Assembly: GCA_012932865.1 (NCBI GenBank)
Contig: SAXG01000103.1
Location: forward strand, 1-64,000
Direction of reading: 5' to 3'
Length of the DNA stretch: 64,000 nucleotides
Origin: Amylostereum areolatum
Taxonomy: Eukaryota > Basidiomycota > Agaricomycetes > Russulales > Stereaceae
Below are positions 1-64,000 of the stretch, piece by piece. The notes beneath the pieces were generated by a model. It was not told where the DNA came from and did not search any database. It saw only the letters and a list, made by a program, of their open reading frames with translations. Position numbers and translations under genes: made by a program. How positions within the stretch are numbered: position 1 is the first letter of the stretch; each line of letters begins with the position of its first letter.

Positions 1-510
1 AATGGACTCACGGTCGAAGGAAGGCGCGTTCGTGTGTCGGTCCGTAGCCGCAAGCCTCGAGCTGCGGAGACGTGTGTGTTGACGGGGCTTTGGCCTCACC
101 GACAGTTCGATCACTCTGACGGCCTCGAGTAACGGTTCGTTCCAACGCCGCGCGCTCGATCGCGACATTCTTGTGACAACGGCTGGCCCAACGCTGCAAC
201 TCCCAGCTGGAGGAAGCTCCGAATCTTCAACGACGTCTACGTGCAGCTTGCCCGAATCCACTGGTGGTCTATTCATCGCCTGCTAAGACCGTGACGACAA
301 GAATGCGTCATGTACCGGTCCAATTTAACTGTCTGTAAATCAGGAGCCGGGGATGTCAAGAAGGTTCAAGCCCGCATGAATCATAAGACCCATCGTCTAT
401 GCTAGCGCGTTGGCGGACGGGACGTCAGTCTCGAGAGACTGATGACTTCAGCCGTGACGGCCCTGACGGTGTCTTGGGTGTGCTCCCATCTATAGCTATC
501 GCAATGCCAT
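1..510. other. Gene-poor window edge
   Basis: I see no credible gene in the first half kilobase. Only short overlapping frames without family features are present, and the region ends in the putative promoter of the shrunken dehydrogenase copy. Confidence 0.4.
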
Positions 511-513
511 TGG

Positions 514-520
514 TATATAG
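514..520 (+). promoter_or_regulatory. Candidate TATA box
   Basis: A TATATAG motif lies about 95 nt upstream of the ATG at 614, a normal distance for a fungal TATA element. It suggests that the shrunken dehydrogenase copy could still be transcribed. This is assigned by motif and position only. Confidence 0.35.
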
Positions 521-613
521 GCCCAAGCTCGGATGCCTCAGTCACGTCCTCTCAATCCTTCTCACAAACACACCCTTGCATCAAATATATCGAACCTTTC
601 GGAACCACCAACC

Positions 614-877
614 ATGACTTCTCGTTCTTCTGACACTACCCAAAACGACCAGTTCAAGGTCAGCTCGCTCTTCAACGTTGAAGGTTGGGTCGCCGTCGTC
701 ATCGGTAACCAGAGCGCGATGGAGGCGGACGGGTTCAGGGAGGAGAAGCAGATTCCGGCGGGGAGGCCTGGCAGGGACCGCGACATGGCGCAGGCGGTGC
801 TGCACTTTGCGGTGAATCAGTATGTGAACGGGCAGACGATCGCGGTGGATGGTGGGTTTTTGCTTGGGAATCCCTGA
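614..877 (+). pseudogene. Shrunken copy of the neighbouring short-chain dehydrogenase
   Basis: An 87-codon frame starts like the intact dehydrogenase at 1456 (shared segment FNVEGWVAVV). It then jumps directly to that protein's C-terminal tail (NQSAMEADGF through YVNGQTIAVDGGFLLGNP). The cofactor loop after TGGG, the NNAG motif and the YxxxK active site are all missing, as are the introns of the intact gene. The deletion has kept the reading frame open, so a small protein is possible, but it cannot bind cofactor or catalyse. It most likely arose by tandem duplication followed by an internal deletion of roughly 200 codons. Whether the product is made is unknown. Confidence 0.8.
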
Positions 878-885
878 CGTCCCGC

Positions 886-1455
886 CGAACGATGTGAATG
901 TACGCTATCATACAACGCGCGTAGGAGCTGAAGTGCGTGTTAAAGCACCGATAACTGCGCCAAATCCAGTCGCGAAATGTGATGTACTAATGTAAGAAGC
1001 TGACCTTGGTCTTCGAAAGCCTCTGACGATATCTCCATCGTCTTTGTATGGTTGCATTCCGTATCTCTGGACGCTGGTGGCTGAGCGTGCTACTTACTAG
1101 CAGCTAGGATTCAGCAACGTTCAACGCTCAACTAGCTGTTGAGTACTGAGTCTTCACTTTCACTGCGTCACCCGGTTCGAACTCGTTCGACATTGACATC
1201 ATTGGCGAGTCATAGCGAGTACACCACTCTCGCTTGGACCAAGCTTGGACACCTTTCTGGTCACAGGAATGCTAAACTGGCGGGCAGTGACCTCAGCCGT
1301 GATGCTGGACTCTGGCTTCCGCTTGCATCTTCCCGCTCCTTTGTCCACATATACGAGGTCGTATATTTCACGCAGAGTCGCAGACCCAGCAGTCCCCCCC
1401 TCTTGCTCAAGTTTCTCACCAGCTGCCAGCCTATCTGTCTGTCTTCGAGTCCACG
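886..1455. other. Intergenic between the two dehydrogenase copies
   Basis: No gene is supported. The open frames here are short and lack family features. The stretch should hold the promoter of the intact dehydrogenase at 1456, but I see no clear TATA box. Confidence 0.4.
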
Positions 1456-2539
1456 ATGACCTCGTTGAACCCCGATGTTGGTCAGAATAAACAGTTCAAG
1501 CTCGACTCGCTCTTCAATGTCGAAGGCTGGGTCGCCGTCGTCACCGGCGGTGGGACAGGTCTGTCCATCGCGCCTGTCGCGTTTTGACCACGGTTGACCT
1601 GCCATATTCCAGGTATCGGCCTTATGGCCGCCCAAGCTTTGGCGAACAACGGCGCTCGCGTCTGTGCGTATTCGCCCTGTTCTCTCCGCGCGTCGACCGT
1701 ATATCTGCGCCCCCAGACATCGTCGGGCGCCGCAAGGACGTCCTCGAGAACGCGGTGGAGAAGCATGGCAAGCACCTTGCGCATCCGTCTGGAGAGCTCA
1801 TCGCTCTCGAGGCCGACGCGACTTCGAAAGAATCCATCCGGGCGCTCGCGAACGAGGTCGGCACGCGCGAGAAGTACGTCAACGTCCTGTTCAACAACGC
1901 CGGCATCTCGCGCGGTCCCCCGATCGACGTGGAGGCCGGCGAGGGGGACGTGCATAAGCTGAGCGCATCGCTCTGGGACGACGACTCGGTGGACGATTGG
2001 ACCGCGATCTACAAGACCAACGTCGTTGGGTAGTCCTACGTCTCGTCCGCGTGCGGGAACGCCTTCCTGACCGCTTACGTCCTTGTGGCAGGTACCATTT
2101 CATGGCCGCGGCGTTCCTGCCGCTCCTGCACGCCGCGACGACGAGCGTGGCGGGCGTGAGCGGCTCGATCATCAACAACGCGAGCGTGTCGGGGCTGACG
2201 CGCGTCTCGCAACGCCACTTCCACTACAACGTCTCCAAGGCGGGCACGATCCACCTCACGACGCTCCTCGCGCGCGAGTTCGCCCGTCCGGCGGTGCGCG
2301 TGCGCGTGAACGCGATCGCGCCCGGCGTGTTTCCGAGCGAGATGACGACGAAGGAACGGGACGAGGCGAACAAGAGCGCGATGGAGGCGGAGGGGTTCAG
2401 GGAAGAGAAGGGGATTTTGGCGGGCAGAGCCGGAAGGGACGAGGACGTGGCGCAGGCGGTGCTGCATTTGGCGGTCAATCAGTATGTGAATGGGCAGACG
2501 ATCGCGGTGGACGGTGGGTTTTTGCTCGGGAACCCCTAA
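1456..2539 (+). CDS. Short-chain dehydrogenase/reductase (SDR), intact
   Basis: Spliced exons 1456-1558, 1613-1663, 1717-2029 and 2092-2539 give a 304-aa protein with three short introns at GT-AG borders. The N-terminal Rossmann motif TGGGTGIG is completed across intron 1. NNAG is near residue 118, followed by a serine stretch and the active site YNVSK. The tail AVDGGFLLGNP is typical of classical SDRs related to 3-oxoacyl-ACP reductases and fungal RhlG-like enzymes. Such enzymes carry out NAD(P)(H)-dependent carbonyl/alcohol interconversion, probably in the cytosol; the substrate cannot be told from sequence. A shrunken copy lies just upstream at 614-877. The ATG at 1456 fits the conserved N-terminus shared by both copies. 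Confidence 0.9.
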
Positions 2540-3296
2540 CTTTGTAGTATTGGGTGCATGCATTTGTGAGAGTCACTCCCTGCCGTGTATGTGCATGAGG
2601 GGCAAATTGACTCGGGGTTCTTCCTGGTGTGCTGTAATCCCCATATTCTCTGCAAATACCATGATTTCAGAAGCCTGAGATAGATAGATATATTAGATGA
2701 ATACACGGAGCGGTCCCTACACAAGAAACAGCCGGAATCCGGGTCCTATCCCGGGCCACCATCTGTAGTCGAGACGAGCTCACTGCGTTTGAAGTTGTAG
2801 ATCTGAAGGCATGAGGAGGGGTTTAAGGAGCAGTAAGGTAATAAGAGAGAGAGAAAAATCTCGTCAGGGTAGATACATATTGGGGGAGTCGGGAATAGCG
2901 ACAGGGTATAGCAGCCAGTCCGCTGTCCGGCACCCGTCCCTTTTAAACCCTAGTCAATCTCGGAAAGACCAGTTCTTGATTGCACGAATTGGGACCAACC
3001 CGACCCATTACTTAGCCGCAGAGCGCGGCGCACGGTGTACGGTGGCTGTTTCGAGTAGTCGCGGTCAGGGCCAGAATGAGGAGGGACACGGCACCGATGC
3101 GTGGGGCATCGGTCCGCGGGGATCCTGCATCATCGTAGCAGTGTGCGAAGGCGAACAGTGGGGTGGAGGACGGGGGAGAGAGGGTAGCGGCGACGCGGCG
3201 GAAGCGGGAGGCGGGTCCACACCTGGACCGGCTGGGCGGGACGACGCTCAGGGGCGCGGTTGGGCAGCCGGCACGGACCCTCCTTCTCTGATTGGC
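2540..3296. other. Intergenic, left flank of the RecQ/DUF6589 element
   Basis: No gene is supported. A 163-codon open frame at 2811-3302 has biased low-complexity composition and no family features. A short TAGA repeat follows 2680. The right border is the 8-bp direct repeat at 3297. Confidence 0.45.
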
Positions 3297-3304
3297 TACT
3301 AGAT
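3297..3304. repeat. Left target-site duplication (TACTAGAT)
   Basis: TACTAGAT directly precedes the base where similarity to the orphan copy at 54872 begins. The same 8 bp follow the right end at 9576-9583. Confidence 0.7.
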
Positions 3305-3623
3305 TAGTCTCCCCAAGGCAGACGAGATATTTCGTCAACACTTCTCAGGCTCAGGATCCTCTTATCTGGCGTCTGCTTTCATTACGGTGGTTGTTACCGA
3401 GTGTCAAAGGGAGCGTGATTAGCGCGCGTTGCCGGAGCTCGGCAGGTCATGTGCATAGGTTTTATTATAACCAAAAATAACCGATAAGAGGACATGTCAG
3501 TTTTATGAGTTGACGCCGAACTCGCCATCAGCACCGCGCAAAGTTGGCGCAAGGTAATCCTGCTTCAGAAGAGCACTTATGCTCAGAACACTTTCTTTTT
3601 TATTTATACTATGGATCCTACTA

Positions 3624-6218
3624 ATGTCTGCTAGACAAAATGCTCGGAACTTTGATTGGACATCTCCTGAAGGCCTTGAAAAAATCAAAGCTGCTGTTGC
3701 TCCTCACATTGACTTTCCTCTCCGAGAATTCCAGCTCTACAACTCCGCATGCATCCTAAATGGACAGAATGTATTCTGTATCACTGCAACAGGGGACGGG
3801 AAGTCAGCGCTGATTTATGTGCCAGCCATTGTACAAAGGGAGATGGTCACCATTGTCATTGAACCTACCAACTTTCTTGAGCGAAGCTTGGTACGGATTA
3901 CCCTTTACGACTGTTAGTATCACTCAACCCAATTTTAGGCAATGAACACAGACCGAAAGGGTGTAACTTCACTAGTTATCAACAGTGATACACTAGCAGC
4001 TGCATCTTTGACTGGACGAAACCTGTGGCAGGAGGTCAAGGAGTGTCGGTACCAGGTCGTAACACTGGCACCGGAGTCCCTACAAACGGAGAAGTTTAAA
4101 GAGCTGATAAAGAATGAGCTTTTTTGTTCGCGATGGCGCGTACTCACCGTGGATGAAGCCCATCTCTCCGACCAGTGGGGATCAGAATTCCGTCCGCTTT
4201 ACAAGGAGATCAAAACCATCCATTCGCTCGTCCCAAACCTCACCTTGGTGGCATTATCGGCTAGTGTTGAACCGGGAGCTCAAACCAGGCGCATCTGCGA
4301 GAACCTCGGGTTCGATGAAGGAAGGTTTCGCTTCGACAAACGAGATACGCGGCGCATGAATGTCGACATGATCTTCCGCTATGTGATGCACACATACACC
4401 AGCAGCGTTTTCCGAGACCTCGACTGGTTAATACTGGCAACTATGGTGAAGGCAACCGACATACCCAAACGTCTGGTCTACTGCCCAACCATCGAGCTCG
4501 GGCACCGCGTCACATCCTATCTCCGGTCATTACTCCCTGCTTCTCTTCAGCCACAAGCCCGGATCCTCATTCGGCACCTACACTCCGTTTGCTGCCCAGA
4601 GTGCAAGAAGGAAGGCCTGGAGTCGCTTTTCCGTATGGAGCCAGATCGCGACACGTCGATCTTCGTCACAACAGCCATCCTAGACGTTGGTGTGGACCCT
4701 CCAGATGTACGCGAAACCATCGAGTTTCCAACAGGAACAAGCGCGGCGGCCTCGAAGCAACGAATGGGGCGAAACGTGCGGAATGTTGAAGGACGAGGGA
4801 AGGCATATGTCTACGTCAAGAAAGCTGTTGTCGAAACGGCTCGGGAGTACGCACAACAAGACATACCGGACCCGCGGATGTTACCCTTGCGTTCCAAAGA
4901 ACCTGCAGAGGGAGATGTCGAGATGTCGGGAGCACCTGAACAATGCGGGCCTTCTCGTTCTGACACTGAGTCGCAGAATGCAGGGGAGGACATGATGGAC
5001 ATTGACGAGGAAGACGGCAAGAAGCGCGATCAATCTCAATGCCTGCGTGTGACCACAAAGTCAAAGGGCGATTCCCGGACTCAAGTTCCCTCCACTCCTT
5101 CCACCTCTACATTCAAAGGCCTCGACAAGTCATTCCTTCTTCTTGTCGCCGCTCATATACGCGGTACTTGCATCTCACGGCAAATGAACATAATCTATGG
5201 CGACCCCGGGATCTCGGAGAACTGTGGCACATGCAGCTCGTGCGCAGGTGACATCGTACCGGAGCCACGCCCGCTTGACGAATCAACGGCCAAACAGAAA
5301 CCCCTCAAACTAGCAGACGAGAGCTGTAAGTGGGAACGGCTCAAACAAGAGGACAGCAAGCATGTCACATCGGAGCTTCGTCGAGCGACCCCCCATCTGA
5401 TGCTTTCCCCCCCTTCTCCACCTCTCTCTGTCCTACCAGACACGGCACTCCCAGATCCTTCGACCACGCAACCGCCGCCGCCACTGCCGCGCCCACTCGA
5501 ACTCAGTTGGATCGACGACGCATGCTTCCTTTCGGACAATGACATTGCGACGATGATCATACCACGATTCCATCAACTTCAAACTCGCAACGATCTTGCG
5601 GAACGGATGCGAGGGTGGGAATGGTGGAACTTATATGGTGAAGGGCTTTGGCAAGTGGTGAAACCACTCGTTATCGAGATGCGCCGGCGAGTTGAGGATA
5701 GGCACACTGAAGAGAAGCGGAAACGGCGGACGACCGAGGCAGCGAAGCGTGCACGCAAGGATGAGGAAGACACTCACGATTACCTCGCTGCTCACAACCT
5801 CACAACCATCAAGCGGGTGAGATTGATAGTTCCAGAGCCTCCTCTCGAACAACCCCGTGCGTCCTATACTCTGTGCTCAGTAGTAACTCCTGCTAACTTT
5901 CAAATAGTGCATGGTGTGAAACGGGCGGTGGACACTCTCGATGAGATTGAGTACCCGCCCACAAAATCACCTCGTTGTTCCCCCATTCTCGGTACCATGG
6001 TGTGTGCTCTCGCCGTTCAAGGTGTTCATTTGCTGACCTTGAGGTAGATCCTTTCGCCATCTCGGAAGTCCAACATGACAGTTGTCACATCCACAGTTGT
6101 CGCATCCCCTTCTATCTCTACCCACCTTCCGAGAATCCCTGCTCCGACATTTCATCCTGCTATCGAAACTAAACCACGGCCACGACCACGACCCCGACCC
6201 GTAAAATCTCGTAAATGA
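3624..6218 (+). CDS. RecQ-family DEAH helicase of the mobile unit
   Basis: Exons 3624-3890, 3939-5856, 5908-5999 and 6048-6218 give 815 aa; the introns are 48-51 nt. The motifs appear in order: an RxFQ element near 34-37, Walker A TGDGKS (56-61), Walker B DEAH (161-164), SAS (196-198), a helicase C domain from about 265 with motif V near 335, and QRMGR motif VI (363-367). Cys500, 518, 521 and 524 match the RecQ zinc-binding subdomain, set in a sequence resembling CISRQMNIIYG. The rest of the C-terminus is Pro-rich and basic, and HRDC is not evident. RecQ proteins unwind DNA 3' to 5' using ATP. The last intron is inferred because splicing continues the frame into a basic tail; otherwise the protein would stop near 6047. 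The start at 3624 is preferred over 3579, which would add a hydrophobic extension. Confidence 0.88.
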
Positions 6219-6302
6219 ATACATCCATTTCCTGTACATAATTCATCACTTTACACTACACCCCTTCACTTTATCCCCACCATATCCTCTCCCACCACCC
6301 TA

Positions 6303-9300
6303 TCAGTCCTCGTCACTAGAGGACGACTCCTCACTACTACTAATAGCCTCCGCCCCGAATATATTGATGTCGTCGTTTGTGTCTTGTTCGTCATCGTCCC
6401 AATCGTCAGCCGCCACGAGAACACCATCAACAATCATGTTAGGTAGTACTCCCTGTGAGTTCTCTCCTTCCGCACGCTCGACGTCATCATCGACGGCAAC
6501 ATCTGTTGCATCTGCACCGTGGAGATCGCCAGCATCGCGGATGGTTCGCTCGATGAAGTCTTGGATTCGAGTGCCTGACTTGAACTTTTGGAACCCGGTC
6601 GCAAAGTCATCTTGAGCACGGCGGCCTGCACTACGGCCCTCGCAGAACTTGTGGATCTGAGCAGCTGCCATCTTCTTGCTGCCTTCGTTCAGGGCAGCCG
6701 CACGCCTTTTCGACCTGTGTACTTCACTCTTCGCCCCGAGCCGGACAGCCGATTTCATGGATTGAGTTGACAGGAGGAACGCGCGGATGTTGAGGGCTAC
6801 GATATTCTTGAAGAAGTCGCCTCCAAACGATGCATCGCGACGCTGTGACATCTGCTTGAGACGTTTGATGTTCTTCTCCTGCAGAAGGTCCATCGGGAAG
6901 TGGCATCCGATGTTACCAGTGAGATTACAGAGCCAATTGTTCATGATGGCGAGGCAGAGCTCTGGCGAGTATTCCATCAGGAAGTTGCACGCCAATTCAA
7001 GCAACTCGTTTGTGTACTTCGTCTTCCCGCAACCCATAAAGGTGAAGGTCCAGATCTACAGCATCTGTCAGCAAGGGCAGTCAATAGACAAAGGAGGTGT
7101 TCGCATACCGCCATAACATTCATCGCGTGCCCTATGTCACCATCGCTGATCGCCCACTGGAAGACATAGTGCCACATACTATCCCGCATGCGAAGAACCT
7201 CGTTGGCGAGAACTTGATCGCCGATGAAAGGGGATCTCTCGCCTGGTGGCACAGTATTGGCATCCTGTGTGACTGGAGGGTCACTTGGTGAAACAGATGC
7301 AGCGGTATCAGTCCCGGTGGCGGCGGCAGGGGGTGCCTCGGTCGGGATATTGTCTGGTGCGTCGAACTCCTTGAAGGCGTCCTCCGCCCCCGTCTCGCTG
7401 CCGTACCGAGCCCGCATAGCACCTTCCGTCCTGAGATAGAGTCTTGTGATCTCCGTAGCATTTTTGAGGAGATCATCGAACGTTGTCGGATGACTAGCGA
7501 AGTACGCATCGAGGTCTTTGACGCCGAGGTGGGTTCTTATCCAAGCACGATCAGTGTGTGCACGGTATCAGAAATGGCCAGGAAATACACACCTCCAACA
7601 GTCGATGATCGCGGCCATGAGGGTGTCGAAGACGAGATGTTGCGCTGGGTAGTAGTCCGGCCGTTTTGAGTTGGTCACCTTACGTCCGAAGATGTTGTTC
7701 ATCGCGACAAATGACGTGAGGTCACTGTGCGAGATCCCCCAATGGGTTGCAAGGATCCTTTCAAGATCAGCCCAGCCCATATGCCACAACTGAATCAAGG
7801 GCAGTACCCATCCGTAACGCTGGTATCCGTGCGGACAGTCGGCAAGGAATTTCTGAAGCGTACGAAGTTTCTCCACGGTGGACTGATCCCCCCCGACGAT
7901 AACCAGAAGCCGCGCAACCTCTTCTTTTGGCAAGTCGAGCTGGCGCAGGAGGAGGTCGTCGAGGACGTTCGCGTTCTCGCCTGTGTTGCCCTCGTTATAG
8001 CTGGAAGTGGCCATAGGATGTATCTTCGTCTTGCGACCGTCGGGCATGCGGTGCATGGCATGTGTAGTACGAATATGTCGGAGGATGGTTTCGCGGTGCT
8101 CGGCGAGGCAGGGAACAGCGTCGACGAGTATGTTGAGGCAGTGGAGAGCCATTACGGCCTCTAGCTTGTCCCATTTTATTTGCCCTCGGAGCTTGGCCAG
8201 TGTCAGCCCCCGACGACGCTCCTCGCGTTTTGCCGCAGCCAAAGCTTCCACGTCGAAGGCCTTGTGAATGTCGCAGTCCTCGAGCTCAACAAATGTTGCG
8301 GCGGTACCGTTATGAATGGTGTCCTTCTTTCCGAGCTCGGGGTTCCACGAGCGGGACATACGGTTGATGTTGTCGTATATGAGAAGGAACGCGCGGTGGG
8401 TTGCCTTCTCGCGCATTGCATTGATTGCCGATTGAGATAGGACTTGAAGAAAAGACAGGACGGACGTGTAAGACACGGAAAGTCCCAAGCGGCCGAGTAC
8501 AGCGTACATTCCGTGGGGAGCCGTGTGCGAGAACATCCATACGCCGACAATCCTCTGAAAGAGGTTGAAACGTCGGTTCCGCGCGTTCAACAGAACGAGA
8601 GCGGCCGCGAGGACCATCTGTAAATCCGGGTAGGTTAGTAAATGAAAAGCAAACAGAAGAGACGGCCGTGATCTCACCATGAAAGGATCGCGAGGGTTAC
8701 GGCCAGTCCCAGAAGAGATAGGCGTGGAAAAATGGCCGCTATATGAAGGTAGCCAGGAAGTAGAACCTGCGTCCCGATGCGGCCTGTTTTTGGCCTGGAA
8801 TGCGATGGCAATGAGGAGGCGGAGAAGTACGGGTGCTTTTTGTTGGATGTGGAGAAGGAAATCGTGCATTGAAAACCCGAGGACGGCTTCCCAGTTGCTT
8901 GTCGCACCCGATGACTGCAACCCGCCGGCCTTTGACGTTAGGTCGGAAGCCTCTCCGCTAACGATGTCTTCAACTTTCCCAATCGCCCAGTTAATGAGGC
9001 GCCACCGAGCCAAGAGTCGGTAATTACGGCGGGGGGCGTCGGCAGCCGTGCGATTTGCGGAAGTCCGGGTGCGACGAGGTTTGCTATATGGGTGATCGTA
9101 GATGAGGTCCGCAATCTCCTCGATCCGGGATGGCGTATTCTTGCGGCCTGCAAGAAGGGTACGGAGCATGGTCGTGCGTATTTTTGATTGCCTCGGGTCG
9201 CCCTTTTTGCATGGAAGAAGGAGTTCTTCAAGGAACTCAAAGAGCGTGAAGTTTTTACGTTTGATGTTCCTCAAGCAATCGTCCATCCGCTTCTGTCGTC

Positions 9301-9346
9301 CTTGAAGAGCGCGCTTGCTGTTTCGGTCGACGGCCTTTCGTGCCAT
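6303..9346 (-). CDS. DUF6589-type protein, candidate transposase
   Basis: Exons on the minus strand, 9346-8678, 8617-7593, 7535-7109 and 7055-6303, give 957 aa; the introns are 53-60 nt. I recognise the family from its conserved blocks: IYDNIN (Asp305), GGDQST (Asp467), LWHMGWADL (about 500-508), CWRTHLG (about 564), DGDIG (about 695), and NNWLCNLTG followed by MDLLQE (Glu767). The C-terminus is basic, then very acidic with a Ser/Glu/Asp run. The Asp-Asp-Glu spacing around beta-strand-like hydrophobic stretches would suit an RNase H-fold DDE nuclease, but this is my inference. DUF6589 is common in Agaricomycetes and has no established function. It is convergent with the RecQ gene and lies inside the same terminal repeats. 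Confidence 0.82.
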
Positions 9347-9575
9347 GGTAGAGATAGGCTGGGAGAGGGAGGAAAGACGATCACGGATGAAGGAGACGAT
9401 GCAATTGCGCGTTGATCGTTGATCAATTACGCAGATAATTAAGATACATAGCACAACATTAATATTCTCTGGCGCGTAAAGCAAGCCTTTGCACGCCTCG
9501 TTAAGGCCTCTTAGCCAGCCAATCAGCGAGCTCCCCCTATCACTCGACAAGCGCGTCGCGGAGAAAAGCAGACTA

Positions 9576-9583
9576 TACTAGAT
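9576..9583. repeat. Right target-site duplication (TACTAGAT)
   Basis: An exact copy of 3297-3304, abutting the right end of the element whose last bases are AGACTA. Confidence 0.7.
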
Positions 9584-10670
9584 ATCCGGGATTGGGCGGA
9601 GGGCTCGTCGTCGTCGAGCTCGACGACGAGAGGGGGAATGAGGTGGGAAGGCTTCTCTGCGGGTCAGGATGCGCGGGGGAGCCTTGCACGGGGTCCAGGG
9701 AATAAGTAAGATCTCCCGAGGGTGGGGATTGCGTGACGGGCAGGGGCACTACGCCGTCGCGAGCGGGAGAGGAGGGGCGTGGGGGGCCTCGTACGACGGG
9801 TAGGGACTCTACACCACTCGCTGCTCATGCTATGAGCTATGACTCTAGGAGGGCGCACGACGGAGGAGCACGGGGGCGTCGCTCGTGTTGCCGACAGGGG
9901 TGCTGCACGACGGGGGAGTATAGGGTCGTCGCATACCACGGAGGAGTTCGACACGAGCGGAGGTACGGGGTGGGCAAGTGGCCTCTTCCTCGTCCATGCT
10001 GCCGTGGCTGCTAGCGTACCAGTCCTTCCTTGACGACCTATATGGAAATGCGCCACGTCGTCCGCAGAATCCGGTATGCCCATCACAGGCAGCTCCTCGT
10101 ACACCTCCGATCCAACGTCGAACGCGGTTTGAGGTCCATCGAAGAGGACGTGAAGAGGAGGCCTGGACGATACCGGAGTTGCTATTCCAAGTCGGGTGCG
10201 TCTTTCTTCTGTATGCTCGTGAATGTGAATTTCTGAGAGCAAAGGTCGGGAGAGGGAAAGAAAGGAGGAAGATCCGCGAGAGAAGCTAGTTAGAGAGAGA
10301 AGTAGAGGGAGCCAAAGGCTGGGAAGGTGCCAACGGGTCGGTGGGGGGAGTCGTGTCGGCGCAAGGACGGATTCGTCCTCCGTCGAGTCTCCGCCTGTAA
10401 ACGGGTGGTTCTTCATGAGAGAGCCCGCATGACAAAAGTCCTGCATGTTGCCAGCGACACGACGGCGGGGCCCAGAAGAGGACGGACTTCCCGAGAGTTG
10501 CTCTGGAAAGCGAAACCGAAGGTCGACATTTTGAACGTAGAATTACAAGCGGGCAAGGTTTCATCCGAGCCCCATTCAGCCTTTCAGGCTGCGCGCCTGG
10601 AAACCACCACAGAAGAGAGACAGGTGGCGAAGATGTAAGGTCTGTTTGGAAGGTCGGGGAGGAGAGGTTG
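9584..10670. other. Gene-poor stretch right of the mobile element
   Basis: No gene is recognised. A 260-codon minus-strand frame (10446-9664) is rich in Arg/Pro/Ser and has no known domain. A possible splice border near 10035 hints at a degraded gene, but nothing supports a function. A perfect 22-bp palindrome sits at 9608-9629. Confidence 0.35.
9608..9629. repeat. Perfect 22-bp palindrome
   Basis: The sequence reads TCGTCGTCGAG and then its exact reverse complement, centred on GAGCTC. It lies 33 bp outside the right end of the RecQ/DUF6589 element. It may be a binding site or a by-product of the TCG trinucleotide repeat. Confidence 0.6.
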
Positions 10671-10677
10671 GTGAAGA

Positions 10678-11628
10678 CTACCTTCGTGTCCAGCACTGTT
10701 CCACCGCGGCGAGCTGGGAAGTTATCCTTGAAGTCGCCGGGAGAGTGTTCTGGTCGTCGACCTCGCGGCTCGAGTCGTCCTCGCCTTCGACTTTGCGCTT
10801 GATAAGTACCTGATCAAGCTAGTTTTCCTGAGAAAGCTGGTCCTCGGCATTGTCGGTGGAGGGCCATCCGGCAAGGGCGAGGTTTTCCTCGAATATTTTC
10901 TTGATAGCTTCAGAAGTCGATGTAGCCTCCTCGGCCTTGGTCCTCGTTTCTACTTGAGCAGGTGTAAGACGCCTTCCGCGCGGATAGAGAGGCAGAAAGA
11001 GGTCGCGCAAAGCTTCCAAGATGTTCTGGAGAGGGGCGGGAAGAGCGGAATCCTCAACATCGTCCTGGCCGAACTTGCGATTGTCGAAGAAGGCCAACTT
11101 TCCGTCGCCACCCTCCTTGCAGGCATCCACCTCGTCAAAAATCCTGTACACGAGACTTTGTAGGCGAAGCCCTTGGACACATGTTGGGCGATAGCGGAGG
11201 ACGTTGTAGAGCAGTGTCCAAAGGAAGGACTCGAAATCGTCTCGGTATTCTTGATTTTCCTTGCGTTTTGAAAGAAGGGCCACAGACATCGATTGCCATG
11301 CACCCGTTCTCCATGACCGACGAGCACCCAGCGAATCCCAGTCTACCAAAAAGGAGCCACCAGCGTCGTGACTAGCATGCATCTTCAATCTGTCGGCATC
11401 GATGGAAGAGTTCGATTCGTGCTCTACCAGTACTTGGCCGTGGGCAACAGCGACGTCGACGCGAGATGACGGATGGGGCACGGCGTTGCATCCCATTGCG
11501 GTTGTACACACGATATTGACCGCGTCGGGATGAGATGTCGATTCGCTAAACGTGTCCGAGTTTGACGATGGCCTGCAGTTGATCAGAGCTGTTTTGCGCG
11601 TGAGAGGGCCTCTGTTTTTGTGGTTCAT
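10678..11628 (-). pseudogene. FunK1-type kinase, C-terminal remnant with in-frame stop
   Basis: From the ATG at 11628 the frame contains the FunK1 signature: FLVDWD (the DFG-equivalent), a WRTGAWQSMS stretch, then DDFESFLWTLLYNVLRYR. FunK1 kinases are a fungus-specific expanded family. The upstream half, including the ATP-binding lobe and the HRD catalytic loop, is absent and replaced by unrelated sequence, so kinase activity is not expected. A TAG at 10821-10819 ends the frame. Beyond it, 46 codons stay open in the same frame and keep coding character (IKRKVEGEDDSSREVDD), stopping at 10678. That suggests the stop is a nonsense mutation. FunK1 C-termini often end in such charged tails. Confidence 0.65.
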
Positions 11629-12567
11629 TTCTGTGACGGTGGTTGAGGTTGAGAGTGGGCGAAGTTCCGATTATGTCATACACAAAAGTGGAACCAACCA
11701 TTTGTTCTCAGGCTTTTCTCTCACTCGTCTGCCACCACCGGCTCGACATACTCATCGACATTTTCTTTACGCGTGCTTCCCTCCTCTGAGACATGTTGTC
11801 TCATCCATAACTCTCTCGCTCCTCGCATTTCTTTATCCACACTCACCCACGGAGTTCACGCTTTTCACGAACACGCAACAGCTTCAAACGCGCCACACTC
11901 ATTCGCTTCCGGACTCGACCCAAGGTTCGTGTCTCCCTCCTTTCGTTCCTCGCAAAGATGTCCTAGTAAAAGGGTCGATCCTGGCCTTCGCACGCCTCTC
12001 CTTCTCTTCCTCCCCGAATCCCGAGCCCTCCAAAGTGTTCGTTAACCAATGTGTCATCTCACGAGCCCTCCGTGACACATCGTAAGGCCGGACATACATT
12101 CACCTAGCTCTACACGCTGGCCTCTCTTCATGGCTCGCGTGGTCCAGAGCTCCACGGCCCGCGAGCAAAGGCAGAGTCTACAACAACGCATCCTTCGGGA
12201 CGCGTTGAACGCGTCGAGCCGAGCCCGCGCAGATGGCGTTTCTTCTCTGCGTCGGGTGGTCGACAGACGTGGTTTTCTTTTCTTTTTCACGCATTCATTC
12301 GCTGCCGCGGGGCCTTTGGTGGTGCCCGGTGGGCGCACGCTATAAGCGTCCTCGTTGGAGGTTGATGCGAGGGCGTGTGGTTACGTGCGTACAAGAGCAG
12401 GCGCAGGATTCAACGATGGGAGGGAGGAAGGCGGCGCGCCTTGTGGCCAGGAAAAGGAGATCACAAATTGTCGGACTTCGTCCGACCTGAGCTTTCTTTT
12501 GTCTTTTTTGTGTCCGATTTATCGCGTTGGGTGCTGACCATCCTCTCCTCGCAGACTTTAATCCACC
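11629..12567. other. Intergenic
   Basis: No gene is supported. Overlapping short frames on both strands are low in complexity. Pyrimidine-rich tracts near 12480-12555 precede the J-protein start and are probably its 5' untranslated region. Confidence 0.4.
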
Positions 12568-14269
12568 ATGCCATCCGCCGCCACCAGCACTTTCCTCAGC
12601 ATCCTCGGTTGGTCCCTCCTCCCCAGCTATGCCACCGACATCCTCCTCCGCTTCATCGTGGTGCCTTACCTCGGCATACCCCCAACTCCTCTAACACGGC
12701 GGTTGACGTACGCCGTCGTCGTATTCTCCTACCTCGTCTACAACTTCGTCAACGCGGCGTCGTCCATGCCGCCGAACTTCTATGACTGGCTCGGCGTGCC
12801 AGTTGATGTTGACGAGTCCGGGCTGAAGCTAGCGTTCCGCGCGTTTGCGAGGAGATTTCATCCGGATCGCGTGGGGCCACAGGGGACGATGCTGTTCACG
12901 GTCGTGCGGGCGGGATACGAGGCGTTGATGGATCCAGCGAAACGATGGGCATATGATAGGTGAGTTGGTGTGTCATCCCGATCGGATGTAGGGCACAGAT
13001 CTTATGTGAAGAATAGGTTTGGACCCGAAATCCTGGCGGAGTGTCAACACTGTGTCACCCCTCGCGACTACCTTATGCGAGGCCTAATACAATCCCTGGG
13101 TTTCCACGTCGGTTCCGGAGTTTTTCTCGTCATCTTCACCGCCATTGGACAAAAGAGCAGCGTCGCATACGTGAGCACCTCCGGTTTTCCTCGAGGTAGT
13201 CGGTCGATTTAACGCATGCATCTATCCAGTGGCGCTACACTCTATTCTTCGCCCTGGCCGCGGCCGAAATTGCGATTCTCTTCGCCCCCTCGCCGTCTAT
13301 GCGTACCGTATACGATCGAGGCACTAACGTCCTTGCCGTGATACTCCCCACTCGACTGCCTTACCAACACATCCGCTTCCTGCATCAAGTGAGAGCTTTC
13401 CCTTCCATCGTATCCGACGACCTCATCTCATTTTCTTTTTACGCAGATTTTCGTGTTCTTAAGCGTTGGACTGTCACGCGTGGTCCCGGTGCTCTTTCCC
13501 AGTAACGGGGAGGATGCGACCAACGGGCTCAGCCCGGCCCAAACCTCCGACATGCTTATGCGTGCTAAAACCATCGACGCAGAAGGTTCGTCCAGGCTTT
13601 GACCGTCGCGTGGACTTGCTCTAACGCCTCACTCGACTCCACCTAGCTTTTGCCCTTGTTCAAACCGAAATGCTCTCCATCCGACCCATCGAATCCTCCT
13701 CCTCGTCCGCGTCCGCCTATTCAACCCCACAATGCTCGCCCCGAAAACCCACCGCCGGGCGACCCGGAATAGCAACAACAACAGCGGCAGCAACAACGGC
13801 AACGGCAACAGCCACAGCCACAGCGCCTCCAAACGCCGCCCCCGACGCGCACACGCTCGACATCCTCACGCAAGAGATGGAGCGCCTCGTGATCGAGGCG
13901 CGCATCAAGAACGCCGGCGGCGAGTCCGAGCTCGGGCGCGCGCAGCGGGAGGTCGTGAGCCGCGCCAAGGCGGATTTCGCGCGCGCGCGGCCGTGGAGGC
14001 GGCGGATGCTGTCCTCGGGCGCGAGCTTTACGCTGGGGAGGGCGGCGCAGGCGGAGGTGATCGATGTGGATGCGCTGGACGGGGTCGGGGGAGAGAAGGC
14101 GGAGGCGGAGGTGGAGGCGACGAAAGAGCGGGTGGAGGAAGGGAGGAAGGTGAATGGCGTGTGGGGATGCTTGGCACTCCCTCCGCAGGTGAGGGAGAAG
14201 ACGCCGACGTTGGTCCGTAAACGGTCCATGCCAGGCGAGTTTCACAGGGCGCGATCCCAGAGCTGTTGA
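12568..14269 (+). CDS. Membrane-bound J-domain (DnaJ) protein
   Basis: Exons 12568-12959, 13017-13170, 13230-13388, 13447-13585 and 13647-14269 give 488 aa. Two hydrophobic segments in the first 65 residues precede a J domain (about 69-133) with an intact HPD motif in RRFHPDRVG; the domain's last residues cross intron 1. More membrane-like stretches follow at about 155-215. The second half has an Ala/Thr tract encoded by GCA/ACA-type repeats near 13780-13830, then helical charged sequence. J proteins recruit Hsp70 and stimulate its ATPase. The N-terminal anchors and internal J domain suggest the ER or another endomembrane, but the location is inference. Confidence 0.88.
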
Positions 14270-14412
14270 TTTTTTTTCCCTTCCTTCGTGCGCGGACTGT
14301 TTCTCAAGTTGTGCTCCCATCTTTGTGTTATCGCTTGTGCGCATCGTAACTTATCGCCCACTATATAGTTGTATTCTCTAGCCGCGGTTTCGTTTGATCT
14401 GTCGCACTTTAT

Positions 14413-16134
14413 TTACATAGTCTCGTACTTTGATTCACCGTGGTAGGTTATCATCACTGAACCACCCTGTACAACGCACTCCCTGTTTCCCTTGAACTTT
14501 TCTGCAACGGCCGATGCACTGTCACCGCAGCCCTCGATTATCAGGTCGAGCTCCCTCCCTCCCCTTGCGCAGGCGGAAATAAGCGGGGAGATCTTTTCCG
14601 TCTGGTCCATGCTGAACTCGCCGTGCCGCCAAATGTCAGAAACCACCACGCGTCGTAGGCGGGGGTAAAGAGGAACAGGGAGGGCAACGGCAGTGGCACC
14701 CGGTTGCGCGTGTCCCGGGAGGACCGCGTCGAGCAGGGCGGCAGACGGCGCCGCCTTTTTCACGATCAAGGTCTCGATATTGATCAACGAAGCTAGTGCA
14801 ATGCGCCATTCGTCTGTCTGAAGCTGGGGGGGATGTACAATGGTGAGCACCCAGAGCTGGCCCACTGTGGCTCCGAGGTGACGCAGGACTATGTAGAGGA
14901 GGTACACGATGTCATCCGTTTGCACCGGCAGTTGCGATAGGAATTGGGGGGCCATGAAGGAGAGCTCGAGCGGGTATCGGTCGGGATTCGTGATGCCGAG
15001 GTCGGAGAGGCCGAGACGGCCTTCGGTCTCGAGGCCTGGGGAGAGTGTGATGGAGAGGACATCGGAGGAGACACGGAGCTCCATGTGACGGATTTTCTCT
15101 GGGCCAAGCTCTTCCTTCCTCTCCTGGTGGAAATTCTTCTCGAGCGCGGGGATGTGGGATGCGATGGCCTGCGCGAGCGTCTCGATGTTGGTGCGCCATC
15201 CGTCGTCAAGACGTGCGGAGAGCGTGAGGGCCTGCACGTAGGGGAGGAAGACGTTGTCCAGGAGGTGGAGGACCCAGGAAAGCTTGGTCTCGAGGGCTTG
15301 GAAGGTGTGCAATTCGAGAAGCGTGATCGCGCCGGTGTTTGCGCCCGGTTCGTTGTCGTCCTGCCGGGGAATGTACAGGATCTCGAACTCGTTCGTGTAG
15401 TGAAAGAACCTCAAGCGCGGCGACTTGTGGATGAGATACCGGAGTTCCTTGAGGCTTGGTCCCCCTCGCGACACATAGGACATCATCTGGCCTTGCTCGA
15501 CGAACGAGCAAGGCGTCGGAAGCCGAGCGTTGACCCCGAGCTCGAGTCCTTTAAGACGAGGATGATGCCCGGCGAAGATGTTACGAGGTAGCCAGATGAC
15601 CTTATCGCTCGGTCGATCTCCAGGGTATTCCTGGTATCCGAACGACTCGAGGAGAGGGGCGGGAAGTCGCGTGAGGATTTCCAGGAATGTGCGGACTGAG
15701 GACGGGGAGCCGACGAAGTGCATGTGTTGGATTCGATGGAGGTTGAAGACCACGGCCTTGAGTTCGTCCGCGCCGCGCTTGGTCAGGTCGAAAACGACAT
15801 CGATGGGAGCCGGATCCGAGCGCTCGAGGCAGAGGATGAACCACTGCGGGTGAAGCTCCATGGGGATCTGCCCCCACAGCAATGGATCGTTGACGGCGAC
15901 TGATCGTCAGCGACGGCACACATGCGTGATGGTCATCCAAGGCGGGTCTTCGACGCCCCAGTCGAAAGGGCCGGATAATTCGCGCCTTGTGAGGAAGATC
16001 TTGGATAGGAGTTCATCTGGGATGCGGTGGATTGGAACAGAGGACGCGTCTTGAGTTTCCGGGTCAGGTGGAGGGTTTGAAGGTTGGGATTCGGAGCTCA
16101 TGGCGAGAATTGGAGGATAGACCTGCGCAGACAT
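14413..16134 (-). pseudogene. F-box/LRR-like gene with nonsense codon in the F-box
   Basis: The N-terminal part (start 16134 or 16101) has a recognisable F-box, IHRIPDELLSKIFL, then PPWMTITHVCRR. It is stopped by TGA at 15909-15907. The same frame continues without shift into RSVAVNDPLLWGQ and then 489 codons of a leucine-rich C-terminal domain ending at 14413. The paralogue at 17.9 kb has Trp at the stop position (CRRWRAVAI), so a TGG to TGA change is the simplest explanation. F-box proteins of this class are adaptors of SCF ubiquitin ligases and are strongly expanded in Agaricomycetes. The rest of the frame is open, so the event is recent or a sequence error. Confidence 0.8.
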
Positions 16135-16152
16135 CTTAATTCTGGGCACCAT

Positions 16153-16487
16153 TGATCAGAAGGTGTACGCACAGAGGTTTCTTGAAGTAAGTACACTCTT
16201 GCTTGGCGACTGTCCTGGTATAAGACAAGATCGACGCGACTGCAAGTACACGAGGCGGTGATGACCAGGATTTTCGCACACGCCACACGTGCTCGGCCAC
16301 GTATAGTACAGTATACGACGCTTGATCATGTCTCGGGAACAGCGACACCAAGCAAAGGAACAAGATATTGGCAGTACTTCTGCTCGTGATATGTACACAT
16401 ATATCAAATAAACAAACTTCGGTCACCCTATTAACAGCTCAGGTCAAGGTTTGAGAAAAGGCCATACAATGGGAGCACGCACTATTA
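16153..16487. other. Intergenic between two F-box genes
   Basis: No gene is supported in these 335 bases. They separate the 5' end of the upstream minus-strand F-box gene from the 3' end of the next. Confidence 0.45.
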
Positions 16488-18068
16488 TCACAATACGTTC
16501 GCGATGACTGAGTCGTCTTCTGGTTGGAGGGAGATATCCCACTCATCGCCCAACCTTTCCGTGATCCTGTTCGCCACTCGCCCACAGCCCTTGAACACCA
16601 TCTCTACTCCGTGTGGCGCATTGGCACAATGTCGAAGGGCGGAGAAAGCAAAGCGATATGGCTCCTGAGGGACGAGGGTTACTTGCTTCAGACGAGGGAG
16701 GGGCATCGGATCAGGCTCCGTATCGAGGCAGATGACGGGAGTAGGGAACATAGAAGCGAGAGTGGGTGGGTTGTGTGACATAAATTCCGAAATTATGGTC
16801 ACAGTTTCGACGTCTTGGAAGGCTAGGAAAGGGTCGTGCCACGATAGCTCCTCTGCGTCATAACGGTCGCGCTCCGTGATCAACAGAGATCGCACGCAGG
16901 TGAGAGACGGTCTTGTAAAGAGTTGTTGGGTGAGGAAATTGATGTGATGCTCGAGGAAGTGTGGGCGATGGAATGTGAGGGATAGCAAAGGGTCGATACC
17001 CGACGCTGAAGAGTATGAGATGATGACGGTGTCCGAACCAAATTCAACCGCCAGGTGAAGCAAGGCACACGTGTTGCGTTCGAGCATTTGAACGTTGGGT
17101 ACGAGGCTCGCTATGAGGGATTCGAGGGAGCCGCCGGCTTGGAACGAATACCAATCAGCGTCCATGTTGAGCGCCATTCGTTGAACTGACGGCATATTCA
17201 AGCCGCGCAATAAGGCATTTGAGTAGGTGATGTTTAATGATCGGACCTCTATGGACCGTGCTCGGGGAAGGGAAAATGGGTCCTTGTCGGCCACTTCTAG
17301 CCCCATGGTCGGGATGTAGTCCTGGCGTTCATGCTCTCCTGTAAGCAGGACCGTTTCCAGGTTGCGACTTTTCCGAAGGATCCTGCGGATGTTGTCCACG
17401 TTCGTTATCCTGCGAGCCACAAATGAAGTGAGATTATTGAAGAAGGCGGCCTCCACGCCAGTGAGATCGAAGGAGCCTTCCAGTTCCAGGGATCGGAGGT
17501 GCGTAAACTTGTCGCGGAAACAGTGGTTTGTGATTTTGGCCGGGGATGGTAAAGAGTACGGCTGGTAGACGGAATGGTGGCAGAGGATGAGATGATGAAG
17601 GACTGGGGCAGCGCCGACCACGTGGGGAAGGAATTCGGAGAAATCATCGGTTTGGCCGTCTAGTCGGAGCGTGCGCGTCCGCGGTAACACTGACGTGAGG
17701 AGATCGTGTGTGATGGGCGTCCAGCCTTGAAGGTTGAGCTGGATGCAGACTGGAATCGCCACGGAACGTTCGGTGAATGTCGTCAGCCAGGAAATGCCGG
17801 CGTCGAGAGAGATGTAGCACCATAGGCTGGGATATGCGATCGCTACCGCCCGCCACCTACGGCAGACGTAGGTGATGGCAACCCAAGAGGGAGGCTTGCG
17901 TCCCTGGGGGCCTTCCACGAAGGAGCGTGCCAAAAGAAAGACCGCACTGAGGATCTCATTCGGGAGCTGGGAAACGGGGAGGAGTTCATTACTACGTTGG
18001 CGAAGATATTGGATTTCTTCAGCTCGCGTCCGAGTCCGTGACTGTCTGGGAGGCGGAGGCAATGCCAT
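16488..18068 (-). CDS. F-box protein with C-terminal leucine-rich domain
   Basis: A single exon codes for 526 aa. The start chosen is the first ATG (18068); the frame is open further upstream but without ATG. A short coiled coil (RAEEIQYLRQRSNELLPV) precedes the F-box, QLPNEILSAVFLLARSF then WVAITYVCRRWRAVAI, at about 30-90. The remaining sequence alternates leucine-rich strands and helices as in fungal F-box/LRR proteins. The presumed role is substrate recognition by an SCF ubiquitin ligase. It is the only F-box gene of five in the window with no visible damage. Its neighbour at 14.4-16.1 kb is a same-strand paralogue. Confidence 0.85.
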   Translation of the reverse strand: MALPPPPRQSRTRTRAEEIQYLRQRSNELLPVSQLPNEILSAVFLLARSFVEGPQGRKPPSWVAITYVCRRWRAVAIAYPSLWCYISLDAGISWLTTFTERSVAIPVCIQLNLQGWTPITHDLLTSVLPRTRTLRLDGQTDDFSEFLPHVVGAAPVLHHLILCHHSVYQPYSLPSPAKITNHCFRDKFTHLRSLELEGSFDLTGVEAAFFNNLTSFVARRITNVDNIRRILRKSRNLETVLLTGEHERQDYIPTMGLEVADKDPFSLPRARSIEVRSLNITYSNALLRGLNMPSVQRMALNMDADWYSFQAGGSLESLIASLVPNVQMLERNTCALLHLAVEFGSDTVIISYSSASGIDPLLSLTFHRPHFLEHHINFLTQQLFTRPSLTCVRSLLITERDRYDAEELSWHDPFLAFQDVETVTIISEFMSHNPPTLASMFPTPVICLDTEPDPMPLPRLKQVTLVPQEPYRFAFSALRHCANAPHGVEMVFKGCGRVANRITERLGDEWDISLQPEDDSVIANVL

Positions 18069-18589
18069 GGCGGTGGAAGGAGGGAGAAGGTATGTCTGCT
18101 GGGTGCGAGACAAGTCAGATGGACTGGGCGATAGCGAGAAGTGGTAGTTCCGCACGGATATTGACACAGTGTAGTATTACCACGCCGTGGTGAGCTATGG
18201 GCCACGAACGAGTACTCGTTGAAGTGGGCCCGTATCTGGAACCAAACTCCGTGTTGTAACTCAAGAAGCCAAGAACATATAGAAGCCTTGCTTGATAAAT
18301 CCTGAGATTCTGAAGAATGCCTTTGAACGCAATCTTGAAGAGCAAAGAGCGTAGGGGAGTATACGGAGTATGACCCAGGGCTGGTCAAACCGTCAAGCTG
18401 CCTCCGAGGGACGCCAGGACCGAGAAATCCGAGACAATTCCCACGGCTCCGAGGCTCCCGCGCTCTGCGTCGTCGCGTCTTGCACTCAGCTCATCTCCTC
18501 AATTACACGGTCGCCCTCAGGTCCACCGCCGTTCACCCACACATCTCACCTTCGTCGCTCTCTTTTCTCCTGTACAAAATCATCTCCAC
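18069..18589. other. Divergent intergenic region
   Basis: This separates the minus-strand F-box gene from the plus-strand lectin gene and should hold both promoters. No TATA box or small gene stands out. Confidence 0.45.
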
Positions 18590-20310
18590 ATGAGGGTTTT
18601 CATGTGGCCCGCCCTTCTGCTCAACTTGTTCGTCCTTGGCGTTGTTGCGCAAGACTCGAGCCATGACGGGACGAGGATAGCGAACAGGACTATTGAGAGG
18701 GTACGTCTCGGATCCAACTCTCCTTCTTACGCAGCGGCTTCTGCTTCGTTTATTCATTGCCTCCGTTATGCGCGTCTCGAAAGAAGAGGCCGCCACTTTC
18801 GCCTCTAGCAGCGAGAAGTCAAAGTATATGCTGACCATCAAACTAGACAACACAACTACGAACGCACTCGTTGTTTGCGCCGTACATTGACCAGGACCTG
18901 CAAAACCGGTCAGAGAACATGTCATCGCTTCAACTCCGCGCTTGCTTACACGCCTCTGCAGATGGTGGGATTTTGGCGGAGACGCATATATCGTACGTGT
19001 TTCGACTGCTTAACCCATCGTGTTCCGCTCATGTTTTCGTTCAATGAAGAACACCAACAAACACGTCCGTTTGACCAGATCGGTGCAGTCACAGATGGCG
19101 CGTCTCATTCATGTTTCTGGCTCTGAATCGTGTGAGCTTATACGTGTCACCCTTGCAGGGCTGGCTATGGTCCCGCCTTCCCCTCACTGCCCACAATTGG
19201 ATCATTGAACTTGAATTCAAGGTCACCACACTTCCCAGTAGAAACCGATTACCTTTGCTGACTTCCGTACTCCTTCAGATTGGAGACAAATCTACCCACT
19301 TGTATGGCGACGGCTTGGCCTTGTGGCTAACCAAAGACCGAGCGCAACCTGGCCCCATTTTTGGAAGCAAAGGTGCGCATGCATCCCTCCAGATCGCGCA
19401 CCAAGCTGATTTATTTCCAGATAACTTTGACGGCCTCGGGGTGTTTCTGGATACGTGAGTGGAGGCCACTCAAAATGACGGCTCTACCTGACTCTGCTTG
19501 TCCTTTTTTTCAGCTACGCAAACGGGCGACACGGATTTTCCTTTCCCCGCGTGGTTGGCATCATGGGCGACGGCAATACGCCGTACGACTCCAAGACCGA
19601 TGGCGAGTCTCAGAAGCTGGGGGCATGTTCGGTAAGCTCAATTCGAATTTTATATTTGTGCAAAGACCCACTGGCATTGAATAGGCCAACTTCCGCCGCA
19701 CTAACGTTGCGACCAAGCTCAAAGTGACCTACGTGAAAGATACTATGCTAGATGTATGCTCCTACCCATCACTGTTGTCGACCAGGACTGACGGTTGTAT
19801 AGGTCAAGATCCAGTACAAAGGATGTAAGTGGCCCGTGGTTGTCAATTTATAGTTGCTGATCTGCCTTTACAGGGGACGACTGGACAGACTGCTTTTCCG
19901 TCCGTGGAATCACCCTTCCCCCTAACCCATATGTGGGATTCTCCGCCCTCACTGGCGACGTTCACGATCCCCATGAGTGCGTCGTCTTCATCCACCCCCC
20001 TGAAACCGCTTGTGTCTCACCACCGATCCCAGCGTCATCTCCGTTTCTACCTATTCTGCCGTGCTCTCCGCGGAGGGACAGCCAGCGCAACCAGATCCGC
20101 ACCAAGTTCGCGTCGTCTTCCGGCTCGTTCTCGTGGTTGAAGGTGTTCTTGTTCGTGGGCGTTTGCGCAGGCGGATGGTACGGATGGAAGATGTATGGAC
20201 AGAAGAAGCTGGCTGGGTTCAGTAGTGCTGGTGGACTCAACGGATCAGGCGGTTTTGGCGGGATAGCGAGTCCCCAGTACAGCAGCTGGCAGGACTCGAA
20301 GAGGTTCTGA
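18590..20310 (+). CDS. L-type lectin cargo receptor (VIP36/Emp46-47-like)
   Basis: The protein has a signal peptide (MRVFMWPALLLNLFVLGVVA), an L-type lectin domain spread over about eleven small exons, and a C-terminal membrane segment (WLKVFLFVGVCAGGWYGW) with a Lys-containing tail. Domain signatures are WWDFGGDAYI, GWLWSRLPL, YGDGLALWLT, FDGLGVFLDTY and GFSALTGDVHD. Such lectins bind high-mannose glycoproteins and cycle between ER and Golgi. Exon borders that can be read are 18590-18700, 18847-18908, 18962-18992, 19050-19097, 19159-19221, 19279-19372, 19421-19454, 19514-19631, 19685-19753, 19803-19824 and 19874-19976, with the next exon from 20033. The fourth intron appears to use a GC donor (19098). 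Near 20061-20106 the frame must shift to reach the membrane segment, by a 46-nt intron or a 1-nt indel. Confidence 0.85.
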
Positions 20311-20492
20311 GCCAGCGGTTCGGTGTGTTTTTAGCATGGCTATCTAGGATTTCCGTCTTTCGTGCTCGGAAGAGGACTCTGACTCTGAACGTGTGAGCGT
20401 TGTTCGAGGGTGAGTCGGGAAGGAGACGCGTGCCGGGCCGGCCGTCCTTCTCTTCGCAAATTCTCGTCCACTGGACCAGACTAAACTTGACC

Positions 20493-22306
20493 ATGGCCGA
20501 TTGGACATCCTCTGATCTTTCTGCCGCCAGTATCCAGGGGGAAGCCCTTGCCTACCTGCGCAAAGAATCGCTCGACATATACAACCGGATCCACTCAATC
20601 GACGAAGACGTCGCCTTCGTGAACCAGGTGCGCGCCTTTTACCCCGAACAAGCACTCCTCCGTATGTCTTCCCCGCTCCTCTCATCCCGCATCTTTTTTT
20701 ATCTGATTGTTTTGGTGCTTCAGCGAACCTGCGATGCGGGGCGTGGTACACGGATCCGCAACTGGCGAGTTTTGCACGGTCGCTTTGGACGGGCGAGCGG
20801 ATGGATGACGGGCGGATAGGCTAGGAAGGACCCTGCGTACTTCAAATCGACGGATGGGCATTATCATGGGTGGAGCTTCAACCTGCGCAGGCCGAATCTG
20901 CACCTACTCTCCGTCGCCATCGAGCATAGCGGGTGCGGTTTGTCTTCCTTACTTCCTTCGCGTTCGTTCAGCCAATGTACATTGGTTCGCAGAATTATCC
21001 TCGTGGACTCTACACGCTCCGGAAAGCGCCTCCCAGACGCGTTATCCAAGACCGTGCCGATTTGGTGTGCTGTGATCAACCGTGCGATTTGCCTCCGACA
21101 TGAAGACCCTCTGAACGAGTCACCATGGGACACTGCATTGTATACTCCTCCAGGAGCGGTCAGTGCGCAAGAGCACCAGCAAATCGAGGCGAAGCTGGAC
21201 GACTGGGCGCGGGACCTGTCGGTACGTCCCTGTCCTCTGTCTCTCTTTTGCGTCTTCCGAAAGGTTGAGCACGAAGTCCACTAGAACTCCTCGTACACGC
21301 TCCCGAATCTCCCGCACCCCCTCCGTCCGTTTTGGATCACGCCCATGACGACGTCGTTCCCGTCGACGGCGTCATCTCCCGGTCAACCTTTTATACCCAT
21401 CATATGCGTTTCCGCGTCAAGGCAGGTGCACGAAGGGGTGGAACGAAGATCGCTAGGGTTCGCCTACGTCCAGGGCTCTGGAGACGACCATGAGCTATGG
21501 GGAATGGTATATACCTTGTATCTCCTTATTTTTTGTGTTATATGACCTTCGTGAACAGGGACTTGATCCTAAACTATTCTGGGAGCACAAAGGTGAACTT
21601 CTGCAAGCTGAGCGCCACGACCTCCCAGCGCTCGTTGGACGTCTGGTCGCCTTGCGCCGTCCTCATCAAGCCGATGGCTCGAACGGGTGGCGCACACCCC
21701 CGACGCCGATCGCGAAGGCTTCCGGACGCATTCAGCTCTGCTCCCTGTCCGACCTTCCGAACCCTCTGCCCGGAGAAAGCTCCACGTCAGACGCCTCTCC
21801 AAGCCAAACGTTCATACTCCTTCACCCGACAGACGACGCCCTCCCTACCGCAGAGCCTTCCCCCGCCTATGGCCTGCCCCAACGCATCCTCCATCTCCGT
21901 CTTGCGCCAGGAAAGAGAGGCCAGCACGATTTCTTACACAAGGTGCTCCCACAAGCCGTCTCCTTCGCTTCGTCCGCGCTTTCTGGCAGCGCGAGCGCGG
22001 TCGTGGTCGCCTGCGAGGCGGGAAAAGACGCCAGCGTCGGCGTTGCGCTGGTCCTGCTCCAGCTCTTCGTCGATGACGCGGGCGTGGTGCATTCGCGCCC
22101 TATTGCTGGTGGGCATTTTTACACCTCTCGTTGAATGCTAGGTATTCACGTGGCGGGCGCGCGAAGGGACATCGACGAAGCAATCGATCCGGACGAGGTT
22201 GGAATGGATCATCGCGTCGAGGCCCGAGGCGAATCCGTCGAGGACCACGCTGAAGAGGGTGAACGAGTATTTGTTGTCGTCTGCGTTCGAACCCGCGCCC
22301 AGTTGA
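20493..22306 (+). CDS. rit1: Initiator tRNA 2'-O-ribosyl phosphate transferase (Rit1)
   Basis: Seven exons (20493-20661, 20724-20778, 20825-20932, 20993-21221, 21285-21506, 21559-22108, 22167-22306) give 490 aa. Family signatures are NLRCGAWYTDP, AYFKSTDGHYHGWSFNLRR and IILVDSTRSGKRLPDALSK, plus a C-terminal block with AVVVACEAGKDASVGVAL that resembles a phosphatase-like P-loop. Rit1 adds phosphoribose to position 64 of initiator tRNA-Met, which keeps it out of elongation. One intron is only 46 nt (20779-20824), near the lower limit seen here. The frame is intact throughout. The start is the first ATG that gives the conserved N-terminal helix. Confidence 0.92.
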
Positions 22307-22679
22307 ACATCATCCTGTCCCACAAACCTTTTTGCTGGATCCACCCCATTCGTGCAAACGGCACTTATGACATTATCCATCAGCGCTCTGGCAAGGATGT
22401 CCATGTATAAGACGTATCAAACGGGGTCCGTAAGTAAGGCTACAAAGAAGACAACTGTCGACGATTAAGCTCGGAGATGAGCGAGGAGGCGGAGAGTAAT
22501 ACTCTAGCTGGTGAGATAGATATGCTACAATGGTGGTGTGTGTGCTTGCATAAAGGAAGGAACGCAATGTACAAGGGAGCGTGGAACGTAGGGATTCGTG
22601 GCGAACATACGTGCATCGTGGAAAGTTCGTCGTGAAAAAGGGAGACACGAAACAGAACAGGAAATGAAAACTGGTTGGG
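22307..22679. other. Convergent intergenic region
   Basis: This lies between the 3' ends of Rit1 and the LRR gene. No gene is seen. Confidence 0.5.
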
Positions 22680-23861
22680 TCAACCGACCAGACAGGATCC
22701 GCACGATTGGATCCCTGTCCCGCGGAGGTCGCACGTCGAGAGTTTTCCCATGTTGCAGAAGGTGTTCTGCTGATCTGCAGAGAGGGAAAGCGTCTCGTTG
22801 TTCACGATGCTAGACAACAGCTCGAGTTAGGACGTTGGAGAACAGTGGAAGGGAAAAGAGAGACGCACAGAGACCGCAAGGGGGCCTGTACCAGGCTCTC
22901 CGGGAGCTGCTGAGATAGGTTCGGGTTGCGGACCAACGTCAATGTTGTTAGTGCTTGAAGGCCGTCGGGCAAGGACGACGAGATGCCGGTGGACTCGATG
23001 TGCAAGGATGATAGGCTTGCCAGCGAGGCGAAGGACGAGGGTAGAGGGCCACCTGTAGACTAGGTTAACACTGGCTGCATCACGAACAGCACAAGGGAAA
23101 CGCACTAGGCGATGTGTTGTCACCGATCACCTGGAAGGTGGCCAGTCCAGTCAGGTTGCCTATCTCGGCTGGAATGGACGCGGGAATAGCGGGCGCAGTG
23201 AGTTGCCTACACAAATCTTGTCAGCCACGATCTCCCGAGTTGAGATGAAATAAAAACGCACAGATAAGAAACCCGCCCGGACCCGTCACAACGTACCCCA
23301 CCCCAAGCGCAGAACCTAACATCTTGCACCCACCCGCTCGTCTCAAGCGCGCTCCGACCGGTCGACCCCGCATCCTCCCAAAACGGCGCGCAAACCGCAG
23401 AATTGCGTGGCATCCAAAGCCGTCGTGTAATACGCGCTGGCGTCGGCGGGGACCTGGGAAAGAAGCGGCAGACATGTTGAACAAGGATATGTCGTGGGAG
23501 AGGTCGGGGCGTTGAGGGTGTATTCGGACAGGCATTGCTGCACGTCGCTCGACAAGGCGGCAGCCGAGGATGATGGTGACGCCGGAGCCACCGAAGGCGA
23601 AGACCCCGTATGTGACAACGCGGACAGCCGCACATCGACAACGATCGCGTTGACGAGCAAGAAGAGCAGGACGAGGACGATGAATGTGTACAGAAATCGC
23701 CGGCGCCATTTCTTCAGCGGATGCTCGTCCTTGCCGTGCTCTTCCACGTGGGTCTTCTTCACGTTAAGCGGCGGCCACGGGGCAAGCTCAGACTGCTGGA
23801 TGGGCAGATCAAGTTCGGGTGGACGGTGCCCCGACCGGACTTCGAAAAACAGCTTCGTCAT
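22680..23861 (-). CDS. Single-pass membrane leucine-rich-repeat protein, apparent frameshift
   Basis: The order is a cytoplasmic N-terminus, a basic stop (LKKWRRRF), a membrane helix (YTFIVLVLLFLLVNAIVV), a Cys-containing segment, then an LRR cap (FCAWGGVRC) and short leucine-rich repeats (IPAEIGNLTGLATF; SLPDGLQALTTLTL), ending in a Cys-rich CGSCLVG. It looks like a type II protein with an extracellular LRR ectodomain, as in plant receptor-like proteins but without a kinase. The frame breaks at an A run (23380-23383; T4 in the coding strand): with three T the reading GLRAVWEDAG would continue. At least three introns follow. The N-terminus is uncertain because the frame stays open upstream to about 24150 with Ser/Pro-rich sequence. 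Function unknown. Confidence 0.7.
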
Positions 23862-25361
23862 GCGGGTCGCGGAAACGTCGTTGCAGAGCGGGGAGACTGC
23901 ATGCCGACGGAGCCTTGCTCTAGGTCTCGAGGCCTGAACTGGGGAGACGTCTTGAATAGAGTGGAGGAGCCGAAGGAAAGATGCTGTTGGTTGGTGGTGG
24001 GGACTGGGCCTGCTCGAGTTGGAGTGCGTTGGGTGTGTCGGGGGAGAAGCGAGAATGCTCGGCGGGTTGGTCGTCGAGGTAGACGGTAGCGAGGGAGAGA
24101 TGTTCCTTGAACTTGGAAGGCGTTGTCCAGGATCCTCTGTGTGAGTAATAGGTGGGTGAGGGGCGCGTTGCTCATAAGGAACGTTCGTGGGTGATGGTCG
24201 GGTGGACGGAGAAAGGGGGCAACAAACACAAAGAGGCAAAGCCTTTATAGGCGACAAGGGAAGCCGGGGAGGGCGAGTGTGCACTGGCTGGAGGAATGGA
24301 GATGTTATACATCGGAGAACAAAAGCCGGCCCAAGCGAGAACCGTACAAAGTTCGAACAATAGCCGGCCACGCTTGTCACGCACAATAGGAGTCACAGTT
24401 GTGACGTAAGGTGACCATGGCCGCGTCACGCTAGCAGCCAGGCAGCGGGGCTTTCCCTCGTTGTGCGATGGGTCCTGGCGTACGGAGCGATGTCAGCGAG
24501 AAGAAGAGAAGGGGAAGAGCGTGATTCTACCACAAGGTATATGTTAGGAACAAGAGAGCGAAACGGCTTCGGGTCCTGTGAAGAACAAAGAGCCATGTTT
24601 GCGGCGGGCGCGTCCGACTTTCCGAGTGCTGGATTGCCGGCTCTTTGCAACGTGCCAAGGCTGTCGTTTCGTTTACGGGTGCGCGTCGTCGCTGGGGTCA
24701 ACTTTCAAGTAGATCGGAGCGGCCCAGGCAAGCGGATCGATGGAGGCGTGGACATATTGGTTGCCAAGAACAAGGAGCGTCCGTTGTGACACATCATTGT
24801 GACGGCTTTGCTTGCGAGAGAACGACGGGTTGAGGGAAGAGATGCTACAGCTGCCTTTGGGCTATATCCCTCAGAGGCAAAGAGTAATTCTGCGGTGGAC
24901 AGATGTGGTGGGGATGGGTGAGTTGATGAGAGGCATACACATACAAGAGTTGAGCTACAAACGTCTGATTGCGTGATAAGAAGGCGGATTACACTTTTTT
25001 GAACCACGCTTCATTGCAGACTTGAACCGATCTTGAACCTGAAATGAAGCCCCCCTAACTATTCCAGCATGAGTCATCTTTCCGGGCGATGGCCCATTCC
25101 ATTCCCGACGGAAAACGGCTGCTTGCCCTTACTTGCATGATTTCGAGGATGGTGAAAACCGGTGTGCGCAGGACTCGGATCATACGAGGCCATATAAAAG
25201 TCCTCGTCTCACTTTCGCCCGCTCGTACGACCGCACTCCCTCCCTCTCCCATCCCAGCCATCCGACATCTTAAAACGCCCGCCGTGGACATCTGCCCCGC
25301 CCTGTCGATCCCCTCAGTCTTCTTCCGCCCTCCGATTGGCTCACGATCCGTCGATCCTCGA
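23862..25361. other. Divergent intergenic region
   Basis: Upstream of the LRR start the minus-strand frame continues open to about 24150 as low-complexity Ser/Pro/Thr and may be part of that gene. From 24180 to 25180 I see no gene. Confidence 0.4.
25193..25199 (+). promoter_or_regulatory. TATA box candidate for the panB-type gene
   Basis: A TATAAAA motif lies about 165 nt upstream of the first candidate ATG (25362). Confidence 0.4.
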
Positions 25362-26589
25362 CATGCTGCGATCCGCGTATCCTTCCGCGCCGAGGGCGCT
25401 CAACCGACCTTTCGTGGGGGGCGCAGCTCTCGACGTTGGATGAGCGTGCGGCCGTCGGCAGCAGATGGTACCAGTGCGTCCCCCCCCCTATCCCGGTCTG
25501 ACCGCAAGCTGACTCGCAAGCAGCGCCAGCACGAACCAAGGTGACCATCCGGCACTTGCAGCAGCTCCGAGACACCGGAACGCCCATCACGATGCTCACC
25601 GCGTACGACTTCCCCCACCGGCCGCGCGCTCGACCGCTACGGCGTCGACATCGCCCTCGTCGGCGACTCGCTCGCGCAAGTTTGTCTCGGGCTTCCGTCC
25701 ACCACGCTTCTCACCCTAGACGAGATGTTGCACCACTGCCGCGCGGTCGCTCGCGGGTGCGCGCACCCCTTGCTCGTCGCGGACATGCCCTTCGGGTCGT
25801 ACCAGGTTCACCCTGACGACGCCGTGCGGAATGCCGTGCGGATGGTACAGGAGGGCCGCGTCGAGGCGGTCAAGCTCGAAGGCGGGAGGGAAATCGCGGA
25901 GACGGTACGGAGGATCACGCGCATCGGTGTGCCCGTCATGGCGCACGTCGGGCTCTTGCCCCAGCGGCATGTCGCGCTCTCGGGGTACAGGGGTACAGGG
26001 CCGCGACGTCGCGGGCGCGCGGGAGGTATACGAGGATGCACTGGCGTTGCAGGCCGCGGGCGCGTTCGCGGTCGTGCTTGAGGCGATCCCGTGCCGGCTC
26101 GGGGAGTACATCACCAGCAAGCTCTCCATTCCAACCATTGGGATCGGCGCGGGCCCCCGCACGAGTGGGCAGGTGCTCGTGTGGGACGACGTCATGACGC
26201 GATGGCATGGGCGCAAGGCGAAGTTTGTCCGGCGGTTTGCCGACGTCGGCGAGGAGGAGGCGGACGGCGTGCAAAACTACGTGAATGCGGTGAAGGCTGG
26301 CGTGTTTCCGGATGCGAAGGAGGAGGGATATGCGATGGGGTTGGGCCAGTGGGAGAAGTTCCTGGAGAGAGATGGGCGACGAGGGGTGAGGGATTCGGAG
26401 ACCGGTTCTGGGGACGAGGTGTCGTGGAAGACGTTGGAGCATTTACCTGCGGCTTCCTCGCAGACAGACGAACTAAAACGCGCTATATATTCATCGCATT
26501 TATATCTATCTATCATTTTTCTCGCCGAGTGGGGATCTTGGAACGCGACGCGACGTGAGCACGTGACCGTCAAAGGAATTTCTGCGTGA
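25362..26589 (+). CDS. panB: Ketopantoate hydroxymethyltransferase (3-methyl-2-oxobutanoate hydroxymethyltransferase)
   Basis: Family blocks are present across three frames: KVTIRHLQQL, ITMLTAYDF, LVGDSLAQVCLG, LLVADMPFGSYQ, VEAVKLEGG, VPVMAHVGLLPQ, AVVLEAIPCRLG and PTIGIGAGPRTSGQVLVWDD. The enzyme makes ketopantoate from 2-oxoisovalerate and methylene-tetrahydrofolate, the first step towards pantothenate and CoA. One intron (25474-25523) is clear. The frame is broken by an extra C in the run 25612-25616 and an extra G in 25990-25993; removing one base at each restores the conserved sequence. The N-terminus is uncertain. An ATG at 25362 gives a presequence-like start, MLRSAYPSAPRALNRPF, but leaves frame at a G6 run; an ATG at 25440 is in frame. 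A mitochondrial location is likely from the presequence. Confidence 0.85.
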
Positions 26590-26654
26590 GCGCCCGGTTT
26601 GCAAGGCTTTCAACTTTGTAACTTTCAATCCATCTTCCCAATACCTTCGCCGAC

Positions 26655-29200
26655 ATGAAGCAGGCGATGCTCTCCGAATCATCTAGTTCGGACGAAGAGC
26701 AGGATTTTGACACGTTCACGATCAACGAGCACTACGCCAAGGCGTACGAGTACCGCAAAGAGCGCGAGGAGCTCGCAAACGTGCGTTGGTAGCGCGTCCT
26801 TCCCGGTCCCCTTCTCTCATCACTCTCATACCTGTTTCAAGTCAAAGAAAAGTACGGCTCCGATGCGGAGTCTGGGGACGACGACTCCAGCGATTCGGAG
26901 GAGGACGAGAGCGAAGACGAGGACGGCGAGGAGCTGACCCCCGCCGTCGACGCTGCCATATTGCGCACACTCGCCCGCATCAAGCACAAAGACCCGGAGA
27001 TATACGACGCGAAGAAGGAAGTGTTCAATGGTGCGTGCGCTCCGAGGCCCTTGCGGCCTTGCCCGGTCGTCGCGTCACTTTTAATGTTTGCACGCAGAGG
27101 AGCATCAGAAATCGGGCAAGCTCCCTGCGGCGGGGTCTGCGAAGAAAAAGACGAAGGAGGGAAAGCCGATCACGATGCACGAACACCGGATCGCGGCTGC
27201 TTTGGAGGGCTCGCGCTCGGCGTCGCCTGAGCCTGCAGACGGGCCTACGCACGTCGAGGAGCAGGAGAGGCTTCGGAAGGAGACGATCGCGGCGTTTCAT
27301 GCGTCAAAGGACAACGAAGGTGAAGAGGAGGAGGAGGAAGAGGAGGAGAGGGTGGGCTTTTTAGGCTCAGGGAGAAGACGCAAGACGAGATTGAGAAGGA
27401 GGAGGAGGAGTACAGGCGGTACCTCGAGCGAGAGGTGGACGGGTTGGAGGGGCTGATCGAGGTTGACGAAGATGTGGACGGGATACGGGTCAAGGACGAG
27501 GAAGCGGACGGCGACATGAAGAATGGAAAGGCGGACAAGAAAAAGAAGAAGAGCAAAAAGGAAAAGGGCAAGGAGAAGGGGACATTGGACGAGTCCGACC
27601 AGCAGTTCCTTATGAAGTCCGTTCGCTGTCCTTACCCTCTTCTTTCTGACATCTCATCGCACTGCTTAGTTATATGCTTAATCGTGGATGGATTGACCGT
27701 TCCGCAAAGCGACTGCCGACATTCGAAGAAATCACCGCCGGGCTGGGACATCGCGGTCGAAGAAGACAAAAAAGGGAGAGAAACTATCAAAAAGGAGGAC
27801 GAAGAGGAGGATGACGATGACAAGAAGGATGGATCATCTGACAATGGGAACGAAGAGAACCTCGACGAGGACGAATTCGACGAAGTGGCGGAGCGGTTCG
27901 AGAGCTCATACAACTTCCGTTTCGAAGAACCGTGCGTATCATCTTTACCCCGTCCGAAATCCAGCTAATATTGCATTGACAGGAATGCACCTCACATCCC
28001 CTCATTCCCCCGTCAAATAGAGACAGTACGTCGTCCGGCGGAGCATGCAGACCGACGAAAAGAAGCGCGCGAGAGACGGAAGGAGCGGAAGGAGGAGGAG
28101 GAGAAGCGGTTGAAGAAAGAGGAAGTACGGAGGCTCAAAGGACTGAAAATGCGCGAGCTCAATAAGAAGCTTGAGCTGGTCAGCAAGGAGGGAGGTTGGG
28201 CTAACGCAAAGGTCGGTGCGATCGTCTACGTATCTGGGATATGATGCTTACCGGATAAACAGCCTTGGAAAATCTGGACCTGGAGGGCGACTGGGATCCG
28301 GACGCCTACGACAGGCAGATGGCCGCCGTGCTCGATGAAGTCGACGGGGCGCTAGAAGTTGAGATCGTCGACGATGAAAAACCGACATGGGACGACGACA
28401 TCGACGTTGCCGATATCGTACCTCCGAGCGAGGACGAGGAGCAGCAGGCGTCGAGCAGCAAGAGCAAAAAGAAAGACAAGAAGAAGAAGGAGAAGAAGAA
28501 GAAGGCTGAGGAGGAGGACGGGGTGGACATAGATATGATGGACGCGGACGCGGAGCAGGTATGGGGTGAAGATGAGTGGGACGGGACAGAGGAAATGCGG
28601 AAGAAGGTGCTGGACAAATACATGGATGAAATCTACGGGCTCGATTTCAACGACATGGTGCGTATTCATGCATATCCTCGATGACCGTCGCTAATCGCTG
28701 TGTTCTGTCCAGGCTGCGGGCATGCCTACGCGCTTCCGCTACGTGCCCGTCCCGAAAACCTCGTACGGACTCAGTGCCGTGGATATTTTGATGGCGGACG
28801 ACAGGGACCTGAACGAGTACGTGGGCTTGAAGAAGTACGCGCCGTACCGCAAGGAGAAGGACCGATGGGACGCGAAAAAGGCCGGAGAAACTCCAGGAGT
28901 TCAAGCAGAAGCTCACCGCGCGGGGCGTGGACACGCACGTCGACGGCCAGGGCGAGGAAGAGCGGAAGGAGAAGAAACGCAAGGGGAAGAAGGAGCGTAT
29001 GAAGGCCAAGGCTGCGCAGGTGACCACTGGGGAAGCCGAGGAAATGGGGCGAGGAGGCGGCGGTGAAGTCACTGAAGCGATCGCGGGAGGACCCGGTACA
29101 AGAGGACAACGAAAGCGAGAGAAATGGGGACACGAAGAAAAAGCGAAGAAGACACAAGAAGTCGGGACACGGGGATACGGCAGCAGAGGTGGAAGCGTAG
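26655..29200 (+). CDS. kri1: Kri1-like ribosome biogenesis factor, with apparent indels
   Basis: The hallmarks of Kri1 are present in order: an acidic N-terminus with INEHYAKAYEYRKEREEL, the block KTQDEIEKEEEEYRRYLERE, then YMLNRGWIDRSAKRLPTFEE, FESSYNFRFEEP, and a C-terminal Kri1 domain with YKLD-like segment KYMDEIYGLDFNDM and PTRFRYVPVPKTSYGL. Kri1 works with Krr1 in 40S ribosomal subunit assembly in the nucleolus. Very acidic and lysine-rich tracts are normal for the family. The frame is interrupted near 27340-27353, at 27740-27742, at 28884-28885 and at 29046-29049. At each site one base more or less restores family sequence. The ATG at 26655 starts the conserved N-terminus. Confidence 0.85.
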
Positions 29201-29660
29201 CAGCTGTCCTGTTATTTTTTGGTTTCTTCCGGTTCCGGTTCCGTTCTTCCTGCTTCTGCTTTGTGCTTGCTTTATAACATAATCTAAGTACTTCCGAGCG
29301 ACATCGACCTGGCATTTGACACAAGCGCTAAGCCGGAGAGCCTTGCACAAGTTGCAATCCGACGATCTGACGACTTGACAATTTGTTGAAATGACAATGA
29401 GAGAAAAAATTAAAAAATGCCCAAAAACGCGAACAATAAGTGCGATCACGTGATGATGACCGTGTTTGGTGGGGGGCTTCGTTGAGTGCGGTAGGCACGC
29501 TGCTCGTTTGCTTTTGACTTCCATCCCGCGCCCTTCTTCCGTCTCTCCCTCCGTCCATCTACACCACCCCGCGATAGTCAGTCCTCAACATCATAGCGAT
29601 ATAGCATTTTTCTGACTTGCTCTCTTTGTAGCTTTCATCTCTATTTATCTCGAACGACCG
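29201..29660. other. Intergenic
   Basis: No gene is supported. It should contain the promoter of the KEN-box gene at 29661. Confidence 0.45.
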
Positions 29661-31941
29661 ATGGCACCAACCACCCGTGCTCGCCAGGAGACGCGGTCAC
29701 CACCACGCCGGAAGACCCTAACTTGTTATGTTCTTCTGGACAAGACTCGGCGCAACTACTTTCCAGAGGACAGTAACTCTGCGGAAATTGAGGACGGGAA
29801 ACCCAAGAAGAAACCCGCGCCAGTGATAAGGGCCAAAGCCCCGCGCAAGGTCAAGGCCAAAGCGACCGCGAAGAGGAGGGCTTCCACTCGCACCAGGGTT
29901 GCAAAGTCTGCGGAAGTGGAGGAAGTGGAGGAGCCCGACGGAGAGCCAGCGCCTCACGTTGACGAGGAAGAAGAGAGGCCCGACGTCGCGGAGCCTGAGG
30001 CCCCACCACCAACGAGCGGGTTTCCGGCAGACGTTGCCACCCCGGTTCGCCCGCGCAAGAAACGCGTTCCTCCTCCTTCGCCTCTTCATCCTCCATCGGA
30101 TTCTGGGAAGCCGCTCACTATGCCTCCCACTTTCGACGCTGCCACACCCACCCCGGACCCACCCCCTACTCAACCTCCTCACCTTACCCATCGTCGGCCA
30201 CAAATGTCCTCCCTTCCACCCTCATCGCCACCGTCGAGGTCGTCTCATGGGTCGCTCACAAAGGAGACAGCAGCACCTTATGTTCCCGACGCACGCGAAG
30301 ACGATCCTTGGGATCCCGACTTGCACGCGTACGAAGATAGCGAAAACGATCCGGCTAACCAGACGTTTACCTCCATCGCGGACGCCTTGGGCATTCACGC
30401 TGACTCTGACCAGTCGTTCCATACGCCTGTTCGTCCTCGCATCCGACACTCCGGGGGCATGGACACGTTCAAAACTCCCACTCGAGCTGGTTTCGACAAG
30501 TCCTTCAAGACCCCCACCCGCGCTGGCGATCAGTACTTAAATGGCAATTCCGTTGCTGAGCTTTTTGCAGATGGCGCCGACGACGATAACGAAGGCAGTA
30601 TCGTGTGGGCCAACCAGGGATCCGACAAGGAGAACCAGGCATCATCTTTCCATACAGACGAGAATAAGGAGAACCCTCCGGTAGAACCACAGGCTTTCCC
30701 TAGTCCGCACGCCCACCGCGGCATCCTCCAACCTCAGACAGTCTCCTCTAGCCCTGCTCAACACCCCGACGACGATCCGTTCGGCTTTCTCGCCGCAGAG
30801 CGGCGCGTCAAGCAGCGCCGACAGTTGCACCAGCAGCATCCGGATTTCCAATCTTCCCAGCCCGAAGCCGGCCCCAGTCGTCCCCGACCCCGCCAACCGC
30901 TCGCCAGACGGACGTTCGCCGAACTCGATCCTGCGACGCCTCCCCATCCGCCCCCACCGAAGCAGACCGTCGCACCCAAGGAGCGTTTCGCCTACCTTCC
31001 CTCCAGCTCCCCCGCGCACTCGCACAGCTCTATAGAGGATATGTACGCCACACCACCTTCCCAGCGTGGTTTCGGACTTGTGATGTCCACTCCGATGCGT
31101 CCTCAACGCCAGGAAGAGCAGGAACAGGAAGCGCATACACCTGCCAGTGCCGCCGTGCACACGCCCCTTGTTGCGGTCACCCCGACGGCCACGATCGGTG
31201 TGATGACGCCTCGTAACGGCGATCGTGGACGCGACGTAACGATGCGAAGGCACAAGCCGCGGGAGATGGATATCAGCCTGAGTGATATGGAAGATACGGG
31301 ACCGAGGGAGGACAGTCCGTCGCCTGTGAAACGGAAGCGGGTCGATCCCAAAGAACCCGAACACGACGCAGAGGCGGAGGGCAATGAACAAGAGGAAGAG
31401 GAGGAAGAGGAGGAAGAAGAACGTCCTGCGAAACGGATAAGGAAGGGGAAAGGGAAGGAGAACGCGACGCGGACGAAGAGGCCGTCGAGGGAGAAGGACG
31501 AGGACCCCATGGCCGTGACGAAGCGGCTCGAGCGACTGCTGCCACGCAGGCCAAAGCGCGCGGCGGCGAGAAAGGTCAGAGCAAAGGCGATCGAAGAGGC
31601 GACGGAGGACGAGGACGAGGAGGACGCGGGCCCGAGCTCGAAGCCTGCCCGCGCGGAGAGGGGTCGGCGTCGCTCAGTGTATGGACGCCGCGCACGCGGG
31701 CGCGGCGCCCGCTCCGCCTCGGGCAGCCGCGGGCGGCGGAAGATGGACGAGAGCACGCCGGAGGAGGTCAGAGAGGTATAAACCCCCGTTCCAATCCCGT
31801 CGGTCTGTTTCTCGGTCGTTTGACGGGTTTCTTTCGTGGGCTTATATGCAGAAACGCGAACAGGATCGCTTGGAACGCGCGGAGTATTTCAAGAAGCTCG
31901 AGGGGTATAAATTAAGGAAGGAGAAGGTGTATGTGGTGTAG
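29661..31941 (+). CDS. Long disordered nuclear-type protein with two KEN boxes
   Basis: Exons 29661-31775 and 31852-31941 give 734 aa. No globular domain is recognised. Two KEN boxes lie close together (SDKENQ and ENKENPP, near residues 318 and 333), downstream of two copies of FKTPTRAG with Thr-Pro sites. The rest alternates Pro/Ser-rich, acidic (a run of glutamates near 578) and Arg/Lys-rich stretches. The last exon adds a conserved-looking helix, RLERAEYFKKLEGYKL, and ends KVYVV. KEN boxes target proteins to the APC/C ubiquitin ligase, so a cell-cycle-controlled chromatin protein is a fair guess. Securin or a sororin-like protein are possibilities I cannot decide between. Confidence 0.75.
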
Positions 31942-32635
31942 CTGAAGACGACGGCGGGGCTTGGGCGAGGCTGGGGCGATGGTGGATCTATCGTCGCGCT
32001 CGTGAATCCTTTGTTCGATTTCGAGGCGGCCTTTTTTGTATGGCTGGGCGGGTTCACTCTCCGGGTTGCGGATCTGCATGCATGCCTACCCTTTCAATGA
32101 TGTCTATGCGCATGAACATATACAGAATTTTGAAGCTGTTTGGCGGAATGTGAGCGCCGACCGAGCACGGGGTTGACGCGTTGACGCGCGGCGTTTGGCA
32201 GTGATCGAGCTCCTTCTCTACCACCACCAATCCTCCCTATACCGTTACGTCCGGATTCTTCTGCAAATGGCTGTGGTACCCATGCCTTCACACAACACGG
32301 CTTCGATTTTCCCATGACAGGAGTTGCTAGGGCTCCATGGCACGTCTAGGCATATTTTTCCAACAAGCTGAAAGCCAAGGTGAACGGAGCTGGTATACGT
32401 ATGAGGAAGTGAGCCGTTCTCGAGCGCTCGTCTATACGCTCTAATGTTGTAAATCCAGGCAGAAGATCCCATGGTAACAATTTCAAGCAGTGTGTAAGTA
32501 CGTGGTATGTAAGGGGAAATAGGTATCTGAGAATGACCTGTGTACGTATGCCACCCCTCTTTCTTGTGTGCGATCTAACCTCGACTTCTGCCAGCGAGGC
32601 CACGCATCTATGCCTTCTCCCTCACATTAGCCCCC
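31942..32635. other. Convergent intergenic region
   Basis: No gene is seen between the 3' ends of the KEN-box gene and the hypothetical gene. It is low in open frames on both strands. Confidence 0.5.
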
Positions 32636-33782
32636 TCACCGCCTTGCCAGTCGTTCCTCCCATAAATAAACGACGAGATCCCCGTCGTCGGGTACACTCC
32701 ATTCCTCGATGGTCCTCGGCTGGATCTCGTCCGTCCCCTGATAGGCTCCAAGGTCAGTGCTCTTGCCTTACGCTAGGAATGCAGCATCACTCACCGTGTA
32801 CTCTTCTTTCAATTCTCGCCAGCGTTCGTCGAGCCACTTTCTCTCCGCCTGGGCATCCAACTCTTGCCTGTGGTGTCAGGCATGAAGTATGTGGCACTAC
32901 TGTTACCACTGCTAGCGCCCCGTTCTCTCTGTGGCCGGACAACCTCGCCATTCTCAATGCATACGGCATCTTGGCTGCCCTGTGCATCTGCCAAAATGCC
33001 GTGCTCTTGGACCACTTGCTCGTGTAGTGCCTGCATGGTGCTCAGCGAGGGAAAGTGCCGTGGCTTTGGGACCTGTATAGGGCAAGTTGCGATGCCGAAT
33101 ACCGGAGACGTAGTGGGGTCGATACCGGGATAGTCGAAGACGTCCTTGTAAGTGCCGACCGTGTCGATGCAGTCCTCGAGTTTGGCATCGCGGTATCCTT
33201 CCGGGATCTGCGATGCGTCCAAGTGGAATGCGAAGGTGTCCGTTCTGGGCGCTGGTTGGGCGCTAGAGGCGTTGCTGAGCCAGGCGTCGAGGAGGGAGGG
33301 TGTGGCGGGTTCAAGGCAGTGCCCCTCCCTTGTCGTTGTCGCCGTCGCCGGGTAGGCCGGAGGCCACAATGGCGGAGGCACGGCGAGACCGCTGAAAATA
33401 TCATCGGTCCATATCGTTCTTGCGAACGTCTCGTTCAAGCTTTGCTTCTGGGACACGGTGGTCCAGGCCGACGGTGGGACAATGCCTGTGGTTCTGAATG
33501 CATTTGACAATGTGATCGTTGTTGTGGCCAGGGGTATACGGGAGGGGGCGATGCTCGAGAAGTCCGACGGGCACTGTGGCAGGCCGTTGTCACAATGCCC
33601 CTCGGGAAGGCATGCAGGCTTATACTCACATAGGCTGGGTGGGTTGCAGGCACGCGCCTGTTGAGGATGTTGACTGTTCGAGAGGCGGGGGTGACTGCTT
33701 TTGCTGTCGCATTACTGCCAGTGACTTGAATGCGAGGGTGCCCGTTCCAGATAGACATCATGGTGGAGAAGGGGTTGAACAT
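32636..33782 (-). CDS. Uncharacterised protein
   Basis: Minus-strand exons 33782-33630, 33573-32907, 32862-32791 and 32745-32636 give 333 aa; the introns are 56, 44 and 45 nt, with good donors and a coherent frame. The N-terminal third is Ser/Thr/Ala-rich with possible short motifs. The middle is acidic and hydrophobic (GYRDAKLEDCIDTVGTYKDV). The C-terminal exons form a charged helix (QAERKWLDERWRELKEEY) and an acidic end. I recognise no family. There is no signal peptide or membrane segment. The exon model is supported only by frame continuity across four exons. Confidence 0.6.
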
Positions 33783-34780
33783 GTTGCTGCAGCGTGTTCG
33801 GATGAGACAGTGGTTGGCCTCGCGGTGGACTGCTCACAGACTTCTCCTTTCTGAGCTCAATGTCCGGGAACGGGCGGAGGAGTCTTGCAGGATGGAAGGC
33901 GCGTTGACAGTGGTGGATGGAGGGGGCTCATTGAAAACAAAACGATCCTGAAGGGTGCGAGTATTTGTACCTAGAACAATTGTCGACTAGACCAGGGTCG
34001 GCGGCAAAGCGTGTGCCACCATGGGGTCCCTGCCGATATGTGGCATATTCTCCCTTCAACGACATGTATGACGGTGGCATTTCGCCACCGTCCGTTTCGG
34101 GGGAAGCGCTGGACGGAGATTTATACTCACTGTCTGCCTAGTATCACCCTTCATTTCTGCGCCGTTCGCCATATGAATCGGATTCATAAAGGAGCACACG
34201 AGGGCGACGTTCTCCGTTGTAGAAAGTCTACTGTGACTATAATGATATCACGCTGACGGGAAGGTCACGTGACAATAACGAGTTACGTCACTTTTTGATA
34301 GCGGAAAGTTGAAACGCCTGCAAGCGACCCGACGAGTTCTACAGTCTATCTACTACCGCCTCTCCGTCTAAAGCCGTCTTACAGGATCTTTCTACTCACC
34401 TAGTCACAAGTGCGTCTCTTTGCATCTTTGTCGTTTGGTCGTATACTGATCTCGACGCTTTATCCAGCTCTCCACCCCGTCCGGCGCCGTCGACTCTTTA
34501 AAAGTCTTCTCGTTTCTCGTTTCTCGTTTCTCGTTTCTCGGTTTTCTCCATAAATACGTCCCTCTGTGTTTTCTTGCTTGTCTCGGAGTACCGTTGAACT
34601 TGCTTTCATATTTATTCTCCTTCCTCTCATCCCCTTCTCCAGCTCCCTCGTCTCCTACCACCGACACCGTCTCTGCGTCCTAAATCCTTGCCACAACCCC
34701 CCCCCCCCCAAAAGACCGTCTCCTCTCCTCTTGACTAGTAAGCCGCCTTCGCTTTTGTTGAGCTCCGCTCGTACTGATCA
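33783..34780. other. Intergenic with pyrimidine-rich tract
   Basis: No gene is seen. From about 34330 the plus strand becomes CT-rich with several CCCCC runs, as in fungal promoters and 5' leaders, ahead of the protease-like frame. Confidence 0.4.
34508..34541. repeat. Heptanucleotide microsatellite (TTCTCGT)n
   Basis: About four and a half tandem copies of a 7-bp unit lie in the putative 5' leader of the protease-like gene. Confidence 0.8.
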
Positions 34781-36681
34781 TTGCCCCCCCCCTCCTTTTT
34801 TCTCCTACTCTCATCGATAGTGTCGTCCATACTCTCTCTCAACCTAGATGCGACGTTCATCGCCGCCTGTTTAGCCACCACGAAGCAGAGCTATTCTTCC
34901 CTCTCCGCTACCTCTACACTCATCTCGCTAACTACCACTTTGGACAAGCTCTCGCTTTCGGATGACGGCGTCTCCGATCCGACTCGCCTTACCAAATTCT
35001 ATCCCAATGCCCACAGCGATTTCTACCCTAGCCGCCCTTATTGCGTTTACAAATCTGGCCCTGATTGGCCCGTACGCACGGGGCCCTAGGCCCAGGGTAT
35101 CGTTCGTGAGGCTCGCCCGGTTTACCGTCACGCTATTGCACCCACCTGGCGCTCTATCTGCACGAACATCCACCAAATGCTCGAGGCCGAGGGTGTGGCA
35201 TGGACCTGCATCAACCCCCTTGCCTACGCCAACGAGGGGGAGGCTAGTCCCTTCTGCCCTCTCATCATTTCTATTGGCGTAAAGCCCTACTCCCTCTCCT
35301 ACGAAGATGCAGTTGCTGCTGCCAACCTCGTCAAGGGAATCCTCGGCGATGCTCGCTTCCCCCAAATTGAGGTGGCCTTTGTTGAGTCGATAGTCACTCG
35401 TTCCGTCGCGACCGGCCCCAAGCTTTTCTCGTTCAACCCCCTCTTCGACGACATCTCCGACCTGCGGAAGCCCTTCACCCCTGCTCTCGGTCTCCCTATC
35501 GCGCCTCTCAGGCGCCCCCACTTCGAGGGCACAGGCGCTCTCCACTACCGCCTTAGCCGAGAAGACAACAGCGTCGCCATCCTGACCTGCGCCCACGTCG
35601 CCCATCCCCCTCCTGTCCACACAAACGCGAGCATGACTACGAAGCCAAGCCAGCCTCGTGAGGAGATTGTCGCGCTCGGTACCGGGGGCTTCAACAACGC
35701 GATAAAAGCCATGATGGGCGAAATCGGCGACCTTATCCGCTCTATCGACGCCTGGGACAAGGTTCTTGTCAGGCTGGGGGAGCTTGTCGAGGGAGAGGCT
35801 CCCAAGATCACCGAGACGCGCGCCGAGCACCTTAGGCTTGTGGAGAAGGCGAAGACGAAGATCGCGGCGGTGAACGAGCTCCACAACGAGGTCACCAAAC
35901 ACCGTACCACCCTGGAACAGCGCGTTATTGGGTACGTCCTCCACTCCGACAAGATTGAAGTCTCGGTCGAGCCCCATGGGTACACCAACGACTGGGCGGT
36001 CATTAAGTTGTACGAGAAAATGATTGACTGGAAGTCCTTCCCAGGAAATAAGGTCTACGTTGGTACATCTTTTTTTATTTCCATCTTTACTTCCACTCCT
36101 TTCTCCTTCCACCTTCCGTCTTCTTGTTTGTGTCTTAGCTAACTATTACTTTGCTTTCCATCACTTTTCTTTCCTTCGCAGGCGGTAACGTCTCGATCGC
36201 CGACTATGGCAACACCATGTTCCCTGACCCCTCCGATCAAGCCAGCTACAGCTACCCCGAGGATGGTCTCTTCCAGGCCTACGGCGTCGTCAAGGACGCT
36301 GAGATCCGCGACCCCCAGCACCTCGACGCGAACAGCGACAGGTGCTTACTTGTCGTGAAGCACGGTTCGACTACGAAGACTACCGTCGGTCGCGTTAACG
36401 GTCTCGACTCCTTCACGCGTACCTACGAGGAATACGGCATCAAGAAAACGTCCGTCGAGATCGCTGTCTTGCCCTACGATAAGAAACACGGCAAGTTCTC
36501 CGATGCTGGTGACTCCGGGTCGATCGTACTCGCCAGGGATGGTCGAATCGTCGGACTCCTCACTGGCGGCGCAGGCCCCACCGATGAGACCGACATCACC
36601 TACCTCACGCCCTACTGGTGGATCGAGGAGCAGGTCAAGACCAAGTTCCCTGATTGCTTCCTCTACGACGTCGTCCAGTAG
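34781..36681 (+). pseudogene. Trypsin-fold protease-like protein with in-frame stop
   Basis: The catalytic triad arrangement is visible: AILTCAHV (His), NDWAVI (Asp) and DAGDSGSIVLARDGRIVGLL (Ser), separated by a predicted coiled coil (about 35750-35910) not found in ordinary trypsins. The N-terminal part (SRPYCVYKSGPDWPVRTGP) is stopped by TAG at 35087-35089. The same frame continues at once into AQGIVREARPVYRHAI and on to the triad. The true N-terminus is unclear because the first part has no ATG. One 119-nt intron (36063-36181) splits VYVG from GNVS. Agaricomycetes have many related proteins with an unusual long insert between His and Asp. Their role is unknown to me. Confidence 0.65.
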
Positions 36682-36735
36682 GTATGTCACGAGTTCGACA
36701 AGCTCGACAAGGTTCGTCTTTTTGTTTTTCTCTTT

Positions 36736-37040
36736 TCACCCTGAAGTAATCAGTCCTCCAACTCCCCCGAAATAGAAGAAATGCGCACCAGGAGAACCAG
36801 CGAACAACGCGAGCACAGGGATGACCGTGTTCGGCGGAAAAATCGAGTTGTCCGCGACCCGCGTGCAGTCCTTTGTGATGGTGAACTTTCCCTGTACGCC
36901 CACCACGTCAACTAGCGGCGAAAAATGGCCCACGGACGACGCACGATGACACAGTTCTTTCCGATCTCGACGCGGTTTCCGATGGTGGCGGCCTCCACAA
37001 CCGAGTTCGCGCCGATGTGCACATGGTCGCTGATCTTCAT
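36736..37040 (-). pseudogene. Dynactin p25 (subunit 5) fragment
   Basis: Two exons (37040-36945 and 36891-36736, with a 53-nt intron) give 83 codons of left-handed beta-helix sequence: ISDHVHIGANSVVEAATIG, VEIGKNCVI and GKFTITKDCTRVADNS, then PPNTVIPVLALFAGSPG. These match the middle of dynactin p25, a subunit of the dynein activator complex. The N-terminal half is absent (the gene should be about twice as long) and the last 17 residues do not match the family. The frame stays open to about 37097. It lies about 280 bp from a hAT-type MITE and ends 55 bp from the protease-like gene. I infer a gene broken by rearrangement. Confidence 0.7.
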
Positions 37041-37315
37041 TGCGTAGTAGAGTCTTTGGCACGGGTGGTTTATACTTGAGTTAGTCGACCAAGACACATT
37101 GACTCGGCTCAGCCAGTTTCTCTACGACCGCCCCTCTCTCTCTTGTCATCTCGTCTCGGACTGGTATGACGTGATTCTGTATTCCTCACCCGAATCTTAG
37201 AATATCATACCTCTACATTTCCTCGCGGAACCGGTTCGAGACTTCGAGTGTGAAAACGTTTGGAGCAGAGATTGACCCACAGCCATCCCGGGCTCCCCAC
37301 CGCCGACCGGGCCAC

Positions 37316-37323
37316 CACCTGTC
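37316..37323. repeat. Left 8-bp target-site duplication (CACCTGTC)
   Basis: Exact match to 37981-37988, abutting the terminal inverted repeat of the MITE. Confidence 0.9.
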
Positions 37324-37980
37324 TAGTGTTGCACAAATACGAGTAAATATGCTGACCGACCATATTATATCGAATACATATTATTACGAGTGGGAGAAAT
37401 AGTGTATGTATTTGTAGCTGTACTATATCATATCATAATGGTCAAATATTCTTATTTATTTGTATCTAATTTATATTTTTTGCCCTGAGCCAGAGGTATG
37501 ATATGGGCTAAGGCTATGATGGCTATAAGTTATTCTTGTCTGGACATCATGTAGAAGATGAAGTCTGCCATTGTTGGCAGTGATGGGATGCTGTTGCTTG
37601 CTGACGGGATGCTGCCGCCACCGGCGAGAAGTCGTGAGAAACAGCGGCACTTTGGTGGCAGCCTTTCCAAGAATGGAAATGAGCCACTAGCAAACCCCGG
37701 AGTGTTCTCGTCGTTACCAGAGGTATTGACTTCAATTTGGGTATGTGTTACCTGTCTCTTAAAGGCATCTTGAAGCTCACTGGTCAAGTAGATAAGCCTA
37801 CTTCTGGCATACTCAGAATATAAATAAATATTGAGTCCATAGCATATTGTACTCGTACTATATCATACTGTACCCAATTACATTATGGTGGTTCAAAATA
37901 CACAGCAGCCGTAATATATCGATATTTTTCCGTATTAATATGATTATATTTAAGTATACTCTATAGTTTGTGCAACACTA
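37324..37980. mobile_element. hAT-type MITE
   Basis: A 657-bp AT-rich element with a perfect 14-bp terminal inverted repeat (TAGTGTTGCACAAA) and an exact 8-bp target-site duplication. The TIR length, TAG start and 8-bp duplication are those of the hAT superfamily. It carries no transposase. A minus-strand 85-codon frame (37787-37530) might be a leftover of one, but I cannot recognise it. The element lies between the dynactin fragment and tRNA-Thr, about 60 bp from the tRNA 3' end. Because both repeats are exact, insertion is recent. Confidence 0.92.
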
Positions 37981-37988
37981 CACCTGTC
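37981..37988. repeat. Right 8-bp target-site duplication (CACCTGTC)
   Basis: Exact copy of 37316-37323. Confidence 0.9.
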
Positions 37989-38040
37989 ACCCACGGGCCA
38001 CGGTCCACCTCTCGGAAGCAAAAAAAGCTAGGCAAAAAGC

Positions 38041-38140
38041 TGCCCACTGACTGGATTGAACAATCGACCTCACCATGTCAGTCACGTGACTGTTCACGTG
38101 ACCATACGAGTGGCGCGCTCTACTACTGAGCTAAGCGGGC
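38041..38140 (-). tRNA. tRNA-Thr(CGT) with 28-nt intron
   Basis: Read on the minus strand the exons fold as a cloverleaf: acceptor GCCCGCT with AGTGGGC, D arm GCTC/GAGC, anticodon stem CGCCA/TGGTG, loop CTCGTAA with anticodon CGT, T arm GATTG/CAGTC around TTCAATC, and discriminator A. All stems pair, allowing GU. The mature length is 72 nt without CCA. The intron (38077-38104) starts one base 3' of the anticodon, the canonical site. It contains the palindrome TCACGTGA, which can itself fold. Confidence 0.93.
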
Positions 38141-38381
38141 GATACATTGTGTGGAATTGAGCAGGCTATAGCTTAGTCTAATAGTAATATGGTATACTAA
38201 GTACATTCATGTATTTCAATTCACCTGCGCTGGGGGGCAAAAAAACTAAGGTTGACTCTGGTAGACTGCAGGCCTGGCCGAAGGAGGAGCCAACAGTAAT
38301 TGTGAACAGGTTGAGAACCCAATGGGCGACGAAGGTGTTTATCGAGCAAGCTTGGTATATGACATCAAGAAGTACACCACC

Positions 38382-39344
38382 TTATCGTCCACCTTTTATG
38401 AGACCGGCACCCGTGTAATCATCTTTGCTCAAGTCCTTCTCCAAGTCGGAAAGTTCGTGTGAGGCGGCCTTTGAAGCAGCGATAGGTTCGTCTCCGCACC
38501 CACAGTCATAGGTATCATCAAGATGGGCACAGTCGAAGATAGGCTTCCCGAGTCGTTCGTTGACGTGATTATGGACCGCACAAAGCCTGGTAGGACATGT
38601 GAGTCATAATGAAGAGGATGGGAGGGTGGGGAAGACGTACCATAATGACGCTGAACGGCGCGATGAAGTCTGGCAAGCACGCGTTAGTCAGAAGAGAAAC
38701 GCGGAAGAGGGGACGCACCTGTGGGGGGTATTTCTTGAGCAGCTGCTGAAATTCGGTGGCACACTCGCCGCAGGGGTATAGGCGAGAAAGGAGGTGGAAG
38801 TACGCGTTCAACGAATCGCGCTCGTCTTGGGTCGGAGACTATACAGCAACGATCAGACCGAAGAGCGGGAGAGCGCACCGAGGCATACCTCGGGATAGCG
38901 TAGGGTCATGGTATGACTGTCGTAAGCTGTGGGTCAGGATCTGTATGAGAGGAAACGCGAGTGACGCACAGTAGTTTCCACGTTGACCGCCCCAGCGCTG
39001 CCCTACATATTGAATCAGCAAGGGAAAGTCCTCGACAGAGATAATTGCGCACTTTGCGGTCGCATTCCCGAGCTTAGGCATGATAACTCCGCCGTGGATA
39101 TTGGCATTGGGATTCGGCACGGGCAAAATGTGCACCTCACGCTCGACGCCTCCTTCTCCGAAGAGGTCACCCGTCCAAGGGTCCATGTAGGAGCGCGATG
39201 GAGGGTGAAGCAACGCTATAGATCCTACGAGAAGCTTTATTCGAGAGGGGCCAGAGTCAGGTGGGATGGGCAATGCAACACCTGATTTGAGTTACTGACC
39301 AAAACGAGGACAATGAAATAGAAAAATCGCGAGAACCGGGACAT
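38382..39344 (-). CDS. erv2: Erv-type FAD-linked sulfhydryl oxidase
   Basis: Five to six small exons give a protein with a hydrophobic N-terminus (FFYFIVLVLV, signal peptide or anchor). It contains the Erv core: WKLLHTMTLRYPE, then SYFHLLSRLYPCGECATEF-type sequence with the redox CGEC, TSSRRSASLWLC, HVNERLGKPIFDC and a C-terminal CGCG. Erv enzymes pass electrons from dithiols to oxygen via FAD and drive disulfide formation. The N-terminal hydrophobic stretch points to the ER type (Erv2) rather than the mitochondrial Erv1. The frame at the signal peptide needs one extra base near 39280 to reach GVALPIPPDSG; otherwise the start is later. The stop is at 38382. Confidence 0.85.
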
Positions 39345-39783
39345 CAACACTTTTTCACGGAGCTACACAGGAGAGATGGAGGTTACTATGGATTTGTGAG
39401 GAAGCGATGGGAGGAAAACGGGTGAAAGAGATGAAGGCGGAGGCAGAGGCGCGTTCTGGTCATCACGGTCTGGTCGAGGCGAGACGCGTCGTTCCTCTTT
39501 TGTCTCGACGACCACAGTACGCAGGGTACAAGCCTACCAAAGCCTGCACTCCACAGTTTGGTGCATCTCGCCCAACCGACGTTCCGTTTATATCTAACTG
39601 GGACTTGAAGCTTGACGTGGCAGGAGATTCTAAGCCGGCTGCAGTATCGAGAAAGCGGCTCCAAGGGCGGCCGTTGCTCGAAGGTGCGGTGTGGGCTTCC
39701 ACTTGACCAGCTCAGCGACCGTTGTATTCATTACACCTAAAAGCACAGGAGTCTTCAACAAGAAGGAGTAGAAATCATCGACG
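39345..39783. other. Divergent intergenic region
   Basis: No gene is supported. It holds the promoters of the oxidase and the F-box gene. Confidence 0.4.
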
Positions 39784-40178
39784 ATGTTCAGCGTGGTGGA
39801 GATAGACGAACGCGTGCTGGCCCTACGAGATCGTATAAACGAAGCCGAATGCTCCATCCGCGAGTATCAAGAACAACGAAACGATCTATCGCCTCTCTTC
39901 AAACTTCCCAACGAAATCATTCATCAAATTTTTGACACGATCCTAGACGCTGAATTCCCTCCCCTTGTACCATTCGCAGTCTGGCCACCTGGTCGCGTCC
40001 CGTCCTGGATCCCGTTTACCCATGTGTGCCGACGGTTGCGTCGATTGTCCATCGAATACCCGCATCTATGGAGCCGCATCGGGAACATCTGCGGAATGTG
40101 GTCTTACTTACTCTTGGAAAGATCTTCCCCGGGACCCGTGGATATCAATGTTGACGTCGACCACCACCAACCTTTCTT

Positions 40179-40188
40179 GGCTCTCCTG
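40179..40188. repeat. Left 10-bp target-site duplication (GGCTCTCCTG)
   Basis: Exact match to 41264-41273 on the other side of the insertion. Confidence 0.85.
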
Positions 40189-41263
40189 TAGTCTCCGTGG
40201 CTGACCTTACTCAGAAGACAGTCGTTCTGAGTATAAGGTCTGCATCAATTTCAAGGGATCTCGCGGGACGGGAAAATAGCCATTTTAGGACGGCACGAAA
40301 GGCTCTCTCGAGCGCTGGAGAGCCAATCAAATTCATTTATGTCATGGTTTGCTCGTCATGCGGATGACCTCCTCTGGCTGAGCTCTGAAACGGAGATGGT
40401 GGTGGATAGTTTAAATAAATTCTGTGCCGTGCATCGCATCAGATATGCATATAAAGGGAATGCTAACAGTGCTCTTGCGGCAGTGGGGTAGCAGGCTGGA
40501 CACGAGCTACAAGCTGATTATTTAAACTACTAGTACTTACACTGCTGGCTCGAGCTACCGGGCTGGACTTCGATAAGTACATCGACCGCGAGATAAACGG
40601 GTATGTAAACACGTTGTGAACAAGGTTTGCGCTGCACGGTAAGAACAGAAAGACGGCATATGTACTACTTCGATACCGAGGCCGCACCACCATAAGTTGT
40701 AGCCATGGTAGGCCAGCTAAGCATTGTTTGTGGAAGGTCATAGACGGACAGCTGTCAGATAGTGGATCTCGTCAACATGAAAACTGGTGTAGGCCGTAAC
40801 CACCAACCTCGTACCGCTTTCTGTGCAGGATGTATGCCTCATTTGCGGATCGTATATCATGCAACATGACGGGTGACAGTGCGACCCGCGACAGCGAATG
40901 GCAGCGACACGAAAAGTCGAAAACACCGGTGCTCATGAAGTCAGCATCCAAGGCTGTCAGAAATGCAACCACGAGCTCTTGCACAACGCATAATGCACGC
41001 ACTGTACTTATTAATGAGCACCAGCGGCCGCCTTGCACCACTGAGCATGACACCACTGACCTTCTGAGCAAAAGCACTCAATGATAAAGCCGTGTCAGTG
41101 TATATTGCACTCGACATCGGCAATTCGAGAGCAAAGTCACAGTGCAACGACCGTCGACGTGCACGAGCCGTCAATGTGATGATGCGATAGGTATGACATG
41201 AAGGGACATCCCAAAAAGGCTATTTTCCCGTCCAGCCAAACCCCTTGAAATTGATGTAGCCTA
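40189..41263. mobile_element. Non-autonomous TIR element (MULE-like) inside the F-box gene
   Basis: The 1075-bp insert has inverted repeats of about 48 bp (about 40240-40290 against 41208-41257) with mismatches, and a 10-bp target-site duplication. The outermost bases read TAGTCTCC and TAGGCTAC inward. The left end has about 50 bp outside the paired segment that are missing on the right. No transposase frame is present. A 9-11-bp duplication with longer TIRs is typical of Mutator-like elements; assignment to that superfamily is inference. Because the insertion site falls between two codons, the host reading frame resumes exactly. Confidence 0.85.
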
Positions 41264-41273
41264 GGCTCTCCTG
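41264..41273. repeat. Right 10-bp target-site duplication (GGCTCTCCTG)
   Basis: Exact copy of 40179-40188. Confidence 0.85.
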
Positions 41274-41931
41274 CCGGAAAGCTTGCATCGCGTTCGGAAG
41301 CTGCACCTCAGGGGAAACGCCCCCGCCCCAACCGACGACACCTCTGTCGTATCGACATATCTTTTCCCCTCCTTATCTAAACTCACCCTCACCTGTCGTC
41401 GTCTCGACTTCGGCAATAATCCTTCGAACGAGATCCTGCTCGTGCTGTTGCCCCTCCTCGCACGAAGGCGGTTTGAAATAGGTCGCCCGTTGGAACGTAT
41501 TGTCTTCAAAGAATGTTTTCGGTACTCGCAGGAGACAGATGACGCTCTAAAGGGACTCGTGGACGTGAGGTGGGATAGTGGAGGATTCTGGAGGTCGAAA
41601 AGCAGAGATTGGTGGTTCGCCCTCTTGGAGTAGACCAGGACCTCAATGAGATTTCGCCGAAGAAACTGGCTTTCCAACCTGCTCACAGACAGGACAAATC
41701 TCCATGCACAAATGTATTATATAGTAAACAGAGCTCCCAAGTCCACTTTGCCACAATACGTTTCTTCTTGGATAGCTATATTGCCAATGTACAGTAGATT
41801 AGATAGGTTCGATCAAGACGATGATTGACTCCGATCTGGTATCTATAACCACCGTCGCGTCGAGTCACCACCTCCCACACTTCAAAAGCCTACGGTCACG
41901 TCGATACCCGTAAAACGCACACATACCCACC

Positions 41932-44019
41932 ATGTCTACCTATCACGTAGACGAAGCTGCTGGCTCCGACGCGACTGGCACTGGAACACCCGACGCGCCT
42001 TATCAAACCCTTGCATTCGCTCTCTTCACACACGGGCAAGACTCCAAGGTGCTTGTGCGCAAAGACTCAACGGCCGCGTACGATGAACCTACCCAGTCGG
42101 CGCTGAAGAAGGCGAAGAAAGGCGCGGATGGGCTGGAAAAGAAGAGGAAGAAGGCGGAGGAGGATACGCAAGCGAAGGCGGCCGAGCGCGAAAAGAGAGA
42201 GAAGGTCCTCGAGGAGAGCAAGAAGATCGTTCTCGTTGAAGACCTCACGCTTCCAGAGGCCATAAAGGTGCGTCTTTCTCGCCATCGTCTGAGCCCTTAC
42301 TGATTGCGATCGTCCAATGCTGCCTTGTAGACAAAAATCGCACATCTTGCACCACTACGATCGAAGCGCGTCCGCGTCTTCGGTTGGGTCCATCGTCTCC
42401 GCGACCAGAAGGACATCAGGTTCATCGTTCTTCGCGATGGGACCGGCTATCTTCAGGCAGTACTTTCAGGTACCCCGGTGCGTATGTTTGACCGTGTGCA
42501 TCTCGCCATCGTCTCATCTTGATATAGGCCAAAACCTACGACGCGCTCACACTCACCTTGGAATCAACCGTTGAACTTGTCGGCACCTTACAGGAACTTC
42601 CAGAAGGAAAGAAGGCTCCCGGTGGCCATGAACTTGCAGTCGACTATTGGCGTATCGTGGGCACGGCACCTGGAGGGGACGACGCCTTCACGAACCGATT
42701 GAACGAAGTATGTAGTTTTTCGCCTTGTCCCGATGCTGTGACGCTGATACCCTTCAGAAATCCGACCCGTCCATCATGGCCGATCTTCGCCACCTTGTCC
42801 TGCGCGGCGAGAACGCGTCCAACGTCCTTCGTCTTCGGTCAATGATGCTAGCGTCATTCCGTCAATCTTACGAGAAGCACCATATCCTTGAGGTCACCCC
42901 TCCTTGCTTGGTTCAAACTTCCGTTGAAGGTGGCGCAACTCTGTTTGCCCTCAACTACTATGGGCAACCCGCATATCTCACCCAAAGTTCGCAATTGTAC
43001 CTCGAAACTTGTCTTCCCTCCCTTGGCGACGTTTTCTGCGTCCAAGAGAGTTTCCGCGCCGAGAACAGGTAGGCGACGGTCTTTCTTTCTTACCAAAAGA
43101 AGATGCTTATTCTCTACTTCCCAGCCATACCCGTCGCCACCTGAGCGAATATACCCATCTAGAAGCTGAACTGGCGTTTATTACCTTTGAAGACCTCATG
43201 AACCACATCGAGACCGTCGTAAGCCCTCCTTACCCATAGATCGCTTCTGCCTTTAATCACAACCTATCCTACCAGATCTGTGAAACGGTGGACCGCCTCC
43301 TGCAGAACGAGGATTCCGCCGCCCTGATCAAGCAGCTGAACCCAGAGTTCAAAGCACCTGCACGGCCCTTCATGCGTCTCTCCTACGTCGACGCCATCGC
43401 ATGGCTGAACGAGCACAAGATCCAGCACGAGGAGGAGGACGCCGAGGGCAACCCGATCAAGGACGAGCAGGGCAACGTCAGGATGGTCGATCACGTCGTC
43501 GGCGACGATATCGCAGAAGCGGCCGAGCGCCAGATGACAGACATCATCGGCACGCCGGTGTTCCTCTATGGATTCCCGGCCGAGCTGAAGGCGTTCTACA
43601 TGAAGAAGATCCCCGGAGCGGAGGGCGGGCACGTCTTTACAGAAAGTTGTGATCTGCTCATGCCAAACGTAGGTGAAATCGTGGGCGGTTCGATGAGAAT
43701 TGCGGATATGGAGGAGTTGTTGGCGGCGTATAAGCGTGAAGGGATCGATCCGACACCGTATTATTGGTTCACGGATCAGAGGAAATATGGGACATGCGAG
43801 CATGGCGGATATGGTCTTGGTGTGGAGGTGCGCTGTCTCTCGGTGGTTGTCTGACGTTGGAGCTCATGATTCTTTTCAGCGATTCTTGGCTTGGCTTGCC
43901 AACCGGTACACCGTCAGGTATGTTCCGCTTGTCCGTCCTTCGTCTTACTGGCTTCTAATGTACTTCGTTCCAGGGAGTGCTCCCTCTATCCAAGGTGGCC
44001 TGGCCGTGCCACACCTTGA
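41932..44019 (+). CDS. Asparaginyl-tRNA synthetase, cytosolic
   Basis: Eight exons (41932-42267, 42331-42477, 42528-42707, 42758-43068, 43125-43218, 43276-43827, 43880-43917, 43974-44019) give 567 aa. A lysine-rich N-terminal extension (about 50-105) precedes the OB-fold anticodon domain ([18 protein letters not shown]). The class II core follows: motif 2 FRAEN and [16 protein letters not shown] across intron 4, then [20 protein letters not shown] and motif 3 [23 protein letters not shown]/Asn-specific features agree with AsnRS rather than LysRS or AspRS. It charges tRNA-Asn for cytosolic translation. The frame is intact. Confidence 0.93.
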
Positions 44020-44161
44020 ACGGATCGTGTTGTCGATCTTGTGGAGGTGTATTGTTGGTAAAGCAGTGTAGAAATCTTGTTGTAGCGTACCCCTAGTGTT
44101 GTACTCCTCGGAACGAAGACGAATATTTTAAATGTTTTCACTCGCACTTGTCATTACAAGT

Positions 44162-45249
44162 TCAATCGAAATTACAACCGTACACTTTCTGTGCAACATC
44201 TCTCCAAGTATGTGTGTCCACCGCAAACGTTTCCGCGTACTCCGCCTCCAGGTGGTGCAGGCGTTTTCCAACGATGATCAGACTGTGGAGGGGCTGACCA
44301 TACGCCTCCGGGGGTTGATCGCGCAACTGGGCGAGCGTCCCACCAACGATCTTTTCATTGCCCTCTCCGCCACCAACGCGGGACATCGCGATTGCAAGGG
44401 TATTTTCGGGAGAGAGGATCCCAGCTTGTCGTGACTCTTCAACTTCAAGGAGTTGAGAGACGGCTTGGGGGATCGACATATATCGTGGGGGTTCGTAAAT
44501 TTTGCGTCCTCTGAAAGGTCGTCCAGGTCAAAATCCATCATGAGAAAGGGGGGAAAGCGCACCTCGCTAGGTTCTCTTCGCTCTGCTCCTTCACCTTGAT
44601 GTCTAGCAACACAAGAGTGTGCATGCCCAGGTCGACATTCTCCTTCACGCGGTCGTAAAAGCTGTCTGGTTTCCATGTCTCCGTGAAAAACACGAGCGAG
44701 ACTGCCTGGCCAAAGTTGTACAGCTGGAGACCGCAGGCGCCGATGGCGTTCATGATGGAGGCGTTATGGATGACACGGATGGGGATATTGAGGGAACGGG
44801 CGCGAAGGATGATGTCGGTATGCGTGGTCGCACTGTGGATGTGTTGGTAGAAGTGGGGAGGACATGGGAAGATACGGACGTACCCAAAGGGATCTCCGAC
44901 GACGAGAAGAGAGACATCCTCTGTCGCTGCATTTCGAAGGATCTCGTCGCTCTCCGTCTCGACCATGTCGCGGTCTGCGAGAATCAGCTCTTTCCCATAG
45001 AACTCTTCCTTAGAGAACAAAATTAGCTTTCACGTAGTTTTGCGGTCGTAGCATACGTGCCAATCGCTCCCTTTGAACCATAAGGATGCTGGTATAGGCC
45101 TCAAGGTATACCCTTGAGGAGCCCTTGACCGCCTAAGTGATGAGGTCAGATCGTGATCGCAAAGGAGCAGGGAAATTAAAGGGGACCTCAAGACCTCGTA
45201 CTGTGATATCTTTCTCGTCGCACAGACCCAGTCCTATAACGTAGAACAT
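44162..45249 (-). CDS. dph5: Diphthine methyl ester synthase (Dph5)
   Basis: From the ATG at 45249 the exons read [119 protein letters not shown], and [12 protein letters not shown], stopping at 44162. These are the tetrapyrrole-methylase signatures of Dph5. It methylates the modified histidine of elongation factor 2 with S-adenosylmethionine to build diphthamide. The start fits the conserved N-terminus. Intron 1 is long (about 45140-45186). The second intron (45009-45060) seems to use a GC donor, because only then does LEEFYG form. Confidence 0.92.
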
Positions 45250-45438
45250 GGTCGCTGCCGTTGATGTGGAGGCGGTGGAAAAAGCAAAGGTTTGCTTTGC
45301 CGTTTCGTAGGGCGCGTGGGAAAAGTAAGTGAGGAGCTTCGTTATGTAGTACTTTCGACCACAGCCACCACGTCTAATTCTTCTGACGCTCCACTCCTCA
45401 CCCAAACGCTCTCCTTCGTTCTCTCACCAAGCGAACCT

Positions 45439-45785
45439 ATGGTGCGCTTATTCCGATACCAACCCAACGCCGCCCTGATCGCCTCCCGCAGCTACTACCA
45501 CTGTCTCTCGTCAATGCGGCGCAGGACAGGCCCTTGGTGCGTTTACATATATCCGTTTGTGAACACCCGTCGTGCTGAAATCCACACTAGCTGCTGGAGG
45601 TTGACAATGGCGCGGCGTGTAACGGCTACCTCATCAACTGTGACAAGTTCCTCCATGCGAAGGATGTTCTTCATGACAACGTGCCCTCTACCACCGGCGT
45701 TGTGGAGCTCGACCTCGACGTGGCCGTTCAAGCTCTGGAGAGGACCATAGACAACCACCAGGCCGCCGTCCATCGGCTCAAGTAG
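45439..45785 (+). pseudogene. Diverged LSM4 paralogue
   Basis: An ATG alone in exon 1 (45439-45441), exon 2 45492-45536 (LLPLSLVNAAQDRPL) and exon 3 from 45591 (LLEVDNGAACNGYLINCDKF) mirror LSM4 at 47.9 kb ([34 protein letters not shown]). Both introns sit at the same positions. After HAKDVLHDN the sequence leaves LSM and runs in the same frame into an F-box gene N-terminus, then meets TAG at 45783-45785. The Sm fold is not complete, so LSM function is unlikely. It is a segmental duplicate whose tail was replaced or joined to the neighbouring gene. Confidence 0.8.
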
Positions 45786-47420
45786 CTTCGCAATCATGCC
45801 AAGGCCCCCATATACAAACTCCCCCACGAAGTCCTGGAGCTCATTACTCGTCTCTTTCGTGATATCGATTTCGGCTACCACGGAAGACCACGCCTGCCTC
45901 CAACTTACAGTCCTCGCCGCTGGCCCTTCTGGACTCGGATCACTCATGTCTTCCGGCGGTGGCGCTACCTCGCTATATTGGACCCTCGTTTGTGGACAAA
46001 CATCGTCAACTACGAGGACGACTGGATACTCCGGTTTCAAGATCGCTCTTCGCCCATGCCCATAGACATCAGTCTGAACCTCGCGGTACACTTCCAGCCG
46101 CTCCTGCTCAACACCATACAGCAGTATCACTCCCGCATTCGAAGTCTTTACATTGAACGTCCACACGATGAAATCCCCGCGTTCCTTTCCCACCTGAGCT
46201 GACCAGCACCTCTCCTCGAGAACCTGAGCATTACGAGATCGAGAAGATCCCCCGACCCTGTGGCTGTATTCACATTGGACGACACAATATTCGGTGGACA
46301 TGCCCCCCGCCTTCGTAGTTTGCATCTCTCCCACAATATCACCATCAACACATCAACACCTTTGGTGTCCGCTTCGCTGGAAGACCTTCATATATCTTCG
46401 AACGCCACGACTTCAAGCGGCCTGGCGCGCCTCCTTCGCAAGAGTCCCAACCTTCGCACGCTGCACTACTATTATCTTAATCTTGCAGAAGCTCCGCAGG
46501 ACCTAGAGAATGACCAAGCGAAAAAGAATGCAGGCTACATCGAGCTTCCTCATTTACGCATTCTTCGTTTGGATACAAATCACGATGAGGCCGCGGGACG
46601 CCTCCTGTCGCGCCTGGTCGTTCCTTCTCTTAAAGTCTTCGCTGCGGATCTCTTCATTGCTTCGGAGTGGGAGGCGAACATAGACAGCGTCTTTCTACCC
46701 AGCATCGGTTCCATCATGCGCGAAATGCAGCGTGTCGATGGTCCACTTCACAGCGCCAGGCTTTGCGTACTCATATGTCGTGACGGCCCACACGAAGAAA
46801 CATTGTCCATATCGGGATGGCTCGGTGCAGGTCAAGGAATATCCAGGAATGTTTGGGATCCGTCGTCGGAATCTCGTGTATTCTTCCTCTCGTTCACTGC
46901 ATTCATGCAGGCTCTCGGCCTTGCTGAGATCCATAGGTTATGCTTCCAGCGCCTCCCCTTCGAAGACATCGTCACTCTGACGATAGAACTGCCCTATGCC
47001 CACCCATCGGAAGATTGGGTTCGTATTCTCCGGCCCCTTCAACGCGTCGAGCTCCTCAAGGTCGATGGCACATTGATGAATGTGTTCCGCGCCATCGCGT
47101 TCGGAGCAACCTTTTCGGAGTCTCTGGACATGGATCTACAAGACGCGCCCCCTCTCTTTCCCAAGCTTTCCGAGTTGATCATCGCCAATTATCGCATCAA
47201 CGGCGGCGGCGGTTCACTGCGCGAGATGCTACGCACCATAGCGGAAAGGCGGCATTCGTCCGGGACGACGCTGCGGATCGCGTTCCAAAATTGCACGAAG
47301 TACTCGGAAGCCATAGACAAGGCTCTTGTGGGACTCGCGGAGGTTTCGTGGGACAGCGTCCGGTTTTGGGACGACCCTGAAGAGGACGAGGATGAAGATT
47401 GGCTCTGGTTCATGCGCTAG
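45786..47420 (+). pseudogene. F-box/LRR gene with two in-frame stops
   Basis: One open frame continues across TAG (45783) and TGA (46200-46202). Between the stops: RNHAKAPIYKLPHEVLELIT, ITHVFRRWRYLAILDPRLW and a helix-rich stretch. After TGA: PAPLLENLSITRS, leucine-rich repeats (RLRSLHLSHNI; LEDLHISSN; HLRILRLDTNHD), and a typical F-box C-terminus with an acidic end at 47420. Nothing else is disturbed, and in the family these positions hold ordinary residues, so both stops look like single nonsense changes. The first coding exons come from an LSM4-like segment instead of a normal F-box N-terminus. A product from an internal ATG, such as 46260, would lack the F-box. Confidence 0.8.
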
Positions 47421-47922
47421 GAGCGGATGTTGGGCAACCGCAAGCTCCTTTCAAATTCCATCGCATGTGCAGGTTTATGGAACACTAATTTCACTTTCAG
47501 CACCGGCACCAGAGCCTGAGGAAAGCGTATGTCGAGAACTTGAGGAGCGTCTGTAATCCCCTATCCTGAGTCGTGTAGTTTCGACTGGATGGAGGAGGTC
47601 CCAGGCTGGGTTGGATTGGACTTCTGAGTTGCGAATTCCGCGTCCTTCGCTTGTAACATACCACTTGTAAAAATGCACACTTCACAGTCCCGCCCGTGTG
47701 TCGAAGTGCCCCAGATTCCTCCCTTTCGAATTTTGAAGTCCTGTCGATGACTTCACGCCGCGCCGCGCCGGTGGCGCCTGATCATGAACTTGCACGCGTC
47801 GACGTCGCGAGGCGTCGCGGCAGAGGCTAGATCTTTGCTACTTTCCACTTCAACCGCCATCTTCCCCCACCCCCAACTCTCGCCCCAGGTCCTCCGTGAG
47901 GGCTCTCACGAAACGAAAAATC
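47421..47922. other. Intergenic
   Basis: No gene is seen; this is the promoter region of LSM4. Confidence 0.5.
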
Positions 47923-48624
47923 ATGGTGCGCGCGCTCCAGATCCCCCGAAAACGTGCGCCACGCTGATCCCCGCCCACCAAAAAGCTCCCGCTCTCCCTC
48001 CTCAACGCGGCGCAGAACAAGCCCATGGTGCGCGCCCCGCCTCTCCGCTTTTCGTCGTCCGATTCTCCTCTCACGCTGGTATCTCCCTCCTCCCCATTTC
48101 CCCCGAACACAGCTGGTGGAGCTCAAAAACGGCGAGACGTTCAACGGCCACCTCGTCAACTGCGACAACTTCATGAACATCACCCTGCGCGAGGTCTACC
48201 AGACCAACCCCGAGGCCGACCGCTTCTGGAAGGTCAAGGAGTGCTACATCCGCGGCAGCACGGTGCGCGCCGTTCCTTCCCTCCCTCCCTCCTTCCCTCC
48301 CTCCTTTCATCCATCCCTCCTCTCGCATCCTGGCCGTGGCGCAATCGCTGAGCGGGGCTGTGTAGATCAAGTATCTGCGCGTGCCGGATCAGCTGCTGGA
48401 CGCGGTGAAGGACGAGCAGGTGCGCGCGCGCGAGGCGGGCAAGGGCATGCGCGGGGGCATGGCCGCCGGGGGGCGCGGACGGGGCGGTCTTCCGCCGAGA
48501 GGTGCGTTCGTCCATCGCGCGTGGTTCCCGCGCGCTGAGGCGGCCTGTCTTTTTGTTCGCAGGTCGTGGTATGCCGCGCGGCGGGCCGATACGCGGGGGA
48601 CGCGGGCGGGGACGAGGAATGTGA
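47923..48624 (+). CDS. lsm4: U6 snRNA-associated Sm-like protein LSM4
   Basis: Five exons (47923-47925, 47986-48027, 48113-48262, 48366-48501, 48563-48624) give 130 aa. The first exon is just the ATG. The Sm1 motif ([20 protein letters not shown]) and Sm2 motif ([15 protein letters not shown]) are complete, followed by the RGG-rich tail usual for LSM4. LSM4 is part of the Lsm2-8 ring on U6 snRNA (splicing) and the Lsm1-7 ring (mRNA decay); its RGG tail helps P-body assembly. A diverged copy lies about 2.4 kb upstream at 45.4 kb with identical intron positions. Confidence 0.93.
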
Positions 48625-49067
48625 GGTGGCCGCGTGGGGCGGGGGGGTGACTCTGATTTTGCGTCGAGGCCTGGCCTGGGTGTGTGTGCGTTCCATATCG
48701 CTTGTTTGTACTTTCCCCCTTCGTCTCGTGTAATGCTGCTTCTTTCGCATCCTGCGCGTTCATCGGCACCGAAACATCGTCCGTATCCAAACATCCAGCC
48801 GCATCACTGGCGCCCGTCTTGCTCGCCTTGCACCTGTCTATGTTCAGAAGGCTCGTCCGGCCAGGAGCAAGAGTGTGATTCAACCAGGTAGGGTACAACT
48901 CCGTGCAGAGCGCTGATAGCCATCATACTTACATAGATATCCCCAGCTCTCAGTCACGCATGCGCGGTTAGGAAATGACAATATATTCAGGTAGAGTGTG
49001 CTCGTGGTACACCGTGACGCGCCTGACGCTGATACTTATCGCGCAAAGATAACTTACATCTGCCCCA
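48625..49067. other. Convergent intergenic region
   Basis: No gene is seen between LSM4 and the F-box/LRR gene, whose 3' ends face each other. Confidence 0.5.
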
Positions 49068-51039
49068 CTATACCCACCGATCGCTCACCTCCTCCACCAG
49101 AAGCTTCAATCGCATCTCCCCGCCCGGATCCGGCTCCTGTATCCACTTCCCCTAACCCCAAGGACCCGTCAGCCCCACATACGCGCCCTTCGCCCGGTAC
49201 AAGAAGTAAAAGGGGAGGGGGAAACACTCACGATGTACATGTGCGGGCCCATGGACAGCGTCCGGATGGACGTCCGGAGCATCAACGCCTCCGCGTCCTT
49301 CTTTTCGAACGGGTTCGAGGGCGAGCGGGGCGCGGGGGGCAGGTTGCTCCAATCGGCGGTCGTGAGCGCGATCGAGTCCGGCAGCCAGGTGACGTGCAGC
49401 TTGAGCGAGCGGAGCTGGTGCGCCTGCGCGATGACATGCTCGATCGAAGCCTGCCAAACACCGTTAAGCCTTCTGGTCTCCGATATAGCGGAGGAGGACG
49501 AGGAGGGGGGCGATAGAACGCACCGAGTCCCGGCTGACGACCGCGCACGACAGCGCCTCCAGCCGCGGAAACTTGGCGCACACGCACGCGACGTCCTCGT
49601 GCGTGAGCTGGGACATGTTCACGAGGAACGTGCGGAGGGTGGTGCCCTGGGTGTGCGCGAGGTCGAGGAGAAAGTGGCGCGGGATGCGCATCTGGCCCTG
49701 GGTGGAGAACGCGTTGAGCGTGAAGGACTCGAGGGACGGGCGCGGGATGAGCTGGCGGAGCCACTGCCACAGCTGCCGCGGGCCTTGGAGGTCGACCGAG
49801 CTCGTGCGCACGGTGAGATGGCGGAGGCGGGGCAAGGGCGCGTGCGCGTCCAGCGCGGGGCGGAGGAGGCCCGCGCCGAGGTATTCGGTGTCGAGCGCGA
49901 GGAGGTTGGGCACGCAGGTGAGGATGTCGTGCATGGACGCGCTCGGCGCGCCTTTGAGCCGCAGATCGCGGAGGAGGGGCAGCTGCGAGAGCACGGAGAT
50001 GAGGATCGTCGCGGGCACGCCTGCGCAGCGCTGCAAAGGCGGGGGGGGGAGGGGTCAGAGTTCGAGCGTCGAGCGGTCGGCAGAGGGAGGGGAGGGGACG
50101 AGCGGGACGTACCCCGAGTTCGAGCTCGGTCAGGGTGCCGCCGAGCCTGTCGGCCCAGCCCTGGAGGACGCGGGGGGGACCCTCCATGCACCATATTGCG
50201 ACTTTGTGGAGGCCGGTGAGGGCGTTGAGGGAGGCCCAGGCGCGCACGCCGAGGTCGCTGTAGGTGCGGATGGTGAGGGAGCGGAAGGGGATGCGTTTGA
50301 GGACGTGGAGGAAGGCTTCGAAGGTTTCGGGGGAGGAGGACATGTCGTCGCTCCAGGTGAACGAGTACAGGTTGTCGCACAGTGAGAGCGCCTTGAGCAC
50401 GACGGCGGTCATGGCGGGGTCGCGGTGCATCGCACCTGGAGGGTAAATAGGGCAGGTCAGCGTGCGGGAACGGGGCCGGGAGGAGGAGAGGGGGGACCCA
50501 ACCTGACGGAGCGTGGAACGGTCTCCAAACGCATGCACACCTGCTGAGTACGATTGAGCGATGCGTCCCCGCCGCCAGGTTCGTCAAGGGCCCCCAAGTA
50601 GAAGATGACGAAGAAAAAGACGGGGAGCGCACCTATCTCGCGGACGTGGCGGACGTGGCGCGCCAGGCTCGGTTTGCGGAGGATGGTGACGGCGGGGTGG
50701 AAGGCTTCGGTCTGGCGCTAAAAGGGCAGAGCACGGACGATGAGGACGGGTGCGCGGGAGCGAAGGGAGCGAAGGAGGAGGCGGACCAGCTTGTATTCAC
50801 CCTTGGTGCGTGCGTCGGTGTCGAGGGTGCGGTAGAGGAGGGGGGGTGGCGGCGTGGTTGAAGTCCCAGCTGGTGAGGGAGGCGGCGTGGAGATCACGGC
50901 GATCGGAGAGCTGCTGGAGGACGGCGTAGACGATGTCGACGGGGACTCGGGCGGGGTGGAAGGACATCGTGGCCGGGTCCTGGGCGATGTCGATGTCGAG
51001 GGCGATGTCGAGGGCGATGTCGAGGGCGGGTCCGAGCAT
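49068..51039 (-). CDS. F-box/LRR protein with an apparent frameshift
   Basis: From ATG 51039 (or 50967) the N-terminus has an F-box-like block (VPVDIVYAVLQQLSDRRDLH, then SLTSWDFNHAATP). The middle exons are leucine-rich (FEAFLHVLKRIPFRSLTI; LRDLRLKGAPSASM; LPRLRHLTVRTSSVDL). The last exon ends KLLVEEVSDRWV at 49068. The family is the 'R.P.V..L' type of agaricomycete F-box/LRR proteins. The frame is lost after AATP at a run of seven G on the plus strand (50840-50846); with six it continues as LLYRTLDTDARTK. The intron before RQTEAFHPAVTIL is not resolved. Three copies of a 12-bp unit near 50985-51035 encode an ALDI repeat. Confidence 0.7.
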
Positions 51040-51906
51040 GGCGCTCACTTATAAAGCCAGGCTGGTGAGACCGGTCGGTTCCGCGAGAGCGCATTGCGCA
51101 GGGCGGCTGGCGTGCGAGGGCGCGCGTGGGGGGGTGGCCTGCCCGACGAGGCCGAGCTCTATCATGATAATCTGACAAAGATGCAGGAACAAGTTGGTTT
51201 AGGGCAGGTTTAAAGTTCCCGTCGGTCCCAGGGGGGATACCTCGCAAGGTCCACCCATGACGGTGTCGCCACAGCATCCAACGTAGCGTTTTTCGTTAAA
51301 AAAGAATACAGCGTCTACAGTTTGTAGGTAATCCTCGGTATACGGCGCCCATCGTCGTATGTGGGTATCTCTCCCAGTTTCAAGCAACCGTTTCACACTG
51401 CATGTGCCGAAGTGGCCAGGAGCCCAGGCAACTTCTGTCGTCGCAAACGGTCGGTGCATTTCTTGATCTGACCTGCACAGTGCTTGCTCCGAAACCGGGA
51501 CGCAAAAACTCCACGGCGCCAGAGCAACTTTGCAGCGAGATCGCGTGCACGCGTGACATATTCGCCGTTGTGGAGGGGAAATATAGTGTCTGTAGTACCT
51601 GGAAGTCGAGGTACATAGGTCATCCGTCCCTTGGGGGAAAGCACTCGTTTGTAAGTATATGGATTCAAATGTTTGTAGTGGTTCCCTTGTCCACTTCAAT
51701 GCCAATGAACCGTTCCAACCACGACGTACCACAGTTGAGCGGGAAGGCAACGTTCAACGTTCAACGTTCAATGTTCAATGTTCAATGCCAAGATCTTCCT
51801 ACATACTCTCAGGGTCGAACGTTGACTTGCAAAGCACAATGAGGGGGCCGAGGTGCAAAAAAAGGTTGGCAGCTTGATTTGTATCCAAACGGCCCTTCCT
51901 TCTTCT
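51040..51906. other. Intergenic, with heptad repeat
   Basis: This contains a TATA-like TTTATAAG element (about 51048-51055, minus) for the F-box gene. The minus-strand open frames at 51199-51750 have no recognisable content. A heptanucleotide repeat lies at 51748-51788. Confidence 0.4.
51748..51788. repeat. Tandem heptamer AACGTTC/AATGTTC
   Basis: About five tandem 7-bp units; the first three read AACGTTC and the last ones AATGTTC, a C to T change in a CpG. Confidence 0.8.
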
Positions 51907-53213
51907 TCACACCTGACTGACCTCGACCCTCCGCCCCTCCCTCGCGCTCACCTTGATCGCCTCGACGTGCTGGTGCAGCCCGACCGCGTCCTCGAACGTC
52001 GGATACACCCCGCCCGCGTCCGCCCCCTTCGCGAACTCGGCCCACGCCCGGCCCGTGTTCGAGCCCAGCACCGCGTTCTCCGCGGCCAGATCGACCGGCG
52101 CGCCGTTGAGGAACACGCGCTCGACGCCGTGCACCTGCGGCGCGAGCGAGCGGTCGCTCTCCACGCGGATCTGGCCCTGCGTGCCCTCGACGACGAGCGC
52201 GAGCGCGGGCGGCGCGTTCTGCGCCGGCGGCGCGGACGCGAGCGTGCGCCAGCTCGCGGTGAGGAGCGCGCCGGAGTCGGCGAGGGTGCCCGTGAACGCC
52301 CACTGGTCGGGCACTTGCACGGGCACGAACTGGCTCTCCGCGTCGGGCGCGTCGGCGGAGGCCGCGACTTTGACCGTGGGGATGGTGGTGGCCGTGGTGG
52401 CGCTGACCGAGGCCAGAGGCCCCAGCGCGTAGAGGATGAAGGAGAGGTTGTGGCCGATCAGGATGTCGGGGAAGGTGGCACCTGCAGAGGGAGGATCGTG
52501 AGCCGGGGGCGATGGCGGGTGGTGTACGCGTGTACGCACCGTTCTCAGGGTAGATGGCGTATAGCCCTGCGGGTGTCGTCCACGGGGAGTAGAAGGGCAG
52601 GCTCGGGTCCTTCCACGCAAGCTGGGAAATGCGAGTCTAATAAGCTGCAAGCAGGGTGCGTGAACAACAAGGCACTCACCCAGCTCGCAGATAAAACCTT
52701 CCCGATCTTCCCTTCCGCAATCCATTCCTTTATCTGTGCCAAAGTACCCGCATCAACGCCGCCCAAAAAAGAATGCGATGGCCGTCGTACCTTGCGGATG
52801 GCGGGCACCTGCCAGCTCTGCAGGCCCACGATCGTCTTCACGCCCTTCTCCCGCGCGGCTTGCGCGATTTCCCTCGCCTCCGCGAGGCCGTTCCCGAGGG
52901 GCCACTCGACAAACACGTCCTTCCCCTTCGCGATCGCGGGGAGGACGGCCTTCTTGTGGTCGGGGGCCTTCACGGACACGACGACGAGGTCGACGTTCGG
53001 ATCGCCGGCGATCGCGTCCGTCGCGCCGTGGTACGCGCGCGCCGCGCCGTACTTCTCCGCCGAGGCCTTCGCGGACGCTTCGGAGGAGGTCGAGACGGCG
53101 GTGAGCGCGTATTTGGACGCGAGGTCGGGGTGCGCGAGCGGGGCGTGGAGAGCGGTGGCGGCCCAGCCGCCGGTGGCGGAGAGGCCTACGAAGCCGATCT
53201 TGATGGGAGACAT
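51907..53213 (-). CDS. Gfo/Idh/MocA oxidoreductase, Gal80-like
   Basis: Minus-strand exons 53213-52791, 52727-52680, 52621-52540 and 52481-51907 give 375 aa. The N-terminal Rossmann half starts IKIGFVGLSATGGWAA and continues to a segment resembling DLVVVSVKAPDHKKAVLPAI. GKDVFVEWPLG is the motif where Lys is often replaced in Gal80-like proteins (here VEWPLG instead of EKP). The C-terminal sheet domain (VTASWRTLASAP-like) follows. The missing EKP lysine suggests a regulatory or atypical role rather than a standard dehydrogenase, as in Gal80. A TATA-like box (TTTATAAA, about 53280-53288) is about 70 bp upstream. The frame is intact. Confidence 0.85.
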
Positions 53214-53280
53214 GTGGGTGGTGCTCTGGGAAGGGGGATTCGAGGGCTGGGGAATTGGGAGGAGACCGTCGGATGCGTCC

Positions 53281-53288
53281 GGTTTATA
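53281..53288 (-). promoter_or_regulatory. TATA box of the oxidoreductase gene
   Basis: TTTATAAA about 70 bp upstream of the ATG at 53213, read on the minus strand. Confidence 0.5.
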
Positions 53289-53289
53289 A

Positions 53290-53849
53290 AGCACGGCCGC
53301 GCCACGATGGGGTACGGCGTGCTTTCATCCGGTGGGTGCGCAATTCGAACCTCTCTACGATCAGTCATGACGGTGAGCGGCGATAGGTCCATCCTCAGCA
53401 GCAGGAACCTGGAAGAAACTCACCATCTCCCATGACGAGGGACTTCACAATCGCAGGCGTGGGAGGTGGAAGAGAAATAGATTTGTAAAGATTCGCGTCA
53501 ATTGAGGCTTGGTCATAGTCGCCGTTGGGCGTATGCCCGACCATCGGCGTTAACACGTACTCAGCACGTGAATCGATCAACAAGACGCGCGTCTCGAGAC
53601 GCGGTTGCACTCCTTCCGCGTTGTCCAGGACATCCCTGATCGGCCTTCGTTCCCGCTGTCTGTCAGGAATCACTGTCAAAGGGCCCCCCTCGTCGGGGCG
53701 ATTGTCTGAATATAAGCTTGGAAAACTTGAAGGAGGTATGCCACTCTCCGTCGTTGTATGTTTGTATGTAGTGTCCGTTGACCGCTCGGACTTCCAAGTT
53801 GAACCAATCCGACTGTACTACACTGGGTGCAAATCCCCCTTTTGAATGG
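53290..53849. other. Intergenic
   Basis: A 94-codon minus-strand frame (53679-53395) has no recognised family. I see no other gene. Confidence 0.35.
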
Positions 53850-54640
53850 TTGAAATAGTTGACAAATTTTGATTAAAAGGCAGCCAGTTTTTATCCAATT
53901 TATTGCAGGTTAAGTTAATGCAAATATGTTAAATGAAGGTCACATGTTTCCAAGGTGAAAAAGTGGATGGAAAATCATGACTATCTTTTAAGCTTTGGCT
54001 CCCATTATCCTGAAATATGCCATCAGTTTGATTACAATATGCTCTGATACAATTTCAGACTAAATTGAGGAAGACATGAATTGGTGCGGGGTAAATCTTT
54101 CACTACTTGGGACTACAAGGCTGTTTTTATTCTCCAATCTTCTTTGCATAAATTGTAGAGGAAGGGAAGACTTTGTCCAAGTGGGTTTATCATTGGAAAA
54201 GATCAAGCAATGTCGAGAACTTTGGACACCTCTTGTTACCAAGATGCTTCAAGGTTTTGGGGCAAAAATGACCATGGGAAATTGTGAACAGGAAGGATGG
54301 CTAAATGATCATATTTTCCTTGCCTATTGAAGATGGAAAAGGCACAATACTGAATGTAGCATACCTCATCCCATATTCTTGTAATATAAGTAGAAGGAAA
54401 ATTGAAGGATAAAGATTGGAAAGATGTAGATGTCTACCCACTTCGTTCCAGCATGTTATGTGGGTGGATCATTGCAGATGGATTCCTACACCATTTTTCC
54501 CACCGAAATCATGATGGAAATAACCTCAAGGTTTCCATACTGTTCAGAGAAGGAAATTGAAGACTAAACGTGAAAGAACTTACAAATTTGGCGCAGCCAA
54601 TGATTGAAAAAGGTGTGGATGATCATAACCATTGATTTAT
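53850..54640. other. AT-rich island
   Basis: About 790 bp with base composition clearly unlike its surroundings: long A/T runs, TTTGATT, AATTTATT and few CG dinucleotides. Many short frames are broken by stops. The only 80-codon frame (54076-54330) contains EDFVQVGLSLEKIKQCRELW and matches nothing I know. It could be a decayed transposon, a transferred fragment or mitochondrial-like DNA. No terminal repeats were found. Confidence 0.5.
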
Positions 54641-54814
54641 GTTGTACACGGGATTAAACGGAGGAGAAATCATTGACTTCTCAACCGACTCGGTGGTCAT
54701 CTGTTACATCGGCAGAAAGCATTGGCTCAGGATCTGGCTCCTCGATGACCCGCGCGTGCACGGAGGAGCTCAAGCGCAGGGGGTAGGACAGAGGGCATGC
54801 CGGAGGCGGATGCG

Positions 54815-54833
54815 AGGTCGGTCACTATGATTC
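54815..54833. repeat. 19-bp direct repeat, copy 1
   Basis: AGGTCGGTCACTATGATTC occurs here and at 63762-63780, about 9 kb away. It ends 38 bp before the orphan transposon end. Confidence 0.6.
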
Positions 54834-54871
54834 GAGCGGAAGGAAGACGCGGATGGAATGCGAGGTTGGCC

Positions 54872-54926
54872 TAGTCTCCCAGAGGCAGACGAGATAATTC
54901 GTCAACACTTCTCGGGCTCAGGATCC
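54872..54926 (+). repeat. Orphan left end of the RecQ/DUF6589 element
   Basis: 55 bp identical at 51 positions to 3305-3359, with no gap. Similarity starts at the TAGTCT terminus and stops abruptly after GGATCC. The subterminal hairpin GACGAGATAATTCGTC is kept. No right end or 8-bp duplication was found nearby. Confidence 0.75.
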
Positions 54927-54969
54927 GGTTGGCCCACCTCGCGCACGTACTGAGTGTGACACTTTTCCC

Positions 54970-55646
54970 ATGCCACAGCCGACCATTCTCTCTGAATCTC
55001 CACCGCCTCCTCCCCCATTCGTCATCGTATCACCTCCCGACCTTGCCTCTCCCTAGACGTGAACCTGGCCGCGCCGTACCCCGTCCTTTCACCCCCATTG
55101 GCCATGCCCGTCGCCCGCGCCCGCCTCCTACCACATCTTCTCGTCGACCAGCCCCTTCCTGCCTCCTACACGCGGCGCTCCCAGTCCCCCTCACGAAACG
55201 ATAGCACCCATATTCACGCCTCGGTCGCTCCTCCCGTACGTACCTCGTTTGCGCCGTCGGGCGTGTTTCTGACGCCTCGGACGGTCAGGTCCGTGACACG
55301 CTCAGCGGGGTGCACAAATCGGCTACGTCTGGCCAACCTCCTCCACAACGTCTTCGTTATGCTCGTTTCGGTCCACGGCTTCGACATTGTTCAGGAATGC
55401 CATGTAGTGGAGGTCGTGTCAGTAGTCCGCGTCGAACCAGAATGGCAATGTTGTGCTACAGCGATCGCGGGGAGTCTGACAGCCATAGCGAGCGAAGAGT
55501 ATCGCAGCCGCTATGTGCGTCTATGGCTTAGATGAGGCAGAGCGTGATACAGAGACAGACAGCGAAGATGTGCAGGTCCTGTGTGACAAGGCAGTACGAC
55601 AGCGGCCCCGAGAATCATCCGTGCGACGGAAATGAAGGCAGTCGTG
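54970..55646 (+). other. Coding-like stretch, unresolved
   Basis: A proline-rich start (MPQPTILSESPPPPPPF at 54973) and a later acidic tail (DEAERDTETDSEDVQVL, ending about 55646) suggest a gene with introns, but stops and frame changes prevent a model. Not recognised. It may be a degraded gene. Confidence 0.25.
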
Positions 55647-55649
55647 GGG

Positions 55650-58480
55650 AGGGTACAATATGTTGGTGCCTAGGCGAGTGTTGTTGACGCGTAGTATGGG
55701 CCCGTGTTCTTACATACTCACTGTAGATTAGCGTGCGCATGGATTTGGCGTCGGTTCTGGAGCAGCAGCGAGACGCGGGAACGAGGAAGCCTATATTATG
55801 ATTTATCATGGGACAATTTAGCTAAGTGGCGATGGAGGCACCAGTTGAAGGCCGTGGGATCGCACTACAAGGGTAAAGGAGGACCAGAGGATGATGAGAT
55901 GGTAGACAGGACGCGTTTCCGACGCACGAAAGTGAGATCGAGAATGAGAACGCGCGCAACAGGCTCGGGAGCAAGAGCAGAGGCGAAGCGAACCATGCCA
56001 TTCGGCGTATCCCGCGACATGACAAGTCGAATGCACGTGACAACGCGACGCGCCAACGCGTTCGCGCGTCGCCGCCTAGGCTCTGTCTACCACAGCGTCA
56101 TTCCGCTTTTCGATCTCACTTTTCGTGCGTCGTAAAAGGGATTCCCTCCCTTTATTTGCAACGTATCCTCATTCTTGTCAACGTACTTCCGAGTGGGCCT
56201 CCAAGCCTAAACACGACCGGATCATCACACCCAAAGTAAACTTCGACGCGCCGCCTCGCGCATTTTCGTGTGGCTACAATTGGCTACACCCTTGAGCGGA
56301 GTGTCGCGTCGTCTGGACCAAATCTCTATCCAAGTATGTTTTCGCCGCTTTCCCTACGGCACTTTGTAACCACGATGACGTTACTTGCAACCACGATGAT
56401 GCGGCTTACCGCAAGGCGTGTGCCAGTGCACGGCGAAGTCAACCCTTGCCAAAGTCTTCAGGTCACGGTGCATCTCTAATCATGGTTCTCTTGCGACATA
56501 CGCGCATCTAACCTAAACTGCGCAAAATATTCAATGATATGCTCACTAGCAAGACTATCAACGAAGATGAGCACACGGACTTCCACATCAAGCATCGGTA
56601 CGGTGAGCACTTCGCTTTCGTATAGGCACTCGGAGAGCTTACCATTGAATCTGCAATGGGAACGCCGTATGGGGTGCGTACAACTCCCGATCCGTGTTCA
56701 CAAACCACAACAAATGAACGAACTGACGGGCCTCTCTTTTGAGCTTTGGCGGGGATATTTGCAGTACGTCTCCAGCCGCTGCTCCTTTGCCCCCTCCCCC
56801 CTCCCTCGTATCCCTCGTATCAAACATCTTTTGCCAGGTAGGTCCGCCCAGCTGTCAACAGGATGCCCGTGAATGTTTCAGGCATGCAGGCAACTTCTAC
56901 TATGCTCGTACACGGTACACTGTTTGTCCCCTGCTCTTGTCGGTTGCGTTACAAGCTTACCACCTGAGCAGATATGAGGATCATGTGGATAGTTGGTCCG
57001 CCGAGTTTCTGCCTGAATGGGATTACCGAAGGCTGTCGCAGGTGACCGAGGACCCGCTGAACTACAAGAGGCTAGAGGCTGCTTTGAAGAACCTCACAAA
57101 GGTCCCCGACAGGGCGGCGGCGGCGCCAAACCACGCGCTCCGGCGCATCGGTCCGGCGTAAATAGAACCAAACACGCGAGATTTTGCGACGCACAAGTCC
57201 CTTCCGAGTCCCTTCACGCTTCAACGTCCAACGCTCTTCCAGGCTCCTCCGCTGCACGTTCCGTCTTTCCGCCTTCTTACCTGTGCTCGATCTCACTTTT
57301 GTGCGTCGAGCGCGGGTTTACTCAGATGCAGGACGAGAGCGATGACGAAGACAAAGATGAAGCACCAACCATTCTCGTCGACAACAACCATCCGCGCGTG
57401 GTCGAGGAGGACAAGGTCCTCGTCATTCCCGAGGACGTCGAGCTCCCCGATACCCAGCCCCCTTCTGGCCCGAAGTACCCGCCCGGCGTCTCTTCCCCGT
57501 GCCCGCGACAGCCCTCGGGTTCCCACACCGCGCCCCTGCCCGCTCATCCAGCCGCACCAACAGCAATACCAGACGCCCCGCCGTGACATGGTGCGACAGT
57601 AGTCTTACTCGCTATCGCCGTCTGCCGTCTGACACGGCATGTCTCCGGGTTCACTGCTACGCCGTAGCGCAGATATTACCCGCCTTTCCCGTTCACTATA
57701 ACGCTTCGCCCTTTTACATGACAATCCACGGTAGTCACCTATACGACAGTTGGTCCATGACGAGCCTTCAAACATCTTCTTGCAGCGGTCGCGGAACTCA
57801 TTTTTGACCATCTCCTCTTCATTGGCCAGATGAGGGGAAAGCGTCCTTCTCTTGTGGAGATGTCACGGCGGACAACAATCCTGATTCGGGGTTGAGCGGA
57901 ACTTGTATGAAGGCGGAGAATAGGGGCGTCTGGCCAAGGTAAGGGCGCGAGTAACTCATGAGGAACGTGGTTCTCTCCCGATTCTCCTGTTGCATATCCA
58001 GCCTTACGATCTCTATCGCTGGCACTATATCTTATTACTCTACTGCTCCTTAAACCCCTCCCCGTGTCTTCAGACCTACAACTTTGAACGCAGTGAGCTC
58101 GTGCATGCGATTCAACGTCCGATCCCGTTATGCGCACATGTGGCGGGTGGAAGGGACTCTGATCAGGAATGTGTACGAAAATGGTACAAAAAGGTGACCC
58201 CGATCCCCAGCGCGTACGGGAAGTAGGCCAAATTGTGCGTACGAAATGGCCCAAAATCGCCGATTTAGGATCGGAGTTGCAACCGCATACGCCAGGGGCC
58301 TCGTGTATATTATCTATCTATCTATCCATCTATCACCGGTCAGCGCCACTGGGGAAACATGATATATAAATGCCATCCACTTCACCGTGCACGGTTTGTC
58401 TCTGCTCTCTCCACCATCTTGCGACAGCTTTCACCACTGCTAGCAACACAAGACGTCACCTCGACGTGGGCAAAGCAACA
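55650..58480. other. Gene-poor region with coding-like fragments
   Basis: No complete gene is supported. Two stretches look coding: 56880-57161 (plus; YHLSRYEDHVDSWSAEFLPE, then EDPLNYKRLEAALKNL) and 57327-57586 (acidic then proline-rich). A 22-bp pattern close to TCGATCTCACTTTTGTGCGTCG occurs near 56113 and 57287. A CTAT microsatellite lies near 58312-58333. Confidence 0.3.
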
Positions 58481-58704
58481 ATGGCAAGCGCATGCAAAGA
58501 CGAAGACACAATTATCATGCATTATGGAAACGAGGTACCTTTCCTGGTCGTCCGCAGTAAGGAATACAAGGTGAGTTTCTTTCCACCGTGTATTCCGCTG
58601 ATTGAGCGAAAAAAAACTTGTCATGCGGCCCTCAGGATATTATTGCATCCGTTCGTCGCAACATTCACAAGACTGAGGTGCAGAAGGCACACGACGACGA
58701 CATC

Positions 58705-58713
58705 CAGATTACC
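58705..58713. repeat. Left 9-bp target-site duplication (CAGATTACC)
   Basis: Exact match to 59468-59476. Confidence 0.85.
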
Positions 58714-59467
58714 CAAAACTTCGACACTAGAGCCCAGCGGTTCAGACCTGGTTCAGAACCGGTTCAGAACCCCTCCTCGAACCCAGGCCTGAACTAGGTT
58801 GGAACCAGGTTCCGAACTCTTTCCTAGATGGTGTCTGTCACGCCCTGTGACGTGTTCGGAGGTTCTGAACCTGCCCGATTTGCGAAACACAACAAAAAAC
58901 TCTCAGTTTCAATGTTTCATGGTTACTGTACCAGTCAAGTTAGCAAGTGTTTTTGTTTCATACTACACTACTTCCTAAGCTATTACATATGACACTAATG
59001 AAGCTACAAGTATGAAGGGGAACATGAAAGTCACGGGAATGGCTGCCAGTGTGCAGCTGTGGAATGAGGGAGCATAAGGGAATGAAAGGCACGACAATGG
59101 AGAAGGAAGAGAACTGTGTGGAACCGGGAAACGGCACGGATGGCGGGAAACCGTAGTGGTGGGAAATGGCGGGGAAGCAGCATGGCATGGCAGGGCGGGA
59201 GGAGTGGCGGGGGAGGGCGACGGCGAGAAGGTCGAGCGGGGGCGCGACGGTGGTGGTGGTCAGGTTGAGGGGAAAGAGGAAGAAACCGCAGCAGGAGGGC
59301 TTGAGGTGATGCTGAGTTTCCTTTTTGGGCTGCGCGCGAGGTTCAGACCTCGACTCCGTTGTGACAGAATGTAACGCTGGCTCAGGTTCGGAACTCGGTT
59401 CAGAACTCGGTTCGGAACCAGGTTCAGAACCAGGTTCGGAACTCGTGGGCTCCAGTGTCGAAGTCCT
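58714..59467. mobile_element. Non-autonomous TIR element with palindromic 12-bp repeats
   Basis: 754 bp with inverted ends (left ACTTCGACACTAGAGCCCA, right reads ACTTCGACACTGGAGCCCA on the minus strand) inside a 9-bp duplication. Subterminal repeats of the palindromic kind GGTTCNGAACC recur several times at both ends, about every 12 bp on the right. No transposase is visible; a minus-strand 194-codon frame (59542-58958) is largely a translation of the repeats. The 9-bp duplication suggests a Mutator-like element, by inference. Confidence 0.8.
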
Positions 59468-59476
59468 CAGATTACC
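59468..59476. repeat. Right 9-bp target-site duplication (CAGATTACC)
   Basis: Exact copy of 58705-58713. Confidence 0.85.
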
Positions 59477-60441
59477 GCCTATCACCCCAAGTATCCCGAT
59501 AAACGTGTCCAAGTTACAAAGGAAGTTTGGCCTACCTTCCAAAACTTCTTGGAGGAATTCACTGTGGGCATTCGTGCGTATTCACTGCTTTCACGGGGCA
59601 TCACGACTAATCGATCAACACAGGGCCTTCTGGACGAGAACATGACACCGAGAAAGATGATAAAAATGACGATAAAGACGAGGACCGGAGCGAGGACGAA
59701 GTACCGGGAGAGGACAAAGACGGAAGTGAGGACAAAAATGCTAATAGCCGAGGTTTGTCCAAGAAACGCGAATGGCCCCAGAGACAATCGGACGACGGCA
59801 TGCGACGTCTGAGCAAGAAGTTCCGCCCCAGCCGCAACGCGCTCCCCCCAATGACAGAACCAAAGGTACGTCCTCACAATGACATATGTTCACACATCTA
59901 GAATGCAACAACACAGACCGAACCCGGGGACTTTTCGGTCTCCGTCAGAATCGACAGAGAGTCTGACGCCGTCCATAACGTAAATGACCATCACTCATTT
60001 TGTTACTCCATCACCTGACACCAACTCACATATCAGAAGTACTCAGGCTTTCCGATGTTCGCCCAGCACCAAGAGATAGAGAGGGAATGGATCCAAACTC
60101 ACACGCACGTTCACTGGCTCGTTCCACCACCGGAAGCAGTCAAAGACATCCGCAAGTACATATCGGGCGACAGCAGTGTCGTCATCGACAGTGCAGTGCA
60201 CCGATGGCTGCGAGACCGGAGGTGTTTCGACAGCGATGGAAAGCCTAGATGCTTGATACTGCCCTCCTTGGGCAAGGACCTGTATCGCGCTATGGTCATA
60301 GCTCACAAGGGACACAGCGGGAAAGATAAAACATGGAGGCGTCTCGAAGCCCATTGTCTTGGCCCATCCCGCTCGTTCGTGTACTTGTGGCACGACACGT
60401 GCCCGACTTGTCATCAAATTTCAAGCAGTGAGACCGATTAG

Positions 60442-61158
60442 GTATGTACAATCTATACGCATCATGATATGTTGCGACTGACTCGAGAACAGACTCGCCC
60501 GGCTGCGTACCCGTAAATATTGTTGTCGCTCGCGTCTCGTTCTCTCTTCAGGGAGGGAAAGAGGAAGCAAGGCAGTTTCGCCCTTGGGGCAACTTCCACC
60601 GTATACTAAATGTAACCATGAATGAAAGTGTTGGTACACTCAAAAAGTTCACTCATGACGATGGGGTAAGTTAGTAGTAAGTATTCGCATTCCGAAGTTC
60701 GTGGATCGCATCTCGGGCCCTTGGCAAGACACGACTATAATGTCAACGCGAGCAACCCAACACTGCTTCATCCCAGCCACAATCGCCGTGCTTGACGCAT
60801 GCATGTCTCCGGCCGCTCGAGATATGCACATCATCAGAAGCCGCACAGTTCCACCCGCGCAGTGCAAGTTAGAACAGTGATTATTTTCACGAGTTATCAC
60901 CCCGTGATTATAAACATCAATACGAGCCATTGGCCCAGCCCGATTGTGAGAGTAGTACCAGCAATACAAAGACCGCCAAAACACGTGTGGTAACCAATGA
61001 GTGAGAGTTATAGTAAGCGAGCGCATCGAAAGGGTATCGTGCAGCCAACAACCATCGTGAGTTCGTATTTGCCCTTAAAGTGCACGCCACATGCCGACGC
61101 TCACCCCGCCATGATGCCGACTCCTCCCTCCTCCCCCAACGACTTCTGGCAAAGTCAA
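60442..61158. other. Intergenic
   Basis: No gene is supported. Confidence 0.45.
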
Positions 61159-62290
61159 TCACTGCTCCCTCGGTGCGTCTCTCCCCCATTTCTCATACGG
61201 ATTCGGCCAACCCTCTTCCACGGGCACATCCGGCATCGCCCGTTTGAAGAATAGCTCGATGCTGACCCTCGTTGAGCTCGTCCTCGTCCGCACGGCTCAC
61301 CTCCACGCGCTGCCGGTGCCCCAGCGCCACCGTCGACTCGTACTTCTCAACGTCCTTCTGGGCCGGACCCGCTTTATCTTCGTACATCTTCAGACATTGA
61401 TCGACGTACCTGCGTGGGACTGGTGAGCGTGAAGAGAAGAAGAAGTAGGAGGGCGGAAGACGCACTGTTGGTGCTCCTCTTCTTCCTGGGGAACGACTGG
61501 TTCGACCCACGAAGTGCTCTCCATGCCCACGCAGCCTTTCGTCGAACGCGCCTTGGTCGACACTACAGGCTTGAAAAGGTCCCTGGGTTTCCAGCGAGCC
61601 TATGCGGTTGAAACGGACACTGGTTCACGTCCCTCAGCGTCTTCCTCCGCGTCGCGGTCAGTATCATGTCCCCTTAGAAGACAGAGAAAGAAACGCACCC
61701 AGGCAGCTTGAGCGTGTTGTTCATCGGGTAGCACCCGTACTAGTAGCAGCAGTTACTTTTGGTCATTGGGAAGGGCACCCGCCTGTAGCAAGGTCACCAG
61801 GTCAAAAGAGATCGGGAATGTCCCCCGCCCGCTCACGTCCCCTCCCGCACGAGTCCCCGCTTGCAACGTCGCGGCCTCCACGCGAACGTTCTCCTACGCA
61901 GGCCCACGCCCCCGCTCGCGACACCGCCGTGACGCCAACCTCCCCGCCCGCGCGGGGTCCGACACCTGCACGACAAGAGGATGAAGGACGCCTGGGAGGT
62001 CCAGGCGCGCGTCGCCCGCCGTGCACAAGGCCTCCAACCTCCCGCACGCGCGGAGTCCGGAACCTGCGTGAGCGAACGGTAATACACCGACCAGAACCCG
62101 GCAGAGAACTCGACAAAGCACTGGATGCCCTCACGGCACGCGTCGAGGACATACGCTGATTCGAGGTGGTCCTTCCGGCACCAGTCACGGCATCCGCCTC
62201 GCGATGGCGGGTGGCCCGTTGGGTCGGCTCGGATGCCGAGGGATAGGTCGATCGCAGTTTGCTTGTCCGAATCTGTGAATGGGATGTTAG
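61159..62290 (-). CDS. Uncharacterised gene, exon model incomplete
   Basis: Minus strand, from 3' to 5': a final exon ending at 61159 (KRAMPDVPVEEGWPNPYEKW), a segment YVDQCLKMYEDKAGPAQKDV then ESTVALGHRQRVEVSRADED, an exon with ESTSWVEPVVPQEEEEHQ (ATG at 61524), before it LRDVNQCPFQPHRLAGNPG then KPVVSTKARSTKGCVGM, and a far exon at about 62290-62065 with GGCRDWCRKDHLESAYVLDA. Codon structure and splice sites fit, but I know no family. Two single-base shifts are needed, near 61275 and 61590. The far exon may belong to another gene. Confidence 0.4.
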
Positions 62291-62639
62291 GAGGAAAAAG
62301 AGCTGAGAAAGAAGAGCGAGAGGGCACCTCCTCGTTCACGCCACGCTTCAGACATCGCGCACCGGCACAATGACGCGACCTGCGTGCAATCAGCGTAATG
62401 TAGAGATAACGCGCCCTAGCACCGTTTGTTCTGAAAGAAGTCGTTATACGCTCGAAGCAGTGAAGAGGAAGGAACACACTGGCTTGGTCAACACGTCCGT
62501 GCATGAGAAGAAGCACCCAATGCACGCGCACCATGACTGTCTCCTGTTCCTCTCGAACGGTCAGTTTCTGCGGACGAAAATCAGTTCGCGGGCGGTCACG
62601 CAGGAGGTTGAGAGTTAGAGTGTAGGTCTGATAACCTAG

Positions 62640-64000
62640 TAGAGATATATTGCGGTCAGCGTGGATAAGAAGCTTTGGCAGCGGGGTAAGATACCATAGA
62701 GCGTGAAGTACATGTTTGCGACAGGTCTTCCGGGAACCATTACACCGCCGATCATCTAAGGGTCGCGTCAGTAAAAGTCCCGAATTGCATTGGCGAAAAC
62801 GTATACCTGAACGAGGAATTGGATGCTAGGTTGGTAGCCGACCGTGCAGTAGAGAGTACCGACACGCGTGATCACTGTGAGTTTTCGTTCGACGCAGGAG
62901 GTAAAGACAGAGGCTTACAGGGCGACAATGAAGGCACACCTGCGCAAAGCCGTCGTCAGCGCGATACAGCGTAAAGGGACCAAGGAAGACGCACCAGGGC
63001 AGACCGGACGACGTGGCGTAAAGCATGCCTAAGCCCAAGGCAAAGCAGACCACGAAAATGATCATGTACCACCAGTTTGCCACCTCAGGGTAGACCTTCA
63101 TCTTCTGATAGTGCACGTCCTGTAACTCCTTGGTCTGCATGGTCCGAGACGATGTCCGAGACGTCCCGACCGTACCACAGGGCGAAGTGCGTGATAGCAG
63201 CTAAGTGGATGGTTCCAGGTGAGAGTTAGATCGCAATGTCTATGGGCGAAATTGCGTACCTCTGATGTACATGGTCCGACTGACCTTGTACAGCATTTGC
63301 GACGCGGCATACCACGATAGATCCTATCAAACAACGTTAAGCTTTTAAAAATAATAAAAACCTCTTAGGAGATCGTACCTGTACGGAACACCTACGCAGC
63401 CCATGTTGGATAGACGAGGTAGTCACGCACGAGACCTATTGAACCCGTCGTATACGCTCCGTGAGGACGGGAGTGTGGAGGCACTCACCAGCTAGGTCGT
63501 ATCCAATCAACTGAGACGAGATGAGCCTGAGGGAAAAGATCAGTGTGAGACTTGAGCCAATGTCAAGTCAAAGGTCGAGATACATACGTGAAAAATACCC
63601 ACAGCCGCGTTGGGCTTCGTATTGTAATAAAGATCTTGAGCAGCGAAAACGGAAGTGGCAATGGAGCTGTCCGAAGAAGTTGCCTAATGATGGCGTCAAC
63701 AAGATCCGCCATAACTCAACTTGACAAAGCACTGACCGACATGATACTAAAGGAGGTGTCAAGGTCGGTCACTATGATTCCTGGACGACGACGACGGGAA
63801 GAGTGGGTGGTGCTGGTCGACGGCAACGGGAGGGGAGGGTGGCTCACGGTCTTTCGAAGGCTCGTACACGGCGAAGTGCACATATGTATTTCGGGAAGTT
63901 CTTCGATTGAGGATGCTTAGGGTTACAGGGATAGATGCGGTGGAAGTGACGTATTCGGGATCGGGTGCGTCGTGGAGAGACAGTAGGTCGTCGAGCTCCG
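62640..64000 (-). CDS. OPT-family oligopeptide transporter, 5' end not resolved
   Basis: Minus-strand exons show OPT landmarks: ATSSDSSIATSVFAAQDLYYN then NAAVGIFH, SSQLIGYDLAGLVRDYLVYP, and further on a cytosolic loop with DVHYQKMKVYPEVANWW, a membrane segment MIIFVVCFALGLGMLYATS, GLPWW, and the segment MIGGVMVPGRPVANMYFTLYG. OPT proteins import tetra- and oligopeptides (or metal chelates) with protons across the plasma membrane. A one-base shift (CC at 63144-63145) separates two parts of the loop. The C-terminal third after 62640 could not be followed. The first identified exon begins at 63683; the N-terminus lies upstream, perhaps beyond the window. Confidence 0.7.
63762..63780. repeat. 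19-bp direct repeat, copy 2
   Basis: Same 19 bp as 54815-54833; here in or upstream of the transporter gene. Confidence 0.6.

Follow-up and report, generated by a model that had tools for sequence, protein, structure and literature searches.

The 64,000 nucleotides of Amylostereum areolatum DNA analysed here (the window) carry a RecQ-like helicase gene beside a gene of the Pfam family DUF6589, which raises the question of whether the two are neighbouring host genes or the contents of a transposon and, if the latter, how that transposon moves. A preliminary description of the window proposed an autonomous DNA transposon with its own RecQ helicase, since both genes were seen to lie between exact 8-bp direct repeats and both ends to begin TAGTCT. 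Here, we searched the genome to which the window belongs (57.1 Mb in 182 contigs, the window being contig C6) for copies, target site duplications and unoccupied sites. Our results support a real, recently mobile and intact-looking autonomous DNA transposon that carries RecQ and DUF6589, in that it is multicopy with common tips, 8-bp duplications and unoccupied sites, and both its genes are under purifying selection.

Both genes do lie inside the exact repeats, the RecQ-like gene at 3624-6047 on the forward strand and the DUF6589 gene at 6303-9346 on the reverse (Table 1), and the tips, TAGTCT on the left (3305-3310) and AGACTA on the right (9570-9575), form a 6-bp inverted repeat. Taken alone, the pair of TACTAGAT repeats is weak evidence, as two or more matches were found in 16 of 100 shuffles. 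The boundaries are placed beyond chance because the same termini recur with 8-bp duplications genome-wide and because an unoccupied site exists. Outside the element, two segments of the window (707-878 and 2369-2540) are 86% identical, with frames that by eye are short-chain dehydrogenase-like and represent a local gene duplication, and a frame at about 60100-60480 contains HKGHSGKDKTWRRLEAHC followed by CPTCHQ, by eye like the zinc-binding domain of a retrotransposon integrase.

Table 1. Coordinates in the window of the element, its genes and ends, and a solitary left end.
Feature	Positions	Strand	Basis
Left target site duplication TACTAGAT	3297..3304		Single copy at unoccupied site on C85
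Whole element, 6,271 bp	3305..9575		Full-length relatives in same genome
Left end, 99 bp	3305..3403	+	99% shared with 1,078-bp non-autonomous copies
Subterminal GCAGAC, element position 14	3318..3323	+	In 4 of 4 compared (window, L039, L043, L047)
Subterminal GTCTGC, element position 67	3371..3376	+	In 4 of 4 compared (window, L039, L043, L047)
RecQ-like helicase gene, exon 1	3624..3890	+	Splice model
RecQ-like helicase gene, exon 2 (DEAH, QRMGRNVR, RecQ zinc-binding-like Cys motif)	3939..5856	+	Splice model
RecQ-like helicase gene, exon 3	5908..6047	+	Splice model
DUF6589 (probable transposase) gene, exon 4	6303..7055	-	Splice model
DUF6589 gene, exon 3	7109..7535	-	Splice model
DUF6589 gene, exon 2 (YDN, GGDQ motifs)	7593..8617	-	Splice model
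DUF6589 gene, exon 1	8678..9346	-	Splice model
Right end, 79 bp, tip GCAGACTA	9497..9575	+	92% shared with 1,078-bp non-autonomous copies
Right target site duplication TACTAGAT	9576..9583		Exact 8-bp match to left copy
Duplication GGTTGGCC left of solitary left end	54864..54871		Flanking 8-bp repeat
Solitary 55-bp left end, without right end	54872..54926	+	92.7% (51/55) to 3305-3359
Duplication GGTTGGCC right of solitary left end	54927..54934		Flanking 8-bp repeat

A BLAST search of the genome with the element returned at least 46 matches, a lower bound with 40 of 130 candidates scored. Two copies on contig C1 align end to end with the window element at 78% identity, and six further long copies align in pieces at 68-72%, one of them (L046) showing no left end. 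The genome also harbours short copies, 1,078 bp long except for one of 1,084 bp, with pairwise identities of 98.98-100%, in which BLAST found no similarity to the window element between the shared left 99 bp and right 79 bp; these derivatives are presumably mobilised by the full-length element. Both ends are present in 21 of the 30 short-copy loci examined and the right end is absent in nine, and the two-ended short copies have 8-bp duplications in 20 cases and 7 bp in one. Over all two-ended copies, 26 of 29 have an 8-bp duplication, one has 7 bp and two have exchanged 8-mers. Exact 8-bp duplications flank six of the eight two-ended long copies, the window element included, and five of these copies (L041-L045) are 99.81-99.95% identical to one another while sitting in five different 8-mers. 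The remaining two (L039 and L040) lie in opposite orientations some 2.1 kb from each other, with crosswise matches between their outer and inner 8-mers (CCTGTGCT, GATGCGGG), the pattern that would follow from recombination between the two transposons with inversion of the spacer; this pair (C1:2627026-2641659) is 99.94% identical. Two loci, L030 and L038, look to be interrupted by nested insertions, since on the same strand their left and right tips are 12,036 and 10,696 bp apart. At C146:113779-113827, two tips of this family, one right and one left, are separated by only 3 bp on one strand, as if one copy had inserted beside the end of another.

Unoccupied sites were sought by comparing the joined flanks of a copy, with one duplication, to the same genome. 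The site of the window element is unoccupied on contig C85, where 272 of 272 bp are identical to the joined flanks, and this refutes the reading in which DUF6589 and RecQ are a host gene pair with repeats by chance. That reading could draw on the shuffles, by which two occurrences of TACTAGAT in the window are not rare, but it is opposed by the many copies with common tips and different duplications, and we give it practically no credence. Counterparts of L042 and L044 were found on C181 and C168 at 96%, with one duplication each at the junctions read; the L044 counterpart differs at 2 of 76 bases, and that of L042 (L093, C181:94205-94290) has nine additional bases 4 bp past the duplication on its right side. 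No unoccupied counterparts of L041, L043 or L045 were found in their own genome. For the short copies, 10 of 21 sites were searched, and L048, L049, L052, L054 and L055 have spanning matches of at least 98%, while the lone spanning match of L047 is at 79%. Among the retrieved loci alone there was no unoccupied site, the lone junction-spanning match being that of an L049 flank to sequence beside its own copy. As unoccupied counterparts occur in the same genome, it seems to contain alternative haplotypes or paralogous copies of insertion sites.

The splice sites of both genes were inferred from sequence, without transcripts, and the resulting models give convergent genes for a RecQ-like protein of 774 aa (three exons) and a DUF6589 protein of 957 aa (four exons). 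The former matches the Pfam domains DEAD (E 8.7e-14) and Helicase_C (E 1.1e-4; 22.8 bits, slightly below the cut-off of 23.5), and its exon 2 contains a Cys motif that we take to resemble the RecQ zinc-binding domain. The relatives by sequence of its first 414 aa in the PDB are RecQ1 (best, E 1.1e-14), followed by RecQ, BLM, RECQ5 and WRN. The latter matches DUF6589 in two genomic pieces (E 4.1e-54 and 1.8e-26). In a fold comparison it resembled DDE transposases, with Hermes and the P element closest and a Foldseek E of 0.057, and its alignment shows conserved D, D and E residues, with D306, D468 and E707 as the candidate catalytic positions, so that DUF6589 is most likely a DDE transposase with a predicted RNase H-like fold and helical insertion, nearest to Hermes/hAT and the P element. 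All 39 DUF6589 homologues collected match the Pfam profile DUF6589, and among them Pfam, searched up to an E of 1 under the HMMER filters, gave neither a hAT family nor a match to the KDZ profile that it presumably contains; a THAP domain was found by Pfam neither in the window proteins nor in these 39. A protein search started from an Exidia homologue listed 15 proteins, every one of them DUF6589, and those with names are all fungal; a plasmid search gave no match and is uninformative. Between the window element and L039, omega is 0.134 over 769 codons of RecQ and 0.098 over 952 codons of DUF6589, with both frames open; against L043, whose exon ends as mapped do not finish on a stop codon, silent sites are saturated. 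Both genes are thus maintained by purifying selection, and RecQ is no recent passenger.

The pairing extends through the genome, as the preliminary description had suggested in looking for DUF6589 genes within 5 kb of a RecQ-like gene. At least 58 DUF6589 loci (tiled from 112 exon hits) and at least 47 RecQ-like loci (tiled from 58 hits) were found, and 37 of each lie within 5 kb of the other, with about 1% expected by chance; the loci are non-independent, recent copies being counted one by one, and both searches give lower bounds. The genes are convergent in 30 of the 37 close pairs and divergent in seven, so gene order varies between DUF6589 subfamilies. Elsewhere, a RecQ protein of Amylostereum chailletii is 97% identical over 433 aa, and it and a DUF6589 protein come from contigs whose reported length is 7,019 bp in each case; in Phanerochaete sordida a helicase (PsYK624_086150) and a DUF6589 protein (PsYK624_086170) each lie on a contig with a reported length of 425,539 bp. 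A second DUF6589/RecQ family gave near-identical hits at seven places (on C23, C66, C95, C103 and C168), and its tip coordinates define seven copies, each exactly 6,764 bp long. The copies on C168 and C103 share 99.94% identity across 1,779 bp, and, as read in these two, the tip is TAGACTCGAACCAGTCC with its reverse complement at the opposite end (a 17-bp repeat) and the duplications, in both, are of 9 bp (CCCTATCCT and TTATATCAC). DUF6589 transposons therefore give duplications of 8 or 9 bp, according to family. The ends of the second family are hairpin-capable.

How the element leaves a site is suggested by its left end. The inner GTCTGC at element position 67 is a word of the right tip read inwards (TAGTCTGC); in the right tip itself this word is present in the window element, L039 and L047 and replaced in L043 (GTAGAC). 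The preliminary description had noted a second locus in the window that shares exactly the leftmost 55 bp, counted from the terminal base, of which the extent holds and the exact identity does not (Table 1). A tip search allowing up to two mismatches gave 90 left and 37 right tips; these are unmatched sets and their ratio is unfair, since the left pattern also picks up subfamilies with other right tips. Sequence was read for 59 of the 90 left tips and 30 of these were counted as unpaired, namely nine short-copy loci that lack the right end, the locus in the window, and 20 with no listed right tip nearby, the last read 85 bp inwards only. Thirteen of the 30 have an exact repeat of the 8 bases preceding the tip 51-66 bp inside, where the left-end similarity ends (judged by eye against their own subtype in L088 and L090). 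Five of the 13, the window locus included, share their flanks and are treated as a single event, leaving nine independent solitary left ends of 51, 55, 58, 58, 59, 61, 61, 63 and 66 bp. The window locus (54872-54934) lies within a larger repeat of at least five copies (with L074, L080, L081 and L084), with flanks identical as read.

When flanks were swapped between loci as a control, exact duplications appeared in 0 of 850 pairs and one-mismatch duplications in 30 of 850, for which reason the latter were discarded as evidence. Two imperfect repeats, at L087 (49 bp) and L059 (66 bp), are accordingly only probable solitary left ends, a one-mismatch hit within the short copy L062 was discounted, and in 15 of the 30 unpaired tips no duplication in the interval from 30 to 85 bp was credible. 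The longest solitary ends terminate just ahead of the inner GTCTGC, and six of the nine finish in TA, a dinucleotide that is absent from the left end at that place and with which the right tip closes, although the T is possibly templated in about three of the six. Four solitary sites were searched for unoccupied counterparts: L057 (51 bp) has them on C13 (300 of 300 bp) and C2 (99%), L059 has spanning matches of 90-91% with junctions unread, L058 has only one, at 71%, and L064 has none in its own genome. Truncation after insertion is ruled out for the nine events by the exact duplication at the truncation point, and is kept as the reading of the short copies L056, L062 and L036, which are cut at 1016, 931 and 699 bp with no duplication there.

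The explanation that we consider highly probable as a whole is an autonomous cut-and-paste transposon with a DUF6589 DDE transposase, a RecQ helicase that has been kept, and an asymmetric cut at the left end. Insertion duplicates 8 bp of the target; DUF6589 would cut and join the ends of the element, and the RecQ-like helicase would most likely unwind the ends or drive repair. On excision, the left flank would sometimes retain 51-66 bp of the left end, and the right flank about 2 bp (TA) or nothing. We read the solitary left ends as scars of this asymmetric excision. The P element transposase makes one cut at the tip and another, on the opposite strand, 17 bp further in (PMC7776569); a comparable but one-sided and longer stagger, about 66 nt inside on the left by the inner GTCTGC and about 2 nt on the right, would yield such scars after trimming. 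Cleavage of such geometry was not met in the available text of the literature searched, including that on cuts, footprints and solitary ends. A bolder proposal, which we offer tentatively and think doubtful, is that DUF6589 forms a superfamily of hAT/P fold whose own RecQ opens about 66 nt of the left end, with extremely asymmetric cleavage and one-sided scars.

The main rival to the asymmetric cut is aborted gap repair from the left, in which, once the element has been cleanly excised, the left flank invades a sister copy, copies about 50-66 bp and joins the right flank, so yielding an identical end product. Bloom is a RecQ helicase, and element positions 14-20 and 66-72 form an inverted repeat (seen by eye, and in folds with RNA parameters) that could stall synthesis. 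A Bloom homologue participates in repair after P element excision (PMC7776569), which adds to the appeal of this reading; it requires, however, copying from the left only and a tract as narrow as that of the nine exact events, and right-end-only copies look rare (C161 and one of C146, as read from the tip listings alone), and we lean against it while taking it seriously. Alternatively, the transposase could insert micro-fragments of 50-66 bp from the left end, in keeping with the perfect 8-bp duplications and the unoccupied counterparts of the 51-bp L057. However, such a fragment has no right end save TA, its second end would be used without recognition, and the seven different lengths among nine events show that this is not one amplified mini-element; we consider it quite unlikely.

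Kolobok elements target TTAA, and Helitrons encode a Rep/helicase protein and make no target duplication. The 8-bp duplications and gene content rule out a Helitron. KolobokH, a helicase-encoding lineage with RecQ downstream of the transposase domain (PMC9587614), likewise places a RecQ helicase in a fungal DNA transposon, but is ruled out by duplications of 8 bp without TTAA and by RecQ being a separate convergent gene in the window element. Like hAT elements such as Hermes, the window element makes 8-bp duplications, but none of the 39 homologues has a hAT match in Pfam and it has a RecQ gene; the same holds for Zisupton/KDZ, which shares 8-bp duplications and occurrence in Agaricomycetes (PMC12730594) and differs in the KDZ profile and in RecQ. 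Unlike the P element, it has no THAP domain by Pfam, has its own helicase, and leaves one-sided remnants of 51-66 bp rather than a 17-nt stagger at each end. The absence of a Foldseek or VIA match was not counted against any family.

The preliminary description knew of no described transposon with this pair, which was too strong, given that fungal Academ copies encoding a DEAD/DEAH helicase of recQ_fam (PMC6416283) and AcademH (PMC10045372) are published. In both, as in the window element, a RecQ-family or SF2 helicase lies inside a fungal DNA transposon, and the window element probably works like these helicase-encoding elements, being the same kind or a close relative. That it is a plain AcademH member, with DUF6589 as the AcademH transposase and 8-bp duplications as variation within the lineage, is in our judgement likely: AcademH is known, at low copy, from Basidiomycota as well as Ascomycota and Mucoromycota (PMC10799480), and the second DUF6589 family has 9-bp duplications in both copies read. 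However, the available text of PMC10045372 gives 9 or 10 bp for AcademH (3 or 4 for AcademX), and since the window family has 8 bp we have not filed the element under AcademH.

Helicase-bearing fungal transposons are thus already known, while the probable role of DUF6589 looks new, as do the one-sided left-end remnants. DUF6589 was absent by name from the literature searched, where no published link to a transposase was found, and PF20231 did not occur among the matches listed of a combined literature search. The near-identical copies and unoccupied sites suggest that the system was active recently enough to assay. A Pfam family of unknown function gains physical boundaries and a likely function as a transposase. 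Since it has at least 58 loci in a single Agaricomycete genome, transposons probably account for many of the DUF6589 and RecQ-like gene models that are annotated as 'hypothetical' in mushrooms. Furthermore, the one-sided remnants preserve in the genome how the ends are cut or repaired, which makes the recurrence of RecQ in fungal transposons testable.
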